64,000 nucleotides of DNA from Lunatibacter salilacus (GTDB lineage Bacteria > Bacteroidota > Bacteroidia > Cytophagales > Cyclobacteriaceae): positions 186,001 through 250,000 of the forward strand of contig NZ_VOLC01000002.1 in the NCBI RefSeq assembly GCF_009797935.1, given 5' to 3'. The notes beneath the pieces were generated by a model that worked only from the letters and a program-made list of their open reading frames with translations, searched no databases and was not told the origin of the DNA. Numbering within the stretch: the first letter of the stretch is position 1; each line of letters opens with the position of its first letter. Positions 1-64,000 of the stretch are shown here, one piece after another. The position numbers and the translations under genes were made by a program.

Positions 1-644
1 TAACAATTGTTTTATTGCTCTTAGTTATTGTTTGGGTGTTGGTTCTACATATTTTCTATGAAAGAAAAGATGAAAACTTTATTCGAAAAAGGAGCCAACT
101 GAATGATAAATTTATGACGGAATTGGAAAAATACGAGGATTTTACTAGCCAGAACCAATTCACCCAGCTCGTGGATATGAAAGAAGGGAAATTCCGTCTC
201 TTTACAATTAAAGCAATGTTTTCCCTTTCAAAGAGTTTAATCAAATTTGTCTTTGTCAAAGGTAAACTGATGGGAATACCCACCATCCACTTCGCAAAAT
301 GGGTCATGTTTGAAGAAAATAGCAGGGTGTTGTTTTTTAGCAACTTTGATGGAAGCTGGCAACAATATCTTGGAGATTTTATTGATAATAGTGGTTGGGG
401 ATTGACAGGGATTTTCTCGAATACAAAGGTCTTTCCTAAAACCAATTTCCTTTTGACTGGTGGAGCCTACGATGAAGAGCATTTTCTCGCCTGGAGTCGC
501 AACTCGGAGCTTGTTACCAACGTCTGGTACTCCGCCTATCCTCACCTTTCCATCAAAAACATCAACAACAATACTAAGATTCGTGTACAGCTTATGAAAT
601 CACTTTCGGAGCGACAGGCAGCCAAATTCCTCAAACTTATTTAG
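1..644 (+). CDS. Partial membrane-anchored conserved protein upstream of DyP peroxidase
   Basis: The reading frame is open to the left window edge, so the N-terminus is missing; the TTG at 15 is not a reliable start. The visible part begins with a hydrophobic stretch rich in Leu, Val and Ile (a membrane segment), followed by a charged turn and a soluble domain of about 190 residues with the motifs HFAKWVMFEENSRVLFFSN and DGSWQQYLGDFID. I do not recognise a named family; I have an impression of similar sequences next to peroxidases but cannot verify it. It ends 9 bases before the DyP peroxidase start, so the two are almost certainly co-transcribed. I infer an accessory or membrane-recruiting role in the same oxidative process. 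No catalytic motif is evident. Confidence 0.6.
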   Translation, partial: TIVLLLLVIVWVLVLHIFYERKDENFIRKRSQLNDKFMTELEKYEDFTSQNQFTQLVDMKEGKFRLFTIKAMFSLSKSLIKFVFVKGKLMGIPTIHFAKWVMFEENSRVLFFSNFDGSWQQYLGDFIDNSGWGLTGIFSNTKVFPKTNFLLTGGAYDEEHFLAWSRNSELVTNVWYSAYPHLSIKNINNNTKIRVQLMKSLSERQAAKFLKLI

Positions 645-653
645 AAAATCCTT

Positions 654-2108
654 ATGACAACACTAGAACTTAATGATATTCAAGGTTATCTGATCCGAGG
701 CTATGCGCATATGATGTACTCGCGTTTTGTGTATTTGCAGATAACTGATGCCGAAGCAACAAAAAATTGGCTGGCCAAATCTTGGAAGACAATGACCACC
801 GCTGAGCATATCCCCAAGAAAGATCAAATTTCCAGCACCCATTTGAATATAGCTTTTACCTATAGTGGTCTTGAAAAACTTGGGTTGAAAACAGACAATT
901 TGGGCTCATTTTCCCGTGAATTCAGACAGGGAATGGTTTCTCCACACAGAACTAGGCTACTTGGTGATCTTGGAAACAGTGCGCCTGAAAATTGGAGGTG
1001 GGGAGGCCCGTTCAATAAGCCAATACATCTTTGTTTGATGGTTTTTGGGAATGATAAAGAAGGGGATGATGATATTGAAAAAGATAAAATTGTCTGCATA
1101 AATTATTATGAATTACTGAAAGCCCACTTTGCTGGAAACGGCTTAGAAGAGATACTTTTCATAGATGGTCAAACCCAACCTGAAAACAAAGAGCATTTTG
1201 GGTTTCGGGATGGCATATCCCAGCCTATTATTGAAGGTTCGGGAAGGGTAGGCCCTAAGGATGATGTCATCAAGGCAGGGGAGTTTATTTTCGGGTACAA
1301 AAATGATTTCGGTGTATATCCGGACACACCTCTGATCAGAGCCGAACAGGGGAATCTGAATCTTCTTCCACCCGATGCAGAAGGGAGTGGGCTAAAAGAT
1401 ATCGGTCGAAATGGGTCACTTATGGTCATGAGGCAATTGGAGCAGAATGTGAAAACTTTTTGGTCATTTATGAATGAGAAAACAAAAAATGAGGACCACA
1501 GTATAAATGTCGCCGAAAGCCTCAAACTTGCCGCTAAAGTCATTGGAAGGTGGCAAAGCGGGGCTCCAATAACCCTTTTCCCTGATAAAGACCCTGGAGT
1601 CATTAGTGACATCAATGATTTCGGCTATGCAAAATTTGACAAGGATGGACTCAAATGCCCTTTTGGTTCTCACCTTAGAAGGACGAATCCGAGAGACAGT
1701 GTTGATGACCATGGCCGTAAGGAATCTCTCAAACTGAGTAATCAGCATAGGATAATCCGCCGTGCTCGACTGTATGGGGAAATCTTTGAAGGATCACCCG
1801 TCAACAACGTCCCAAACGGTGAGGTTGGATTGCTTTTTTGTTGTTTCAATGCTGACATCAGCCGTCAATTTGAATTTCTTCAATATACTTGGGCCAACTT
1901 GCCGAAAACCAAAGAACTCTATAACGATCCCGACCCCATCATTGGAGTAAAGGAAAAAACGACAGCCGGGGAGGAGCAAAATTTTACTGTACAAGACCTC
2001 CCTGTAAGTCGGACTATTAGCGATTTACCGCAGGTGATAACCGTTAAAGGAGGCGATTACTTCTTCTTTCCTTCTATCACTGTTTTAAGGTTTCTGTCCA
2101 CAATTTAA
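654..2108 (+). CDS. DyP-type heme peroxidase
   Basis: A 484-residue dye-decolorizing peroxidase, the usual length for the longer DyP classes. The family uses hydrogen peroxide and heme to oxidise bulky substrates. The diagnostic distal GxxDG motif is present as FGFRDGISQP near residue 183, with the catalytic Asp. The C-terminal half has CPFGSHLRRTNPRD near residue 340, which holds the proximal heme-ligand His and conserved Arg. There is no signal peptide, so it is probably cytosolic or recruited to the membrane by the upstream neighbour. The ATG at 654 follows the upstream stop by 9 bases. The stop lies 12 bases from the end of the convergent catalase-like gene. The physiological substrate is unknown. 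Confidence 0.93.
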   Translation: MTTLELNDIQGYLIRGYAHMMYSRFVYLQITDAEATKNWLAKSWKTMTTAEHIPKKDQISSTHLNIAFTYSGLEKLGLKTDNLGSFSREFRQGMVSPHRTRLLGDLGNSAPENWRWGGPFNKPIHLCLMVFGNDKEGDDDIEKDKIVCINYYELLKAHFAGNGLEEILFIDGQTQPENKEHFGFRDGISQPIIEGSGRVGPKDDVIKAGEFIFGYKNDFGVYPDTPLIRAEQGNLNLLPPDAEGSGLKDIGRNGSLMVMRQLEQNVKTFWSFMNEKTKNEDHSINVAESLKLAAKVIGRWQSGAPITLFPDKDPGVISDINDFGYAKFDKDGLKCPFGSHLRRTNPRDSVDDHGRKESLKLSNQHRIIRRARLYGEIFEGSPVNNVPNGEVGLLFCCFNADISRQFEFLQYTWANLPKTKELYNDPDPIIGVKEKTTAGEEQNFTVQDLPVSRTISDLPQVITVKGGDYFFFPSITVLRFLSTI

Positions 2109-2120
2109 GAAAAAGAAACT

Positions 2121-3680
2121 TCAATCCTCCAAATAAGCTTTCGCATTATTTAACCCATTTTGGAGGTATTTTTTCAAAAAAAGCGGGATGAAAATCATCA
2201 GGAATAACTTAGCAAAGATACTTCTGTAAGTAAAGGTATATACCCAACGTAGCCTTGTTTGGTCGTTCACTGTATCAAACCACATTTGACCGTAGGTTTT
2301 GTTGGTGAGATGCTTGAATATGTCGCTGAATTCCGTTGTCTGATAGGCATAATGTGCGTAGTGAGAAACTGTAATCAATTCCTCTACCAGTGTGGCAGAA
2401 TCTCCTCTTTTAACCAACCTGTTATCACCAACTTTCTCCCAATTTCCCCTTAAGGTAGTGACATTGATAATACCATATATAGGCCCGGTTTTCATCAGCC
2501 AATTGGGCAATTCCTTGACGCTGGATACATATTTATAGGCCTTTTCTTTGTCGCAGTTTACGATTACCTCAGCGGACGTCTGAAGGATTTTTTTGGAAGG
2601 CACTTGTTGATCAATAGCTGTCTTTCGCTTAGGAATAAGAATATCCCGCAAGAAATCTGGGCTGTCCATGGGTTCAGTAACGGCAAGTTTGTTTTCGTCA
2701 TGCCTGAATTTAGACATCGTCTCATAGATTCTTTTTCTTACCCTGTTGAAGCTACCTAAGGGACGGTGTTCGGGAAGCGAATGCCAGGGATTGAAAGAAA
2801 GGTTGTCTCCAAATTCCATCTGTGCATTAGAATCAAAAACCTGTGCGTGGATGGTAAGGGTGGCCAACTTAACGAATTGCGAAGTCCACGCAACTGTGGG
2901 ATCCTCTATTGGCATTGCCTCGGCGTCAGTCTGAAACTGGACATAAAAGTCGAATTTGGCTTCATTGTCATTGAGGGTTTGCGCCATGTTATATTTAAGA
3001 TAATTATAATCAGTTGTATTCTCAACTATAATAGCGTTTTCTGGAGAAGGTCTGAGATGGTATTTTACGGAATTTTTTATATTTCCAAATTGATAGGGTT
3101 GGGTACTCCAGTAAGGGATGTTTAACGGATTGTCACAAGCTATCATACTTTTATTGACCCTCATCAATGTGGGCAGGTGCATTGGATTCAAAAAATAAAA
3201 AAGTTTTTTCAATTTACTTTTAGCCGTCACTGCTGACAACAATTTGCTTAACTCTCCAATTGATTTTGCAAAAAAAGTTTCGCTGCTCATCAGCAAAAAA
3301 TCCTGCGATTCCAATGAATGTTTGTCATTCAGGATTTTTTCACCTGTGACTCCCATAAGTTTGATAGCGACTCCGCGTATATCCTTTTTTCTATCTTTTT
3401 GAGGTTTTGTATTCCCGTTCGAAAAACGGACCCACGCATGATAATTTTTTGACTTTTTGAAAACACCTTCTCTCAATTCCTCCGGCAAACCCTTTTCCAC
3501 GGCAAATGTTGCTTTAACACAGCCATGCATTTTGGTATGTACCTGACGGAGCATTTTTTTATCCTTGTACAACCTCGTCACCTGTGCCTCAAATTCATCT
3601 ACCATTTTGGCAGCGATGTTATCTTCATCGGCATCAACATATTCGTGTCCTATTTTTTTTTGGGTTAATGTCATTGACAT
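2121..3680 (-). CDS. Catalase-like (y4iL-type) heme protein fused to an SRPBCC domain
   Basis: 519 residues in two parts. Residues about 30-370 resemble the catalase-like heme-binding y4iL-type group: the distal His region reads RQVHTKMHGCVKATF near residue 48, followed by AWVRFSNGN, and the heme Tyr region reads NRVRKRIYETMSKFRH. Residues about 385-519 (TSAEVIVNCDKEKAYKYV onward) look like an SRPBCC/START-type lipid-binding fold. Members of this group are often peroxidases or hydroperoxide-converting enzymes rather than true catalases. Combined with the lipid-binding domain, this suggests action on a lipid hydroperoxide; that is inference. It is convergent with the DyP gene and separated from it by only 12 bases. 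No signal peptide. Confidence 0.8.
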   Translation of the reverse strand: MSMTLTQKKIGHEYVDADEDNIAAKMVDEFEAQVTRLYKDKKMLRQVHTKMHGCVKATFAVEKGLPEELREGVFKKSKNYHAWVRFSNGNTKPQKDRKKDIRGVAIKLMGVTGEKILNDKHSLESQDFLLMSSETFFAKSIGELSKLLSAVTAKSKLKKLFYFLNPMHLPTLMRVNKSMIACDNPLNIPYWSTQPYQFGNIKNSVKYHLRPSPENAIIVENTTDYNYLKYNMAQTLNDNEAKFDFYVQFQTDAEAMPIEDPTVAWTSQFVKLATLTIHAQVFDSNAQMEFGDNLSFNPWHSLPEHRPLGSFNRVRKRIYETMSKFRHDENKLAVTEPMDSPDFLRDILIPKRKTAIDQQVPSKKILQTSAEVIVNCDKEKAYKYVSSVKELPNWLMKTGPIYGIINVTTLRGNWEKVGDNRLVKRGDSATLVEELITVSHYAHYAYQTTEFSDIFKHLTNKTYGQMWFDTVNDQTRLRWVYTFTYRSIFAKLFLMIFIPLFLKKYLQNGLNNAKAYLED

Positions 3681-3900
3681 AAAGTTGGGGTTTTGGGTGA
3701 CCTAATTAATTATCAGGAATAAGAACTGAAAGAAAATAAAAATAAGGTAAAGTTTCTACAAAACAAAATATTAATATGTAGTTTGAATATTAAAAAATGT
3801 ATTATATTTAACAAAAAGCAGCTTGATCCCCAAATTAAAGCTTTCTTCGGTACAGGTTAAGAATGAAATAGGTTGAAGAAACCCCAAATACTGTTTTGTA

Positions 3901-6900
3901 ATGGAAGGGCACGTTTTGTACGCGAATAAAATTCACTCGATTGTAAAATCAGAATCGGTTATTGAACATAACCAAATAATAAAAACAGCTTCAATTTCCT
4001 CCCTTTCCCAAATTGCCATGTCAAAAACATTAAATGAGGCCTCCTTAGCAGGAGAGTCCATTGATGGCTTTCGCAAAGTAGTGGCAAGTGAAAACAACAA
4101 CAGTGAAATTAACCTCACCCTGCAATTTATTAATGGATTCAACTTGAAGGAACATAAAGCATCGCTGCTTCCAACTAACGAAAAAATTGAACTTTGTATT
4201 TCTATCCTAAAAAGGCTGTCAGAAGTCCATCAGCAACAACTTGTTCACCTCAACCTCAATCCACATCATATTCTTATCGAAGAAGAAACGGGCACCGTCT
4301 ATTTCATCAGCCTTGGATTGGCAACTCGGATACAGAAAAGAATAGCGCTTCAGCACAGATTGATTTTTTCAGAAGCGGACCATGATTTTATAGCACCTGA
4401 ACAAACCGGAAGAATTAGTGCCGACATTGGATATTACACCGATATTTATTCCTTGGGCGTCGTATTCTATTGGTTGTTTACAGATCAGCTCCCGTTCGAA
4501 TACAAAGAGGGCTCTGCCAAAATACATGCCCATATAGCCTTATCGCCAAAGAGCCCAAATGAAATCGCTGACTGTTCAAAGCCGATCTCCAATCTAATTA
4601 TGAAAATGCTCGAGAAAGATATTCAAAACAGGTATCATTCTGCGGAAGGGGTTTTGTTTGATTTGGACTATATCTCAAATGAACTAAAGCGACTTGGGGA
4701 AGTAGAAAACTTTGAACTTGGCACAAATGATTCATCCGGAGTATTGAGGTTTTCGGATCAATTGTATGGACGAGACCCACACCTTAAGAAATTACACGAA
4801 ACATTCGAGCGGACCCTGGAATTGGAAAAGATTCTCCTGCTTGTCTTTGGAAACTCAGGTTCGGGGAAATCTGTGCTTGTGGAGCAGCTTTACCGACCAG
4901 TAATCCAACAGGGCGGCTTTTTCATTTCAGGTAAGTTTGATCAGCTAAAAACTGACGTGCCCTATTTTGCGTTTTCGCAGGCTTTGAGCAAGCTGGTAGA
5001 TCAGATATTGTTATTGAATGAACAAGATCTTGCCTATTGGAAGACTGAACTTCACCGTTTTCTCCATCCTATCGGAAGGGTGCTATATGACATTATACCC
5101 GGGCTTGACAAGTTACTTGAGAATGAGCCCAAATTGCCTCTTTTGAATGGCGTGGAAGCTCAATTGAGATTCAACTATGCGATTAGTAATTTCTTTCAGG
5201 TACTTTCCGATTCCGGAAAACCGGTTGTTATTTTTATTGATGACCTTCAATGGAGTGATCATTCTTCTCTCAACTTGATAAGAGAAATACTGACTAATAA
5301 GGATTTAAAAAATATTTTGATAATCGGTGCCTACAGGGATAATGAAATTACTACCGGCCATATGTTTCTTCAATTCAAAATGGAAATCGAAGAACTGGGT
5401 GTACAGCCTGAGGAAATTTTTTTGGATAATCTAAAATATGAAGATATTTTTAGGTTGGTTACTGACACGCTTGGAAAATCAAGGCGTCCCTTTGATGAAT
5501 TAGTGGAAATTGTCGCTAAAAAATCGGGTGGAAACCCCCTATTCATCACTCAATTTTTGAAGGCAATATATACCAATGAAATGTTAGTTTTTGATAAAGC
5601 CGATTCCAGTTGGAAATGGGATGCAGAGAAGATCATGGGCTATAACGTAGAGGGAGATATCGTAAATCTTTTTCTTCAGATCATATATAAACTTCCCGTT
5701 GAGGCTATCGAGTTGCTCAAACTTGCTTCCTGTGTAGGAAATAAATTTGATTTGGGTACCCTTTCCATCATCAAGAAAGTCGGGAAGTCTACAGCTTATC
5801 AGGATTTAAAGCCTGCCCTTGATCTGGACTTAATCATTGAAAGCAGTGACGGCTATATTTATTTTGTACATGACCGCGTACAGCAGGCGATCTATTCCCT
5901 GAACGGGGAAAATGAAAAAAGCGAGTTTCACCTCACCATAGGGAGACTCTTGCTGGAAAACACCCCTGAGAAAGATCTTAGGGAACACATTTTTGATATA
6001 GTCAATCAATTTAATTTTTCAAAAAACCTTGTGACAGACCCTGAAGAATCCCTCAAACTCTGTGAGCTTAATATACTCGCTGGGCAAAGGTCGCAAAGTT
6101 CCACCGCGTATAAGCTGGCCTTACAATATTTTGAAAACGCGCTTCAATTTTTACCAAATGGGTCGGCGCCAAAGGACTTGAATTTCATCTGTAACCTATA
6201 TTTTCTAACAGCCATCGCCGCAAACCAGTGTAATCTGCAGGCTCGCTTTGATGAACTCACCAACCTTTTGGATACCCTTGTAACGGCTACCCTTGACAAA
6301 CTTAAACTAGCCGAATTAAAGATTCAAAATGCCAATGTCCGTAATGACCAAAAAAAAGTAATTGATATCGGCCTCGAAGCCCTACAAACTTACAATATCA
6401 ATATGAAACGCCACCCTTCACAGATTGATGTGCTGGTGGGGTACCTTAAAATCAGTGGACGATTGGCATTTTATACAAATGAAAAAATAGAAAATCTTCC
6501 GAGAATTGTCAACGAAGAGTTGATTTTAAGTATGTCCATCATGCACCATATGTCTTTGGCCGCTTATTTCATAGAGCCAAACATGGTTCCTCTGATCATG
6601 TTTAAACTAATACGATTAACATTGAAATATGGCTTGGGGCCAAAATCACCGTTTGCATTTGTCGTCTTTGGTTATATCAACATCGCCTTTATGGGCAAGA
6701 TGGAAAAAGGGCTCAAAATGGGCCAACTGGGAAACAAACTTGGTGAGATACTCAACTATGACGACCAGTTCGTTTCGCTAAAGCAAGTATATGTCATGTT
6801 TATTTCCCATTGGCTACTGCGTCTTGCTGATACCATTCCTGATCTGGAAGAATCATTGAAGAAAGGACTTGAAACAGGTGACTTCGAGTTTACATCCATT

Positions 6901-9033
6901 ATTGGTCAGCTAATTATCTATTGGAACCTTTATGGCGGCGAGCCTATTGATAAGGTTTTAAAGAGGGGTGAGTTGCTGAGTATGCAGGTGGCACCGTTGA
7001 ATCAGATTATGCAAATCAAAAGGATTGAGCTTTTTAGGCAATCAGTCGTGGGACTTGTAGAAGGTGTAAATAACTTTGATCTATTACAAGGTGAAATATT
7101 TGATGAAACAAAGATTGATTTCCCAAATGAACCTGCATTTGGCCTGTATTATCACAACCTTTATGCGCAGAAAAAATTGCTTGCAATTATATTCAATGAG
7201 CATGAAAAGGCTTGGGAATTTAGCCTAAAAGAAAAGGAATACCTGATTCCTGTCAAAGGTTCAGTTACTGAGATGCTCTTTTACTTTTATGAAAATCTAT
7301 GTATTACACCCATTTTTGCAAGTAAATCATCCTGGGAACAAAAACAATTGCTTAAAATCTGTAGGAAGAATATTCGCTTGATAAAAAGCTTGTTGAAGTA
7401 TTCCGATGTTAATTACCGTCACCGATATGAGCTGATGAATGCAGAATACCATTCACTGTTGAATCAATTCGATGAGGCAACAAAAGCATATACATACGCA
7501 ATCCGATTTGCAAGGATACATAAATACGTTCAGGATGAAGCAATCATCTGGGAACGTGCAGCAGTATTTTTCACGTCCCAAAGCCAGCCCGAGGCGGCGC
7601 AGTTCTATATGACAAACGCATACAAAACTTACGCTAAATGGGGTGCAAAGGCGAAATTGCTCCAGATGAAAGAACGATATGCTGGCTTAATATCCGCTGA
7701 GGAAATTCGGGAAAACATGAATAGCCTTGATCTGGAAACTATATTAAAAACCATCAACTTAATTTCAGGAGAGATTGTTCTGGAAAAGATTCTTACTGGC
7801 CTTATGAATCTAGTTGTGGAAAATGCAGGGGCGGAAAGAGCATTTTTGGTAACTTTTGAAAATGGCATTAAAGTCATCAAGGCATCTGTCGATGTTTCCA
7901 GAAATGAGATCAACGTGATGCAGTATATTCCTTATAATGAGTTTATTGATATTAGCCATTCGGTTGTCAATTATGTGATGAGAACAGGGGAGACACTCGT
8001 TTTGGAAGATGCGAGCCATAAAACGCCTTTCTCCAACGACGATTACATAATGAGGAATGAAATCAAATCCGTCGTTTGCCTACCTTTGAAACATGCCGGG
8101 GTCGATTTTGCCTATCTCTATCTGGAAAACAAATTGTTGACGGGTGCTTTTACGCAGGAAAGAATCGAAATACTACAGGTAATGGCTACGCAGACTGCGA
8201 TCGCACTCCAAAATGCCATGCTTCTAGACAAAACCATCCAACTTAATGCCGAGCTGATCCAAGAAGTAGAAGTCCGAAAATCTGTGGAAGAAAACCTAAG
8301 GCTCAATGAAAAAAGGTTAGAGGAATACAATGCTAATCTTGAATTCAAAGTAAATGAAAGGACCTTAGATCTTCAGATTGAAAAGGAAAAATCAGACGAA
8401 CTGCTGTTGAATATTTTACCCTATGATATAGCCAAGGAGCTCAAGGAAAAAGGAACAGCCCAGGCCAAAAAATATGAAAGCGTCAGTGTTTTATTCACTG
8501 ATTTCAAAGGTTTTTCGATGATCGCTGAAAGGCTGGATGCAGATGAACTTGTTGCCGAAATTGACTATTGCTTCAAGCAATTTGACCGGATTATCCAACG
8601 ACATGGCATCGAAAAGATAAAGACTATCGGCGATGCTTACATGGCTGTCGGCGGTCTTCCTGTCACAAATAATACCCATCCCACTGATGTCATCTATGCG
8701 GCTTTGGAAATTAGAGACTTCATAGAAGAACACAAAAAGAAAAATGCCTCACTTAACAAACCGATTTTTGAGGTCCGAATTGGTGTACATACTGGTAATG
8801 TGGTAGCGGGAATCGTAGGTTTAAGGAAGTTTGCCTATGACATTTGGGGAGATACTGTAAACCTTGCCGCCCGCATGGAGAGCAGTAGCGAACCCGGAAA
8901 AATCAATATTTCGGGAGTTACCTATGAGCTTGTCAAAGACAAATTTAATGCCACTTATAGGGGGAAAATCCAAGCCAAAAACAAAGGCGAAGTAGACATG
9001 TATTTCGTTGAAGGCGTGAGCAATCCAATTTGA
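3901..9033 (+). CDS. Giant signalling protein: pseudokinase, AAA ATPase, TPR-like, GAF, adenylate cyclase
   Basis: 1710 residues. N-terminal protein-kinase fold (about 1-270), then a STAND/AAA ATPase with Walker A GNSGSGKSV near 317 and Walker B VVIFIDDLQW near 442. A long helical TPR-like region (about 700-1260) follows, then a GAF domain (about 1276-1440), a coiled coil (about 1443-1510), and a class III nucleotide cyclase (about 1525-1705). The cyclase has both metal Asp residues (LFTDFKGFS, D1534; TIGDAYMAVGG, D1578), the Lys and Asp that select ATP (EKIKTIGD; YDIWGD), and the Asn/Arg pair (NLAARMES). The layout is that of large kinase-ATPase-GAF histidine kinases, but with a cyclase in the output position. 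The kinase lacks its key residues: HLN instead of HRD/HKD, His for the metal Asn, and SLG for DFG. The likely output is cAMP made in response to ATP-driven assembly. Confidence 0.92.
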   Translation: MEGHVLYANKIHSIVKSESVIEHNQIIKTASISSLSQIAMSKTLNEASLAGESIDGFRKVVASENNNSEINLTLQFINGFNLKEHKASLLPTNEKIELCISILKRLSEVHQQQLVHLNLNPHHILIEEETGTVYFISLGLATRIQKRIALQHRLIFSEADHDFIAPEQTGRISADIGYYTDIYSLGVVFYWLFTDQLPFEYKEGSAKIHAHIALSPKSPNEIADCSKPISNLIMKMLEKDIQNRYHSAEGVLFDLDYISNELKRLGEVENFELGTNDSSGVLRFSDQLYGRDPHLKKLHETFERTLELEKILLLVFGNSGSGKSVLVEQLYRPVIQQGGFFISGKFDQLKTDVPYFAFSQALSKLVDQILLLNEQDLAYWKTELHRFLHPIGRVLYDIIPGLDKLLENEPKLPLLNGVEAQLRFNYAISNFFQVLSDSGKPVVIFIDDLQWSDHSSLNLIREILTNKDLKNILIIGAYRDNEITTGHMFLQFKMEIEELGVQPEEIFLDNLKYEDIFRLVTDTLGKSRRPFDELVEIVAKKSGGNPLFITQFLKAIYTNEMLVFDKADSSWKWDAEKIMGYNVEGDIVNLFLQIIYKLPVEAIELLKLASCVGNKFDLGTLSIIKKVGKSTAYQDLKPALDLDLIIESSDGYIYFVHDRVQQAIYSLNGENEKSEFHLTIGRLLLENTPEKDLREHIFDIVNQFNFSKNLVTDPEESLKLCELNILAGQRSQSSTAYKLALQYFENALQFLPNGSAPKDLNFICNLYFLTAIAANQCNLQARFDELTNLLDTLVTATLDKLKLAELKIQNANVRNDQKKVIDIGLEALQTYNINMKRHPSQIDVLVGYLKISGRLAFYTNEKIENLPRIVNEELILSMSIMHHMSLAAYFIEPNMVPLIMFKLIRLTLKYGLGPKSPFAFVVFGYINIAFMGKMEKGLKMGQLGNKLGEILNYDDQFVSLKQVYVMFISHWLLRLADTIPDLEESLKKGLETGDFEFTSIIGQLIIYWNLYGGEPIDKVLKRGELLSMQVAPLNQIMQIKRIELFRQSVVGLVEGVNNFDLLQGEIFDETKIDFPNEPAFGLYYHNLYAQKKLLAIIFNEHEKAWEFSLKEKEYLIPVKGSVTEMLFYFYENLCITPIFASKSSWEQKQLLKICRKNIRLIKSLLKYSDVNYRHRYELMNAEYHSLLNQFDEATKAYTYAIRFARIHKYVQDEAIIWERAAVFFTSQSQPEAAQFYMTNAYKTYAKWGAKAKLLQMKERYAGLISAEEIRENMNSLDLETILKTINLISGEIVLEKILTGLMNLVVENAGAERAFLVTFENGIKVIKASVDVSRNEINVMQYIPYNEFIDISHSVVNYVMRTGETLVLEDASHKTPFSNDDYIMRNEIKSVVCLPLKHAGVDFAYLYLENKLLTGAFTQERIEILQVMATQTAIALQNAMLLDKTIQLNAELIQEVEVRKSVEENLRLNEKRLEEYNANLEFKVNERTLDLQIEKEKSDELLLNILPYDIAKELKEKGTAQAKKYESVSVLFTDFKGFSMIAERLDADELVAEIDYCFKQFDRIIQRHGIEKIKTIGDAYMAVGGLPVTNNTHPTDVIYAALEIRDFIEEHKKKNASLNKPIFEVRIGVHTGNVVAGIVGLRKFAYDIWGDTVNLAARMESSSEPGKINISGVTYELVKDKFNATYRGKIQAKNKGEVDMYFVEGVSNPI

Positions 9034-9079
9034 TATTTAAAAAATGAAATGGCAATCTAACAAGTAAATCATCACACTT

Positions 9080-10897
9080 TTATCCTTTCACCTCAGCTAT
9101 CCAACGTTTTACTTTTGCTTCCAGAATTTCCAAGGGCATAGCCCCGCCGTTAAGCAACGTGTCGTGGAACGAACGAATGTCAAACTGATCTCCCAATTCA
9201 TTTTCGGCCATAGTACGGAGTTCTTGAATCTTAAGCATGCCGATTTTATAACCGGTTGCCTGTCCCGGAATAACCATATAGCGGCGCACCTCGGCCTTAA
9301 TGGCCCCTTGGGATATGGAAGAGTTGGCGGTAAAATATTCAATAGCGTCAGCTTCGGTCCAGCCTTTGGCATGTAATCCTGAATCCACCACAAGGCGGAT
9401 TGCCCTCCAGATTTCATTGACCAACCTGCCAAAATCATAATATGGGTTTTGATATCCTCCCATTTCCTTCGCAAGTATCTCTGAATAAAGAGCCCAGCCC
9501 TCCACATAGGCATTAAACCCCATCTGCGTGCGGAACTTGGGGATATCAGTCAATTCCTGGGCAATTGAAATCTGCATGTGGTGACCGGGGTTACCTTCAT
9601 GATAGGCAACTCCCTCCATGGTCGACTTTGGCATCGCCCGCATATCAGAGAGGTGGGCATAATAAGTTCCCTTCCTGGAGCCGTCCGGAGTTCCCTTGGA
9701 ATAATGCTGCGGTGCTCCATCCTGCTCCCGGAATGCTTCCACCCGCTTTACCTGTAAATCCGCCTTTGGCAGTATGCCGAAATAATTGGGAAGCTGTTTG
9801 GTAATAGCATCAAGAAAAGCCTTAGAATCATCCAAATAGGCTTGTCTACCTTCGTCCGTATTGGGATAAAAAAACTGCTCATCTGTATTGACAAACTGGA
9901 AGAACTCTTCCAAGCTTCCTTCAAACCCAACCTGTTCTTTGATGGCCAGCATTTCATTTTTAATCCGGTCTACTTCGGCGAGACCAATCTGATGGATTTC
10001 CTCTGAGGTCAGGTTGGTGGTGGTAGAAGCCTTTAACTTGTGCTGATAAAAGGCCAATCCATCCGGATGCCGGCTAACTCCAGTCGGACTTACCTCCAAC
10101 TGCGGCAATTCGGATTCTAGCCAGGCAACTAATTCATCGTAGGCAGGTTTGAATTTTTCAGTTAAGGCTTGTTCAACAGCATCTCTGAAGTCAGCCGCTT
10201 TGGAATCGTCAATTTTTCCAGCAGCTTTTAGGCTGTCAATCTTAGCCATTCCATCATTCCATAGAGGCGACCCTTTTTCTCCCGTATCAAATGGCTTTCC
10301 CTGAATCAGGGATTTTGCCTGGGGAATGACTATCTCATAGGCAAACCGTGGTGGTCTTATGCCCGCATTTGCCTGTTTTTTTGCCCGCTCAAGCATCTGA
10401 CGGATAGCCCTTCCCGTTTCACCTATCCGGGCAATCAGAGCTTCCATAACTGAAGGGTCTTCTACTTTGTGGTAATTGATCAACATATTTGGAAGCCCAG
10501 TATGTGTCCCTCCCATCTGGTGAAAAACATAGGGGTATTGCCTGAACGATTCCTCCTCTTTAGCCATTTCATATTGGTATTTCCAAAGTGCGAATGAATT
10601 CTGAGCTTCCGGATTAAGCTGATCTTTGGTAAACTTGTCCTGCATTTCATTCACACTATTTTCCAGCCAGGCCAACCTTTTGTTCTCAGCTTCCTCACTT
10701 AGGTCATCCAATTGATCGTATAACTCCTTGCGTCCCTGTACGGTTAATTGCAGCGGGCTTTGGAGGAGCAATTCTTCATATTGGACATCAAGCCAATCAT
10801 TCAATTCATTGCTCAAGTCTTCCTTTTCAGCGGGTCCGGCACATTGTATGAAGTAGAAAGCAATTATCAGCAGTATAAAAGGTGAAGATTTATGCAT
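9080..10897 (-). CDS. DUF885 family lipoprotein, putative zinc peptidase
   Basis: 605 residues, starting with a lipoprotein signal peptide whose lipobox ends in FIQC at about residue 19, so it is anchored in the periplasm or on the cell surface. The body is a DUF885 domain. Its signature YHEGNPGHHMQ lies near residue 430 and resembles a metallopeptidase zinc site, with His, Glu and a second His pair. Members are usually annotated as putative peptidases, and direct substrate knowledge is poor. It is convergent with the large cyclase gene (46-base gap) and divergent from the VOC gene, so it is probably a single-gene unit. Length and C-terminus look complete. Confidence 0.88.
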   Translation of the reverse strand: MHKSSPFILLIIAFYFIQCAGPAEKEDLSNELNDWLDVQYEELLLQSPLQLTVQGRKELYDQLDDLSEEAENKRLAWLENSVNEMQDKFTKDQLNPEAQNSFALWKYQYEMAKEEESFRQYPYVFHQMGGTHTGLPNMLINYHKVEDPSVMEALIARIGETGRAIRQMLERAKKQANAGIRPPRFAYEIVIPQAKSLIQGKPFDTGEKGSPLWNDGMAKIDSLKAAGKIDDSKAADFRDAVEQALTEKFKPAYDELVAWLESELPQLEVSPTGVSRHPDGLAFYQHKLKASTTTNLTSEEIHQIGLAEVDRIKNEMLAIKEQVGFEGSLEEFFQFVNTDEQFFYPNTDEGRQAYLDDSKAFLDAITKQLPNYFGILPKADLQVKRVEAFREQDGAPQHYSKGTPDGSRKGTYYAHLSDMRAMPKSTMEGVAYHEGNPGHHMQISIAQELTDIPKFRTQMGFNAYVEGWALYSEILAKEMGGYQNPYYDFGRLVNEIWRAIRLVVDSGLHAKGWTEADAIEYFTANSSISQGAIKAEVRRYMVIPGQATGYKIGMLKIQELRTMAENELGDQFDIRSFHDTLLNGGAMPLEILEAKVKRWIAEVKG

Positions 10898-11107
10898 TAA
10901 TTCTGTTGAGTTATATTAGACAATTTAAACATCCAAAATACTACTATTTTTTTAGCATTCATAATAGATTTTGACATGCCATCGGATACATTCAAATAGA
11001 CATTTAGTACAGGCATTTCATTTTTTTGCCTTTTGACAATTCCACTTTTCCCGAGAAAAGATTAAATTTATTTTTAATACGGTTATTTCCAACATAAACC
11101 TAATCAC

Positions 11108-11536
11108 ATGACTACAATCAACACCTACCTTACTTTCAATGGCAATTGCCGGGAAGCTTTTGAATTTTACCGCTCTGTCTTTGGAGGCGAATTTTCGTTT
11201 ATAAGTACGTTTGGAGATATGCCTTCCCAAGAGGGCTATAAGATGTCAGAGACAGATAATGACAAAATCATGCACGTGACGCTTCCCATTAGCAAGGAAA
11301 CTGCGCTAATGGGAAGTGATACCAGTGAGCATTATGAAAAAGCAACCGTTGGAGACAACTTTTCCATTTCAATCCATACGGATACAAAAGAAGAAGCTGA
11401 TAGACTCTATGCGGGACTTTCCAAAAATGGCAAGCAGTCCATGCCAATGGAAAATACTTTCTGGAATTCCTATTTTGGTATGTTGACGGATCAGTTTGGT
11501 ATCAATTGGATGGTTAGTGTTGACATCGGGAAATAA
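11108..11536 (+). CDS. PhnB-like VOC-superfamily protein
   Basis: 142 residues with the vicinal-oxygen-chelate/glyoxalase fold of the PhnB-like group. It starts with MTTINTYLTFNGNCREAFEF and carries the family landmarks FYRSVFGGEF, MHVTLPI, MGSDT and the C-terminal FGMLTDQFGINWMV. This group is small and usually single-domain, and its enzymatic activity is mostly undefined; names such as 3-demethylubiquinone methyltransferase are old mis-annotations. The ATG at 11108 gives the expected N-terminus. It stands alone: the upstream region is shared with the divergent DUF885 gene, and a repeat patch lies downstream. Confidence 0.9.
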   Translation: MTTINTYLTFNGNCREAFEFYRSVFGGEFSFISTFGDMPSQEGYKMSETDNDKIMHVTLPISKETALMGSDTSEHYEKATVGDNFSISIHTDTKEEADRLYAGLSKNGKQSMPMENTFWNSYFGMLTDQFGINWMVSVDIGK

Positions 11537-11654
11537 TGACTCCGAATTAGGCTTTTGCTCAATACCAAATACAACCAAATGATCCCAACTCAACGATTAC
11601 TACATTTCACTTAAATAAACTCCAAATAAGTTCCTTTAAAAACAATTTTTAAAT

Positions 11655-11893
11655 TGAACCACTGAGAACACAGAGGTAACATAGAGGACACAGAGAATTT
11701 TTTAAAAAAAATCTGTGCACTTTGTGTCCTCATATGTGGTCATTTTTTAACCACATAGTTCACATAGATTTTTTGGTATCCTTAGCGGCCTCTGCGCCTC
11801 CTTTGCGCCTTTTGCGGTAAAAATGAGAACCACATAGGGGACACGGAGATTTTTTAAAAAAAACTTTATGCCTTTGTGTCCTCCTCGTGGTTC
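11655..11893. repeat. Intergenic inverted-repeat patch with GTGTCCTC / GAGGACAC arms
   Basis: Two imperfect hairpin units. Unit 1 runs from GAACCACTGAG (11656) to ATATGTGGTC (ends 11741). Unit 2 runs from GAACCACATAG (11826) to CGTGGTTCC (ends 11893). Each has arms of the type ACCAC...GGACAC and GTGTCCT...GTGGT around a T6-A8 or T6-A8-like centre. Between them is a half-unit and a stretch of CTCTGCGCC/CCTTTGCGCC short repeats. No coding potential is seen. It resembles the CACAGAG/CTCTGTG-type dispersed repeats found between genes in many bacterial genomes, but I cannot verify its copy number here. Confidence 0.7.
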
Positions 11894-11910
11894 CATTTAT
11901 CTCTTTTCTA

Positions 11911-12250
11911 TTACAAACATGCATCAGGTATATTTGAGGAATTAGGATCCTGAAATGCCGAAACGAGCAAATGTTGATCTTGGGTGGTCTGATTATTCAG
12001 CGTTGCGAAATTCCGCTGGTATCCGAGGGGAATAAAACGGCTATAATTTCCAAGATCCAAAGCATCTTGGTTTCTTCTATAACGCCGTCGGTTTCTGATT
12101 TGGAAATATATACCAGCCCATCCTTATAGTTATAGGGAGAAATTGCCAGCCACCAATGCCAAGCTGATGCTTGAGCTATTACCAAATCATTGTGTATTAC
12201 CCTAGCCATATAAAGTGCCGGATTGATACCTAAATCCTTACCGTAGCGTT
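11911..12250 (-). pseudogene. Decayed C-terminal remnant of a GH30-type glycosidase
   Basis: Reading the minus strand from about 12250, one frame gives YGKDLGINPALYMARVIH, then SAWHWWLAISPYNYKDG and TKMLW. Around 12045-12065 the frame breaks, and the next frame continues with GNYSRFIPLGYQR and LLVSAFQDPNS to a stop at 11911-11913. These blocks match the C-terminal end of GH30 endoglycosidases: the WHWW/YKDG region, then MLW-x-LGNYSRFI, then LVSA. The remnant starts abruptly next to the stop of the alpha/beta-hydrolase gene, and most of the catalytic barrel is missing. It is a truncated and frameshifted relic, not an expressed enzyme. Confidence 0.8.
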
Positions 12251-12256
12251 CATATT

Positions 12257-14617
12257 TTATGGATTTTTTAGGTGCCTGTCCAAAAATTTAAAACTACCCT
12301 CCCCGTTGATGGTATGTCCCTTATCAAAATATTCTATCTCAGTAGCTTCGATCTTGCCAATAATTGTATAATGAAGTCGTACTTTGGCATATTCATAAGC
12401 CACCCACTTATCCGTACCCACTCCGTCTCGATGACCACGTTCCACCATGAAGGGACGGGGGGCTATAAGGGCCGCCATTTCTGCATAGTTATAGGTATTG
12501 GCCAGGTCCCATTCCGGAATTTCATATTCTCCGGTAAATGGATAACTGTTGTAAGCCGCATGATCCGTACTGCTCACTTTGCGTACCCATTCGTTAAAAT
12601 CGCCGGAACAAATAGAAAGGGCATATCCCTCCACCAGGGCAGGGATTCTCATGGCCGCTTTACCTCCATAGGATAAGCCATAAAACCCGATCCGTTGGGC
12701 GTCCACAAAAGATTGCTGCCCCAACCATTCCACAATTCGCTGATGTTGGCCGGTGATGATAGAAAAAAGGGAAAGTCCCAGGGGATTGGCTTTTCTTTGC
12801 AATACCCTGAAATCATCTCCTCCCCAGTATAGGTTGTGCGGGGCAAATACCACATATCCCCGATCCGCTAATTCTGCTGCAAATCCCTGGTAGGGGGCAA
12901 AGGCCCTGGAATCTTCATCCCTGGTCACCACATCTTCGGGAAGTCCCTCCAGGCCATGTTGGCAAACCACTGCCGGATATTGTTCTCCACTCCTCCGGTT
13001 TTTTGGAATCAATAAAATCCCCCATGCATAGATTCCAGGCCAAACATCCAGTTTTACCTCATATCCGGTCCACTTCTCCGATTCGGCATATTTCCTGGCC
13101 ATCGTGTTTACGGGGAGATCCGGATCCGGCAATCGGCCGAGCAACTGCCAAAGCCTTTCCCTATGTTCATCCTTTGCTGAAACCACTCCTTTGGCATCCC
13201 CATTTACGGTTTCCCAAAAATACTTGTCCCTGATCTGTTCACTTTTTGAAATCAATTGCTGCAAATGAAATTCCATGTCTTTCACCGTACGCTGTTGTCT
13301 TTTGTCTGCTTCAGGCCACGACACAGGGACCTCCCCAATTGATTTATCACCCAGATCTTCTGAAAATGTTATTCCCAATTCTTTGACCAACTCCTTCAAG
13401 GCATTTTTTGATAAGGAATTCCTTCCTTCATACCAGCTAAGGTGACTTTTCCCTTGTGGTAAAAGTTTTTCGGCACGGTCCCATTCCGACTTCACCCCGG
13501 AAACCTCCGGGACGGTTAATTTTCCAGGAGCAGCACCATTCCGTCCATCAGAAGGTTCTGGAGGACCAGATACATCTGGATATAGGGAATAGTCGATGAT
13601 CAGTCTTCGGGGCCATGACATGGCGGCCAGTTCCGCATCCCCGAATTCTTTTAACAGGCCAAATACATTTCTGTAGATCGGTTCCTTCCAAATATTGGAT
13701 CTTTCATTAAAATAGCCACTGACTAGGGTGGATGAAATTCTGGTATCAAGGGCAGATGCATAAAGAGATAACAAACCGCCTTCTCCATGGCCGGCGACTC
13801 CAATTTTTAATGCTTTACCTTCCTGCCGATTCATCGCTTCAAACCAGTCAATAGCTGCAAATATCTTCTGAAGTTCATAACCGATTACATGCCTGCCAAG
13901 AATGAACCCCTGGCGATAAATCCATTCCCTATGGGGTTGGTTGGTGAATTTATTCAAAATCTGGCTGCCTGAAAAGGTATCCTCCCGGCTTACCAATACC
14001 GGTATAAGCACCTGTATTCCTGACTCCGCCAACTGCCTGGCCGATCCAAAGGAGGCATTTTCCCTTTCCAATAAGCCCGCTGAAATTTCAGGTAGGTCAT
14101 CAGCATCCGGAATAAATACCATCCTTGCCCTTACCTCTTTTCGTGGCTGAAGCAACAGGCCCTCCGCATAAAAGTCTTTAAAATCCCCATCCAATACCTT
14201 CCATCTGACGGCACTTATCACAAGGTTTGCTTGCTCCACAGAAAACTGCCCCAGATGACCATCCCCAATAATTTCCATTTCCGGGTCGGAACGCGGTCCC
14301 TCCAAGCCCAGAATTTTGGACAAAGCCTCCCTTTTAGGGGCTATAGAAATATTAAATGCAGAAGGGTTGCTGAAATCTATTTGCTGAAAATCCTCCCTTT
14401 GTTGCTCAGCCTTCTGGAGCTCAAGGTCGAGAAAATCCGATATCCCTTTCATCATCTCATTGGGCAAATCAAACTGTTTTTCCAAAGAATTAGCGGAAAA
14501 TGGAAATTGCCCCTGCGTTTGGCCATGATTTGGGCTGAATAGTGCGGAAAATAATAAAAAGAAAGTGCAGGTGGCTGAAGACTTCCAAGCACAAAGGGGA
14601 GATTGATTCGGTTTCAT
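12257..14617 (-). CDS. Secreted tandem alpha/beta-hydrolase (acetylxylan esterase / dienelactone hydrolase type)
   Basis: 786 residues with an N-terminal signal peptide (hydrophobic TCTFFLLFSALFS). Two alpha/beta-hydrolase folds follow. The first (about 100-340) has GHGEGG near residue 272 where a GxSxG nucleophile elbow is expected, so the Ser is absent. The second (about 500-786) has an intact elbow GLSYGG near 645, a likely acid residue in VERGHRDGVG near 728, and the catalytic His in FDKGHTI near 766. The second domain resembles acetylxylan-esterase/dienelactone-hydrolase-like proteins found in glycan loci. I infer an exported esterase that strips acyl groups from the substrate of the locus. 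It is the last intact gene of the minus-strand cluster, 149 bases after the ceramidase-fold gene. Confidence 0.82.
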   Translation of the reverse strand: MKPNQSPLCAWKSSATCTFFLLFSALFSPNHGQTQGQFPFSANSLEKQFDLPNEMMKGISDFLDLELQKAEQQREDFQQIDFSNPSAFNISIAPKREALSKILGLEGPRSDPEMEIIGDGHLGQFSVEQANLVISAVRWKVLDGDFKDFYAEGLLLQPRKEVRARMVFIPDADDLPEISAGLLERENASFGSARQLAESGIQVLIPVLVSREDTFSGSQILNKFTNQPHREWIYRQGFILGRHVIGYELQKIFAAIDWFEAMNRQEGKALKIGVAGHGEGGLLSLYASALDTRISSTLVSGYFNERSNIWKEPIYRNVFGLLKEFGDAELAAMSWPRRLIIDYSLYPDVSGPPEPSDGRNGAAPGKLTVPEVSGVKSEWDRAEKLLPQGKSHLSWYEGRNSLSKNALKELVKELGITFSEDLGDKSIGEVPVSWPEADKRQQRTVKDMEFHLQQLISKSEQIRDKYFWETVNGDAKGVVSAKDEHRERLWQLLGRLPDPDLPVNTMARKYAESEKWTGYEVKLDVWPGIYAWGILLIPKNRRSGEQYPAVVCQHGLEGLPEDVVTRDEDSRAFAPYQGFAAELADRGYVVFAPHNLYWGGDDFRVLQRKANPLGLSLFSIITGQHQRIVEWLGQQSFVDAQRIGFYGLSYGGKAAMRIPALVEGYALSICSGDFNEWVRKVSSTDHAAYNSYPFTGEYEIPEWDLANTYNYAEMAALIAPRPFMVERGHRDGVGTDKWVAYEYAKVRLHYTIIGKIEATEIEYFDKGHTINGEGSFKFLDRHLKNP

Positions 14618-14766
14618 AGATTAAATTTAGTGGTTGGGTAAAGGCAATGGAATCCTACCCTACCGGTTATTCTAAAATTACATCTTCTTCAAAATAGGCA
14701 TTCATCCCATCCGGAAAGGTTAGCAATGGCAGTTACTTCGCTTACCTGCCCAAGCAACCTTGTTAC

Positions 14767-16155
14767 CTAAAAAGAGGCCGGAAGAAGTTCATGTACCGTA
14801 CCTATGATTAAATCTTCGACTTCCTCGACAAAAGGAGATGGTTTGTCATAATAGTACATACTCGATTCTGCTTCATACCCTCCTTCTCTGATGACCCTGC
14901 AGGAAGCGATATAACAGGGCACGTCATTGGCATAAGCATTTATCCAGAGTTTTTCAGCACCAATTTCTTTTTTTAAGCGCAGGGAATAATCCACCACCAC
15001 TTCCCCCGCGAGGTTAACCATGGCCATTTCATTCCCAAAAGTCCAGGTTTGGACAGGATAAGAAAGTTCCCGGGGAATTTCCTGCCCCCTGGCAATTCGA
15101 TCCAAAGCCAAACGGGCATAATAACCCTTAACTGTATTATCCTCTGTTTGGACAATTAGCTCAGATACTGAAGGAATATGGTTAAATGGCAGCTTGATCC
15201 ATTTAATCTTTCCGACCGGTGGTTGGGTGATCGGTTGTAGTTTCGACGAAAGCAGTTGGTCAACGTTTTCCATCACCTCCTGGGCATGCATACGCATATG
15301 CTTTATTTTGCCCCGTGGATGCGGGTTGGCATCCGCTCCACAGCCAATCGCCACCATGGCAACCGTTCCGGGATGATTCGACTCAATCATAAGTTGAGCC
15401 TCTCCCATCCAATCACCATGAATTTGATTTACCGACCCTTCCAAGGTGGTGCCATGGCAGGCATAATTCACCAAAACGGCTTTTAATTTACCGGTTGGGT
15501 CCGTTATTTTCATTAAGGGAAAGGATTGGTCAACCGGGCCTCCGGCCGTTCGTCTGTTCTTTGCAAATCCCATGTTTCCCTGTCCCCAGGACACTAAAGC
15601 CGGAGCCCTTTCTTCTAGGGAGGCAAGAGCCACTTCCACCAGTTGATCAGTTAATCGATCAGTATACCTGGAAATTTCCAACAATTCATCTAACCGGAGC
15701 AAGGAATCACTAAAAGAAGCCCCCCTGTATTGAAGAATGTTGAGCAGATTGCCCACTTCGGGACCACCATGCGTATGGGAAGCACAAATCACCAGGTTGG
15801 AAGCTGCAATCCCGGTTTTTTCTTCAATTCTTTCGGTTACATTTTTAGTAATTATGGCAGGGATCCCCACCAAATCTACCGTAATCAGAATGGACGGTCC
15901 CTGGTCATCCCGGCCAAATGCAAGGGACTTGGCATTCAACCGATGGAGTATCCCCTCCGAAGGATTTTTATTCCTGGCACCATATCCCGCCAAGCGGATG
16001 GGGCTTTCTGGGGTAATGTCTATGGTGCTCACCCCGACATCCATTTGAGGTTCCGTTTGATTGGTATCCTGGCCCCAAACCGGACCTGAGAAATTTCCCA
16101 ATAAAATCATCCACCCCAATAACCCGCTCAATAAACCTTGATATTTAAATTTCAT
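14767..16155 (-). CDS. Ceramidase-fold secreted protein 1 (neutral ceramidase N-domain family, nucleophile absent)
   Basis: About 462 residues from the ATG at 16155. That start is chosen over the ATG at 16197 because it gives a clean signal peptide (MKFKYQGLLSGLLGWMILLG). The fold is that of the neutral/alkaline non-lysosomal ceramidase N-terminal domain: DVGVSTIDITPE, LAGYG, then zinc-site candidates ASHTHGGPEVG near 128, NYACHGTTL, NLAGEVVVDYS and NAYANDVPCYI. The family nucleophile lies in a GDVSPN-like segment; here it is GCGADANPHPRG near 272, with no Ser. The zinc site is therefore kept but classical ceramidase chemistry is unlikely. It is one of three paralogues in this locus. Confidence 0.85.
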   Translation of the reverse strand: MKFKYQGLLSGLLGWMILLGNFSGPVWGQDTNQTEPQMDVGVSTIDITPESPIRLAGYGARNKNPSEGILHRLNAKSLAFGRDDQGPSILITVDLVGIPAIITKNVTERIEEKTGIAASNLVICASHTHGGPEVGNLLNILQYRGASFSDSLLRLDELLEISRYTDRLTDQLVEVALASLEERAPALVSWGQGNMGFAKNRRTAGGPVDQSFPLMKITDPTGKLKAVLVNYACHGTTLEGSVNQIHGDWMGEAQLMIESNHPGTVAMVAIGCGADANPHPRGKIKHMRMHAQEVMENVDQLLSSKLQPITQPPVGKIKWIKLPFNHIPSVSELIVQTEDNTVKGYYARLALDRIARGQEIPRELSYPVQTWTFGNEMAMVNLAGEVVVDYSLRLKKEIGAEKLWINAYANDVPCYIASCRVIREGGYEAESSMYYYDKPSPFVEEVEDLIIGTVHELLPASF

Positions 16156-16355
16156 GTGTTTATAATTTTTTTTTAATGGCCACATGGAATCTCGCAATTA
16201 TAATCATCCCTCCGTGCGTCGCCTGCGTCATGCTCGATTTCATCTGTTTATAATTTGATTTTCATAGGTCATAACTTGTCCCGAGTATCGGGATGGAATC
16301 TCGCTACGATAATCATCCCACTGTGTGACGTTCTCGTCATGCTCAATTTCATCCG
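16153..16355. repeat. Imperfect tandem repeat covering the ceramidase-1 start region
   Basis: Two units are seen. Unit 1 (16153-16246) starts with CATGTGTTTATAATTT and continues to ATGGAATCTCGC, TAATCATCCC and TCATGCTCGATTTCATC. Unit 2 (16241-16355) starts with CATCTGTTTATAATTT and repeats the same blocks, with an extra segment that contains the small palindrome CCCGAGTATCGGG. The core blocks are 16184-16246 and 16293-16355, 63 bases each. The first unit includes the start codon of ceramidase-fold protein 1, so the second unit looks like a duplicated 5' region or a dispersed element that supplied it. Confidence 0.75.
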
Positions 16356-16365
16356 ATTAAGTCGA

Positions 16366-17709
16366 TTAAGATTTTACCAGGTCTCCTGCATGGGTCCTGA
16401 TTTTGAATATGGCTTCCGCAATCTGGTCCATGTCTTTCTTTGTTCCCAGCAACATGGATTGACCAAACCAAACGGCTTGCTCACAAAGTTGGTCGTTTTG
16501 GGGACAGCTGCTGCTTTCTAACCATTCCTGCATGGTTTCTTTTCCGTATAAATTCAAATAATGCCTGTTTTTTGCCAAATTCTGAACATAATTCTCCTTG
16601 TTCATCATCCCGTAACCTCCCGAACAGGGGACCCCTTCCGCGGATAACGCTTCTAAAAATCTGGATCGTGGCATTTCAGCAAATTCGTTTTTATCATACC
16701 GGAACATGTAGAGATGATAAGAACTTTTTGTGACACCCGGGTATAATTTGGCAGGGTATATACCAGGTATCTCGCTTAAAAGACCTGAAAGGTACTGCGC
16801 ATTCTTCGACCGAAGGTCCGCCTGATCCTCCAACCTGCTCATTTGGGAAACCAATAAACTCCCCTGAAATTCTGTCATCCTGAGGTTCGTACCCCTTGTG
16901 GAACTATAAGTGCTGTTTTCATCATCATTTCCCCTGCTCTGATTGTGGAAATTGAAGGCATCCTTGGCAAACATTTCATCATTGGTGATGATTGCCCCCC
17001 CTTCACCTGAATTGAGGTTTTTGCTCGATTGAAAACTGAACGCACCAGCAAATCCAATCGTCCCTACTTTTTTTCCTTTCCATTCGGCCAAATGGGCCTG
17101 GCAGGCATCCTCTAAGACTGGGATATGGTGTTTTCCGGACACTTCCATTATCGCATCCATATCGGCTGGCGACCCTCCAATATGCACCGGAAGGATTAAT
17201 TTTGTATTTCGGTTAATGGAGCCCTCAATTTTACTGGCATCGATTTGAAAACTCTCCAAATCGATATCCACAAATCTTGGTAGAGCATAATTTAAAACGA
17301 CAACGTTGTAAGTGGCAATGAAGGTGTACACAGGAATAATGACTTCATCCCCTGGTCCGATGTCCAACACGCCCAAAGAAGTATATAGCGCACTTGTGCC
17401 GCTGGATACCCCCAAACAGTGTTTGGCACCTGTCATTTCTTTGTATTTATTTTCGAATTCGGCTACCGTATTCCCGTTTAAACGGCCCCATTTTTTGCTT
17501 TGCAAAATTTCCGCCAACCCATTTTCTTCTCTTTTTCCGCTAACAGGCCAGGCGGGAAACTGGTCCGGATGTGCTTTGGGCCCTCCAAGAATGGCTGGCT
17601 TATTTACCTTGTTCTGGATATAGGCAAAAGTTGACCCTGCCAGGGTAACACTTGCTCCAGCAAGAGACAACGTACTCAGGAATTTCCGTCGGTCGGGTTG
17701 ATGAATCAT
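16366..17709 (-). CDS. Tat-exported DegT/DnrJ/EryC1/StrS-family PLP enzyme
   Basis: 447 residues from the ATG at 17709. This start puts a twin-arginine signal at the N-terminus (PDRRKFLSTLSLAGASVTLAG); the alternative ATG at 17745 would bury it. The mature part is a full fold-type I sugar-aminotransferase domain: KWGRLNG, LGVSSGTSALYTSLG, VYTFIAT, VLEDACQAHLAEWKG and the PLP-Lys segment FSFQSSKNLNSGEGG with Lys230. DegT enzymes normally act in the cytosol on nucleotide-sugar keto groups, so a Tat signal predicts export of a folded, cofactor-loaded enzyme. It lies 31 bases after the lyase gene if measured to the alternative start. The C-terminus ends in THAGDLVKS. A decayed second copy of its 3' end lies at 22301. 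Confidence 0.87.
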   Translation of the reverse strand: MIHQPDRRKFLSTLSLAGASVTLAGSTFAYIQNKVNKPAILGGPKAHPDQFPAWPVSGKREENGLAEILQSKKWGRLNGNTVAEFENKYKEMTGAKHCLGVSSGTSALYTSLGVLDIGPGDEVIIPVYTFIATYNVVVLNYALPRFVDIDLESFQIDASKIEGSINRNTKLILPVHIGGSPADMDAIMEVSGKHHIPVLEDACQAHLAEWKGKKVGTIGFAGAFSFQSSKNLNSGEGGAIITNDEMFAKDAFNFHNQSRGNDDENSTYSSTRGTNLRMTEFQGSLLVSQMSRLEDQADLRSKNAQYLSGLLSEIPGIYPAKLYPGVTKSSYHLYMFRYDKNEFAEMPRSRFLEALSAEGVPCSGGYGMMNKENYVQNLAKNRHYLNLYGKETMQEWLESSSCPQNDQLCEQAVWFGQSMLLGTKKDMDQIAEAIFKIRTHAGDLVKS

Positions 17710-17776
17710 ATCTGTATTTTTTATATATGTAAAGATTTTAAGCACCTATGCCACTACTATTTTTTTCAGATTCATC

Positions 17777-20449
17777 CTATCCGGAAGAAAAGGATTCCGA
17801 CCAGACCAGTTTATCTTTTTGAACCGATGCAGCTGCAAAATGGCCCTTTATACTTTTGATCCCATCAGGGGTTTCAATTTTTAATATTCCGGAATCATTC
17901 ATTGACATTACATAATCCCTTCCAAGTAGGGTATCAATAACAATGATCCCCGAGTCATTTATTACCCTCACATTCCGGACAAATGGTTCAGTTCCTTCAT
18001 ATCCCTCAAAAACCGAAATAAAAGTCTTCAAGCCATTTCCCTTTCTCCTTCTCACAATGTAGGGAATAGTGGCACCAATATCCTCGTTTTTCCAGTCCCT
18101 TTGACCCCAACCTGTTGCTAAAAACACCGTTTCTTCCTGATGGCCTACCGACCAGGCCGCTGCGGTAATTTGTTCGCCGGTTTTCCATTTGAGATGCCAT
18201 ACCCCATTTCCATTTGCTGTTCTGACATCAGAAAAATCATAAAGGGATTTTCCCTCCTCAGGTGTTGGCATGATCCCTTTCATTTCCTGAATTTCTCCGG
18301 AGGTATGAAAGACATAATCCTGAATTTCTCCACCTTCGACCCGAAAGAAATCTACAACATAATTCTTACCATTACCATGGTCAATCAAAACGGATGTACG
18401 TTTATAAACGCTTGTTTCTGCATAGGCAGAAGAAATCATCTCCATTACCTTTGAATTTTCAAACGTTTTAAAATGGATCACTTCACCGCCTCTTCCCTTG
18501 CTGATCTGATTTTGCTCATTCACTAGGACAGTGTTATGAGCCAAGGCCCTGATATTGTTGGATTTTAATGGGTGATCCCACAAATAACCTAGATCAGAAA
18601 GCACCTCTTCACCCTTTTTCCAGTAATAAAGATTGAGACTGTCATTTTCATGGTGAATTCCCCAATGGCTGGCACTCAACAACAATAAACTCTCTCTACC
18701 ATGAGTACCGGTACGCAAATGGCCGATCCTAAGATGGGCGGGACACCAGTCAGGTAAATTCAGTTCCTCAGCAGCCATGTTTTCAAGACCCGGTTTTCTG
18801 TAATAAAGGGAAAATGAGGAAGCTCCATTGGGCTTGGTGAGATCATAGGGCAGGGTGAGTACCGGATCAACGGATGAATCATTGAATTCACTATTGAATG
18901 CGGAAGAACCGCTATGTAGGGAAAGTTGTTGGCCACATATTTCTTTTAAAAGGGCCAGGTATGAACTTTTGACTGGATAATTGGCTACCATCAACTCCAC
19001 ATAGGCCACATCAAGTCGGGTATTCCGAAATGAATCTGCATACGGGGGATAAGCCAAATCACCCTGCAAACCATTAAAAAATGCCTCCCAAACCAGTTGA
19101 TAATTGGTTCCATGGTAAAGGTTAAGGTTCTCCATCCGGCTTCCCCCTTCATCCCTGTAAGGGAGGGGGTCAGAATAGCCTTGTGCTGCCTGGGCCATGT
19201 CCCAAATTCCTCCCAATGTCATCAGACCATAAAAAGGTGATTCACTGGTGGTGCCATCTGGCAAATACCAGCCATCTACTGTCAGTTGGAAACCTTCCAG
19301 CCCGAACCTGACCAAACCCGGATGTCCGACACACATCCCCACCAAAGCCGCTGCAGTCCGGTTACTTACAGATTTATTGTTTAAAGCTTTGTCACCTACC
19401 AACAAAACAGTGCTTTCCAATAACAAATCCCTTTCAATAATTAATTTTTCCTTTTCAGCATACAGGGGGGTACCATCTGCATACTTGGCTGTACAGGTCA
19501 GGTCGTAGGCAGCGGCAACTTTCCTGACAAAATCAGATTCCAAACCAACGCCACTTGCCCTTCCCGCACTCCAATATCCAGTCCAAAGACGGTAATCGGG
19601 TTCATTGGGAGGAGGACATAATTCTGGGCTGGGAAGGTTATTGATGTTCATGGCCGCAATTTTTGGATCCATATCTGCGTATTCACCATAACCCACATGC
19701 ACCAGCCAATTGGGATAGCAATTGGCCAGGCGAAGCAAAATCATGCGGCTGGCTTCCGCATATTCAAGATTTCCGGTTAGCTGGAATCCCTCAGCCAATG
19801 TCCTGCTAAGACCTGTTATCCATTGTACCTTCCTCGACCGGATATTTGCACTGAAACTGGGTCTCCCTTCTTTATACCCAAAAATCACAAAAGGTTCACC
19901 ACCATAGAATGCTATGCGTTGGGATTTCCCCCATTTGGTTGTTAAGACAATGTCTTCCGGGTATTGATTGTTTGGGAAAATCACACCACATTCAGTGCAT
20001 TCCAGTTGTTGGGGTGAGGCAACATCCCAATGCCATAAGCCATGGGGATGAACCGGTTTACCCTTATCCCTGCAGGAAGGACAAGGCGTCCAAAGTGGAT
20101 CTCCCGGGGTGGTTTCTTCTATCATCATTTCCAAAAATTCAGGGGTAATCCGCCCTACATGATTTTGGATGATGTCATGGATTCGGTTAAAATGAGCTTT
20201 TGCCCAGTCGTACTTTTCGATGTTTTCTTTGGCAAAATCCAAATGCTCCTGTTTAATGGTCAAACAGGGATGACTTACCGTAGTCCGGTATTTTTCCCAA
20301 TCGGTCCAATCCAATAAGGGATCAGGATGAGTTGAATGCTGGACATGAGCAGATGCCTTGAAAACCAGGGGTGTTCCCAAATACATACCGATACCACAAA
20401 GCCCAGTCTGCTTTAAAAATTCTCTTCTGTTTTCAGGCTTTTCGGTCAT
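17777..20449 (-). CDS. Tat-exported heparinase II/III-like polysaccharide lyase with Cys4 insertion
   Basis: 890 residues. The N-terminus ENRREFLKQTGLCGIG is a twin-arginine signal. An alpha/alpha-toroid region follows (about 40-540), then a C-terminal beta-sandwich heparinase II/III domain (about 590-860), recognisable from HWGIHHENDSLNLYYWKKGE, LAHNTVLVNEQNQ and the YVVDFFRVEGG strand. An early insertion carries CPSC and CTEC pairs about 35 residues apart (about 123-160), a probable zinc ribbon. The family cleaves uronic-acid-containing polysaccharides by beta-elimination; heparin itself need not be the substrate. It is longer than typical heparinase II. It lies between the amidohydrolase pair and the DegT enzyme in the same direction. 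Confidence 0.85.
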   Translation of the reverse strand: MTEKPENRREFLKQTGLCGIGMYLGTPLVFKASAHVQHSTHPDPLLDWTDWEKYRTTVSHPCLTIKQEHLDFAKENIEKYDWAKAHFNRIHDIIQNHVGRITPEFLEMMIEETTPGDPLWTPCPSCRDKGKPVHPHGLWHWDVASPQQLECTECGVIFPNNQYPEDIVLTTKWGKSQRIAFYGGEPFVIFGYKEGRPSFSANIRSRKVQWITGLSRTLAEGFQLTGNLEYAEASRMILLRLANCYPNWLVHVGYGEYADMDPKIAAMNINNLPSPELCPPPNEPDYRLWTGYWSAGRASGVGLESDFVRKVAAAYDLTCTAKYADGTPLYAEKEKLIIERDLLLESTVLLVGDKALNNKSVSNRTAAALVGMCVGHPGLVRFGLEGFQLTVDGWYLPDGTTSESPFYGLMTLGGIWDMAQAAQGYSDPLPYRDEGGSRMENLNLYHGTNYQLVWEAFFNGLQGDLAYPPYADSFRNTRLDVAYVELMVANYPVKSSYLALLKEICGQQLSLHSGSSAFNSEFNDSSVDPVLTLPYDLTKPNGASSFSLYYRKPGLENMAAEELNLPDWCPAHLRIGHLRTGTHGRESLLLLSASHWGIHHENDSLNLYYWKKGEEVLSDLGYLWDHPLKSNNIRALAHNTVLVNEQNQISKGRGGEVIHFKTFENSKVMEMISSAYAETSVYKRTSVLIDHGNGKNYVVDFFRVEGGEIQDYVFHTSGEIQEMKGIMPTPEEGKSLYDFSDVRTANGNGVWHLKWKTGEQITAAAWSVGHQEETVFLATGWGQRDWKNEDIGATIPYIVRRRKGNGLKTFISVFEGYEGTEPFVRNVRVINDSGIIVIDTLLGRDYVMSMNDSGILKIETPDGIKSIKGHFAAASVQKDKLVWSESFSSG

Positions 20450-20519
20450 TGATATCGATTTATGTTGAATCTAATAGCTTACCATCAAAATAGAAGGTAA
20501 TTAAAGTGTTTATCCTTTT

Positions 20520-21305
20520 TTAAAGGTTTAGAAACCTTTTGATATTACCGGCCTGTAAATCTTCCCGAGTTGTAGGGTCAGCTTCATCATCCCGGAGGGA
20601 AGCAATCCTTAAGGCACCGGTACGGTAATCCAAAAGGGGTGAATGTGTCCCAAACCCGAATTTATCTTTTCCGAAGGACGTCAACAATGCTCCCAAGTCA
20701 ATAATATTCCTCCCGGAAGTATCCATAAAGATATTAGATTTTTTAAACATAGAAAGGTCATCCTCTGCCAATTGGGTACTATTGGCAATATTTAGGATCA
20801 TAAATTGGGCGTCAGGTACCGCCTTGATAATCGGCAGGGTGTCACTAAGGGTCCATTCATGACTAATATCCAGCCAGGAACTGGGCCGGCTATCCACCAT
20901 TCTCAACGTAAGCCCAATAGGCAGACCCATATCCCTCGCCCTTTTTACCAATTCTATACAGTTTGGATTATCCAATTCATACCGATGGTATTTAGGAAAT
21001 ATGCGGATCCCTTTCATTCCTAAATTTGAACTGCAAATTTTCAGATCTTCTTTCCAACCTGAATAAACCGGATTAATCACGCCAAAAGGCAATAATCTAT
21101 TCTTAAACTTGCTGTTTGAATTGATTTCATCGTAAAGTTCCCGATTGGCAGCCTGGGTGTCTTTATAAAAAATCCCATTGAAATTGGTAACCAAGGAGGC
21201 CTCGACTCCAAATTCATCCATTCTAGCCAATAAAGCTTTACAAGAATTATTCTTTACCTGGCGAAAAGGCCAATGTCCTACGTAAGTATTGCTGTCAATC
21301 CACAT
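20520..21305 (-). CDS. Amidohydrolase-like TIM-barrel protein lacking the first metal motif
   Basis: 261 residues, related to the amidohydrolase_2 family. It opens with MWIDSNTYVGHWPF, where active members have D-x-H-x-H; both His are gone. Other landmarks are weak: LLPFGVINP, GMKGIRIFPKYH, LPIGLTLRM, and FGTHSPLLDY where a GxDxP motif is expected. It has no signal peptide. Its start overlaps the end of the upstream amidohydrolase gene by 11 bases, which implies translational coupling and probably a shared complex. I infer a divergent or non-metal partner of the neighbouring enzyme. Whether it is still catalytic cannot be decided from sequence. Confidence 0.75.
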   Translation of the reverse strand: MWIDSNTYVGHWPFRQVKNNSCKALLARMDEFGVEASLVTNFNGIFYKDTQAANRELYDEINSNSKFKNRLLPFGVINPVYSGWKEDLKICSSNLGMKGIRIFPKYHRYELDNPNCIELVKRARDMGLPIGLTLRMVDSRPSSWLDISHEWTLSDTLPIIKAVPDAQFMILNIANSTQLAEDDLSMFKKSNIFMDTSGRNIIDLGALLTSFGKDKFGFGTHSPLLDYRTGALRIASLRDDEADPTTREDLQAGNIKRFLNL

Positions 21306-22215
21306 TATTACCTGATTTTCTTAAAATAGTATTGTAATTTTCAAAAAATAGCTTCTTTCGCTGAGTCTCGTTCAGATTTGCTGCCAACACATGGCCTACC
21401 CCCTGAAAAAAACTATTGTCGCATCCGAAAAATAACCGGTCTTCCCCCAACTGCTCCATGGCGAAAGATATCATGTCTGCTTCATTATTGCTTCCGGATA
21501 CGTCCACATATACATTGGGATAAGGTTTAACTGCTTTGCAGGCATCTAACCAATCCCCGCCCCCACCTAAATGAGCCAATTGAAACATGGCTTCAGGATA
21601 GCGTTCTGCCGTAATTACAAAATCCTCGGGAGTAGATACATTTTCCGGTTCCCTTGCATCGAACACCACCCTGGATTTACCTATTCCCATATGCATCAAA
21701 ATGATCATTTTAAGGTCTATGAATTTTTCGATAACAGGATAAAATAGAGGGTCACTTAATTTGACGTGGTTATATAGTTTTAAACCTACCATTCCATGAT
21801 CCAAACAACGATCAATCTCATCCATGGATGCTTTTGGATAGGTGGGATTTATGGTCGGCTGTCCAATAAACCGGTCGGGAAATCTCGAAACGATATCAAT
21901 GATCAGGTCGTTACATTGTTTGAATTCTTCCGGTAAGCCCCTGCTTCCCGGTGCCATGGGGCGGGAGATAACAAGTTTATTGATGCCCAGCCGATCAGCA
22001 AAATCAATTTGTATTTCAGGGCTGTCTTCTGTAAAATACACATGGGCATGGGAATCAATTTTCCGGTATTTCAATACCTCAGCCATTAAATCATTTTCCG
22101 CCTTCACGTGTTCTTCCTTACTGGAAAAACCAACTAAATTAGCACCTACGACGAGTCCGGATGCGGACACTGCCGCATTTGAAAAAAATTTTCTTCTGGT
22201 CATTGCTTGTGTCAT
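21295..22215 (-). CDS. Tat-exported amidohydrolase (amidohydrolase_2 family)
   Basis: 306 residues. It begins with a Tat signal (MTRRKFFSNAAVSASGLVVG); either the first ATG or the one at 22203 fits. The metal motif D-x-H-x-H is intact as KIDSHAHVYF near residue 55. Further ligand positions can be seen in LKLYNHVKLS, ILMHMGIG, FQLAHLGGGG and FFGCDNSFFQG. These proteins hydrolyse or decarboxylate small carbonyl compounds or lactones. In this locus a product of the lyase step is a reasonable guess. It overlaps the next gene by 11 bases. The catalytic partner is exported while the downstream gene lacks a signal, which is odd for a physical complex. Confidence 0.82.
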   Translation of the reverse strand: MTQAMTRRKFFSNAAVSASGLVVGANLVGFSSKEEHVKAENDLMAEVLKYRKIDSHAHVYFTEDSPEIQIDFADRLGINKLVISRPMAPGSRGLPEEFKQCNDLIIDIVSRFPDRFIGQPTINPTYPKASMDEIDRCLDHGMVGLKLYNHVKLSDPLFYPVIEKFIDLKMIILMHMGIGKSRVVFDAREPENVSTPEDFVITAERYPEAMFQLAHLGGGGDWLDACKAVKPYPNVYVDVSGSNNEADMISFAMEQLGEDRLFFGCDNSFFQGVGHVLAANLNETQRKKLFFENYNTILRKSGNNVD

Positions 22216-22300
22216 AATCCTTATTTATAAATATAGTTTTAATAACCAATATACTAAATTCTCTAAATAATTGGATTTAAATTCCATCAATTTAAGTCGA

Positions 22301-22455
22301 TTAAGATTCCACCAGATCACCGGCATGAATCCCAATTTTTAACAGGGCTTCCGTATTTTGGCCCCTATTCCTTTTTTCCCCAAGTCACACGGTTTTACCA
22401 AACCATACGCCTTGGTCCTAACCTTCGGCAATTGGGCATATCAATCATTTCTTGG
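22301..22455 (-). pseudogene. Decayed 3' end of a second DegT-family aminotransferase gene
   Basis: On the minus strand, one frame ending at the TAA at 22301-22303 reads ...VWFGKTV-stop-LGEKRNRGQNTEALL, then KIGIHAGDLVES. The intact DegT enzyme ends VWFGQSMLLGTKKDMDQIA... then KIRTHAGDLVKS, so the match is clear. At least two internal stops interrupt the remnant, with a third before the conserved CP. Similarity also continues past the stop codon (AAGTCGATTAAG just beyond both ends), which shows duplication of a DNA segment rather than chance. Nothing of the upstream catalytic part is left. Confidence 0.85.
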
Positions 22456-22492
22456 TATCTTCTTAATTATAGCCCGTCTTTTTTGAACAGGT

Positions 22493-23896
22493 TTATTGAT
22501 CCGTTACTGGGGCTTCCTGCGATCGGATCCCCACCTTTTCTGCCAATTTCACCGCTTCAGCAATAATCCTTTCTTCAATGTTGGATGCCCAAGGGGTGGT
22601 AAAAATTGGAGAGCGGGTCCCTTCATACCCCCCTTCCTCCAATACGGTACTAGTTGGAATATAAGCCATTACATCATTGGAATATCCCATGACAAATATA
22701 TCCGGACCAAAAATATTTTTAAGTGCAATGGAATAACCAATCAATAATTCGCCTCCAAAAGCAAAAATCGCCTGATCCCCCAATTTCCAAGCCTGCACTG
22801 GATAAGGGTAGGAAGTAATCAGGGATTCGCCTTTGTCCAGTTTGGACATCAATACGTTGGCATTTTGTTTCAGGTATTCCGGATACCCTGAGGACGAACC
22901 CGTAATTTCCAATAATTCTTCCCTGTTAGGAGTAGGATTGGCAAAAGTAAGGTCAATTTCAGCATATGCGGTGGACAAATTACCTGTCAACGGCTTCATG
23001 TCCTCCGTGAGCACCCTTTCGACCGAAGCGGCCAATGCTTTACCATACTGAATGGCCAAGGGGACAGATCGCCTGGGTAATGGATTCTGGTCAGCACCTG
23101 CTCCCTGAAAAAACAGGGCGGTGGTGCCCGGATAAAGCTTTTCAAGTTCCAGCTGGGCGAATCCCGCATAGTCACCAGAAATTTGATAGTCCGCCAACAC
23201 CGTAGGGTGACAAGCATACCCAAATACCAACGCCATCATTTCTCCCTTTTGATCCGCTACCTTTATCACCGGCACAGCATAGTCATTTGGTCCGTTCAAC
23301 TCATTGTGATGAACTAATGTCGCTTCTTTATTATTTCTTCGATTCACTTGAAAACGAGTCACACCATTTTCAGAATACAGATAAACCGGTTTCAGCGATT
23401 CCATGGCATTACCAACCAATTCCACAATTTTATTTTCCAGGTTTTCAGCATATTTTTTAATTTTCCCCAATTGGACTTCATCCAACTGGAATTGATACCT
23501 TGCATAATCGGTTTCAGGACCGGTATGGGTATGTGAACTGTTTAGAATCACCTGGTCCCTGGATAAACCAAACTGGTGCTTCAGCCGATCACGGATCCGA
23601 AGGGAAAGTTCTTGCCGAATCCCTACAAGATCTGTAGTCACCAATACAGCCAAATTACCTACAGCATCTTCCAAAACAAGGGCTTTGGCCCATATGGCGT
23701 GTCTCACTCCTTCAGAGGGATGGTCCCTGGAAGCATATCCCGCCATCCATATGGATTCCTGAGGAGTAATGTCCACTTTTGCGACACCCGCCCTCCAGCT
23801 TGAATGAACCTGTCTCGAAAAGGCCGTGTGGTTGGATCCAAACAGACCGATGGCCAGCATAAGCCAAATAGAAATTAAAGATGGGATTGTTTTCAT
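22493..23896 (-). CDS. Ceramidase-fold secreted protein 2 (nucleophile absent)
   Basis: 467 residues with a classical signal peptide (LISIWLMLAIGLFGSNHTAFS). The ceramidase N-domain pattern is clear: AGVAKVDITPQE, WMAGYASRDHPSEG, LVTTDLVGI, SSHTHTGPETD near 118, GYACHPTVL, AFGGELLIGYS and YSNDVMAYIPTS. The segment that should hold the nucleophile Ser is GAGADQNPLPRR near 263. It is closer to protein 3 than to protein 1 in this segment. It lies 53 bases downstream of protein 3 in the transcription direction, so the two form a tandem pair and are probably co-transcribed. The metal site suggests a hydrolase, perhaps an amide hydrolase, but the substrate is unknown. Confidence 0.85.
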   Translation of the reverse strand: MKTIPSLISIWLMLAIGLFGSNHTAFSRQVHSSWRAGVAKVDITPQESIWMAGYASRDHPSEGVRHAIWAKALVLEDAVGNLAVLVTTDLVGIRQELSLRIRDRLKHQFGLSRDQVILNSSHTHTGPETDYARYQFQLDEVQLGKIKKYAENLENKIVELVGNAMESLKPVYLYSENGVTRFQVNRRNNKEATLVHHNELNGPNDYAVPVIKVADQKGEMMALVFGYACHPTVLADYQISGDYAGFAQLELEKLYPGTTALFFQGAGADQNPLPRRSVPLAIQYGKALAASVERVLTEDMKPLTGNLSTAYAEIDLTFANPTPNREELLEITGSSSGYPEYLKQNANVLMSKLDKGESLITSYPYPVQAWKLGDQAIFAFGGELLIGYSIALKNIFGPDIFVMGYSNDVMAYIPTSTVLEEGGYEGTRSPIFTTPWASNIEERIIAEAVKLAEKVGIRSQEAPVTDQ

Positions 23897-23949
23897 GATC
23901 AGAGTTTTTTGGGCTGAAAAGGAATAAATTGTCAGATAGGGTTTATTAA

Positions 23950-25422
23950 TTAGCCGTATTTTTTTTCGGTTTCACCGACTACTTTTTGGACGGCTCCTGC
24001 AATGCGGTCTTCGATATCTCCCTTCCATTTCCAAGCTGGGTGACCATATTCATCCAAATGGGGTCCACCTTCATAGCCGCCTTCTTCCCATACCCGTCTG
24101 GAAGGGATATAGGCCGCCATATAATTGGCATAACCGCAAACCCAGGTTGTGGGAGAAAATTCCTTTTTAAAGCGCAGGGAATAGTCTACCACCGCTTCCC
24201 CTCCCATACCGATAAACAACAGCTCATTGCCCATTTTCCAGGCCTGTACAGGGAATGGATACGTGTTGGAAAAGGTTTCTCCGGCCTTGATTTTACCGAT
24301 CATGCGGTTCGCCCACCTTGCCTGCAAGGGCCGGTTACCATTGGCGATAGGGGTCAATTTTTCCATTGAAATCATTTCCTCATATTCCAAATCGACAAAG
24401 CTGAATGCTGGAGTCAACTGGGGCGAAATGGGTTCCATTTTACTTTCCAGAACCTCTTCCACCGCATCGGAAAGCATTTTACCGTACTTTTCGCACAGTT
24501 CCAATTTCCTCCTGGGCAGCGGATTCTGGTCGCCCCCACAGGCATTAAAAAACATGGCCGCAGTACCCGGATGGTTACTTTCCAAATTGATCTGGGCAAA
24601 TCCCGGATAATCCCCACACCAGGTATTAAAATCAAGGGTGGTTGGATGACAGGCATAGCCAAATAAAAGGGCAAGATAATGGCCTCCAGGAGCTTTTGCC
24701 GCCAAAACAGGGACATAGTGGTCTACCGCACCTTTTAAGGAAACGCCATTCGCCAACATCTCCGGGACTTCTGCCTCCTTATTGTCCCTGCGGTTTACAG
24801 CAAATGTACATTTGCCTTCCCCCTGAAGCAATTCACAGCTTTGCCAACTCCCCAATGCCTCATCAACCGCCGCAATAATTTGTGCTTCCATCCAAGCCGT
24901 ATATTCGGTCACCAAATGCTTTTGCTGTTGATCGCTGGGATAGTAGTCCACCAAATCATCTTCCAGACATGGCCCACAGTGATTGTGGGAAAAAGTTAGC
25001 ATGAATTGGGACCGGTCTAATTTGAACCGCTGCTGTAGGGTACTAAAAAGTCTTTCATAAATGGTTTTGGACATGCCCATATGGTCGGTGGTGACCATGA
25101 CCACCCGTTGCCCGTTCGTGTCTTTTAAGGCGATTACCTTAGCCCATAGATCATGGATTTTCCCATAAGCCACCCGCTTCTTGCCATATCCGGCCAGCCA
25201 GACTCCATTTTGTGGCGAGATACTAGCTTTGCCAATTCCTATTTGCCATCCTGAACCAGCTTGCTTGGGAGGAGGCACTTCTACCGCTTTGTTTTCCGAT
25301 TTTCCCCGCAATTTATCAAATGAAAATACAGGGACTGAAACCAGTCCTAGAGTTCCTGTCGTAACTGAACTGATAAATTTTCGTCTTTTGATGGCTCCTG
25401 GTTTTGTCTTTTTCAATCTCAA
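23950..25422 (-). CDS. Ceramidase-fold protein 3 with Tat signal (nucleophile absent)
   Basis: 490 residues. It starts with a twin-arginine signal (IKRRKFISSVTTGTLGLVS), unlike the Sec signals of proteins 1 and 2. Tat export usually means folding or cofactor loading in the cytosol. The fold landmarks are IGKASISPQNGVWLAGYG, VTTDHMGM, FSHNHCGPCLEDD near 143, GYACHPTTL, GMGGEAVVDYS and YANYMAAYIPSR. The nucleophile region is NACGGDQNPLPRR near 293, again without Ser. The first zinc motif is HNH rather than HTH. It is the first gene after the susCD hairpin. Confidence 0.85.
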   Translation of the reverse strand: MRLKKTKPGAIKRRKFISSVTTGTLGLVSVPVFSFDKLRGKSENKAVEVPPPKQAGSGWQIGIGKASISPQNGVWLAGYGKKRVAYGKIHDLWAKVIALKDTNGQRVVMVTTDHMGMSKTIYERLFSTLQQRFKLDRSQFMLTFSHNHCGPCLEDDLVDYYPSDQQQKHLVTEYTAWMEAQIIAAVDEALGSWQSCELLQGEGKCTFAVNRRDNKEAEVPEMLANGVSLKGAVDHYVPVLAAKAPGGHYLALLFGYACHPTTLDFNTWCGDYPGFAQINLESNHPGTAAMFFNACGGDQNPLPRRKLELCEKYGKMLSDAVEEVLESKMEPISPQLTPAFSFVDLEYEEMISMEKLTPIANGNRPLQARWANRMIGKIKAGETFSNTYPFPVQAWKMGNELLFIGMGGEAVVDYSLRFKKEFSPTTWVCGYANYMAAYIPSRRVWEEGGYEGGPHLDEYGHPAWKWKGDIEDRIAGAVQKVVGETEKKYG

Positions 25423-25483
25423 GATGGATTTTGGTTACAAAATAAGGAAGTAAGGATGTTTGAGGTTATTTGATACGGATATC

Positions 25484-25533
25484 AAAACCCCTCAACTGCC
25501 ATTAATCATTTTGGATCAGAGGCAGTCGAGGGG
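25484..25533 (-). terminator. Strong hairpin after susD, terminator or attenuator
   Basis: A 13-base-pair stem with one mismatch: CCCCTCAACTGCC at 25488-25500 against GGCAGTCGAGGGG at 25521-25533, with a 20-base loop. On the minus-strand transcript the stem is followed by TTTT. It lies between the susD stop and the first ceramidase-fold gene. It could end part of the transcripts, or protect the susCD message and lower expression of the enzymes. Confidence 0.7.
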
Positions 25534-25557
25534 ATATTAATCAGACACTGTTGGCAT

Positions 25558-27324
25558 TTATTCCACCACTTCCAAAGGAGGAATATTATTAGCAGAGCCG
25601 GTGTATCCTTTGTTCTGATTGATCCTTCCCAGAGTGTTGGAATTGACCATATCATCATCTATGGGCCATTGATAATGGTGAGGCATGATCCTTGGTCTTT
25701 GGCCTAGAAGGATGATTTCATCCGATCTGTCATAGAAATTGTTCAGGTTTCTAACCCTGTCATAAAAAAAGTTTTTTTCATGAAGGGTTTCCAGACTATA
25801 TCCTCCTTCGTTCCTTGCGGCCATAATGTAGGATACCCTGTTCAGTTCATTCTGGCGAGGCTCCTCTGCAAACAACTCCCTTGCCCTTTCGTCGAAAATA
25901 AAGTCAATGGTGACATCCCCTGGGCTTATGGTAGGCGCATTGGCCCTTTCCCTTACGGTATTAAGATCCATAGCAGCACTGGCCAGGTCATTTTTCCAAA
26001 AATGGGCTTCTGCCCGGATAAGATACGTTTCGGCAAGTCTGTAAATATACCAGTCACCATTGCTACCCATTGGAATGCTGGTTTGATCCGGAGCATTTGG
26101 AGAATAGGTTTTATAAAACGGCATAGGAAATAACCTGGCCCAGAATTCGGAAGGAATGTCTGTGTTCGCCGGATCAATAGGTTCCCTATATTGGGAGGAG
26201 GCTGGGTTGTTATAATACACTTCCTCTCTGTCAATCCAGTTGATGTCGGCCCTTCTCAAATCAGGTGTATTCGTATAATCAAAATTTCCCGTTTCCCAAA
26301 TGGTATAACTGTGCCAATCGCTTAAAGCCACATCAGGGTTTCCACGTCCCAAGGAATCGTACATGGGACCTCTGTCTATTGTACCGCGGATACCGTCTTT
26401 GTCTTTAAACATGGCTTGGTAAAAGGCACTATGATAAACTCTCATAGTAAATAAACCTGGGGTCCTTGCCGTTGGTGGGGCTTCCCATCTGTCTACAAAG
26501 GCCAAGATGGTCTCCCTGTTCTGACCGCTGTTTTTGTTGGCATGGCGGTGAAGATCCCAGATCACATTTTTGGCCGGGTCACCTGCTTCTACCCCAAACC
26601 TGTCAGTCATCAGGGCATAAGGACCGTCAATCACCCTCGTAGCCGCTTCAATGGCTTTGTCAAATTCCATATTGGCCAGGTAGATTTTGGACAATAGGTG
26701 ATCTCCCGCACCTTTAGTGGGAATTCCAGGTGACGCAGATACGGGCATATGTTGTACCGCAAACTCCATATCCGACTGAATTTGGTCCAAAATGGCCCAC
26801 CTGCTATGACTTTGAAAATCCAGTCGTACGCCACGCACCTCTTCCTTTAAAAATGGCAAATCCCCATAATTCCCGATCAGTCTATAGTACCAATATGACC
26901 GGTGCCAATACGCCTCAGCCAATATTACATTGCGGTCATCCTGACTGTTCCACTCCAGGTCATCTATTCTGGTGATGACCACATTGGCATTTTTCACCAT
27001 TTCAAAGATGTCATTGATTTGGACGACAAATTGTTGGTATCGATCCGAGTTGGGGGTCAGGGTTGTAAAATCCATTTGAAGCCACGGTACACCTGCTTCT
27101 GAGGCTGCCCACTGATGGGCCATGAAGTTCTTCTGTGCCGTTTGTTCGCGGGTAAGATCTTTCCTCATGGTCACCAAAACCGCCTCATAACCTGCCCGGT
27201 CCACAAATACATTTTCGGTGGTAAAGAAGGACAATGGTTTTGGCTCCAAGAAATCCTCATTACAGGCTGCCATCACCAAAAACAGCAGGGGTAAAACAAA
27301 TGCTAATTTTATATATCGTTTCAT
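25558..27324 (-). CDS. SusD/RagB-family substrate-binding lipoprotein
   Basis: 588 residues with a lipoprotein signal (LLFLVMAAC, Cys about 21) followed by NEDFLEPKPLSFFTTENVF, the typical mature SusD start. Other landmarks are AEAYWHRSYWYYRLIGNYGDL, the Y-L-I-R-A-E-A-H-F segment and VRERANAP near the C-terminus. SusD proteins sit on the cell surface as the lid of a SusC transporter and bind the incoming glycan or other ligand. It follows SusC by 14 bases. The C-terminus is complete. The ligand cannot be predicted from sequence, and the neighbouring enzymes are the best clue. Confidence 0.95.
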   Translation of the reverse strand: MKRYIKLAFVLPLLFLVMAACNEDFLEPKPLSFFTTENVFVDRAGYEAVLVTMRKDLTREQTAQKNFMAHQWAASEAGVPWLQMDFTTLTPNSDRYQQFVVQINDIFEMVKNANVVITRIDDLEWNSQDDRNVILAEAYWHRSYWYYRLIGNYGDLPFLKEEVRGVRLDFQSHSRWAILDQIQSDMEFAVQHMPVSASPGIPTKGAGDHLLSKIYLANMEFDKAIEAATRVIDGPYALMTDRFGVEAGDPAKNVIWDLHRHANKNSGQNRETILAFVDRWEAPPTARTPGLFTMRVYHSAFYQAMFKDKDGIRGTIDRGPMYDSLGRGNPDVALSDWHSYTIWETGNFDYTNTPDLRRADINWIDREEVYYNNPASSQYREPIDPANTDIPSEFWARLFPMPFYKTYSPNAPDQTSIPMGSNGDWYIYRLAETYLIRAEAHFWKNDLASAAMDLNTVRERANAPTISPGDVTIDFIFDERARELFAEEPRQNELNRVSYIMAARNEGGYSLETLHEKNFFYDRVRNLNNFYDRSDEIILLGQRPRIMPHHYQWPIDDDMVNSNTLGRINQNKGYTGSANNIPPLEVVE

Positions 27325-27338
27325 CTTTTAGGCAAATT

Positions 27339-30300
27339 TTATAGTGATAAACTGAAACCTACAGTTACAATTCTTGGCATAGGCGTAAGTCCGGATTCAG
27401 GATCCCAACCTGGCCAACTGGAAAAGGTGTACAAGTTTCTGACTGATCCGAAGATCCTTACATTTTGCATATTGTATCTTTGGGCGATGGCGCTTGGCAC
27501 ATTATAAGACAGGGAAAGATCCTGGATCCTTACAAAAGAAGAAGATTTATAAGGCATGACGCCACCACCAAAAGGAGAATCATTTACACTTAATCTAGGG
27601 TAATCATTGGTCCTGTTGTCAGGTGTCCAGTAGGGATAATTGGCTGTATTTATTCTATCAAAGGTAGACCAGCCGGCTACAGATGGAGGAAAGGACCTCA
27701 AGTGGCCAAGGTCAGCCCGGATAAAGATAGAAGCCGTAAAGTTCCTTAAAAAAGTGATGTCATTTCGGAATCCTATCCGGTGCCTCGGCTGGCTAAATCC
27801 AATGAATTTTTTATCTTGTAAGGCTTCATATACTCCGTTGCCATCCACATCGGCCGCTTTGATGTCGCCAGGGTCAAGATTATATTCAGCCGCTTCCTGG
27901 GCCTCTTCCACTTGCCAGGTACCCAGAATATCATAATCCCACACCACATCTATGGGCTGACCGATAAACCATTCATTTTCAAAATCAGGGATTTCTCCGG
28001 AGAGAGTCTGGCCCTGAAGGGTATATTCACCGGTATCACCAAATAAGGATATGATTTCATTCCGGTTCATGGAATAATTGATATTGGTTCTCCAACTAAA
28101 ATTAGTATTGTTAACAGCAACCGCTCCTAATGTAGCCTCAAAACCTCTGTTGGCCAATTCTCCGATATTGGAAGTCACATTCTCAAATCCCGTGACCCTG
28201 GGCAGGGATCGGTCCACCAAAAGGTTCACCGTACTCATGTCATAATAATCCAAAGTCAGGTTGATACGGTTGGCCAATATCCCGATATCAAAACCGAGGT
28301 TATAGGATTCTGTTTCCTCCCAGGAAAGTCCTGGATTGGAAAGTGTGGATGTGAATATCCCCATTTGAACCTGAGAACCGTTGAAATATTGGTTGCTTCC
28401 CATTTGAGCGTATGAGGAGTAAGGACCGATATCCCTGTTTCCGTTAACTCCCCACGACATTCTCATTTTAAGCTGATCAATCACACTTGAATTGTAAAAC
28501 CCTTCATCGGAAATCTGCCAGGCAAAAGCCAGGGCAGGAAATATGGCTCTGGGATTTTCTCTTCCAAATGCACTGAAACCATCCCTTCGAACAGATCCTG
28601 TAAACAGATATTTGTCCATCAGGGTGTAGTTTAATCTTCCCATTAAACCATCTCCGGAGTAGGTAATATCGTCTGTGCTAATCGTCGGATCCCCTCCAAA
28701 TTGCATCCCGTGGTAGCCCAAAACCGAGCTGGGAAGAAAAGTTTGGTTTGCCATGCTGGAACTATAGATCCTGTTTTTTTCCAGGTTGTACAAAAAGGTG
28801 ACATCAAACCTATGGATTCCGAATTCTTTGTTCCATTTTAACAGGTTATCCACCATCCATTCATACGTGTTGGATTCAAACCTGGTGGCCCTCCCTCCTG
28901 CATACGTTTGCCCACCGGTAATGGTCTCCGGTGACCAATAGTTATAATCCCGAACACTTTCAATACGCGGTTGGTAAGATGACCGGAAAGTGATGTCAAA
29001 TGGCAGTTTGAACTCCGCAAATAACGTATTGAAAAAGTTGTTTCTTTTATGAAACCGGTCCTGTCCCAAGTAATTGATCAATGGATTTTGTCCCCCGATA
29101 TACCCATGAGGGAACCATTTTATGGAACCATCCTCTTCGTACTTTTGGGCATAAGGACTTGTCGAATACATCCCTCCCAAATTGGCCTGAACCACACTTT
29201 CATCCCTGGAAGAGAACTGTGAATTAATACCCACTTTCAAATAATCAGTCACCTCGAAATCCAAATTGACTCTGGAACGGATGGTAGAGAATTTGTCTCC
29301 GACAATGATCCCCTCGTTGTCAAGGTAACCCACTGACCAATAATATTTCATCTTTTCTGTACCTCCGCCAATGCTCAGGTCATATTCCTGTCTAATCCCT
29401 GGTTTCATGACCTCATCCCTCCAATTGACGGTCTCACCGGCCAGATAGGCGTTAACTTCATCAGGAAAAAAGTTTAACCTAGATAGCCATTCTTGGCTAT
29501 CATCAGGATTGGGATTGTTAGTAGAGGCCCTCCACTGTTCCAGGGTAATTCCTTCAGGCAATTCCTCGGGATTAAACCAGTGATAATCCGGCTGGGACTG
29601 ACCCAAAGTTCTAAAAAAATCCCTTCTAAAGTCTAGGTAGCCTTGTGGACCACGTACAGCATAGTTATCATTTGTGGGACCTGCTACGCCTAATTTGGTG
29701 GTGAAATTAATGGAAGGTTTCCCTGTCTTACCCCTTGTAGTGGTCACCAGTATAACACCAGATGCAGCCCGCGCTCCGAATACGGCAGCAGAACTGGCAT
29801 CTTTGAGTATATCCACGGATTCAATATCATTGGGATTGATATCCCGAAGGCTTCCGTTGAAAATCACGCCATCAAGGACCACCAGTGGTTCGGTACCTGC
29901 GCTTAATGAAGTGGGTCCCCTTACCTCCAGAGAACTTCCACCTGCGGCTGAGGTCCCTTGATTGGCATTGAATCCCGCAACAGTTCCCGCAAGCATGTCG
30001 GTAAGCTGTACATTGCTTTGGTTTTTAAATGATTGAGGGTCCACTCTAACCACTGATCCGGTAAGGTCGCTTTTCTTCACTGTTCCATATCCGACTACCA
30101 CTACTTCTTCCAACTGCGCCTGATCTGCAACAAGCTCCACATTGAGAGTCGTTTGGTTTCCTACCGTTACGGATTGCGTCAAATAACCAACAAAGGAAAA
30201 CACCAATTCGGAATCTGCGCTTGGGACCCTGATCGAGTAGGAACCGTCGATGTCTGTAACCGTTCCGATAGAAGTACCCTTTATTAAAATATTTACCCCT

Positions 30301-30509
30301 GGCATGCTCTCTCTGGAAGAAATATCAAATACCTGTCCGCTTATTTGCGTCCCTTGCTGGGCAGCGGCAAAATTACCCGGAAGCCAAGAGAGGACCATTG
30401 CCAAAAAGGTAAGAATCACAGCGTTTGGAGGGCTTACCTGTTGTCTCCAATTCCAGAATCCTACCAACCTTTCCATAAGGTTGTTCTGTAATTTGTAATT
30501 TTGTTTCAT
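27339..30509 (-). CDS. SusC/RagA-family TonB-dependent outer-membrane transporter
   Basis: 1056 residues. After a signal peptide (ends around AAAQQ, residue 52) comes a carboxypeptidase-regulatory-like domain (GQVFDISSRESMPGVNILI), then the SusC box region VVVVGYGTVKKSDLTGSV, the plug domain (NPNDIESVDILKDASSAAVF, GARAASGVILVTT), and a long beta-barrel. It ends in the aromatic-rich terminal strand VGFSLSL typical of outer-membrane barrels. It imports the substrate of the locus using TonB energy. The N-terminus is long, and a start at a later Met (MERLVGFW) is possible. It is the first gene of the minus-strand unit, and its upstream region is shared with a divergent lipoprotein gene. Confidence 0.95.
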   Translation of the reverse strand: MKQNYKLQNNLMERLVGFWNWRQQVSPPNAVILTFLAMVLSWLPGNFAAAQQGTQISGQVFDISSRESMPGVNILIKGTSIGTVTDIDGSYSIRVPSADSELVFSFVGYLTQSVTVGNQTTLNVELVADQAQLEEVVVVGYGTVKKSDLTGSVVRVDPQSFKNQSNVQLTDMLAGTVAGFNANQGTSAAGGSSLEVRGPTSLSAGTEPLVVLDGVIFNGSLRDINPNDIESVDILKDASSAAVFGARAASGVILVTTTRGKTGKPSINFTTKLGVAGPTNDNYAVRGPQGYLDFRRDFFRTLGQSQPDYHWFNPEELPEGITLEQWRASTNNPNPDDSQEWLSRLNFFPDEVNAYLAGETVNWRDEVMKPGIRQEYDLSIGGGTEKMKYYWSVGYLDNEGIIVGDKFSTIRSRVNLDFEVTDYLKVGINSQFSSRDESVVQANLGGMYSTSPYAQKYEEDGSIKWFPHGYIGGQNPLINYLGQDRFHKRNNFFNTLFAEFKLPFDITFRSSYQPRIESVRDYNYWSPETITGGQTYAGGRATRFESNTYEWMVDNLLKWNKEFGIHRFDVTFLYNLEKNRIYSSSMANQTFLPSSVLGYHGMQFGGDPTISTDDITYSGDGLMGRLNYTLMDKYLFTGSVRRDGFSAFGRENPRAIFPALAFAWQISDEGFYNSSVIDQLKMRMSWGVNGNRDIGPYSSYAQMGSNQYFNGSQVQMGIFTSTLSNPGLSWEETESYNLGFDIGILANRINLTLDYYDMSTVNLLVDRSLPRVTGFENVTSNIGELANRGFEATLGAVAVNNTNFSWRTNINYSMNRNEIISLFGDTGEYTLQGQTLSGEIPDFENEWFIGQPIDVVWDYDILGTWQVEEAQEAAEYNLDPGDIKAADVDGNGVYEALQDKKFIGFSQPRHRIGFRNDITFLRNFTASIFIRADLGHLRSFPPSVAGWSTFDRINTANYPYWTPDNRTNDYPRLSVNDSPFGGGVMPYKSSSFVRIQDLSLSYNVPSAIAQRYNMQNVRIFGSVRNLYTFSSWPGWDPESGLTPMPRIVTVGFSLSL

Positions 30510-30562
30510 GATGAAGAAAGTTAGAAGATTAATTGATTAAAAGTCATTTCGGGCTTGACGTT

Positions 30563-30582
30563 GTAATTTACGTGTACGTTAC
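30563..30582. promoter_or_regulatory. Imperfect palindrome in the susC / LamG-lipoprotein intergenic region
   Basis: GTAATTTACGTGTACGTTAC matches its own reverse complement at 7 of 10 positions per half (GTAAnnTAC...GTAnnTTAC). It lies 54 bases upstream of the susC start, in the only sizeable divergent promoter region of the locus. A transcription-factor operator is plausible; no regulator gene is near it. Confidence 0.35.
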
Positions 30583-30729
30583 CATAAAAATAAAATTATA
30601 TTCCACAAGATCAAAATGTTTTACATCAATAATTGATAAAAATCATTAATATTAACTTGTATTCCACCCTGATTAATATTGTTTGCCAACATAAGCATAT
30701 TAATTTGTTTAATAATTAACCGATATTTG

Positions 30730-32433
30730 ATGTTTCATATAGAAAAAAAAACCATGCTTGATTATTATTCTGTAATCTCCAAGATTGTGTTCATCGCTTT
30801 GTTGACCTGTGCTTGTAACGAAAAACAACCTGTTGATTTACAGGAAGGATTATTGGGTCATTGGGAATTGAAAGATAATGCTGACGATGTTTCCGGCAAG
30901 GACCAGCACGCCATTGTTCGGGGTGATATCAATTTTAATGTTCCTGGTCCGAGGGGAAGAAATGATGCAGCTGAATTTTCTGGAAAAGGGGCATGGTTGG
31001 AGGTCCCAATAGACCAATCTCCCGAATTGGGAAGGGGGGATTTTTCCGTTTCACTTTGGGTAAAGCTCCAAGATGACGGAACTGGGATTCCAGGAGACCT
31101 ACTGAGTCAATACGATTCACTAAACCAGAATGGGTTTCACCTGAGTATTAAGACAAATGCAGTCACCACAAGTCTTGCAAACTATAATCAGGTCCACTTT
31201 GGCGTCAATGCTAATAAAACATCAGATTGGAAGGATTATGGAAGTCCCGACAGTACACTCGGTGCCTTTTCCATGACTAGCTTTGAGGGGTCGCTTTATG
31301 CAGGTCTATCACACCCGGATAAAGATAAATCCGGAAATGTTTTTCGACTGGATAGCTTGGGCCGTTGGGTTGATTGCGGTTCGCCGGATGGCTCAAACAG
31401 TGTTATGGCATTAGCTGTTTTCAACAATGAATTATATGCTGGTACCGGTAAATACAGGTTTGGAGGCTCTGCTCTTCCAGAATCGGAAAACTTGACAAAA
31501 GGAGGCAGGATTCTGAGGTATGGAAAAAACAAGAAATGGATTGATAATGGTGAATTACCCAATACAGAAGCAATCGGAGGTCTAATTACTTATAAAAACA
31601 CCCTATATGCCAGCTCTCTTTATCACCCGGCTGGATTTTTTAGGCTTGGGCAGGAAAACAAATGGGTGGATTGTGGCACCCCAGATGGGAAAAGAGTTGT
31701 TGCACTGGGAGTTTACGATGGGTATATTTATGCTACAAGTTATGATGGCGGAAACGTATACCGATATGATGGTCAATCCTGGACAGATTGCGGGCACCTT
31801 GGTGAAAATACCCAAACTTATTCATTTGCGGTTTATTATGGGCAATTGTATGTTGGGACTTGGCCCAGCGGTCGGGTTTATCGATTTGATGGCATCGATA
31901 ATTGGAAGGATGTGGGCAGGCTTGGTTCGGAACTTGAAGTCATGGGAATGTTGGTTCACAACGGAAGGTTATTAGCAGGGACTTTACCACTTGCCGAAGT
32001 CTATGCCTATAAAGGAGATACCATATGGGAAAAATTAACACGATTGGACCATACGCCTGATGTTACCTATAGAAGGGCGTGGACAATGGCTGAAAATAAT
32101 GGCAAATTGTATTGCAGTACCCTCCCTTCTGGGAAAATTTATGGATTTGAACTTGGACGTAATGTATTAAGCCCAACACCTTTAAAAAACGGTTGGCAAC
32201 ACATTACCGCTGTAAAATCAGAAAACCAATTGGCTCTATATATAAATGGTGAAAAAGTTGCCCAATCTGATTCGTTTGAGGGCGGGGCTTTTGATTTGAA
32301 TGCCCGGGTTCCGTTAAGAATCGGATTTGGAGCCAATTCTCATTTTAAGGGAAAGATGTCAGATTTAAGACTTTATCAACGGAGTCTGGATCAAAAGGAA
32401 ATCAAATTGCTCTCTAATTTGACCGATTATTAA
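30730..32433 (+). CDS. Lipoprotein with a LamG domain interrupted by a beta-propeller
   Basis: 567 residues from the ATG at 30730 (ATG 30754 is also possible; the ORF's first ATG at 30679 is unlikely). A signal peptide with a Cys near its end (IVFIALLTCAC) suggests a lipoprotein. Residues coded at about 30835-31200 form the first half of a LamG/concanavalin-like lectin domain (LLGHWELKDNADDVSGKDQH, FSVSLWVKLQ). At 31220-32155 there are six or seven propeller-type repeats, each with LYAGT/IYATS-like strands, YRYDG-type turns and a W-x-D-x-G end. The LamG fold resumes at 32160 (GWQHITAVKSENQLALYING, GKMSDLRLYQRSLD). It is divergent from susC and probably binds the same glycan at the surface. 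Confidence 0.78.
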   Translation: MFHIEKKTMLDYYSVISKIVFIALLTCACNEKQPVDLQEGLLGHWELKDNADDVSGKDQHAIVRGDINFNVPGPRGRNDAAEFSGKGAWLEVPIDQSPELGRGDFSVSLWVKLQDDGTGIPGDLLSQYDSLNQNGFHLSIKTNAVTTSLANYNQVHFGVNANKTSDWKDYGSPDSTLGAFSMTSFEGSLYAGLSHPDKDKSGNVFRLDSLGRWVDCGSPDGSNSVMALAVFNNELYAGTGKYRFGGSALPESENLTKGGRILRYGKNKKWIDNGELPNTEAIGGLITYKNTLYASSLYHPAGFFRLGQENKWVDCGTPDGKRVVALGVYDGYIYATSYDGGNVYRYDGQSWTDCGHLGENTQTYSFAVYYGQLYVGTWPSGRVYRFDGIDNWKDVGRLGSELEVMGMLVHNGRLLAGTLPLAEVYAYKGDTIWEKLTRLDHTPDVTYRRAWTMAENNGKLYCSTLPSGKIYGFELGRNVLSPTPLKNGWQHITAVKSENQLALYINGEKVAQSDSFEGGAFDLNARVPLRIGFGANSHFKGKMSDLRLYQRSLDQKEIKLLSNLTDY

Positions 32434-32546
32434 CTCATCGTCCTCGAAAAAAACAAGCAAATGCTGCTGATGAGCATCATTTGCTGAAAACAGTAATTGT
32501 CAACTTAGACAAAACGTTTAAATCAACCAAATTCTTGTACAACAAT

Positions 32547-33356
32547 ATGACGGGACCGATAGGTATATTTGATTCAGGGTATGGGGGACTTACCGTTTTT
32601 AAGGAAATACAAAAAAAACTCCCCAACTACGACTTTATCTATTTGGGAGACAATGCGCGGGTTCCCTATGGCATCCGGTCCTTTCAGGCCGTATATGAGT
32701 TTACTAGGGAATGTGTTTTAAAGCTTTTTGAATTGGGATGCAACCTGGTAATTATCGCCTGTAACACCGCATCTGCAAAAGCTTTGAAAAATATTCAGGA
32801 ATTCGACTTGCCTGAAGGGAAAAGAGTTCTTGGTGTGATACGTCCCACCACGGAATCCATAGACCGGTACACCCGCACGAAAAAGGTAGGCATTCTTGCA
32901 ACCGAAGGCACAGTTCTGTCGGAATCGTATAAAATTGAAATCGGAAAATTTTTCCCTAACATTGAAGTTTTTCAGCACGCTTGTCCGCTGTGGGTTCCTT
33001 TGGTAGAAAATAATGAAATTGACAGCAAAGGCACCCACTTTATTGTAGAACGGGATATTCGGGAATTACTGGCTTTATCCCCCGAAATAGATACAATTGT
33101 ACTTGCCTGTACACATTTTCCCATTTTGCTTTCTGTCATTCAAGCATATGTTCCGAATAACGTGACGGTCTTGTCTCAGGGGGAGTTGGTATCCGAAAAA
33201 CTCGTTGATTACCTGCATCGGCATCCCGAAATAGATGATGTCTGTGGGAAAAACGCAAAGCTCTCATTTTTTACCACGGACGAGGTATTTGATTTTGAAA
33301 ATAAAACCGAGATATTTTACGGTAAAAAAATAAAGGCCCAATACATACATCTATAG
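32547..33356 (+). CDS. murI: Glutamate racemase
   Basis: 269 residues from the ATG at 32547; the upstream in-frame ATG at 32481 would add a non-conserved extension. The start gives MTGPIGIFDSGYGGLTVF, with the catalytic-region Asp. The two catalytic Cys residues are in IIACNTASA and VLACTHFPIL. The enzyme interconverts L- and D-glutamate in the cytosol to supply D-glutamate for peptidoglycan. The length is normal. It is followed by a bidirectional terminator shared with the histone-like gene and is probably transcribed alone. Confidence 0.96.
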   Translation: MTGPIGIFDSGYGGLTVFKEIQKKLPNYDFIYLGDNARVPYGIRSFQAVYEFTRECVLKLFELGCNLVIIACNTASAKALKNIQEFDLPEGKRVLGVIRPTTESIDRYTRTKKVGILATEGTVLSESYKIEIGKFFPNIEVFQHACPLWVPLVENNEIDSKGTHFIVERDIRELLALSPEIDTIVLACTHFPILLSVIQAYVPNNVTVLSQGELVSEKLVDYLHRHPEIDDVCGKNAKLSFFTTDEVFDFENKTEIFYGKKIKAQYIHL

Positions 33357-33410
33357 TAAAAAGCCAATGTTGGAATTGCAAATCAGGGTCAAAAAATACA
33401 TTCCAACACA

Positions 33411-33444
33411 AAAAAAAGGGGTAGTCAATCTGCTACCCCTTTTG
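33411..33444. terminator. Bidirectional rho-independent terminator
   Basis: Stem GGGGTAG (33418-33424) and CTACCCC (33433-33439), flanked by A7 on the left and T4 on the right, so A-T pairs extend the stem. It works for murI on the plus strand and for the histone-like gene on the minus strand. Confidence 0.85.
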
Positions 33445-33448
33445 TGTA

Positions 33449-33631
33449 TTAATTTCCTTCAGCATTTTTGATATCCTGAACTTCCTTTCTGATATCTTGG
33501 GCTAGATTTTTCAAATCCTGCATACCTTTTCTTATACGTGTTCCGGCAGCTTGATTTCCTTTTTCGTAGAATTTTTCAAAATCCCCCTCTAAGGAAGTTA
33601 CTAAATCATTGATTTCACTAAATCTGTTCAT
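33449..33631 (-). CDS. Histone H1-like (Hc1-type) small DNA-binding protein
   Basis: 60 residues, reading MNRFSEINDLVTSLEGDFEK at the start, then GNQAAGTRIRKGMQDLK and a helical tail ending in KNAEGN. This matches the short Hc1-type histone-like protein common in Bacteroidota, normally about 58-60 residues, which I recall from many genomes. It is mostly helical, and Lys and Arg are clustered in the middle. It probably binds DNA in the nucleoid, though direct evidence in this phylum is thin. It is a single gene ending at the shared terminator. Confidence 0.85.
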   Translation of the reverse strand: MNRFSEINDLVTSLEGDFEKFYEKGNQAAGTRIRKGMQDLKNLAQDIRKEVQDIKNAEGN

Positions 33632-33720
33632 AATAAAAATAATTAAAGTTGATGATAAGATTGATTTTGATAGATATAGATTATTGAATTGAATTTATCA
33701 AATTTAAGGCCAAAGTCCCG

Positions 33721-35058
33721 CTATTCCCCAAAAGCGGTGGCTAAATCGGTGTTTTTGTAGAATCCGCTCACCAGTTTATCCTTGATAGCCTCAAAGGCCG
33801 ATATTGTTTCTTTCACATCTTCCAAGGTATGTGATACGGTAGGAATCAACCTTAATATGATCATTCCCTTAGGGACCACTGGATAAATAACGACAGAACA
33901 GAAAATACCATATGTTTCTCTCAAGTCTTTGCTCATCGTAGCTGCTTCCCCGACGGTGCCATTAAGTACCACCGGAGTTACCGGGGAGGTGGTAGTACCT
34001 ATATTAAAGCCTTTTTCCCGCAGTCCATTCTGAAGCGCATTCACTATATGCCAAAGATTTTGCTTTAGTTCCGGCATTGTTCGGAGCATATCCAGACGTT
34101 TTAGTCCACCTTCCACATAGATCATGGGTAGTGATTTGGCAAAAATCTGTGAACGCATATTATACTTCAAATACAGAATTACATTTTCATCACCAGCAAT
34201 GAATGCGCCTATACCCGCCATTGACTTGGCAAATGTGGAGAAATACAGATCCACTTCTTGCTGGACATCCTGTTCCTCCGCACTCCCAGCTCCTGTCCTA
34301 CCCATTGTTCCAAAACCATGGGCATCATCTACCAGAATCCGAAAGGAATATTTTTCCTTCAACTTTACTATGCCTTTGAGGTTGCCCATATTGCCGGTCA
34401 TTCCAAACACACCTTCAGTAATGACCAATATTCCGCCGCCGCTTTCCCCGGTTAGCCTTTCCGCACGTTGAAGCTGCTTTTCGAGGCTCTCCATATCGTT
34501 ATGATGGTAGACAAACCGTTTGCCCAAGTGCATCCTCAACGCATCAATGATACATGCATGACATTCCGCGTCATAGACGACCACATCCTTGCGGTCCACC
34601 AGAGAATCGATCACGCTCATGATACCCTGATAGCCGTAATTCAGCAGATATGATTTTTCCTTGCCGACGAACTCCGCCAATTCACTCTCAAGCTGCTCAT
34701 GTAAATCTGTCTGACCGGACATAATACGGGCACCCATGGGATACGCCGCCCCCCATCTGGCTGCGGCTTCGGCATCCGCTTTTCGGACCTCCGGATGATT
34801 GGCCAGGCCAAGGTAATTGTTTAAACTCCAGGTTAGAACTTCCTTTCCCATAAATTTCATTCTGGGAGCAATATCTCCCTCCAACTTGGGGAATGCGAAA
34901 TAACCTTCAGATATTCCAGAATGCTTACCTAGAGGACCTAAGTTAGCTTGTAATTTTTCAAATATGTCCAATGCTACTAAACGTTTTTGTATAACAAAAC
35001 ATCCATTCAATTCTGATGGAAATTTAACCCTCAAAACTAATACAAATAACCTTTGCAC
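33721..35058 (-). CDS. Alpha-oxoamine synthase family PLP enzyme (lipid-base or amino-ketone synthesis)
   Basis: 445 residues as read from the ATG at 35058. Conserved sequence begins only near LDIFEKLQ, so a TTG start at 34971 is possible. Family landmarks: WSLNNYLGLANHPEV, GARIMSGQTDLHEQLE, YDAECHACIIDA, LVDDAHGFGTMG near 246, and the PLP-Lys segment STFAKSMAGIGAF with Lys near 279. Enzymes of this family condense an amino acid with an acyl-CoA or acyl-ACP: glycine C-acetyltransferase, serine palmitoyltransferase, or the cysteate acyltransferase of sulfonolipid synthesis. It differs from the usual Bacteroidota serine palmitoyltransferase as I remember it. The exact substrate is unresolved. 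The upstream region is shared with accC. Confidence 0.8.
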   Translation of the reverse strand: MQRLFVLVLRVKFPSELNGCFVIQKRLVALDIFEKLQANLGPLGKHSGISEGYFAFPKLEGDIAPRMKFMGKEVLTWSLNNYLGLANHPEVRKADAEAAARWGAAYPMGARIMSGQTDLHEQLESELAEFVGKEKSYLLNYGYQGIMSVIDSLVDRKDVVVYDAECHACIIDALRMHLGKRFVYHHNDMESLEKQLQRAERLTGESGGGILVITEGVFGMTGNMGNLKGIVKLKEKYSFRILVDDAHGFGTMGRTGAGSAEEQDVQQEVDLYFSTFAKSMAGIGAFIAGDENVILYLKYNMRSQIFAKSLPMIYVEGGLKRLDMLRTMPELKQNLWHIVNALQNGLREKGFNIGTTTSPVTPVVLNGTVGEAATMSKDLRETYGIFCSVVIYPVVPKGMIILRLIPTVSHTLEDVKETISAFEAIKDKLVSGFYKNTDLATAFGE

Positions 35059-35180
35059 GCAAAAAATCGGCTACATTTCACGTATTCTTTCATTTGTTCA
35101 GCAAATTTCCCTTACTTCGTAAGGAGGTATTTCTATTCTGTATTTTAATTCGGGAACAGTATTCAACGAAAATCGCATTC

Positions 35181-36683
35181 ATGCAAATTCAAAAACTTTT
35201 AATAGCCAATAGAGGAGAAATTAGCCAGCGAATTATCCGATCAGCGCGTGAAATGGGTATCCGTACAGTGGCCATCTACAGTGAGGCGGATAGAAAAGCA
35301 CCCTTTGTCCGCTTGGCCGATGAAGCCATCTGCATAGGACCTCCGCCATCAAACCAATCCTACCTTCAAATGGACCGGATCATTCAAGTAGCCTTGGATC
35401 TTCAGGTAGACGCCATTCATCCGGGATACGGCTTTCTGTCGGAAAATGCGTCTTTTGCACAAAAAGTAGCAGATGCGGGAATCATTTTCGTTGGCCCATC
35501 GCCAAAAGCAATCGCCACCATGGGAGACAAGCTTAAAGCCAAACAAGCCGTATCCCGCTATGACATACCGCTGGTACCAGGCACCGAGGAATCCATCTCC
35601 GATATTAACAAAGCAAAGGAGATTGCATTGGAGATTGGCTATCCCATACTTATCAAAGCCAGTGCAGGTGGTGGTGGAAAAGGAATGCGTATAGTAGAAA
35701 ATGGGGATGACTTTGAGGAGCAGATGAAGCGGGCGGTAAGTGAAGCCCAATCGGCTTTTGGAGACCCCTCCGTATTTATTGAAAAGTATATTTCCTCTCC
35801 CAAACACATCGAAATCCAAATTCTGGGTGATCAACACGGCCATATCGTTCATTTATTTGAAAGGGAATGCTCGATCCAGCGTCGACATCAGAAGGTGGTG
35901 GAGGAAGCTCCCTCTGGTACCCTGACTCAGGAAGTCCGCCAAAAAATGGGGGAAGCCGCGATAAAGGTGGCTAAAGCCTGCGATTACTACGGGGCTGGAA
36001 CGGTAGAATTCATTGTAGATGAAGCCATGAATTTTTATTTTCTTGAAATGAATACCCGTCTGCAGGTAGAGCATCCAGTCACCGAACTGATCACCGGAAA
36101 AGATCTTGTGAGAGAGCAACTGCTTATTGCGGAAGGCAAACCCTTATCTTTCACCCAGGCTGACCTTCGGATTCAGGGGCATGCCATCGAAATACGGGTA
36201 TACGCAGAGGATCCGGAAAACAATTTTCTTCCTGATACCGGTATCTTGAAAAGATATCGCCCGCCCATGGGACCTGGCATACGGGTGGATGACGGTTTTG
36301 AGGAAGGAATGGAAATTCCGGTATTTTATGACCCGATGATTTCCAAGCTCATAGTCCATGATGAATCTAGGGAGAAAGCCATTCGTCGAATGATCCGGGC
36401 CATAGGAGAGTACCAAATCACGGGAGTCAAAAATACCCTGTCTTTCTGTAAATTTGTGATGGGGCACCCAGAATTTAGATCCGCCGCCTTTACTACCAAA
36501 TTTGTGGACAACTATTTTTTACATGAAAATTTGGAACCAGACTTCACTCCTGTTGAGAAAAAGGCAATGGCAGCCTTCGTTGGGACCTGGATAGCGGATA
36601 ATCAGCAAAACGGTCCCGCTCCCGGATCCAATACAGAAGAAAGAAACCGCTCCCCTTGGAAAAACAGGATAACTCATGGCTGA
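35181..36683 (+). CDS. accC: Biotin carboxylase subunit
   Basis: 500 residues from the ATG at 35181, giving the canonical start MQIQKLLIANRGEISQRIIR; the upstream ATG at 35094 adds an unrelated leader. ATP-grasp landmarks: HPGYGFLSENASFA, the glycine-rich loop ASAGGGGKGMRIV, ECSIQRRHQKVVEEAPS, and EMNTRLQVEHPVTE with the conserved Arg and Glu. It carboxylates biotin on a carrier protein using bicarbonate and ATP. It is slightly longer than Escherichia coli AccC, so the biotin carboxylase of a propionyl-CoA carboxylase is also possible. No biotin-carrier gene lies next to it. Its stop overlaps the maf start by 8 bases (ATGGCTGA). Confidence 0.92.
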   Translation: MQIQKLLIANRGEISQRIIRSAREMGIRTVAIYSEADRKAPFVRLADEAICIGPPPSNQSYLQMDRIIQVALDLQVDAIHPGYGFLSENASFAQKVADAGIIFVGPSPKAIATMGDKLKAKQAVSRYDIPLVPGTEESISDINKAKEIALEIGYPILIKASAGGGGKGMRIVENGDDFEEQMKRAVSEAQSAFGDPSVFIEKYISSPKHIEIQILGDQHGHIVHLFERECSIQRRHQKVVEEAPSGTLTQEVRQKMGEAAIKVAKACDYYGAGTVEFIVDEAMNFYFLEMNTRLQVEHPVTELITGKDLVREQLLIAEGKPLSFTQADLRIQGHAIEIRVYAEDPENNFLPDTGILKRYRPPMGPGIRVDDGFEEGMEIPVFYDPMISKLIVHDESREKAIRRMIRAIGEYQITGVKNTLSFCKFVMGHPEFRSAAFTTKFVDNYFLHENLEPDFTPVEKKAMAAFVGTWIADNQQNGPAPGSNTEERNRSPWKNRITHG

Positions 36684-37272
36684 AAACCCCATTTACCAAG
36701 CAGATAAACCCCATAAAAAAATAATCTTGGGCTCTCAATCCCCACGGAGGAGCGAACTGCTTAAAGTACTTGACATTCCCTTTTCGATACGCACCCAAGA
36801 GGTAGCGGAAGATTTCCCTTCAGATCTGCCTCATAGTTCCGTGGCTGGATACCTGGCAAAGAAGAAGGGGCTGGCCTTCCTCCCAACCTTGGCACCGGAC
36901 GAACTAGTGATAACTGCGGATACGGTAGTCGTGGCCGATAACCATCTTTTGAACAAGCCAGCTACAGCAGAAGAAGCTTACTCCATGCTATCTCTTTTAT
37001 CGGGAAAAAAACATAAGGTAATTACTGCGGTATATATGATGGATCAGCACAAACAAGTGCTTATTGAAGATGCCGCATGGGTGTATTTCAACGCCTTATC
37101 TCCTTCCGAGATAGCATATTATATAGAAACCTACCACCCTTTTGACAAGGCGGGCGGTTACGGTATTCAGGAATGGATCGGATATGTGGCCATAGAAAAA
37201 ATCGAAGGTTCTTTTTATACGGTTATGGGGTTGCCTATTCACAGGGTGTATAAGGAGCTATCTCAGTGGTAG
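36676..37272 (+). CDS. maf: Maf-family nucleoside triphosphate pyrophosphatase
   Basis: 198 residues. The N-terminal IILGSQSPRRSELLKVL motif is diagnostic, followed by the metal Glu region EVAEDFP, the catalytic Asp in ITADTVVV and the substrate segment DKAGGYGIQEW. The last block suggests the dTTP/UTP-type subfamily. Maf enzymes remove non-canonical or excess nucleoside triphosphates. It overlaps accC by 8 bases and so is translationally coupled to it. Downstream, a T-rich stretch at 37288-37297 could be part of a terminator, but no clear stem was found. Confidence 0.93.
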   Translation: MAENPIYQADKPHKKIILGSQSPRRSELLKVLDIPFSIRTQEVAEDFPSDLPHSSVAGYLAKKKGLAFLPTLAPDELVITADTVVVADNHLLNKPATAEEAYSMLSLLSGKKHKVITAVYMMDQHKQVLIEDAAWVYFNALSPSEIAYYIETYHPFDKAGGYGIQEWIGYVAIEKIEGSFYTVMGLPIHRVYKELSQW

Positions 37273-37474
37273 GATGGTTTTTTCCTTTTTTTTTTAAAAT
37301 CCGTTCATTCCATCTTACCAAAGCTATAGAGTTTGTTTTTTTTTTCTTATTAGATTTGGTTTACCTTAAATATTTGATTAATTTTTGTGGCAAATTCATT
37401 AAACTGGATTAAAATTAATCAGCACAAAGGCAGGTAATTGATCATCGGTTTTTGATACTTTAAAAGCTGCAATT

Positions 37475-40015
37475 ATGAATAAAAAAATTGAAATCGAAAC
37501 CCTATTAACCCGGTTTTCAGGAACGAATCTGGCCGGTTTGAATTTTTTGATAGAACTGGCTCTGGATTTAAGCTGGTACTGGGATCATTCAGCCGATGAA
37601 ATTTGGGAAAAACTGGACCGGCGTCTTTGGGAGGAAACCCATAATCCATGGGTCGTTTTGAAAACCGTGTCTTTTAATACTCTTAAGCTGTTTCTGGCGG
37701 ACCAGGCAATCCTGGATAAGATTGATGATTTAAAATCCAAGCAACAGACTTCAGGAAATTATTGGTTTCAGCAAAACCATGCAGATAGCCCATTGCAAAA
37801 CGTGGCGTATTTCAGCATGGAATTTATGTTAAGTGAAGCACTTCCGATTTATTCCGGCGGCTTGGGTAATGTTGCAGGGGATCAGCTCAAAGCGGCCAAT
37901 GATCTTGGTATTCCGGTAGTTGCTATAGGGTTGTTGTATCAACGGGGATATTTTCGTCAAATCATTGACCGGGAAGGGGCACAGCGGGAAGTTTACATTC
38001 ATAATGACCCGGGACAACTTCCCATTCTTCCCCTTCGAAAACCAAACGGAGAATGGTTGCGCCTAAAGGTGGAATTTCCAGGCCACACGGTTTGGTTACG
38101 AACCTGGGAGGTTCAGGTTGGTCAGGTCAGACTTTTTCTTTTGGACAGCAATGATGTGGCTAATTATCCAGCGCACAGGGGGATAACCAGTGAGTTGTAC
38201 GGGGGGGGCAATGAACTGCGCCTTCAGCAGGAAATAGTTCTGGGAATAGGAGGATGGCGGTTATTAAAAGAATTGAATATTGAACCTGAAGTTTGTCATC
38301 TGAACGAAGGCCATTCCGCTTTCGTGCTGTTGGCACGTGCCCGCCATGTAATGCGGCAAACCGGCTTGGCGTTTGAAGCGGCCTTGGCTGTTAGCAGAGC
38401 CGGCAACCTTTTTACCACGCATACTGGAGTACCGGCGGGATTCGACCGTTTTTCTCCCCACCTGATCGAACATTATTTAGGTGCTTATGCCGAACGGGAG
38501 CTGGGCATTTCCTTATACGAACTTCTCGCTCTCGGAAGATTAAATCCGCAGGACTCATCGGAACCTTTTAACATGGCTTACCTGGCAATTAACGGCTCTG
38601 GGGCGGTAAACGGAGTCAGTAAATTGCATGGCCAAGTGAGCCGTGAGTTGTTTCAGCCGCTTTTCCCCCGCTGGCCAAATGAAGCAGTACCCGTGAGACA
38701 TGTGACTAACGGAGTGCACATGCGAAGTTGGGATTCTGAAGCCGCAGATGAATTGTGGACTCAAGCTTGTGGAAAATCCCGCTGGATGGGTACGACAGAA
38801 ATGTTGGATGAGCATATACAGTGTGTTTCCGATGAGCAGCTATGGGAGATGCGGACCGCATCCCGAAAGGTTTTTGTTGAATTTATCAGAAAGCGATTAC
38901 CCGTAACATTAGCTGCTACAGGCACTTCAGCTGAGGAAGTAGCTTATGCAAACCACCTTTTTGATCCACATACCCTGACCTTGGGATTTGCCCGACGTTT
39001 TGCTTCCTATAAAAGGCCAACTTTGTTACTCTACAACCAGGAACGGCTACTTCGGATATTAAAGAATCCCTTAAAACCCGTACAAATTGTGATAGCGGGA
39101 AAAGCCCACCCCGGGGATTCCGAAGGCCATGCAATGATTAAGGAATGGGTATTGTTTAGCAGAAGGCATGATATTAGGTCTCAGGTGATTTTTATACCTG
39201 ATTATGACATGTACTTGGCAGGTCAGATGGTGCAGGGAGTGGATGTCTGGTTAAACACTCCCCGACGGCCGTGGGAAGCATCCGGAACGAGTGGGATGAA
39301 GGTATTGGTCAATGGAGGTCTAAATCTCTCTGAACTGGATGGCTGGTGGGATGAGGCATACCAACCAGAAGTGGGATGGGCTTTGGGTGACGGTAAATCT
39401 CATGGCAACGACCCCAGCTGGGACAATATGGAAGCGGAACAATTATACGATTTACTGGAAAAGGAAATTATTCCGGAATTTTACAACAGGGATGAATCGG
39501 GAATCCCGCGTAAATGGACAGCCAAAATCAGGAAAAGCATGTCCTTGCTTACTCCCAGGTTTTCCACTAACAGAACGTTAATTGAATATGTTACACAATA
39601 CTATCTTCCCGCAGCAGTAGCTTTCAAAAAACGCTTTGCTGCAAATGGTGAGATAGGATCAAGAATAGTTCACTGGAAACAGGTGCTCCGTGAAAATTGG
39701 CAAAACATAAAATTTGGGGACCTCTTAGTTGAACCGGTAGCGGATCACTATACTTTCAATATAAAGATTTATTTAAGCGCCATTAGGCCGGAACATGTTT
39801 CCGTAGAATTATATGCGAATGGTTTAGAAGGTTCTAAAGCAATTCAGGTTATGATGGACTGCACATCAGTCAACAACTCGGAAAATCAAGAATATAGCTA
39901 TTATGGCGAGGTTGATTCATCGAGAAACCACACAGATTATACCATTCGGATCATACCAGCATTTGAAGGTGTATCAGTCCCTCTTGAGGAAAAATTGATT
40001 CTTTGGCAACATTAA
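37475..40015 (+). CDS. glgP: Alpha-glucan phosphorylase (GT35)
   Basis: 846 residues. The N-terminal region (FLIELALDLSWYWDHSADEI) is the extension found in the long bacterial/archaeal type of glucan phosphorylase. The catalytic body has VAYFSMEFMLSEALPIYSGG, GLLYQRGYFRQ, HLNEGHSAF and the PLP-Lys segment RRPWEASGTSGMKVLVNGG with Lys near 609. The enzyme releases glucose 1-phosphate from glycogen or maltodextrin in the cytosol. A possible Bacteroidota-type -7 element TAGATTTG is at 37351-37358, with TTTG 15 bases upstream of it; the spacing is shorter than usual, so this is weak. It stands alone. Confidence 0.94.
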   Translation: MNKKIEIETLLTRFSGTNLAGLNFLIELALDLSWYWDHSADEIWEKLDRRLWEETHNPWVVLKTVSFNTLKLFLADQAILDKIDDLKSKQQTSGNYWFQQNHADSPLQNVAYFSMEFMLSEALPIYSGGLGNVAGDQLKAANDLGIPVVAIGLLYQRGYFRQIIDREGAQREVYIHNDPGQLPILPLRKPNGEWLRLKVEFPGHTVWLRTWEVQVGQVRLFLLDSNDVANYPAHRGITSELYGGGNELRLQQEIVLGIGGWRLLKELNIEPEVCHLNEGHSAFVLLARARHVMRQTGLAFEAALAVSRAGNLFTTHTGVPAGFDRFSPHLIEHYLGAYAERELGISLYELLALGRLNPQDSSEPFNMAYLAINGSGAVNGVSKLHGQVSRELFQPLFPRWPNEAVPVRHVTNGVHMRSWDSEAADELWTQACGKSRWMGTTEMLDEHIQCVSDEQLWEMRTASRKVFVEFIRKRLPVTLAATGTSAEEVAYANHLFDPHTLTLGFARRFASYKRPTLLLYNQERLLRILKNPLKPVQIVIAGKAHPGDSEGHAMIKEWVLFSRRHDIRSQVIFIPDYDMYLAGQMVQGVDVWLNTPRRPWEASGTSGMKVLVNGGLNLSELDGWWDEAYQPEVGWALGDGKSHGNDPSWDNMEAEQLYDLLEKEIIPEFYNRDESGIPRKWTAKIRKSMSLLTPRFSTNRTLIEYVTQYYLPAAVAFKKRFAANGEIGSRIVHWKQVLRENWQNIKFGDLLVEPVADHYTFNIKIYLSAIRPEHVSVELYANGLEGSKAIQVMMDCTSVNNSENQEYSYYGEVDSSRNHTDYTIRIIPAFEGVSVPLEEKLILWQH

Positions 40016-40319
40016 ACCTCAGAGTGCAGCTCCGAAGAACACGTTGAAGCGGGACAAAAGATTCCATACAGTAGGCTTTGGAAAGTTTTACTCTGGCTGT
40101 GTTGACTTTGAAGGTCTCTTAAAAGGCAGCTTTCACGGGTCTAAAGTTGAGATTTTATATGTTTTTCCGGAATACCGTGGAATTACTCTCTTCCCTCGCA
40201 CGTAGGTAAACGTGATGATATTTAGATGGAGAAATAGTCTATAAACTATGACATCTATCATGCCCTGAGTCCATCATTTCCGCCAAACTTTTTCTAAATT
40301 GTACGAAACAATGCAGTAG
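40016..40319. other. Intergenic region between glgP and the RND pump
   Basis: 304 bases without a coding frame. A short inverted repeat CACGT-AGGTAA-ACGTG lies at 40199-40214 and could be an operator. No terminator with a T run, and no recognisable riboswitch or tRNA. Confidence 0.5.
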
Positions 40320-43300
40320 ATGATTCACCGGATAATCACTTTCAGTGTAAAAAATAAATTTATTGTTCTTTTAGCTGTATTGGGTTTGGTCATTTGGGGG
40401 CTTTTTTCTTTCCAGCGCCTATCCATCGGATCCGTTCCCGACATCACCAGCAATCAGGTGCAGATCATTACCGTTGCCCGAAACTTGGCCACGGAAGAAG
40501 TTGAACAATTTATCACCTTTCCCATAGAACTGTCCGTGGCCAATCTGCCCGGGGTAGAAGAAATCCGTTCGGTCTCCAAATACGGATTGTCCACAATCAC
40601 GGTGGTGTTTGAGGAACGGATGGGTACCTATCTGCCCCGACAATTGATCGGTGAAAAGCTTGCACAGGCCAGCAAAGATATTCCGGCACATTTTGGCAGT
40701 CCCGAAATGGCACCCATTTCCACAGGCCTGGGTGAAATCTACCAATACACCCTGGAGACCCGACCGGGCTACGAAGACCGCTATTCGGTAATGGACCTGA
40801 GAGAGATACAGGACTGGTTGATAAAAAGGCAGTTGACAGGTATCAAAGGTGTGGTGGAAATCAATACCTGGGGAGGCTATCTAAAGCAATACGAAGTAGC
40901 CTTGCAACCAGAAAGGCTTCGGAGCATGGATATATCCCTTTTGGAAGTCTTAAAGGCCTTGGAGGACAATAATGAAAATGCCGGCGGTGCTTACCTGGAA
41001 AAAAACCAAACCAACTACTTTATCCGGGGAGAGGGAATGATCCAGTCGTTGGAGGATATCCGAAAAATTGTGGTAACCAACCGTGGCGGTGTGCCCCTCA
41101 CTATTGCAGACCTGGCAGAAGTACGGTTTGGCTTTGCCACCCGGTTTGGTGCCATTACTGGAAATGGACAAGGAGAGAAAGTACTGGGGCAAGTCATGAT
41201 GCTGAAAGGCGAAAACTCCTACGCCGTCATAAAAAACGTCCAAGAACGAATTTCTGAAATAGAAAAAACCCTTCCGGAAGGTGTGTACATCAATGGCTTT
41301 TTGGATCGGGCGGTTCTCATTGACAAAACCACCTCCACCGTTCAGGAAAATCTCATCTTAGGGGCCTTGCTGGTTATATTCATTCTGGTTATCCTGATGG
41401 GGAATTTTCGCAGCGGATTGTTAGTTGCTTCCGTCATTCCGCTTTCCCTGCTTTTTGGCATTTCTTTGATGAGTCTATTTCGAGTGGATGCCAATCTGCT
41501 GAGTATGGGCGCCATCGATTTCGGGATTCTGATTGACGGCGCAGTAGTGATAGTGGAGTATGTTCTATATCAAATGGGTAAAAAGTTTCCCGGACTGAAA
41601 GGAAATTTACAAAAAGAAGCGGTAGACAAGCTGGTTATCGATAGTTCCAATAGGATGATGAACGCAGCCATATTCGGTCAGATCATTATTCTAATTGTTT
41701 TTATCCCCATTCTAAGCTTTACCGGCGTGGAAGGAAAGATGTTTCGGCCAATGGCCCTGACCTTTATGTTCATATTGGGCGGTGCTATGATTCTCTGTCT
41801 GACTTACGTGCCAGTGATGGCGGCGTTATTTATTCGCCCTTCGGAAAATGAGCAAGCAACACTATCCGCCAAAATTATCCGCAAGGTACACGGTTGGTAT
41901 GAACCGGTGTTAGTACTAGCGTTGAATCATTACAAACTGGTTTTGATCACCGCATTGATCGGTTTTGGTCTCAGTCTTTTTATTTTTTCCCGCCTGGGGG
42001 GCGAATTTTTGCCTACACTGGATGAGGGCGACTACGTAATACAGCCGGTATTAAAACCTGGCACCTCCTTGACACAAACCATTGAAATTACCACAAAAAT
42101 CGAATCGATCCTGCTCAAGAAATTCCCCGATGAGGTGGAGCAGGTGGTCAGTAGAATAGGCGCTGCAGAGATACCTACAGACCCGATGTCCATGGAGATG
42201 TCGGATATCATTATCAAGCTAAAAGAACCCGGGGATTGGTCAAGGGCGAACTCCAAAGTAGAACTGGCCACATTGATGACTCAGGAACTATCGGTATTAC
42301 CGGGGATTACCTATCAATTTACCCAACCCATAGAAATGCGGTTTAATGAACTGCTTACCGGTGTGCAATCCGACTTGGCCATCAAGATCTTTGGGGAAGA
42401 TCTGGAAACTCTGTATCGGTATGGCTTGGAAGCAGCATCCATTATCAGGAACGTGGAAGGAATCGATAATATCAAAGTGGAACAATTGGTAGGCCTGCCC
42501 CAGATTTCCATTCAATACAACCGGGAAAAAATGGCCCTTTTTGGACTAAGCATTGCGGATGTTAATCAGGTGATCCGTACGGCCTTTGCAGGCAGTAGCG
42601 TGGGTACAATTTTTGAAAACGAGCGCAGGTTTGACTTGGCACTACGGTTGGACAGGGTAACAGTCAGTACTGAGGTAGTAAACGAACTGAGCCTTCCTCT
42701 GGAAAACGGAGAAAAAATCATGTTAAAACAAGTGGCAGATATCAGCTTTCAGTCAGGTCCGGCACAGATTTCAAGAGACGATACCAAAAGACGAATCGTT
42801 TTAAGCCTAAATGCAGGCGAAAGGGATGTGGAATCCATTGTTAAAGATGTAAGGGCATTGCTGGAATCACGGTTGGATTTACCAACGGGCTATTCTATTG
42901 CTTATGGGGGCCAGTTTGAAAATCTAAATCAGGCCCGGGACCGTCTCATCAAGGTAGTCCCTCTGGCCTTGTTGTTAATTGCCATTATGCTCTACTTTAC
43001 ATTCCATTCTATTTCAGAAACGATGATGGTTTTTCTAACCATTCCTTTGGCAGTTATCGGAGGAATTGTGGCCCTCTGGATTAGAGGCATGCCATTTAGT
43101 ATTTCTGCAGGGATTGGGTTTATCGCATTGTTTGGAATTGCCGTTCTCAACGGCATTGTGCTGATCAGCTACCTCAATGACTTGGAAAATAGTGGGGAAA
43201 GCGATATCCGCAAACGAATCCTGATGGGGTGTAAAAACCGCCTGAGGCCGGTTCTTTTGACCGCCTCCACGGATATCCTGGGTTTTATCCCCATGGCCTT

Positions 43301-43619
43301 GTCCACATCAGCGGGCGCCGAAGTACAGCGGCCAATAGCCACGGTAGTAATCGGGGGGTTGATCACTGCGTTTTTTCTTACCTTGATCGTTTTACCGGTG
43401 GTATATTTTGTAGTCAAATCACGGAAATTTCATGGCTTTCGCTTTCGCAAAGCTGCCATTTTTCTGGTTTTGGTGACAGTAATATCTTTTACAAGTCAGG
43501 CCCAAGAAAATCCGACAAATCCGGAAGTGGTTGGGTCCTTGGCATTGCAAAACAATTTTGACCTTGCCGCGGCAAGAATGTCTGTAATAAACTCTTTACC
43601 CCGCCATGAAAATCCGTAA
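40320..43619 (+). CDS. CusA/CzcA-type RND heavy-metal efflux pump with a vestigial TolC tail
   Basis: 1099 residues. RND inner-membrane proton antiporter: first membrane helix FIVLLAVLGLVIWGLF, porter domains, the TM4 proton-relay segment MGAIDFGILIDGAVVIVEY with its Asp residues, and the second membrane bundle ending in LIVLPVVYFVVKS. These features place it with the heavy-metal efflux group (Co/Zn/Cd or Cu/Ag). After the last helix come about 70 extra residues: a signal-like hydrophobic stretch (IFLVLVTVISFTSQAQ) and then VGSLALQNNFDLAAARMSV, which looks like the beginning of a TolC/CzcC domain cut off after about 30 residues. The stop overlaps the adaptor gene by 14 bases. Confidence 0.92.
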   Translation: MIHRIITFSVKNKFIVLLAVLGLVIWGLFSFQRLSIGSVPDITSNQVQIITVARNLATEEVEQFITFPIELSVANLPGVEEIRSVSKYGLSTITVVFEERMGTYLPRQLIGEKLAQASKDIPAHFGSPEMAPISTGLGEIYQYTLETRPGYEDRYSVMDLREIQDWLIKRQLTGIKGVVEINTWGGYLKQYEVALQPERLRSMDISLLEVLKALEDNNENAGGAYLEKNQTNYFIRGEGMIQSLEDIRKIVVTNRGGVPLTIADLAEVRFGFATRFGAITGNGQGEKVLGQVMMLKGENSYAVIKNVQERISEIEKTLPEGVYINGFLDRAVLIDKTTSTVQENLILGALLVIFILVILMGNFRSGLLVASVIPLSLLFGISLMSLFRVDANLLSMGAIDFGILIDGAVVIVEYVLYQMGKKFPGLKGNLQKEAVDKLVIDSSNRMMNAAIFGQIIILIVFIPILSFTGVEGKMFRPMALTFMFILGGAMILCLTYVPVMAALFIRPSENEQATLSAKIIRKVHGWYEPVLVLALNHYKLVLITALIGFGLSLFIFSRLGGEFLPTLDEGDYVIQPVLKPGTSLTQTIEITTKIESILLKKFPDEVEQVVSRIGAAEIPTDPMSMEMSDIIIKLKEPGDWSRANSKVELATLMTQELSVLPGITYQFTQPIEMRFNELLTGVQSDLAIKIFGEDLETLYRYGLEAASIIRNVEGIDNIKVEQLVGLPQISIQYNREKMALFGLSIADVNQVIRTAFAGSSVGTIFENERRFDLALRLDRVTVSTEVVNELSLPLENGEKIMLKQVADISFQSGPAQISRDDTKRRIVLSLNAGERDVESIVKDVRALLESRLDLPTGYSIAYGGQFENLNQARDRLIKVVPLALLLIAIMLYFTFHSISETMMVFLTIPLAVIGGIVALWIRGMPFSISAGIGFIALFGIAVLNGIVLISYLNDLENSGESDIRKRILMGCKNRLRPVLLTASTDILGFIPMALSTSAGAEVQRPIATVVIGGLITAFFLTLIVLPVVYFVVKSRKFHGFRFRKAAIFLVLVTVISFTSQAQENPTNPEVVGSLALQNNFDLAAARMSVINSLPRHENP

Positions 43620-44778
43620 CCTATTCCTCTCATTTTTAATTGTTAGCGGGCAACTGGCCTGCAATAGAGACGCACCCTTAGCCGTGGAACATGAAGATCA
43701 TAGTGGATCATCAGAGCCCCGCACCACCGTTCAGCTAAGCAAAGAACAGGAAGTCATTACCGGTATTCGCAGGGGAATATTTATTAAACAACCTCTTACC
43801 GATTTGGTTAAAGCACCCGGATTTATCGATTCACCGCCCCAGCACAAGGCCAGCATTAATTCCTTTACCACCGTGTTCGTGGAAAAAATACACGTTATCG
43901 TAGGGGATCCGGTAGCGAAGGGGCAGGTAGTGATCACGGCTTCCAGCCCCGAATTTGTGTCCATGCAGCAGGAATATCTGGAAACACGAAGCAATCTTGC
44001 CTCTCTTGAAAGTGACTTTGAACGAAAAAAAACGCTACGCCAGGATAATATTTCTTCCCAAAAAGAATTTGAAGAAGCACAGGCGAAATATCAGGTCTCC
44101 CGCGCAAAGTTATCCGCCCTGCAGAACAATTTGGAATTGATGGGTACCAATATAGCTTCCCTCGAACAAGGCTCCATTCAGTCGAAAGTTCTTGTCAAAA
44201 GCCCTATTTCAGGTAAAATTTCTGCGTTGCAAACCAATGTGGGACAGCATAGTGCACCGCATGAGGTGATGATGGAAGTGATAAACAGTGATCACCTGCA
44301 TGTGGAGATGAGGGTTTTGGAACAGGATATTCCAAAGGTAAAAGAAGGTCAGCCGATGATTTTTACCCTTCCGGATTATAAGGAGCAACTATTTCGGGGA
44401 TATGTTTACCGAATAGGAAGCACCATTGATCCTAAAGCACGTTTTGTCCAGGTACACGGGCATATTGATGCCGAAGACGATTCCTTTCTTCCGGGGATGT
44501 ATATTAACAGCTATATTGTGGTGAATCAGGATTCTGTGTGGTCGGTGCCCTCCGGATCCATAGTCCATGAAGGCAGCGACACCTTTCTATTCGTATTACA
44601 AGAAACCAACGAAGCGGGTAAGGTATATCAAAGAAAACAAGTCCGCACTGGAATCGAGGCCATGGGCTATACCGCAATTTTAAATGCTGACGAAGCATTA
44701 TTCAGAGACAGTGTGGTTGTAGCAGGCACCTATTACTTATCCAATGCATTGAACGAGGCCGGAGGTCATGACAATTAA
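43606..44778 (+). CDS. RND efflux periplasmic adaptor lipoprotein (CusB/CzcB type)
   Basis: 390 residues. The lipoprotein signal ends with GQLAC near residue 19, followed by a His-containing linker (EHEDHSG) that may bind metal. The adaptor layout is present: barrel-sandwich half, coiled coil (YLETRSNLASLESDFERKKT to LSALQNNLELMG), second lipoyl half (VKSPISGKISALQTNVGQ), then beta-barrel and membrane-proximal domains. It connects the RND pump to an outer-membrane factor. It overlaps the pump gene by 14 bases and is translationally coupled to it. No TolC-type gene follows, so the channel must be encoded elsewhere. Confidence 0.93.
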   Translation: MKIRNLFLSFLIVSGQLACNRDAPLAVEHEDHSGSSEPRTTVQLSKEQEVITGIRRGIFIKQPLTDLVKAPGFIDSPPQHKASINSFTTVFVEKIHVIVGDPVAKGQVVITASSPEFVSMQQEYLETRSNLASLESDFERKKTLRQDNISSQKEFEEAQAKYQVSRAKLSALQNNLELMGTNIASLEQGSIQSKVLVKSPISGKISALQTNVGQHSAPHEVMMEVINSDHLHVEMRVLEQDIPKVKEGQPMIFTLPDYKEQLFRGYVYRIGSTIDPKARFVQVHGHIDAEDDSFLPGMYINSYIVVNQDSVWSVPSGSIVHEGSDTFLFVLQETNEAGKVYQRKQVRTGIEAMGYTAILNADEALFRDSVVVAGTYYLSNALNEAGGHDN

Positions 44779-44993
44779 TTCAATTTCTGAATTGCTTCAT
44801 CCATAAACTAATTTTTTAGATATATTTACGGATTTAATTCATATTGGATTCTTTAAGGCCTGGTGAATAGAAATATCGGATCCCGGAGAACCAAACTGCA
44901 AGTCTTCATCCAAAAAGCTCTCAAAAAGGGACAAACTTTTTTATACCGAATGAACCAAACGCTAAGATTTAAAAAAATGGGGTATAATAGACC

Positions 44994-46775
44994 TTACGAT
45001 AAAAAATACATATTAAACTCCCCTCCGTTTTTGACTTGAATTACGCCCCGGTATTCACAGGCATATTGCGCCTTTATTTCCTTATAGGTGGTTTCAGACA
45101 AATTGATTCTTCCGGGTATTGAAGATGATTCCATTCTGGAGGCTATATTTACCGTATTGCCCCAAATGTCAAACTGCCATTTTTTGATCCCGACAATACC
45201 GGCTACAACCGGACCTGTATGTATCCCAACCCGCATTTCAAAATGAGGCAAATCATTCTCCAAATTTTTAACCTCTTCCACAAAGTCAATCATTTCCTTG
45301 GCAGCCCTTACCATTTGGAGGGCATGGTCCTTACTGGGTATGGGAAGACCGCTTGCGCACATGTAAGAATCGCCCATGGTTTTAATCTTCTCCAATCCAT
45401 ATTTACTAATTATGTTATCAAAGCCTTTAAAATAAAAATCAATACTTCTGACCAACTTTTCAGGTTCCATCAGCTCTGACTGTTTGGAAAATTCCACAAA
45501 ATCAGAAAATAAGACAGTTACGGTGTCGTATTTCACGGCATCCACCTTACCATTCAGCTTCAATTCCCTGGCCGTTTGAGCGGGCAAAATATTAAGCAGG
45601 AGGGTTTCCGATCGCCTTTCTTCCTTTTCTATTTTTTTGTAATACCTATATAATATAACAAGAATAATGGCTCCCAAAAACAAGATTATGATTAGGGAAA
45701 TTACGACAATACGCTGGTTGCTCTTTTGCTGATTGAGTAGATCGACCTCTATCTGCTTTTGGGACACCTCAAAGTTTGTACGCAGATCAGCCATGCTTTG
45801 AACCGTCGCCACATTGGTGACACTGTCCCTGTATGCGATATGGCCTTTGTAGTACTTGAAAGACTCATCAATATTACCGGACAGTTCATGAATTTCAGAA
45901 AGTTTAAGATTGGCATCCCTGATCTGTTCTTTTAGTCCATGGATCCGCCCTAAGTCTAGGCTTCTTTGCGCATAATTCAAGGCGGTGGATTGATCCCCTT
46001 TTTCCATGTAAATATCAGCCATATAGGTAAGATATACACTAATAGGATAATAATCCTGCAATTCTTCCAGGATTCGAATAGCCTCATTAATGTTGGACTC
46101 CGCTAGATCCGAGTTTCCAATATTGGCATATACCATACCGATATTGCCCAGATTATATGCTTTGCCGATAGGATAATTTACCTTTTCGAAAATCAATCCA
46201 GATTCTTCAAAATATACGAGTGCGGAATCAAAGTTTTCCCGGTGGAGAAATTCATCACCTGCATTCATAAGAGCGGATGCTAAGGCGATGGAGTCCTTTG
46301 ATGGTCTGAGTATTTCAATCGCTTTGTGATAGTAGGACATTGCATTGACGTGATTTCCGGAAATGGAATAGATGTCGGCAATTGCGCCAAGGGCAGCGCC
46401 CTCTCCTTCCGAAAAACTAGCTAACCTAGCGGCATCCGCACTTTTGAAAAAGGCTTCCATCGCCGCTTCAAGTTCGCCTAGAAGTCTTTTTTTATTCCCT
46501 TTTTGTAAATAACCCCCAGAAAGTAAAAAGAGATTATCATGTTCCTGAGAAAGCCTGATTAATTCATCCGCATATTCCACTGCTTTTTGAAGGTTTTTCA
46601 CTTCGTTGAAAGCCAGATTTCTCAGCAGTACCAGCTGAAGTGTGTCGTCCAGGTTTTTTTGTTCATATACTATTGCGAGGCTGTCTGCGATTTTCTGGTC
46701 TTGGCCGAAGGTGCTTTCAACAAGCAAACAAAAAAAGCCCATTCCGCTTAGAAGGGCTTTGCATTTATGTAGCAT
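44994..46775 (-). CDS. TPR-containing membrane adenylate cyclase (class III)
   Basis: 593 residues: a signal sequence (FCLLVESTFG), a periplasmic TPR domain (about 40-335), one membrane helix (IVVISLIIILFLGAIILVIL, about 352-374), and a cytoplasmic class III cyclase (about 415-590). Metal Asp residues are in VLFSDFVEFS (near 423) and KTMGDSYM (near 467). The ATP-selecting Lys/Asp pair is in EKIKTMGD and FDIWGNTVN, and Asn/Arg are in NIASRMES. All catalytic residues are present, so it should make cAMP in response to a periplasmic signal or protein bound by the TPRs. Its catalytic domain resembles that of the 1710-residue protein. Its start overlaps the upstream 117-residue gene by 11 bases. 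Confidence 0.92.
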   Translation of the reverse strand: MLHKCKALLSGMGFFCLLVESTFGQDQKIADSLAIVYEQKNLDDTLQLVLLRNLAFNEVKNLQKAVEYADELIRLSQEHDNLFLLSGGYLQKGNKKRLLGELEAAMEAFFKSADAARLASFSEGEGAALGAIADIYSISGNHVNAMSYYHKAIEILRPSKDSIALASALMNAGDEFLHRENFDSALVYFEESGLIFEKVNYPIGKAYNLGNIGMVYANIGNSDLAESNINEAIRILEELQDYYPISVYLTYMADIYMEKGDQSTALNYAQRSLDLGRIHGLKEQIRDANLKLSEIHELSGNIDESFKYYKGHIAYRDSVTNVATVQSMADLRTNFEVSQKQIEVDLLNQQKSNQRIVVISLIIILFLGAIILVILYRYYKKIEKEERRSETLLLNILPAQTARELKLNGKVDAVKYDTVTVLFSDFVEFSKQSELMEPEKLVRSIDFYFKGFDNIISKYGLEKIKTMGDSYMCASGLPIPSKDHALQMVRAAKEMIDFVEEVKNLENDLPHFEMRVGIHTGPVVAGIVGIKKWQFDIWGNTVNIASRMESSSIPGRINLSETTYKEIKAQYACEYRGVIQVKNGGEFNMYFLS

Positions 46776-47118
46776 TACGTGGGTTTACCGAAATTTTCGG
46801 GTCGAATTTGTAAACTGTATTGTGCCCTTTCTTTTTGTACCCAATTGTATAATTTTCAACGTGCTTAGTTGGTTCATAGGGTCCTACAGTACCACGCCAA
46901 CTACTTGATTTATGTAATTTACTTGGGCCTTCACTGAAAACGTTAGGGTTTTTCGGGTCAGGAGAAATACTTTCAATGGATTCTACACCAGAACCTTTGT
47001 CAATCTTCCAAGTCACTTTATCGTCTGGGTTGACATCTAGCGTGTCGGGATTTAATATCAGCGTTGGGGGATCGGTAGATTCATCAATGCCCTTAATTTT
47101 AACTTGACGATGTGCCAT
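46765..47118 (-). CDS. Small beta-sandwich-like protein coupled to the adenylate cyclase
   Basis: 117 residues, no signal peptide and no cysteine. The pattern of short strands (LILNPDTLDVNPDDKVTW, ENYTIGYKKKG, TVYKFDPKISVNP) suggests an Ig- or cupredoxin-like beta-sandwich without the copper ligands. No family is recognised. The stop overlaps the start of the TPR-cyclase by 11 bases, so the two are translated together and may work together. The upstream 361 bases hold the likely promoter. The absence of an export signal is odd if it is a ligand for the periplasmic TPR domain. Confidence 0.65.
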   Translation of the reverse strand: MAHRQVKIKGIDESTDPPTLILNPDTLDVNPDDKVTWKIDKGSGVESIESISPDPKNPNVFSEGPSKLHKSSSWRGTVGPYEPTKHVENYTIGYKKKGHNTVYKFDPKISVNPRNAT

Positions 47119-47479
47119 GGTTATGAGTTTTAGTAGGATTGAAAAATAAGTTAATACAAGTTAAAAAAAATAATTGAAAAACAAGCGATTTACAACTTTT
47201 ATTGTTGATTTATAGAATTTTACGCTTATAAAACATGAATTCTATTCGCTTTAAGCATCGATTCTATTGATATCCATCTGAAAAATTTATGTTTCACAAA
47301 CCTGCAGCTACATTAAAGTAGATTTGGAAGACAAATGGAGTCATTCGACGAGGCGTGAGTGGGGTCTACAGACCGGAGATTAGTAGCTTCTGGCATTTGG
47401 CGCCGAAAACTCCATATTCAAATGGCTCTAGTTCTCCCACTAAAAAACTAAAACTATGACTACGGAAAATAAATGTTAC
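47119..47479. other. Intergenic region upstream of the small protein / TPR-cyclase pair
   Basis: 361 bases, AT-rich in the half next to the small gene and more mixed near the kinase gene. No coding frame, terminator or RNA gene was recognised. It should contain the promoter of the minus-strand pair. Confidence 0.4.
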
Positions 47480-50400
47480 TTACCTGTTTTTAGGTATCGT
47501 AAAATGGAAAGTAGACCCTCCCCCTAATCTTGATGTCAACCAAATCCTTCCCCCTAAAAATTCAACACTCCTCTTTGCAATAGACAGCCCTATACCATTA
47601 CCGCTGAAATATTCCCGACCATGTAGCCGTTGGAAGATAACGAATATCTTCTCAAAGTATATTTCTTCAACACCAATCCCGTTGTCCTTTACGGCAAACT
47701 CCCACTCATTTTCTTTTTCTGTTGAAATTATTTCTACGTTAGGGGCGACATCTATTATTGAGTATTTGATCGCATTGTCCAGCAGACAATTAATTATTTG
47801 AGTAATTGGAGCTCTATATGTTTTTATCTGAGGCAACTCCTCTGATATAATCGATGCCGATTTTTCTTCAATAATTCTTCTTCTCAATTGCTTGAAATCT
47901 AGAAGTATTTCATTCAAATCTACCTCTTCTATTTCCTCCAATTGCTTGTTTGCCCGGGAGTAAAGCAGTAAATCGAGAATGATCTGTTTCATTCTTTTCG
48001 CCCCGTCTGACGCAAAGTGTATGTATTCATGCGCCTTTTCGTCCAGCTGATTTCCATATTTTCTTTTCAACTGATCCATAAAACTGGAAATCATTCTCAG
48101 CGGTTCCTGCAAGTCATGGGATGTAACAAAAGCAAATTGTTCAAGCTCTTCGTTGGACCGTTCAAGTTCTCTGGCATACTTCTTAAGCGATTCATTGAGT
48201 TGGAATAACTCATTTTCCATCTTTTTTTGTCGGGTCAAATCGGTCATGGCTCCAACCATTCTAACGGCCGTTCCAGTATCATTCCTAACTATGATGCCTC
48301 TGTCTATTACGGATAGTTCTTCCTGATTTTCATTGAATATTCTATATTCCATTTCCCACCGCTTTGATTGCGGGTCATTGAGGGAATTCTGAATACTCTC
48401 CTTTAGTTGATCCAAATCATCGGGATGAAATTTATCCTCCCAAAACTGATTTTCCTTCATTTTAACAACGGCATTGCTTCCAAAAAATCTGTTGATATTT
48501 TTTGATCGGAAAAATACGTCGTTTTCTATATCCCAATCCCAAATGGTGTCATTCGTTGCTTTGGTTACTAACTCAAACCTCTCGTTGGCTTTTAACAGTC
48601 GGATATCAGCCTTCTTTCTAAGGGTGATATCTTTAAAATAAATTGATAAACCGCTTTCTGAGGGATAAGCCGTAACTTCTACCCAAATATCTAATGTTAC
48701 ATAATACTCCTCAAAACTAACTGTTTCACCCTTTGAAAACGCAATGTGGTATTGCCTGTAAAAATCAGAATCAATCGCATCAGCATATTCCTCCCAAAGA
48801 TTTTTACCGACAATGTCCTCTCTTTTTCTGCCCAATATATGCTCCGCCTGTTTGTTCCAATAGGTGACTGTCCAATCTTTGTTAACCGCAAAAAATGCAT
48901 CCCCAATACTTTCCAGGATTTCATTCTTTTCTTTGAACGCTTTTGTTAACAGTTCGGATGCTTGTTTTCTCTCGTTTATATTATTGAAATAAACGGAAAC
49001 ACCTTTATTCGATGGATATGCGCTTACCTCATACCAACAATTAGTCTCAAGGAAAAAATATTCAAAAGATTGAGGTTTATTAGTGTTTACGACTTGTCTG
49101 TAAGCAGTCTCCATTTCTGTTCCTAAAATAGCCGGAAACTCCTCCCAAATATTCTTGCCGATTAGTCCTGACTCATCCCGATTCAGTAACCTTTCTGCCT
49201 CTTTGTTAAAATAGGTGAACCTCCAATCAGCATCTACAGCATAAAACGCATCGGATATACTTTCCAATATTTCCCTCACTTTAATTTCCAAGGATTTGGC
49301 AACATGGATATCCTGAAAGCTGCCGTAAATTTTTGTGCATTTTCCATTTACTTGTTCACTTTTCCCAATACATCGGACCCATTTCTCATTTCCTTTTTGA
49401 GTAGTTATAAGAAGTTCTAAATCAAATTCTTTTGCATTCGAAATTAATTCATCAATCGCAATTCTAATTGTTGGTTTACTCTCTTCTGCATAAAACTCAA
49501 AACCCGCACTCATTGACGGCTGAAAATTTTCATCTATACCCAAAATCTCCCTAGTCATGGGAGACCAATACACATTACTTTCCTCCTGAGAAGTCAAATT
49601 AAGTTCCCAACTACCAATCTTAGCCATGTTGGAAGCTTGGTCCAACAGTTCTTTGTTTCTACTTTCCTCGGTAATATCCAATATCAAAGAATGGAATAGA
49701 ATGGCACCATCGGGTAAAAAATTCGGTGATCCATAGCCAGCATGCATGCGTAACTCCTTATTGGGCATTATATACTGCCATTGCGCTGACCAGTTAGTTT
49801 TATCCTGAATTGATTTGGCAATACTCTTTTTTACATTTTCTATTTCACCCCCTAGCTGTATTTGATTCCAAACTAAGCCAATGTTATTCATCACTTGTTC
49901 GGCACTAAATCCCCATATTTGTTTGGCACCTGGGGTTACGTATTTAAATTCATCCCTACCATCCGGATAAATAAAATATTGGTAGGCTACTCCCGGTAGG
50001 TTGTTAGCAAAGGATTGCAGCCTTATTTCCTGATCTTTCCTGTCGCTAATATCTTGAAAACTTCCAAATATTTTCTTAGCGACGCCATTAACTCTTTCAA
50101 CAGTTCCTATCACTCGCACCCATTTTTCCTTAAGGGTTTGGGTAACAATAACTGCCTCAAAATCAAACCCTGAACCGATTTCAACACTGTCCTTGACTCT
50201 TTCTTTAACCATATGACGGAAATCCCCACGATAAAAGTCAATTGATTTCTCTAACGTAGGGATAAAACTGCTACTATCAGTTTCATGCAATTGATGAACC
50301 ATTTCGGACCAAAAAGCTTCTGACTTCTCCAAATCTACCTGCCAAGCTCCAATTTTCGCCATATTGCCTACCTGCACATTTAGCTCTCTTAGTTTTATTT

Positions 50401-52708
50401 CTTCGGTAATGTTTTTTGCGGAAGCATAGATCAAACCGTCGATTATGGAAGAATTACAACTCCAGCTTAGCCAAATAATATTTCCCTCTTTAGTGATATA
50501 GCGATTCTCATACTTAAATGATGTTACTTTCTCCCCATTGCGCCTTAATTCATCAAAGAAAACACCCCTGTCGGAAGGATGGACAAACTTGCTAGATGGT
50601 TGAAACAATATTTCTTCTTGGGTATATCCCAACAATTCACACCCGGCCTTGTTAATTTTTAAAAAACGGCCATCAAAATCCGTTAAGCACAGAATATCAG
50701 GAATAGCATTATACAGGTGTTTAAGATCATCTTCCAGTCGCTTCCGATTGATTTCAGAGCCAATAAACTTTTCAAGATGGAGTATTACTTTACTAAACTT
50801 TACTAAACTGGAAACGTCCCGTTTTGAGCCGATGACCAATACGCCAACAACTTCGTTTTTAAATGTCAGTGGAATACCAAGTATAGACTTCAATCCAAGT
50901 TGTCCAGCCTTATTTTTTCTGATAAAATGTCGCTTGATTTGAGCATCGTCCCATACAAGTTGTTGCCTATTTTGCCAGACCTTTCCCGGAATTCCTACGC
51001 CTATATCAAATGAATTTATGGAATCGTCAGAGGTTTCAAAGAGTTCATCATTAGGATGACGTGGAATAAGCTTTATTTGACTTAGTTCAACATTAGGACA
51101 CCAGAGTTCGATCAAGTCAAATTTACCAAAAGCGTAAAGATTTTCACACAGGCCTTTCGCTGCACGCAGTAATTCTTCCTCTTCACTGAAAATCAAGCTT
51201 ATTTGGGTTTGCAAATCCTTTTTTAGATCATTGATTTTCTGTTCTGTAACATCCCTTTGAATCGAAATTAAGTGTGTAATGCTGCCGTTCTGATCAGCAA
51301 CAGGGCTAACCGCAAAATTAACATAAAACTCCTCACCAGTTTTCGTGTAGTTTAAAACTGTTGTTTCCGCATTTTCCCAACGTCTAAGTTTTTCCCCTAA
51401 TATTTTTAAATCTTCTTTGTTTGATGCTGAACCTTGCAGAAACCTTGGGTTTTGGCCAAGTGCCTCTTCTGCGGTATAGCCGGTCATTTTGGTAAAAGCT
51501 TTATTTACATAGGATATAACCGGTCCGGGCTCATCTAAGGGACTTGCCTCGGTAATAACTATCGCATCCGTGGTGCTGTTAATTACCTTTTCCAGTAACT
51601 TTAATTTTTGCTCTTCCTCAATCTTATCCGTTATATCTCTTGAATTGGCTACGATTCCTTTGACAGCAGGATTGTCAAGCATATTAGTCAAGATGGTTTC
51701 TACCCATCTCCACTCCTTTTTGTTGTTTTGAAACCGAAAAGGTTCTATCAATACCTTTTTTTGAGTGCCAATTTTTTGTAAACTGGCTGCGGTTCTATCT
51801 ACATCATCCGGATGGATAAATTCAAAAGCGCTTCGGCCGATAAATTCCTCGGGAGCAATCCCCAAAACCTGAATGCTTGTAGGGCTTACATAAACGTAAT
51901 TACCATCACAGTCCAAAATTCCTATCAGATCAGAACCTTCCTGAACCAATGCTTTAAACCGCTGCTCACTTTGGCTGATTAATTCTTCTTGTTCGATCTT
52001 CTCCTTGGCATCTCTTGCTACACAAAACATCAATTTTGAGTCATTATCCCACCTTACTGACCATAAATTGTACGCGATATTCCCATCTTTCTTCAGGTAG
52101 CGGTTCACAAAAGATTTAAAACTTTGTCCTCCGAAAATTGCAGCGGCTATTTCCTTAGTTTTGGGTTTGTCTTCATCCAAAACCAAATCTAAATATGGCT
52201 TACCGACTAATTCCCCTGGTAGGTAACCCCAATGCGTTTCAGCTGCCGCACTGACAAACTCAAAATTGCCAGCTTCATTGATTGTGCAAAAAGTATCTAG
52301 AGAAGCATCCAACAACTGGTTTGCGTTAAATTTTTGCTTGATGATGGATGTAATATCTTTTGATTGACAAACTACCGTAAGAACTTGATTTGTGTCCTCA
52401 ACAATGGGAATAAAGGTGGTGTGACCGTATGCAATATCCCTTGTCTCCGGGTTATAAAAATGCTCTTCGGTCTCAAAATATTCTCCGTTAAGTGCCCGGT
52501 AGTAATAGGATTTCCATTTTTCGATTACATCTTCACCAAAACCTTCTACAAATACTGAATCATTGAGACCATTCTCCTTCCCGGTAATTTTTCTTATTAT
52601 ATTAAGATAAGAAGCGTTAGCGTACACTAGTTTGAATTCAGAATCAATAACCCATACCAAGTCTTTGGAGTTATCAATTAACAAATTGGTAAGTTGCTGT
52701 CGGTTCAT
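47480..52708 (-). CDS. Giant cytoplasmic multi-PAS/GAF sensor histidine kinase
   Basis: 1742 residues without membrane segments or signal peptide. Roughly eleven PAS domains and one GAF domain (about 500-650) precede a HisKA domain with the phospho-acceptor His in VTSHDLQEPLR near 1531, and a complete HATPase domain (KDNGIGVEE, YFSGNGIGLSIAKR). There is no receiver domain. PAS4 has GQNPRFLQG near 420, the LOV-type motif with Pro in place of the photoactive Cys. The two PAS copies at about 1160-1270 and 1280-1395 are clear duplicates (ISDAFYAVDADW versus IGDAFFAVNKDW). It is a cytoplasmic integrator of several cues. A response regulator is not encoded nearby. Confidence 0.92.
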   Translation of the reverse strand: MNRQQLTNLLIDNSKDLVWVIDSEFKLVYANASYLNIIRKITGKENGLNDSVFVEGFGEDVIEKWKSYYYRALNGEYFETEEHFYNPETRDIAYGHTTFIPIVEDTNQVLTVVCQSKDITSIIKQKFNANQLLDASLDTFCTINEAGNFEFVSAAAETHWGYLPGELVGKPYLDLVLDEDKPKTKEIAAAIFGGQSFKSFVNRYLKKDGNIAYNLWSVRWDNDSKLMFCVARDAKEKIEQEELISQSEQRFKALVQEGSDLIGILDCDGNYVYVSPTSIQVLGIAPEEFIGRSAFEFIHPDDVDRTAASLQKIGTQKKVLIEPFRFQNNKKEWRWVETILTNMLDNPAVKGIVANSRDITDKIEEEQKLKLLEKVINSTTDAIVITEASPLDEPGPVISYVNKAFTKMTGYTAEEALGQNPRFLQGSASNKEDLKILGEKLRRWENAETTVLNYTKTGEEFYVNFAVSPVADQNGSITHLISIQRDVTEQKINDLKKDLQTQISLIFSEEEELLRAAKGLCENLYAFGKFDLIELWCPNVELSQIKLIPRHPNDELFETSDDSINSFDIGVGIPGKVWQNRQQLVWDDAQIKRHFIRKNKAGQLGLKSILGIPLTFKNEVVGVLVIGSKRDVSSLVKFSKVILHLEKFIGSEINRKRLEDDLKHLYNAIPDILCLTDFDGRFLKINKAGCELLGYTQEEILFQPSSKFVHPSDRGVFFDELRRNGEKVTSFKYENRYITKEGNIIWLSWSCNSSIIDGLIYASAKNITEEIKLRELNVQVGNMAKIGAWQVDLEKSEAFWSEMVHQLHETDSSSFIPTLEKSIDFYRGDFRHMVKERVKDSVEIGSGFDFEAVIVTQTLKEKWVRVIGTVERVNGVAKKIFGSFQDISDRKDQEIRLQSFANNLPGVAYQYFIYPDGRDEFKYVTPGAKQIWGFSAEQVMNNIGLVWNQIQLGGEIENVKKSIAKSIQDKTNWSAQWQYIMPNKELRMHAGYGSPNFLPDGAILFHSLILDITEESRNKELLDQASNMAKIGSWELNLTSQEESNVYWSPMTREILGIDENFQPSMSAGFEFYAEESKPTIRIAIDELISNAKEFDLELLITTQKGNEKWVRCIGKSEQVNGKCTKIYGSFQDIHVAKSLEIKVREILESISDAFYAVDADWRFTYFNKEAERLLNRDESGLIGKNIWEEFPAILGTEMETAYRQVVNTNKPQSFEYFFLETNCWYEVSAYPSNKGVSVYFNNINERKQASELLTKAFKEKNEILESIGDAFFAVNKDWTVTYWNKQAEHILGRKREDIVGKNLWEEYADAIDSDFYRQYHIAFSKGETVSFEEYYVTLDIWVEVTAYPSESGLSIYFKDITLRKKADIRLLKANERFELVTKATNDTIWDWDIENDVFFRSKNINRFFGSNAVVKMKENQFWEDKFHPDDLDQLKESIQNSLNDPQSKRWEMEYRIFNENQEELSVIDRGIIVRNDTGTAVRMVGAMTDLTRQKKMENELFQLNESLKKYARELERSNEELEQFAFVTSHDLQEPLRMISSFMDQLKRKYGNQLDEKAHEYIHFASDGAKRMKQIILDLLLYSRANKQLEEIEEVDLNEILLDFKQLRRRIIEEKSASIISEELPQIKTYRAPITQIINCLLDNAIKYSIIDVAPNVEIISTEKENEWEFAVKDNGIGVEEIYFEKIFVIFQRLHGREYFSGNGIGLSIAKRSVEFLGGRIWLTSRLGGGSTFHFTIPKNR

Positions 52709-53079
52709 TTTAAAATTGGTATTCGTTTCTGTTAAAATATAAGACAGAAGTTAAGCTGGTAATAAAACAGTCATTAAATGGATACTTTATTATTTTCTTT
52801 AACCTGCATATTCACTTGATAAACCCAAGTAAGCGCATTATATAAACTAATTAAGACTATTCTGGGTTACCGTTGCACTATTTAGGATAGTAAGTCAATT
52901 ACAATAACGCAACGAAAGTTACACAATCGGTGGAAAAATCAAATCTATTGGCCGTATTATTTTTCTATTCAGGATATCCAGAAAGCTTTTGGATTATCAG
53001 ATCCCACTAGCGTACGCCTAAAAATTAAAGAATTGACCCCTGTAATGTAAATACAACTTAATTACCAAAGAGCCCAGCT
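52709..53079. other. Intergenic region with no recognised gene
   Basis: 371 AT-rich bases upstream of the multi-PAS kinase, probably holding its promoter. No coding frame, IS end or RNA gene was recognised. It runs into the stem-loop array. Confidence 0.4.
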
Positions 53080-53187
53080 CCTCGTGATTTGCAATCGCGA
53101 GGACAGATAAATGGAATTTGCAATTCCAGATTGTGAATAGGATTCCAAATCCTTTTTTATCTTTATTTCGACATTGAAAATGTCGAA
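53080..53187. repeat. Array of four perfect or near-perfect triloop hairpins
   Basis: Four short palindromes with 3-base loops follow each other at 9-13 base intervals: 53080-53102 (10-bp stem, one G-T pair, loop TGC), 53112-53128 (7-bp stem, loop TGC), 53139-53153 (6-bp stem, loop CCA), and 53167-53187 (9-bp stem, loop GAA). Stem sequences differ between hairpins, but the geometry repeats. No terminator T run follows most of them. I cannot assign it to a known element. Confidence 0.75.
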
Positions 53188-53208
53188 CAGCGGGGAAAAT
53201 AATTTAAT

Positions 53209-53486
53209 CTATAATTTTTCTAACAAAAAAACCAGGTGAGAATTATCATAGGGAACAGTTATGTTAAGTTTTTCTCCAAATGGTTGGTTTTACTTTTCCC
53301 TAAAACCAGTCCGGAACCAGGGTCGATCCAAGTTATTCCCCAATTGCCAGTTGGCACATCCACTACTACTTGGCTATTTTCCTTGCTATCAATAAGTTGA
53401 ATACCATAGATATCTTTTTTATTACTGAATACGTTGGCTGCCATTTCAACGGATAAATTGGAAATGCAGTCTGGATCGGGAGACAT
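53209..53486 (-). pseudogene. Frameshifted C-terminal remnant of a glycosidase-associated beta-domain
   Basis: The frame from 53486 reads MSPDPDCISNLSVEMAANVF, then VVVDVPTGNWGITWIDPGSG, and hits a stop at 53259. The neighbouring frame carries on as NITVPYDNSHLVFLLEKL to a stop at 53209-53211. Together these look like the C-terminal beta-sandwich (collagen-binding-like) domain of DUF4038/GH140-type glycosidases, with W-x-DP-x-T/S-G and a final V-x-P-x-D segment. An in-frame stop lies just upstream of the Met. The catalytic part is missing. I am confident it is decayed, less so about the parent family. Confidence 0.65.
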
Positions 53487-53565
53487 TTTTCAAAATTCAA
53501 GGCTTGAGATAAATTTTCCCGGGCGAAGCATGAATTTTCATAGTTATTAAATCTTTCTAAGTTGT

Positions 53566-54217
53566 TTATTCAAACCGCTTTACAAACTCCAAAAATTTAC
53601 GGGCTGTTTCATCCAGGTTTTCTATGGAGATCATGGTGTATGGCTATATCGTGATGATTTTGTACCACCAATGTCACTCCATATTTTTGCGCTTCTTTAG
53701 CGGCTAGAGTGATTCCTTCCACTACCATCGCATACTGTCTATCATAAGGAATTCCCGGCCGTTCATATCCTGTAAAAATGCGAATCATCTTCGTTCCCAA
53801 ATCGCTGGCAAGTTCAGCCAATTGCCCGATATAGGCCGCTTGGATTTCTGTATGGGGAATACCGGGTTTATCCATTCCTGCTGTAAAGTCGGAATATCCT
53901 GACAAACCCACCAGTGTCAAATCAAGCTCCTCCATTCTTTTTTTGAGTTGCTCACGTGCCACCTTATCATAGTCAAGGAGGGAGAGATGTGGTGCTTTTG
54001 CCATAAGCATCACTCCGTCGTAGCCCAGTTCCTTGGCTTTAAGCAAAAATTCATCTACGGAAAGTACAGCCTGTCCACGCCAAAGGCCTGAATAGCCAAT
54101 GGAATGCAAACATGTTTTTACTTTAAAATCGGCGGAGTTTCCGGTTGGGAGTTCTTGACTATAAGATGAAAATACGATAAGTGCCAAAATGAAGGCAGCA
54201 AATAAACTATTTTTCAT
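53566..54217 (-). pseudogene. Sugar isomerase/epimerase gene with internal deletion
   Basis: The first 190 or so residues form the N-terminal two-thirds of a secreted xylose-isomerase-like TIM barrel: signal peptide, KAKELGYDGVMLM, LGTKMIRIFTGYERPG and LVVQNHHDIAIHHD. The frame then ends within a few residues. The other frame, starting inside the same codons, gives ISIENLDETARKFLEF and VKRFE to a stop at 53566-53568, which is the expected C-terminus. About 80-100 residues in between (the last beta strands and metal ligands) are missing. A deletion therefore joined the two ends out of frame. The gene lies 10 bases after the Gfo/Idh gene and was its operon partner. Confidence 0.8.
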
Positions 54218-54227
54218 TGGTGTGTAG

Positions 54228-55637
54228 TTAGACTATATTTGGAAAAGAAAAGGGCTCTCTGTAGACTCGGGAGAGTAGCATATTTGCTTCAGAATCATGG
54301 GCGAATTTTTCAAATTCCCCCATGAACTTCAGTTCTCGTTTTACCCTGTAAGAAATATTGGCAAGCAGTGGTAAGGCGGATGAATAAAAGCCTTCTTCCA
54401 TACCGCATTGTAGCATCTCATTTTTCCCTGATCTTATAGATTCTATAAAATTGGAATAAAGCGTAGCTTTCTGTCGGGAACTGTTTTCCGCCGAGCTGGC
54501 AAATGGTTTGGATTCTCGCTGATGGAAGGCCCTCCAAGTGTTGCCACTGATTTCCAGCCATCCGTCCGATCCGTAGAAAAGATTGCCTACCTCCTTTCCG
54601 TCACTCCCCTCATGGTTAGTATATCTTCCGCGAGCTTCATATTCGAGGATCGTACCGTCAGCATACTTGAACAATCCGGACTGGATATTCGGCGTTTCCT
54701 GCATGGATCTGTCATGCCCATAGGTCATTACATCACCATAGACCTTGGTGCCGGGCGTACAGCTGTCAGGCAAACATTCATCCTGATTAAACCCATAGAT
54801 TCCTCCCATGGAGTAGATGGTTTGGGGATGTTCATGCTTCCGAAGACCCCAGCGTGCAATGTCCAATTGGTGTGTGCCAGTGTTTCCCGAATCCCCATTA
54901 CCTGTATCCCAGAACCAGTGCCAATTGTAATGGCTCCGCTTTTCATTGTAGGGGCGGTATGGGGCCGGGCCTAGCCACTGATTGTAGTGGAAGTTAGGTG
55001 GGGGGGTACTGTCTTTTGCACTTCCATAGGAATTACGGAGCTTGTAAGTTAGCGCCCGTGCCATATATAATTTTCCTATTCCACCTTCGTGAAGGAATTG
55101 CATGGCATCCCTTACATTTTCAATAGCCCTGTTGGATAATCCTACCTGAACGGTTAATCCGCTCTTTTGGGCGGCCTCAATCATTTTTCTTCCTTCCCAA
55201 ATATTATGGCAAGCTGGTTTTTCAACATATACATGCTTGCCCGCCTGACAGGCCCAAACAGTTGCCAAGGCATGCCAGTGGTTTGGGGTAGCCATGGATA
55301 CCGCATCAATTTCTTTATTATCGAGCACTCTTCTTAGATCCCATTCCAACTCCGGCTTAATACCAGTTTTGTCGGCTACAATTTTTGATTTGGAATTGAA
55401 AAGTGCTTCATCTGTATCGCAAAGCACTTTTAAAACCACGTTATGACTGTCTTTCAGACTACAATAGTTATTGATGTGGTCGGTTCCCTGATTTCGAATC
55501 CCGATCTGAGCAAGGTGAATGCGTTCGTTGGATCCGATTATGGAAGCATAACTTTTGGCGCTGAACCCCAGACCACCCAGGGTAATTCCAGCAGAACTTA
55601 GAGCTGTTGTTTTTAAAAATTCCCTTCGTTTTGTCAT
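54228..55637 (-). CDS. Tat-exported Gfo/Idh/MocA-family oxidoreductase
   Basis: 469 residues with a twin-arginine signal (MTKRREFLKTTALSSAGITL). The Rossmann start reads LAQIGIRNQGTDH, and the catalytic-site EKP motif is in KHVYVEKPACHN. Later landmarks are NWHWFWDTGNGDSGNTGTHQLD. Members oxidise or epimerise sugars with NAD(P), and Tat-exported ones carry the nucleotide tightly bound. It was followed by a sugar isomerase gene that is now broken, a pairing common in Bacteroidota sugar loci. Start and end look complete. The substrate is unknown. Confidence 0.9.
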   Translation of the reverse strand: MTKRREFLKTTALSSAGITLGGLGFSAKSYASIIGSNERIHLAQIGIRNQGTDHINNYCSLKDSHNVVLKVLCDTDEALFNSKSKIVADKTGIKPELEWDLRRVLDNKEIDAVSMATPNHWHALATVWACQAGKHVYVEKPACHNIWEGRKMIEAAQKSGLTVQVGLSNRAIENVRDAMQFLHEGGIGKLYMARALTYKLRNSYGSAKDSTPPPNFHYNQWLGPAPYRPYNEKRSHYNWHWFWDTGNGDSGNTGTHQLDIARWGLRKHEHPQTIYSMGGIYGFNQDECLPDSCTPGTKVYGDVMTYGHDRSMQETPNIQSGLFKYADGTILEYEARGRYTNHEGSDGKEVGNLFYGSDGWLEISGNTWRAFHQRESKPFASSAENSSRQKATLYSNFIESIRSGKNEMLQCGMEEGFYSSALPLLANISYRVKRELKFMGEFEKFAHDSEANMLLSRVYREPFSFPNIV

Positions 55638-55856
55638 GGTGAAATGGTGATTGAGGGTAGAATACCCATAATTATTAATACTTTATTTCTGGAAGTCGTT
55701 GATAAATTTTCTAAGACGAACCCTGGCTTTTGTATACAAAGGGCAAGGTGCTGGACAATAATAAATAATTTCCATCCCATAACATAATGGCACCTTCCTT
55801 TTTTGAGTTGAAAGTTGCCATTTCAAAAAAAGAGCTCTTCCGATTTCCCTAAAAAA

Positions 55857-57059
55857 TCAAACTGGAAGCCTTACTTCAAATCTTGAATACTCACCTAATT
55901 TGGAATCAATTTTTAATGAGCCGCCTAAACCATCAATAAGGTGTTTTACCAGAGGCAGACCAAAACCATACCCTTTTTCACCGGATGTTCCATTGGTAGT
56001 TTTTCCCTCTCCCACCATGATATCTTCAATTTGCTCTGCACTCATTCCAGCCCCAGTATCATTTACAACCGTTAATAATTCCTTCTGATTTTCTTTTTCA
56101 ACAAGGATTAAATTTATAGAAACATTACCTCCGGAGGGCGTAAACTTTATAGCATTGGAAATCAGATTACCCAATATTTGCAATAGCTTAGCTTTGGGAA
56201 ATGGCACTTCCCTGTTTTCCCCTTTTGTCTCCACATCAAGTTGGACCATTTTCTGCTTACCTTGAACTCCATAAAGAGATTCAATCTTTTCTTTTAGAGT
56301 CACCAGGTTGTATTCACAATCCGGGTTCAATGAAGGCGTTTTCACTGCCTTATCCTTGGAGGAAAGTATTTCATCTGCTAACTCCAACAGGGATTTTCCA
56401 CTGGTATGAATGATTTTGATAAATTCCAATACATCGTCGAGTTTGTTCTTATCCCCTTGCTCTTTGATAATTTGAGCCAGACCTATGATACCTCCAATTG
56501 GTCCTCTGATATCATGGGCCACCTGCATTTGCTTTTCTTTTGAGGTTTTTACCTCTGACTTTAACAGAGCAACAGATTTAATGACATTAAGTCTGTTGAC
56601 AATCTCATCAGCAATTATGTGCAACAACTCCACTTTTTCGGGATTGATGTGTTTGGTTTCCGTATCCAAAACACAAAGTGCTCCTAGATTATGCCCCGTT
56701 TCGCTCTTTAGGGGCACTCCCCAATAATATTTTAAATTGGGATCATCTGTTACATAAAATTTTTCTTTGAAACGGTCATCATTTGCAAGGTCCTTTATTT
56801 CTAAGGGTTGATTCCCCATAATGGTATACTGGCAGACTGAATCTTCTCTAGGCATCTGCATTACAGGAAGCCCTTCAGAGGCGACACTCCATTGTGTGAA
56901 TGAGTCGACCAAATTGACCAGTGAAATATTGGTTCCGGCCACTTTGGCCGCTAATTTTGTTAGGTCTTTTAAGCTGGATTCCAATTCACTGTTATCCAAA
57001 TCATAATCGGCAAGTTGTAATAATCTGTTAAATTCATCCTTCGGAATAGGATTTTCCAT
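55857..57059 (-). CDS. GAF-domain sensor histidine kinase
   Basis: 400 residues, soluble. A GAF domain at about 25-165 has the pattern DSVCQYTIMGNQPLEIKDLA and KYYWGVPLKSETGHNLGALC, with a Cys and His/Tyr residues of the type seen in many small GAF kinases. A HisKA-like helix pair follows, with the phospho-acceptor His in QVAHDIRGPIGGIIGLAQ near 181, and then a HATPase domain (VVNDTGAGMSAEQIE, GYGFGLPLVKHLIDGLGG). No receiver domain and no response regulator next to it. The start ATG at 57059 is the natural N-terminus (MENPIPKDEFNRLLQLADYD). Confidence 0.9.
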   Translation of the reverse strand: MENPIPKDEFNRLLQLADYDLDNSELESSLKDLTKLAAKVAGTNISLVNLVDSFTQWSVASEGLPVMQMPREDSVCQYTIMGNQPLEIKDLANDDRFKEKFYVTDDPNLKYYWGVPLKSETGHNLGALCVLDTETKHINPEKVELLHIIADEIVNRLNVIKSVALLKSEVKTSKEKQMQVAHDIRGPIGGIIGLAQIIKEQGDKNKLDDVLEFIKIIHTSGKSLLELADEILSSKDKAVKTPSLNPDCEYNLVTLKEKIESLYGVQGKQKMVQLDVETKGENREVPFPKAKLLQILGNLISNAIKFTPSGGNVSINLILVEKENQKELLTVVNDTGAGMSAEQIEDIMVGEGKTTNGTSGEKGYGFGLPLVKHLIDGLGGSLKIDSKLGEYSRFEVRLPV

Positions 57060-57437
57060 AAAAATAGCTGTTTAAATTTTCTGAAAAGATAGTCTGAAAT
57101 ATGCCAACAACCAAGAGAGATATTGGCTTACCCATGGATTTAGTTTACACTCGTTTTAACTGGATATAAAATGACTTTTACTTCCTATCAAGTGAATTGG
57201 TGATTAACAGCCTGAATTGGTAAATCAACTATCTATTCGGTTTCGAGACACAAAACCAAAAAAACAACTATCTGCTTAAAGAAATCGCACCTAGTACTTG
57301 AAATTCCAATTCCTCCTGTCATATTGTGCAGTTTATTAATTGGGTGCCTGATTGTGCGTTACAATAAAATTTATTTCTAAAGTTAGCAATAATTAGTTTG
57401 TTTTTTTATCAAAAAAACGTTTCCCTGATCATCGGCG
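57060..57437. other. Intergenic region between the GAF kinase and the small membrane gene
   Basis: 378 AT-rich bases. A small symmetrical element GTTTTTTTATCAAAAAAAC lies near 57400-57420 and could serve as a weak terminator for the minus-strand small-gene pair. No coding frame was recognised. Confidence 0.4.
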
Positions 57438-57688
57438 TCAGTCTCCTTGCCTAGATGGGGTTTTACTTCTACTAACCAAGTATTCCTCAGTCTTTTTCTG
57501 GAATTTTTTAACCGACCGCGCAACGGAAAAAGAAATAAATAATCCCGAAAACAATGACCAATAAAACCCAAAGTTATTAGGCTCGGTAGACCCATAAGTT
57601 TTCGTAAAAGCAAAGCCCCCAATAAGACCAATAACTAATGAAATAAATGAGATTTCGTATTTTCTTTCATTTTTTTTACCGAAAACAT
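57438..57688 (-). pseudogene. Small two-helix membrane protein gene broken at an A8 run
   Basis: From the ATG at 57688 the frame reads MFSVKK and then, in frame, stops early. Adding one base to the run of eight A (57670-57677 on this strand) gives an 83-residue protein: KKNERKYEISFISLVIGLIG, FYWSLFSGLFISFSVARSV, and a Lys-rich tail to the stop at 57438-57440. The coding quality of the shifted frame is clear: two hydrophobic helices and a charged tail. The start overlaps the end of the upstream glycine-zipper gene by 13 bases. This is either a mutation, a phase-variable site, transcript slippage or a sequencing error. No family recognised. Confidence 0.6.
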
Positions 57689-58062
57689 GTTAATAAAAGT
57701 GAACCCGCTATCCCAGTAGCAGCACCTTCAATAAATCCAAGTGCTCCTCCAAAAACCGCCCCTCCAACGCAGCCGGTTTCTGTTCCTAAACCGGGGAATA
57801 AAATAGTACCTCCTGCACACCCAACTAAACCACCTCTTACAGCACCAACAGAAAGACCGATAACTGCTCCGCCCCACACGGCTCTAGAGTCTACTCTACC
57901 TCTTAAGTTATAAGAGTGGATAGGATCTTTCCCAAGCAGGGTTAATTTCTCTCCAACTAACTCCATGCCTCCTTTCTCCAAAAAGTCAGCAAGCGCATAA
58001 ATTCCGGCTCCAACGGAAAGAAGTTCTAATTTTTCTTCTTCGGACAAATTATGACTTTTCAA
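57676..58062 (-). CDS. Glycine-zipper membrane protein, unknown function
   Basis: 128 residues. The N-terminal half is polar and helical (LSEEEKLELLSVGAGIYALA). The C-terminal half is a run of small residues: WGGAVIGLSVGAVRGGLVG, then LFPGLGTETGCVGGAVFGG and IEGAATGIAGSLLL, with many GxxxG spacings and two or three Cys. This pattern occurs in glycine-zipper membrane proteins and in class II bacteriocin-like peptides. There is no clear double-glycine leader apart from EKGG at about 29-32. It is followed by the overlapping small membrane gene, a toxin/immunity-like arrangement in size and order only. Function is not assigned. Confidence 0.6.
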   Translation of the reverse strand: MKSHNLSEEEKLELLSVGAGIYALADFLEKGGMELVGEKLTLLGKDPIHSYNLRGRVDSRAVWGGAVIGLSVGAVRGGLVGCAGGTILFPGLGTETGCVGGAVFGGALGFIEGAATGIAGSLLLTCFR

Positions 58063-58420
58063 ATTATTTTGGAAACATCTAGCAAGTGATTTTACCTTTC
58101 CATAGTCCTGAGTAACAAATAACTCGTCAAGAAATTAAAAGGCCTATCGCAAAACAGTTAAAATGTAGGTTTTCATAGTTTAAATAGTTAATTGTTGCGC
58201 CTACTCTACTAACATCTTTTCGGCATCCGATGACTACAGAATTATGGTAGTTAAAATTAGAATAGCATTTGTGGTAGATTTATTACTAAATCAAAAACTG
58301 CAAAACGAAACTCAACCCGATCGTTTGCAGTACCCGTGACTATCAAACAATATTAAAAGTGCTTTAAATTTAATTTTATTAAAGTTCCTACGGCTCAATT
58401 TTGCTGATTGAATCTCTGAT
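58063..58420. other. Non-coding gap in the pseudogene region
   Basis: 358 AT-rich bases without a credible reading frame on either strand. No repeat or RNA gene recognised. It probably contains the promoter of the glycine-zipper gene. Confidence 0.4.
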
Positions 58421-58550
58421 TTAATAGGCATAGCTTTGGTATTGTTCGGTTGGGGTCTCAAATGTGGATCCTTGTGCGATTTCAATATCCCGTACCACAT
58501 CAGGATGTAATTGTTCCCATGAAAATTCGGTGAAATTATCCCCATATCAT
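58421..58550 (-). pseudogene. Unrecognised C-terminal gene remnant
   Basis: The minus-strand frame ending at the TAA at 58421-58423 reads GDNFTEFSWEQLHPDVV, then RDIEIAQGSTFETPTEQY and SYAY. It has protein-like composition and a natural-looking end, but a stop codon lies just upstream and there is no start. It is fused to the end of the glycosidase-like remnant at 58547. The parent family was not recognised. Confidence 0.45.
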
Positions 58551-58890
58551 TGGGAGGTCACATTAGGGGTAGGATTATACCGGTCTTTGGTAAATGCAAT
58601 CACCTGATCCCAATGTTCCAGGCATTTTTCCAGGTCATCAAAGGGCGTGGCCTTTGGGAAATTAGTCAAACGGATCATGAAAGGAAAAGGGTGGTTGTTC
58701 CATAGGAAAAATACGTTTAGGCGGTTTTCAACCATCATATCCAGAAACCGCTCCCAGAACTGCAGCTCCCGGCACACATGTGTATGTACATCCATGGCTT
58801 TGCTGCTCCTGTAAAAAGACCAGGGCAAATTAAACGTTACAATCCTGTATTCAAATTCGTCATTGACCAATTTTTCGGTTATTTTGGATT
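58547..58890 (-). pseudogene. Internal fragment of a large glycosidase-like (alpha-glucuronidase-like) gene
   Basis: The frame covers ITEKLVNDEFEYRIVTFNLP, SFYRSSKAMDVHTHVCRELQ, FWERFLDMMVENRLNVFFLW and HPFPFMIRLTNFPKATPF, ending in a short unrelated tail at 58547. These blocks match the start of the catalytic barrel in large secreted glycosidase-like proteins of Bacteroidota and Planctomycetes that are often called alpha-glucuronidase-like. An in-frame stop lies just before the fragment. The rest of the barrel is missing on both sides. It is a relic; the exact family is remembered, not checked. Confidence 0.65.
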
Positions 58891-58894
58891 AATT

Positions 58895-59557
58895 CTATTC
58901 TAATTCCTGAGCTTTTATTTTTGAAGCAAACAATATGGAAGAACCCGTACCCATCCCTACTATTGAACGCATCGCTTTTTCAGGCTCAATGTCTAAAAAT
59001 CTCAATTGCGAAACTGGGACATGGTAAATATTTCCGTTCATTGGGTTAGGCGCAGTAGGTACAAATACGGTATAAATACCGGCTGCAGCAGTTTCAGTGA
59101 CAAATCCGGTAAGGAGTACCCCTGTATTGTAGGCATCCACTAATACTACCTGCCTAAAAGGCATTTTCTTAAGTCCTGAAAATTGGACTATAATTTCCTG
59201 AAGGGTAGAATATAATGGTATTTGAAGTAAATATCTATATTCAAAAATTTTAAACATCCTTTTACTTCTGCGGTGTCTCAAAATTAAACCTATTATAAAA
59301 ATCAGTGCAACGAGAATCAGGAGAGCCAATAAATTGGTAAAAAATGCGTGCGATTCTGCATTTCTATCCAGTAATGCGCTGATAGGTGCTACTAAATTAA
59401 AGACAAACTTAAAAATTACAGAGAGTAAAAATAAGATAATAATAGATGGTAAGACCAACAGCAGCCCATTCAATAATGTCCTGATAAAGAACATCTTCGT
59501 CCATAATTTATCCTCGGAGATGATTTTCTCGTTTTGCTCAGGTATAGCGTTTTTCAT
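58895..59557 (-). CDS. DUF502-family membrane protein
   Basis: 220 residues with two membrane helices (LLNGLLLVLPSIIILFLLS and NLLALLILVALIFIIGLIL). The soluble C-terminal domain has the DUF502 features VVLVDAYNTGVLLTGFVT, YTVFVPTAPNPMNGNIYHVP and the final EPEKAMRSIVGMG. The family is widespread, and its function is not well known; it has been linked to membrane traffic or stress only loosely. Length and ends are normal. It is transcribed alone, upstream of the pseudogene region. Confidence 0.88.
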   Translation of the reverse strand: MKNAIPEQNEKIISEDKLWTKMFFIRTLLNGLLLVLPSIIILFLLSVIFKFVFNLVAPISALLDRNAESHAFFTNLLALLILVALIFIIGLILRHRRSKRMFKIFEYRYLLQIPLYSTLQEIIVQFSGLKKMPFRQVVLVDAYNTGVLLTGFVTETAAAGIYTVFVPTAPNPMNGNIYHVPVSQLRFLDIEPEKAMRSIVGMGTGSSILFASKIKAQELE

Positions 59558-59941
59558 GGGTATATTTCAATCGTTTAATTTAAAATGCAAACTAGGCTAG
59601 ATTTCTTATTATTTGCGCCGCAAATTACATAACTGGTTGGAACGTTCAAACTACACAAAAAGTCAGCCAGCTTCCTGAACGCTTTCTTCGCATTTGAAGA
59701 CTTCGGGATAATAATGCTATGATAAATGTAAATAAACGGTCTTCAGACTCGTTTTCTAACAAAGAAAGAGTCCAACCAGAAACGAATTGGACCTGATAAT
59801 TACTTTACCCAAGGCTTTTAATCCCAATTTGTAGGTTGCGTCAATAAAATGATAGCTTTATGCTTTGTAATGCTTAAAGGAGAAGAAACTCTTTATTTGA
59901 GTCTCAAACCATATTTATACTCCTACTATGTGAAAGTTTAG
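59558..59941. other. Intergenic region between DUF502 gene and the T9SS protein terminator
   Basis: 384 bases. No coding frame or RNA gene recognised. It should hold the promoter of the DUF502 gene. Confidence 0.4.
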
Positions 59942-59983
59942 AAAAAAAAAGAAACCGCTTCTCAAATGGGAAGCGGCTTCTTT
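59942..59983 (-). terminator. Rho-independent terminator of the giant T9SS protein gene
   Basis: Stem GAAACCGCTTC (59951-59961) and GAAGCGGCTTC (59970-59980) with one mismatch and an 8-base loop. On the minus strand it is followed by a run of T (complement of A9 at 59942-59950). It lies 17 bases past the stop codon. Confidence 0.88.
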
Positions 59984-59999
59984 GGGCTAATCTAGGGAT

Positions 60000-62900
60000 T
60001 TACGGTTTCAGAAGAATAAAATTATGGAACCCTGAAGATGGTGACATCAAACGCAACAAAAGCTGATCCGTCCTGACATTCCAGCTGTTGACGTCCAGAA
60101 TTATTTTGTTGTTTCCTTTTACGATAGGCCTCTTATCCTCATACAGCAGTCTGCCCGCCATGTCATAAATACTGAGGAATACCACTTCATCCATATTACT
60201 TCCCATGTCGATAAACAACTTATCCTGCAAGGGGTTGGGATAAACCTTCAGGTCAAGTGTTACCGGCCCCTCAGGTCTTTCCTCTGTTATAGGTCGGCCT
60301 GCGATACCACTTACTTCCGACCGGGCATTTTTGCCTGATTTGCCTGTATGGATCACTATACTGCCTCCTCCTATGACCGTGTTGGATTCCGCATTATCTG
60401 AAGCACCCATTTCATTGTCGTAAACTACCTGGCCACTGACTTTGTCCCAGATCTTTATGCGGAACCTGTCCAATCCATCCCCTTTGAGCTTTCCATCCAC
60501 CGCGGAGAGCATAAAGCCGTACTGCCCAACACCATTGATCGTACCGTCGCCCTTGAATTTGGCAGTATGTCCTGCCACCACCAGCCAGTCATAAGAAGTA
60601 CTCTTGAAGTTGAGGTTTCCCGCTTTAAACTGGAATTCAGTATTACCGGTAGGTTTATTGGCACCGGGTTTATATTTAGAAACAAAACCGAAGTTTGCCT
60701 TACCCACCGCATCAGGGTACAATACCGAAGCCCCGACGGGAGAATTGATCCAGCCTCCTCCGGTGACAAAAGCACCATTCGGGTCAAAGATAACAATCAG
60801 GTTAGTATAGGTATATGCTGCCGTCTCTCCACAATGATCAGTTACTACCAGTGTGACGGTATAAACCTGGGCACTGGTAAAAGTACGTTGACCGCTTACT
60901 GTATTGTTACCTGTGCCAGCCTCATAAATAAAGGTACCTGTAGTAATAACACCATCATTCCAATGCCATTCCACGGAAGTGATATTGTTGTCCGTTACCA
61001 CATCACTGATGGTAACCGTGGTTCCCACAGGACTGGGATCAATTGGGGCTGTTAAGGTGCCGGCAATCACAGGTATAGAATTCGTTACTGTGATATACTG
61101 ATTAGCCTGACTCTCATTACCACTGGCATCTACCGCTGTCCAGGTTACCGTGGCTGGCCCTACAGGAAAGAATGCAGGGGCATTATTTGAAAGCTCTACA
61201 CCCGGGCAGTTATCATTTACAATGGCTTGCCCCAAATCAATGATTGCTGTGCAGGATGCCGGATCATTGGTAACCGTAATGTCTGCCGGAGGTACAAGCG
61301 TAGGAGCAATAAAATCCACTACCGTCACCGTTGCCGTAGCAGTGGATGAATTGCCGTTCACATCACTTCCACTCAGTGTAACCACCACGGGTGTACCTAT
61401 GTCATTACATCCAAAGTTGGTGATGTCCAATTCAAGGCTGGCTTCATCGATGCCACAATTGTCACTACTGTTAGCCGGGTCGTAAATATCCGCAACCGAA
61501 ATAGTGGCCTCCCCGTTGGCATCCAAATACACCGTGATATTATTGGTCGCAAAAACAGGCGCTTCGGTATCCAAAACGGTTACCGTAAAGGTGCGTTCAA
61601 TCGCATCATTGCCCGCCGCGTCGGTAGCGTTTACTGTCACCACGGTTTCGCCTACGGGGAATATATTCGGGGACGTGATCGGCGTGGCAACTCCGCCCAC
61701 AAGCATGCTGAACACGGGGGTTACCGAAACATCGCAGTTGTCAGATACCGATGCCGAAAATTCCACAGGTGCCGCACAGGTTCCGGCGGCAGTTGTTGCC
61801 GTGATCGGGGTTGTCGTACCGATAACGGGAGCTTCGGTATCCAAAACGGTTACCGTAAAGGTACGTTCAATCGCATCATTGCCCGCCGCGTCGGTAGCGT
61901 TTACTGTCACCACGGTTTCGCCTACGGGGAATATATACGGGGACGTGATCGGTGTGACAACTCCGCCCGTAAGTATACTGAACACGGGGGTTACAGAAAC
62001 ATCGCAGTTGTCCGATACTGGTGCCGAAAATTCCACAGGTGCCGAACAGGTTCCAGCGGCGGTTGTTGCCGTGATCGGGGCTGTCGTACCGATAACAGGA
62101 GCTTCGGTATCCAAAACGGTTACCGTAAAGGTCTGCTGGATCGCATCATTGCCCGCCGCGTCGGTGGCGTTTACTGTCACCACGGTTTCGCCTACGGGGA
62201 ATATATACGGGGACGTGATCGGTGTGACAACTCCGCCCGACAGGATGCTGAATACCGGGGTTACCGAAACATCACAGTTGTCAGATACCGGAGCCGAAAA
62301 TTCCACAGGTGCCGAACAGGTTCCGGCGGCAGTTGTTGCCATGATCGGGGCTGTCGTACCGATAACGGGAGCTTCGGTATCCAAAACGGTTACCGTAAAG
62401 GTCTGCTGGATCGCATCATTGCCCGCCGCGTCGGTGGCGTTTACTGTCACCACGGTTTCGCCTACGGGGAATATATACGGGGACGTGATCGGTGTGACAA
62501 CTCCGCCCGTAAGTATACTGAACACGGGGGTTACAGAAACATCGCAGTTGTCCGATACTGGTGCCGAAAATTCCACAGGTGCCGAACAGGTTCCAGCGGC
62601 GGTTGTTGCCGTGATCGGGGCTGTCGTACCGATAACGGGAGCTTCGCTGTCTTCAACAACAACTGTAAAAGTACCTGAAGAAGCATTGCCACAGGCATCT
62701 GTAGCCGTGACGGTTACTATGGTACTACCCACATTGAATATGCCGCCGGAGCTGACCGGACCCTCTGTCGTACTATAGGTCAGGCTTACAGCTCCTCCGC
62801 AATTATCTGTTGCAGTGATGGCAGGAAAATTTACCGCTACCCCACAGGCAATTGCATCATTTGGATCAGTAGGCACGATAAGGGCTTCAACTGGAACACC

Positions 62901-64000
62901 TGCTAGCACAGGCGGGGTAGCATCTATTACTGTGTAGGTGAAATCCGCTGTTGAAGTATTGCCGGCGGCATCAGTAGCTGAATAGGTGCGGGTGATCTGG
63001 TATTCATTGGCACAGCTACCAGGTGTGGTAACATCCACAAAAACAACTTCTACGGGGATCGTATAACCAGTCCCGTCAAAATCCATGGCGGTTACTGTAG
63101 GAAACACAGGCACTGCCTCACAGGATACTATTACATCTTCTCCGGGATCCGAAAGAAGGGGTGCATACATATCATTGATTTCTACAATGCTATTGTAGGA
63201 AGCAGTGCAGCCATTGGCATCTGTGACAGTGACTGTATAAGTTCCTGCGGCAAGCCCTGAAATATCTTCGGTAGTAGCACCGTTACTCCATGCATAGGTA
63301 TAAGGAGCCTTACCGCCACTCACCGTTAAATCAATACTCCCATTGGTGCAGCTAGCACAGGCTATCGGTTGAACCGTCGCCGTAAGGCTTAAGCCTTCAG
63401 GTATAATGACTTCTGTGCTGAAGCTTTCCACACAGCTTCCTTGGGTGATGGTGAGTATGGCGGTATAGGTACCTGGTGCTCTGTAAATATTGGTTACATC
63501 CCCTTTCGTGTTACTGGCTTGGCCATCTCCGAAACTCCATAGATAAGTTGCATCCTCTGCAATCTGGGTGGAGGCATCAGTAAACTGAACTGGTTCAGAT
63601 AAACCTATTGGATCATTCCTAAAGCAAAGATTGCCGACAGTAAAAGAAGGGGAAAGATCGGGGCAGGAAGGGTCATCATGTAGTTTAACTACCCAGTAGT
63701 CGTTGCCACCTTTACTGTTTTCACTTTTATCTCCTGAAATATTGGAGTTAGAATAGCCTGACATCAAATAGCCGCCATCAGGAGTAAGATTTACACTGCG
63801 GGGTAACTCCATATTACTCCCCCCAATGGTTTTATCCCAGACTTTATTTCCACTTCCGTCTATTTTTACTAGCCAGTAGTCCCATCCTCCTTTACTGTTC
63901 TGACTTTTATCGCCTGAAATATTGGAGTCAGAACGGCCTCCCAACAAATACCCACCATCAAGGGTGGGAGTGGTGCCGTACTGTTCGTCAAATCCTGTCC
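60000..64000 (-). CDS. Giant secreted T9SS cargo protein with propeller, PKD, SprB and HYR repeats (N-terminus outside window)
   Basis: More than 1330 residues are visible; the frame is open to the right edge, so the N-terminus is missing. In order: beta-propeller-type repeats ([22 protein letters not shown]), a PKD domain ([11 protein letters not shown]), a SprB-type repeat ([19 protein letters not shown]), and several HYR/Ig-like modules. Four of these are nearly identical 90-residue copies (DNA at 61561-62640). A PKD-like module ([13 protein letters not shown]) and a hydrolase-associated beta domain ([14 protein letters not shown]) follow, and then a type A T9SS sorting domain ([28 protein letters not shown]). 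It is an exported, surface-bound or released adhesin-like protein; no catalytic domain is visible. Confidence 0.93.
61561..62640 (-). repeat. Four tandem 270-bp HYR-coding repeats
   Basis: Unit boundaries at 61561, 61831, 62101 and 62371, each starting (plus strand) with GCTTCGGTATCCAAAACGG; a diverged fifth module starts at 62641. Each unit codes for 90 residues. The repeats lie in the reading frame of the giant T9SS protein. Units 2 and 4 share a 180-base block with one difference (61921-62100 and 62461-62640), while units 3 and 4 share their first 90 bases. Confidence 0.92.

Follow-up and report, generated by a model that had tools for sequence, protein, structure and literature searches.

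What are the four small hairpins that stand side by side at positions 53080 to 53187 of a 64,000-nucleotide stretch of Lunatibacter salilacus DNA (here called the window)? A palindrome scan and a reading of the letters place four triloop hairpins there, whose stems measure 10, 7, 6, and 9 bp in order and which are set apart by spacers of 9, 10, and 13 bases. The scan and the folds thus agree with the preliminary description, which had reported four adjacent hairpins with 6- to 10-bp stems, 3-base loops, and 9- to 13-base spacers; the TGC loop that it assigned to the first two is present in the sequence. The inverted-repeat arms lie at 53079-53089/53093-53103 for hairpin 1 (91% complementarity), 53112-53118/53122-53128 for hairpin 2, 53136-53144/53148-53156 for hairpin 3 (89%, with a perfect portion at 53139-53144/53148-53153), and 53167-53175/53179-53187 for hairpin 4. 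Folded as single-stranded DNA, the stretch 53060-53200 reaches -27.1 kcal/mol, compared with a mean of -13.5 in shuffled sequences (z = -4.78; 0 of 200 shuffles as good). As RNA, the same stretch gives z = -3.50 on the plus strand (1 of 200 shuffles as good) and z = -3.70 on the minus strand (0 of 200).

The four hairpins turn out to be one unit in two inverted copies, hairpins 1 and 2 forming the first (53077-53127, plus strand) and hairpins 4 and 3 the second (53139-53191, minus strand). The unit is about 51 nt long and reads 5'-GCT-hairpin a-(A)CAGATAAA-hairpin b; ATTTGCAAT usually tops both hairpins, and an ATT-loop-AAT top caps all four in the window element. The GCT/AGC unit ends fall just beyond the range first described, and the full element occupies 53077-53191. 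In the left unit, which is of type B, the GCT foot is followed by hairpin 1 as hairpin a (53080-53102, plus strand; stem CCTCGTGATT, loop TGC), the linker ACAGATAAA (53103-53111, plus strand), and hairpin 2 as hairpin b (53112-53128, plus strand; TGGAATT-TGC-AATTCCA). A central spacer (53129-53138) separates it from the right unit, an inverted copy of type A, in which hairpin 3 is hairpin b (53139-53153, minus strand; AGGATT-3-AATCCT), the linker at 53154-53166 (minus strand) corresponds, inverted, to the CAGATAAA linker and has the form AAAGATAAA, hairpin 4 is hairpin a (53167-53187, minus strand; TTCGACATT-3-AATGTCGAA), and the outer foot is AGC (53189-53191), that is, GCT on the minus strand. 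Hairpin 1 is supported by the fold and by stem-pair covariation in 73 units, hairpins 2, 3, and 4 by palindrome, fold, and covariation, and the right linker by sequence and folds. The linkers AGATAAA (left) and TTTATCT (right) are mutually complementary and pair with each other in the minimum-energy folds of both DNA and RNA.

The surroundings of the element are as follows. A 1,742-amino-acid (aa) open reading frame (ORF) at 47480-52708 (minus strand) was judged, by reading its sequence, to be a PAS-rich sensor histidine kinase. A 75-aa ORF with no Pfam match (53259-53486, minus strand) adjoins the element, and beyond it lies a 202-aa xylose-isomerase-like protein (53609-54217, minus strand) that matches only positions 3-128 of the 249 in the Pfam profile and is perhaps truncated. 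Directly upstream of the element, an open stretch on the plus strand (52967-53050) runs for 27 codons to a stop and may be the tail of a gene since lost; the upstream frame at 52941-53051 holds three stops within one frame.

The BLASTN search for other copies that had been suggested at the outset, run with 53020-53220, returned 16 hits within the same genome (G000; E < 1e-4), that of the window included, hence 15 further ones; some span the whole element and many only one half. Genomes of relatives also carry BLASTN matches, and none was found in plasmid and phage records. A covariance model of the unit (R1) detects 36 units in G000 at E ≤ 1.3e-4, and likewise 36 at E ≤ 0.001; the former is a lower bound, set by scoring 150 of 5,641 first-look candidates; unit numbers in other genomes, where up to 60 candidates each were scored under stricter filters, are lower bounds as well. 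Two R1 units lie in the window at E ≤ 0.1, the left one scoring 73.4 bits (E = 3.5e-18) and the right one 61.7 bits (E = 7.1e-15), both being among the 73 units from which R1 was built. Units in G000 occur in both orientations. At 14 of the 15 loci examined in this genome, the copies touch no ORF of ≥100 aa, and the remaining one overlaps an ORF of 101 aa.

To what extent the hairpins are maintained as hairpins can be read from an alignment of 73 distinct units made from sequence (A1); a further alignment (A3) was fitted to the covariance model. The units of A1 come from a search with a sequence profile built on a seed that demanded paired stems, which biases the set toward pairing, and 73 of 103 distinct profile hits were kept after filters on length, foot, and the form of hairpin a. 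The G and C of the foot are invariant and the tops nearly so, and the letters of the stems vary. Despite these changes between copies, 94.1% of 1,150 stem cells are paired. Two-sided changes are found at 10 of 16 pairs, in 176 cells compared with 58.8 in shuffles, and the covariation score is 0.380, compared with 0.139 for shuffled alignments and at most 0.128 for slid controls. The bias of the seed alone does not explain this in-step change of both stem partners. Absence of covariation and absence of further copies were among the outcomes that the preliminary description had named as speaking against its reading; neither is the case, as covariation is strong and the BLASTN search gave 15 further matches.

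Units occur singly and in pairs. Nine close pairs in G000 comprise five with the GC feet outside, two in tandem, and two with the feet inside; among 51 distinct pairs, a tally drawn solely from fetched loci, the corresponding numbers are 28 outside, 8 tandem, and 15 inside. Six of the 28 feet-outside pairs are partial; in all 22 that could be scored, comparison of the two hairpin-a arms shows 3 to 6 differences over 7 positions. By the boundaries of this tally, the spacer of the window pair measures 12, compared with 20 to 42 in the other 27 pairs; it is the shortest of the 28, and its center has therefore probably been shortened. Spacer letters are, by eye, common to pairs within one genome or in near genomes. 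Such recurring inverted pairs of unlike halves around a short spacer are a REPIN-like organization. In four loci (L170 [G053:C13:1-14000], L171, L172, and L173), units also form clusters on one strand only that span several kilobases.

Several of the Pfam Y1_Tnp hits in relatives, once retrieved together with the neighboring DNA, proved to adjoin units. The gene concerned in a congener, G001, passes the NCBIfam model REP_Tyr_transpos (NF047646) with 103.7 bits (cutoff, 80) and Pfam Y1_Tnp narrowly, with 26.2 bits (cutoff, 23). Residues N59-H60-x-H62 and Y137 are invariant in 13 proteins of the close clade. The predicted structure of a relative's protein (pLDDT, 93.9) has as its top structural match TnpAREP with a bound REP hairpin (4er8; E = 2.5e-8), followed by transposases of the ISDra2 and IS608 types. 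The curated model, together with the HUH and Y1 residues, identifies the flanked gene as a RAYT/TnpAREP gene.

The association is confined largely to one branch of these genes. Units lie on both sides of the gene at 13 of 14 close-clade loci and on one side at the other (L119); 17 more distant RAYT loci gave just two weak matches, at L135 (26.8 bits, ∼940 bp away) and L139 (20.5 bits, ∼175 bp). A 36-protein tree groups the 14 close RAYTs as a single clade apart from the 22 others (support, 100/99). A second set of 80 named loci, which partly overlaps the first (at least 6 of the 63 loci below are repeats), was tallied by the matches nearest each gene, taken from 253 rows with approximate gene ends; the rows left out are further matches in loci already represented. 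At ≥55% identity, units stand on both sides in 55 of 63 loci, on one side in 5 (2 of them cut by a contig end), and on neither in 3, some sides being weak matches of ∼20 bits. At lower identity, units occur at 1 of 2 loci (50 to 54%) and 1 of 15 (40 to 49%). Since the fraction falls with identity in these 80 loci, flanking by units tracks relatedness. The cognate gene occurs in, among other named hosts, Mongoliitalea, Belliella, Cecembia, Cyclobacterium, Algoriphagus, Fulvivirga, and Pedobacter. The simplest loci (e.g., L117, L118, and L122) consist of a unit, the gene, and an inverted unit. In a sub-branch of the clade (L115, L118, L098, and L119), hairpin a is long and holds an inserted inner part, which is GTTCCG-AGGGC-like in L115, L118, and L098 and TTAGCGC-like in L098 and L119.

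At the level of genomes, we surveyed 98, including that of L. salilacus, for a full-length relative of this RAYT at ≥60% identity; 13 have one and 85 do not, G045 and G093, with broken or partial close RAYTs, being scored as without. All 13 RAYT-bearing genomes contain units, compared with 24 of the 85 others (Fisher P = 7e-7, the genomes not being independent of one another). The gene is present once in 12 of the 13 and twice in G018, and pairs lacking the gene outnumber it. One genome, G032, has at least 29 units, several of them equal-scoring, and no close RAYT at E ≤ 1e-5. As these 24 genomes, G032 among them, hold units without a close full-length RAYT, units may persist or spread otherwise. 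In a locus of G032 (L171; G032:C6), some units are close to reading frames present there more than once, and they may ride in larger repeats.

Dispersed units and inverted pairs, compensatory changes in the stems, and the flanking of one RAYT clade together lead us to conclude, with high confidence, that the element consists of two twin-hairpin, REP-like units arranged as a palindrome, i.e., a REPIN-like nonautonomous mobile element of Bacteroidota. The RAYT of the flanked clade probably spreads it. Dispersed copies, covariation, and units beside RAYT genes thereby bear out one of the first guesses made about the hairpins, that of a REP/RAYT-like element.

Other readings of the same hairpins fare less well. 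The best of them, that of a structured RNA (a small RNA or an mRNA leader or tail element) whose hairpins act after transcription and whose link to the RAYT is secondary, is very improbable. It would agree with RNA folds that beat shuffles, with stems that covary as those of an RNA would, and with seven promoter-like matches in 52700-53500, compared with 3.0 (standard deviation, 1.9) in shuffles. Rfam, however, gives 0 matches in the window, and the units lie on both strands, occur singly, inverted, or in tandem, and flank one transposase clade. Thus, of the structured RNA envisaged in the preliminary description, the favorable folding stands, but it is opposed by the lack of an Rfam match and by the copies in both orientations.

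Slightly less probable still are repeated transcription terminators or mRNA stabilizers, roles that have been hypothesized for REPs (in the part of PMC3733652 drawn on here). The extragenic placement would suit them, as would hairpin 3, which is followed by TTTTTT on the plus strand. That T run is on the wrong strand for the neighbors, since the gene-like ORFs at 47480-52708 and 53259-53486 are both on the minus strand, and termination has no need of a fixed linker, foot, and tops or of a flanking RAYT. A terminator scan of 52700-53500 found 0, but it needs at least 3 G-C pairs per stem, and hairpin 3 could not be scored because its stem has only 2. The early judgment that this is not a terminator cluster is therefore upheld as far as the scan reaches, with hairpin 3 outside what it scores. 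Finally, an array of sites for an integron-like or another site-specific recombinase, a guess that gained no support, is scarcely credible: units do form same-strand clusters across several kilobases (e.g., G053:C13), but the ORFs between the units of L170 resemble, by eye, ordinary chromosomal genes, and the RAYT link accounts for the units without a recombinase.

For the REPIN-like element, the state of the population in L. salilacus differs from that in its congener. No full-length RAYT of the close clade was found in the 68 contigs of G000. Its units have a median score of 53.25 (n = 36), compared with 66.8 (n = 40) in G001, which has the gene (P = 2e-4); two of the G001 units were counted but unlisted and were assigned assumed scores of 35 and 34, and the G001 assembly is 88% complete. 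The lower scores may be due partly to bias of the model or to drift. Given the gene that was not found and the lower scores, loss of the RAYT followed by decay is the simplest reading, and we infer that G000 probably lost this RAYT and that its units look like an ageing, immobile population. For this genome, the early suggestion that the hairpins are the relic of an element is thus apt. The flanks of the element are matched as one locus in neither G001 nor G002, and no empty site was found elsewhere; G039 and G043 share one pair, and G053 and G045 match one flank each. The best RAYT matches in G000 are broken copies, at G000:C19:846-1450 (L102) and G000:C1:235432-236001 (L101), and read as a second RAYT clade of the MGEAYQIRDQE type. 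Near the relatives of this second clade (L093, L139/L099, and L107) lie hairpins of other kinds, for example, ones built on a GGAATTTGTAATTCC core at L093 and L139.

How might such an element move? In the mechanism that we propose, each half would fold into its two hairpins when the DNA strand is single at the replication fork, and a RAYT dimer would hold on to the foot (GCT) and to the ATTTGCAAT tops that the hairpins share. Cleavage beside the foot would be carried out by the HUH histidines and the tyrosine of the RAYT, with the chemistry of IS608 and TnpAREP, after which the enzyme would copy or move the pair into another extragenic site. As part of PMC8266576 describes, Escherichia coli TnpAREP acts on single-stranded REP, making its cut at a CT dinucleotide next to the hairpin, and requires the GTAG foot, and the RAYTs studied at the bench read a GTAG guide; in the present element, the role of the GTAG foot would fall to the double apex together with the GCT foot.

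We consider it possible, if somewhat short of probable, that the repeat is truly bipartite: the RAYT would read the same top twice per half and four times per element, the stems would drift while staying paired, the apex and the GCT foot would replace the GTAG guide, and some related RAYT lineages would have a duplicated apex of their own. At other RAYT loci, six twin hairpins with a duplicated apex were found in 4 of 24, compared with 0 in each of 25 shuffles; the adjacent hairpins of these four loci (L135, L129, L104, and L109) share apexes of other types (AAGCG, AAGCT, and AGTC). As scanned, a duplicated apex is not a general trait of RAYTs: of the 18 named loci that lack R1 units, just 1 showed a twin. 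The strict scan itself misses most R1-positive loci (twins in 6 of 14 and 22 of 62).

Compared with the REPINs or BIMEs of RAYTs in, e.g., E. coli and Pseudomonas, the elements share short extragenic inverted pairs with a spacer, unlike halves, tens of copies, and a position beside RAYT genes (family features after the parts of PMC6006769 and PMC8266576 used for comparison). Flanking of a RAYT, inverted pairs, and dispersal, which mark a REPIN in the broad sense, are all found. The single hairpin and 5' GT[AG]G foot of a canonical REP are not: here, every half carries two hairpins that share a top, a CAGATAA-like linker, and a 5' GCT foot. GT[AG]G is absent from the first 8 nt of all 73 units and occurs at any position in 9 of them, and neither strand of 53061-53210 in the window contains it. 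IS200/IS605 elements (IS608 and ISDra2) are similar in the HUH/Y1 transposase fold, the subterminal hairpins, and the unit-gene-inverted unit layout of the simple loci; unlike theirs, the ends here are inverted copies with two hairpins each, and gene-less pairs prevail.

The closest precedent is in the survey of Quentin (2018), whose main text in part reports "atypical secondary structures" beside Bacteroidetes RAYTs of TnpAREP subclass 2.6, equivalent to RAYT group 5; these lack GT[AG]G, lie on the flanks of the gene, and have further copies in the genome, and the subclass is not conserved in the GTAG-reading region (PMC6006769). Bacteroidetes hosts, missing GT[AG]G, and atypical gene-flanking structures with copies elsewhere are likewise properties of the present elements. 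The motifs printed there for subclass 2.6 are NH[LIV]H, WQ, and YIH[QN]NP (PMC6006769), and the present clade departs from the W motif (WQ in 1 of 13 proteins) and, in most of its members, from the HuH and Y motifs (NH[LIV]H in 5 of 14, with NHCH in 9; YIH[QN]NP in 5 of 14). As the motifs are just partly present, we do not claim membership of that subclass. Twin hairpins are not described in the main-text parts of PMC6006769 available to us, and its supplementary Table S1 may already print such units.

For Bacteroidetes RAYTs, whose partner repeats that survey calls just "atypical" as far as its main-text parts go, these findings supply an anatomy that can be tested. A clade with other residues in the GTAG-reading region and with GTAG-less, apex-duplicated repeats makes guide recognition and its coevolution directly testable, and the covariance model makes such elements annotatable. 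Within one genus, L. salilacus and its congener offer a natural case of a REPIN-like population without and with its gene.
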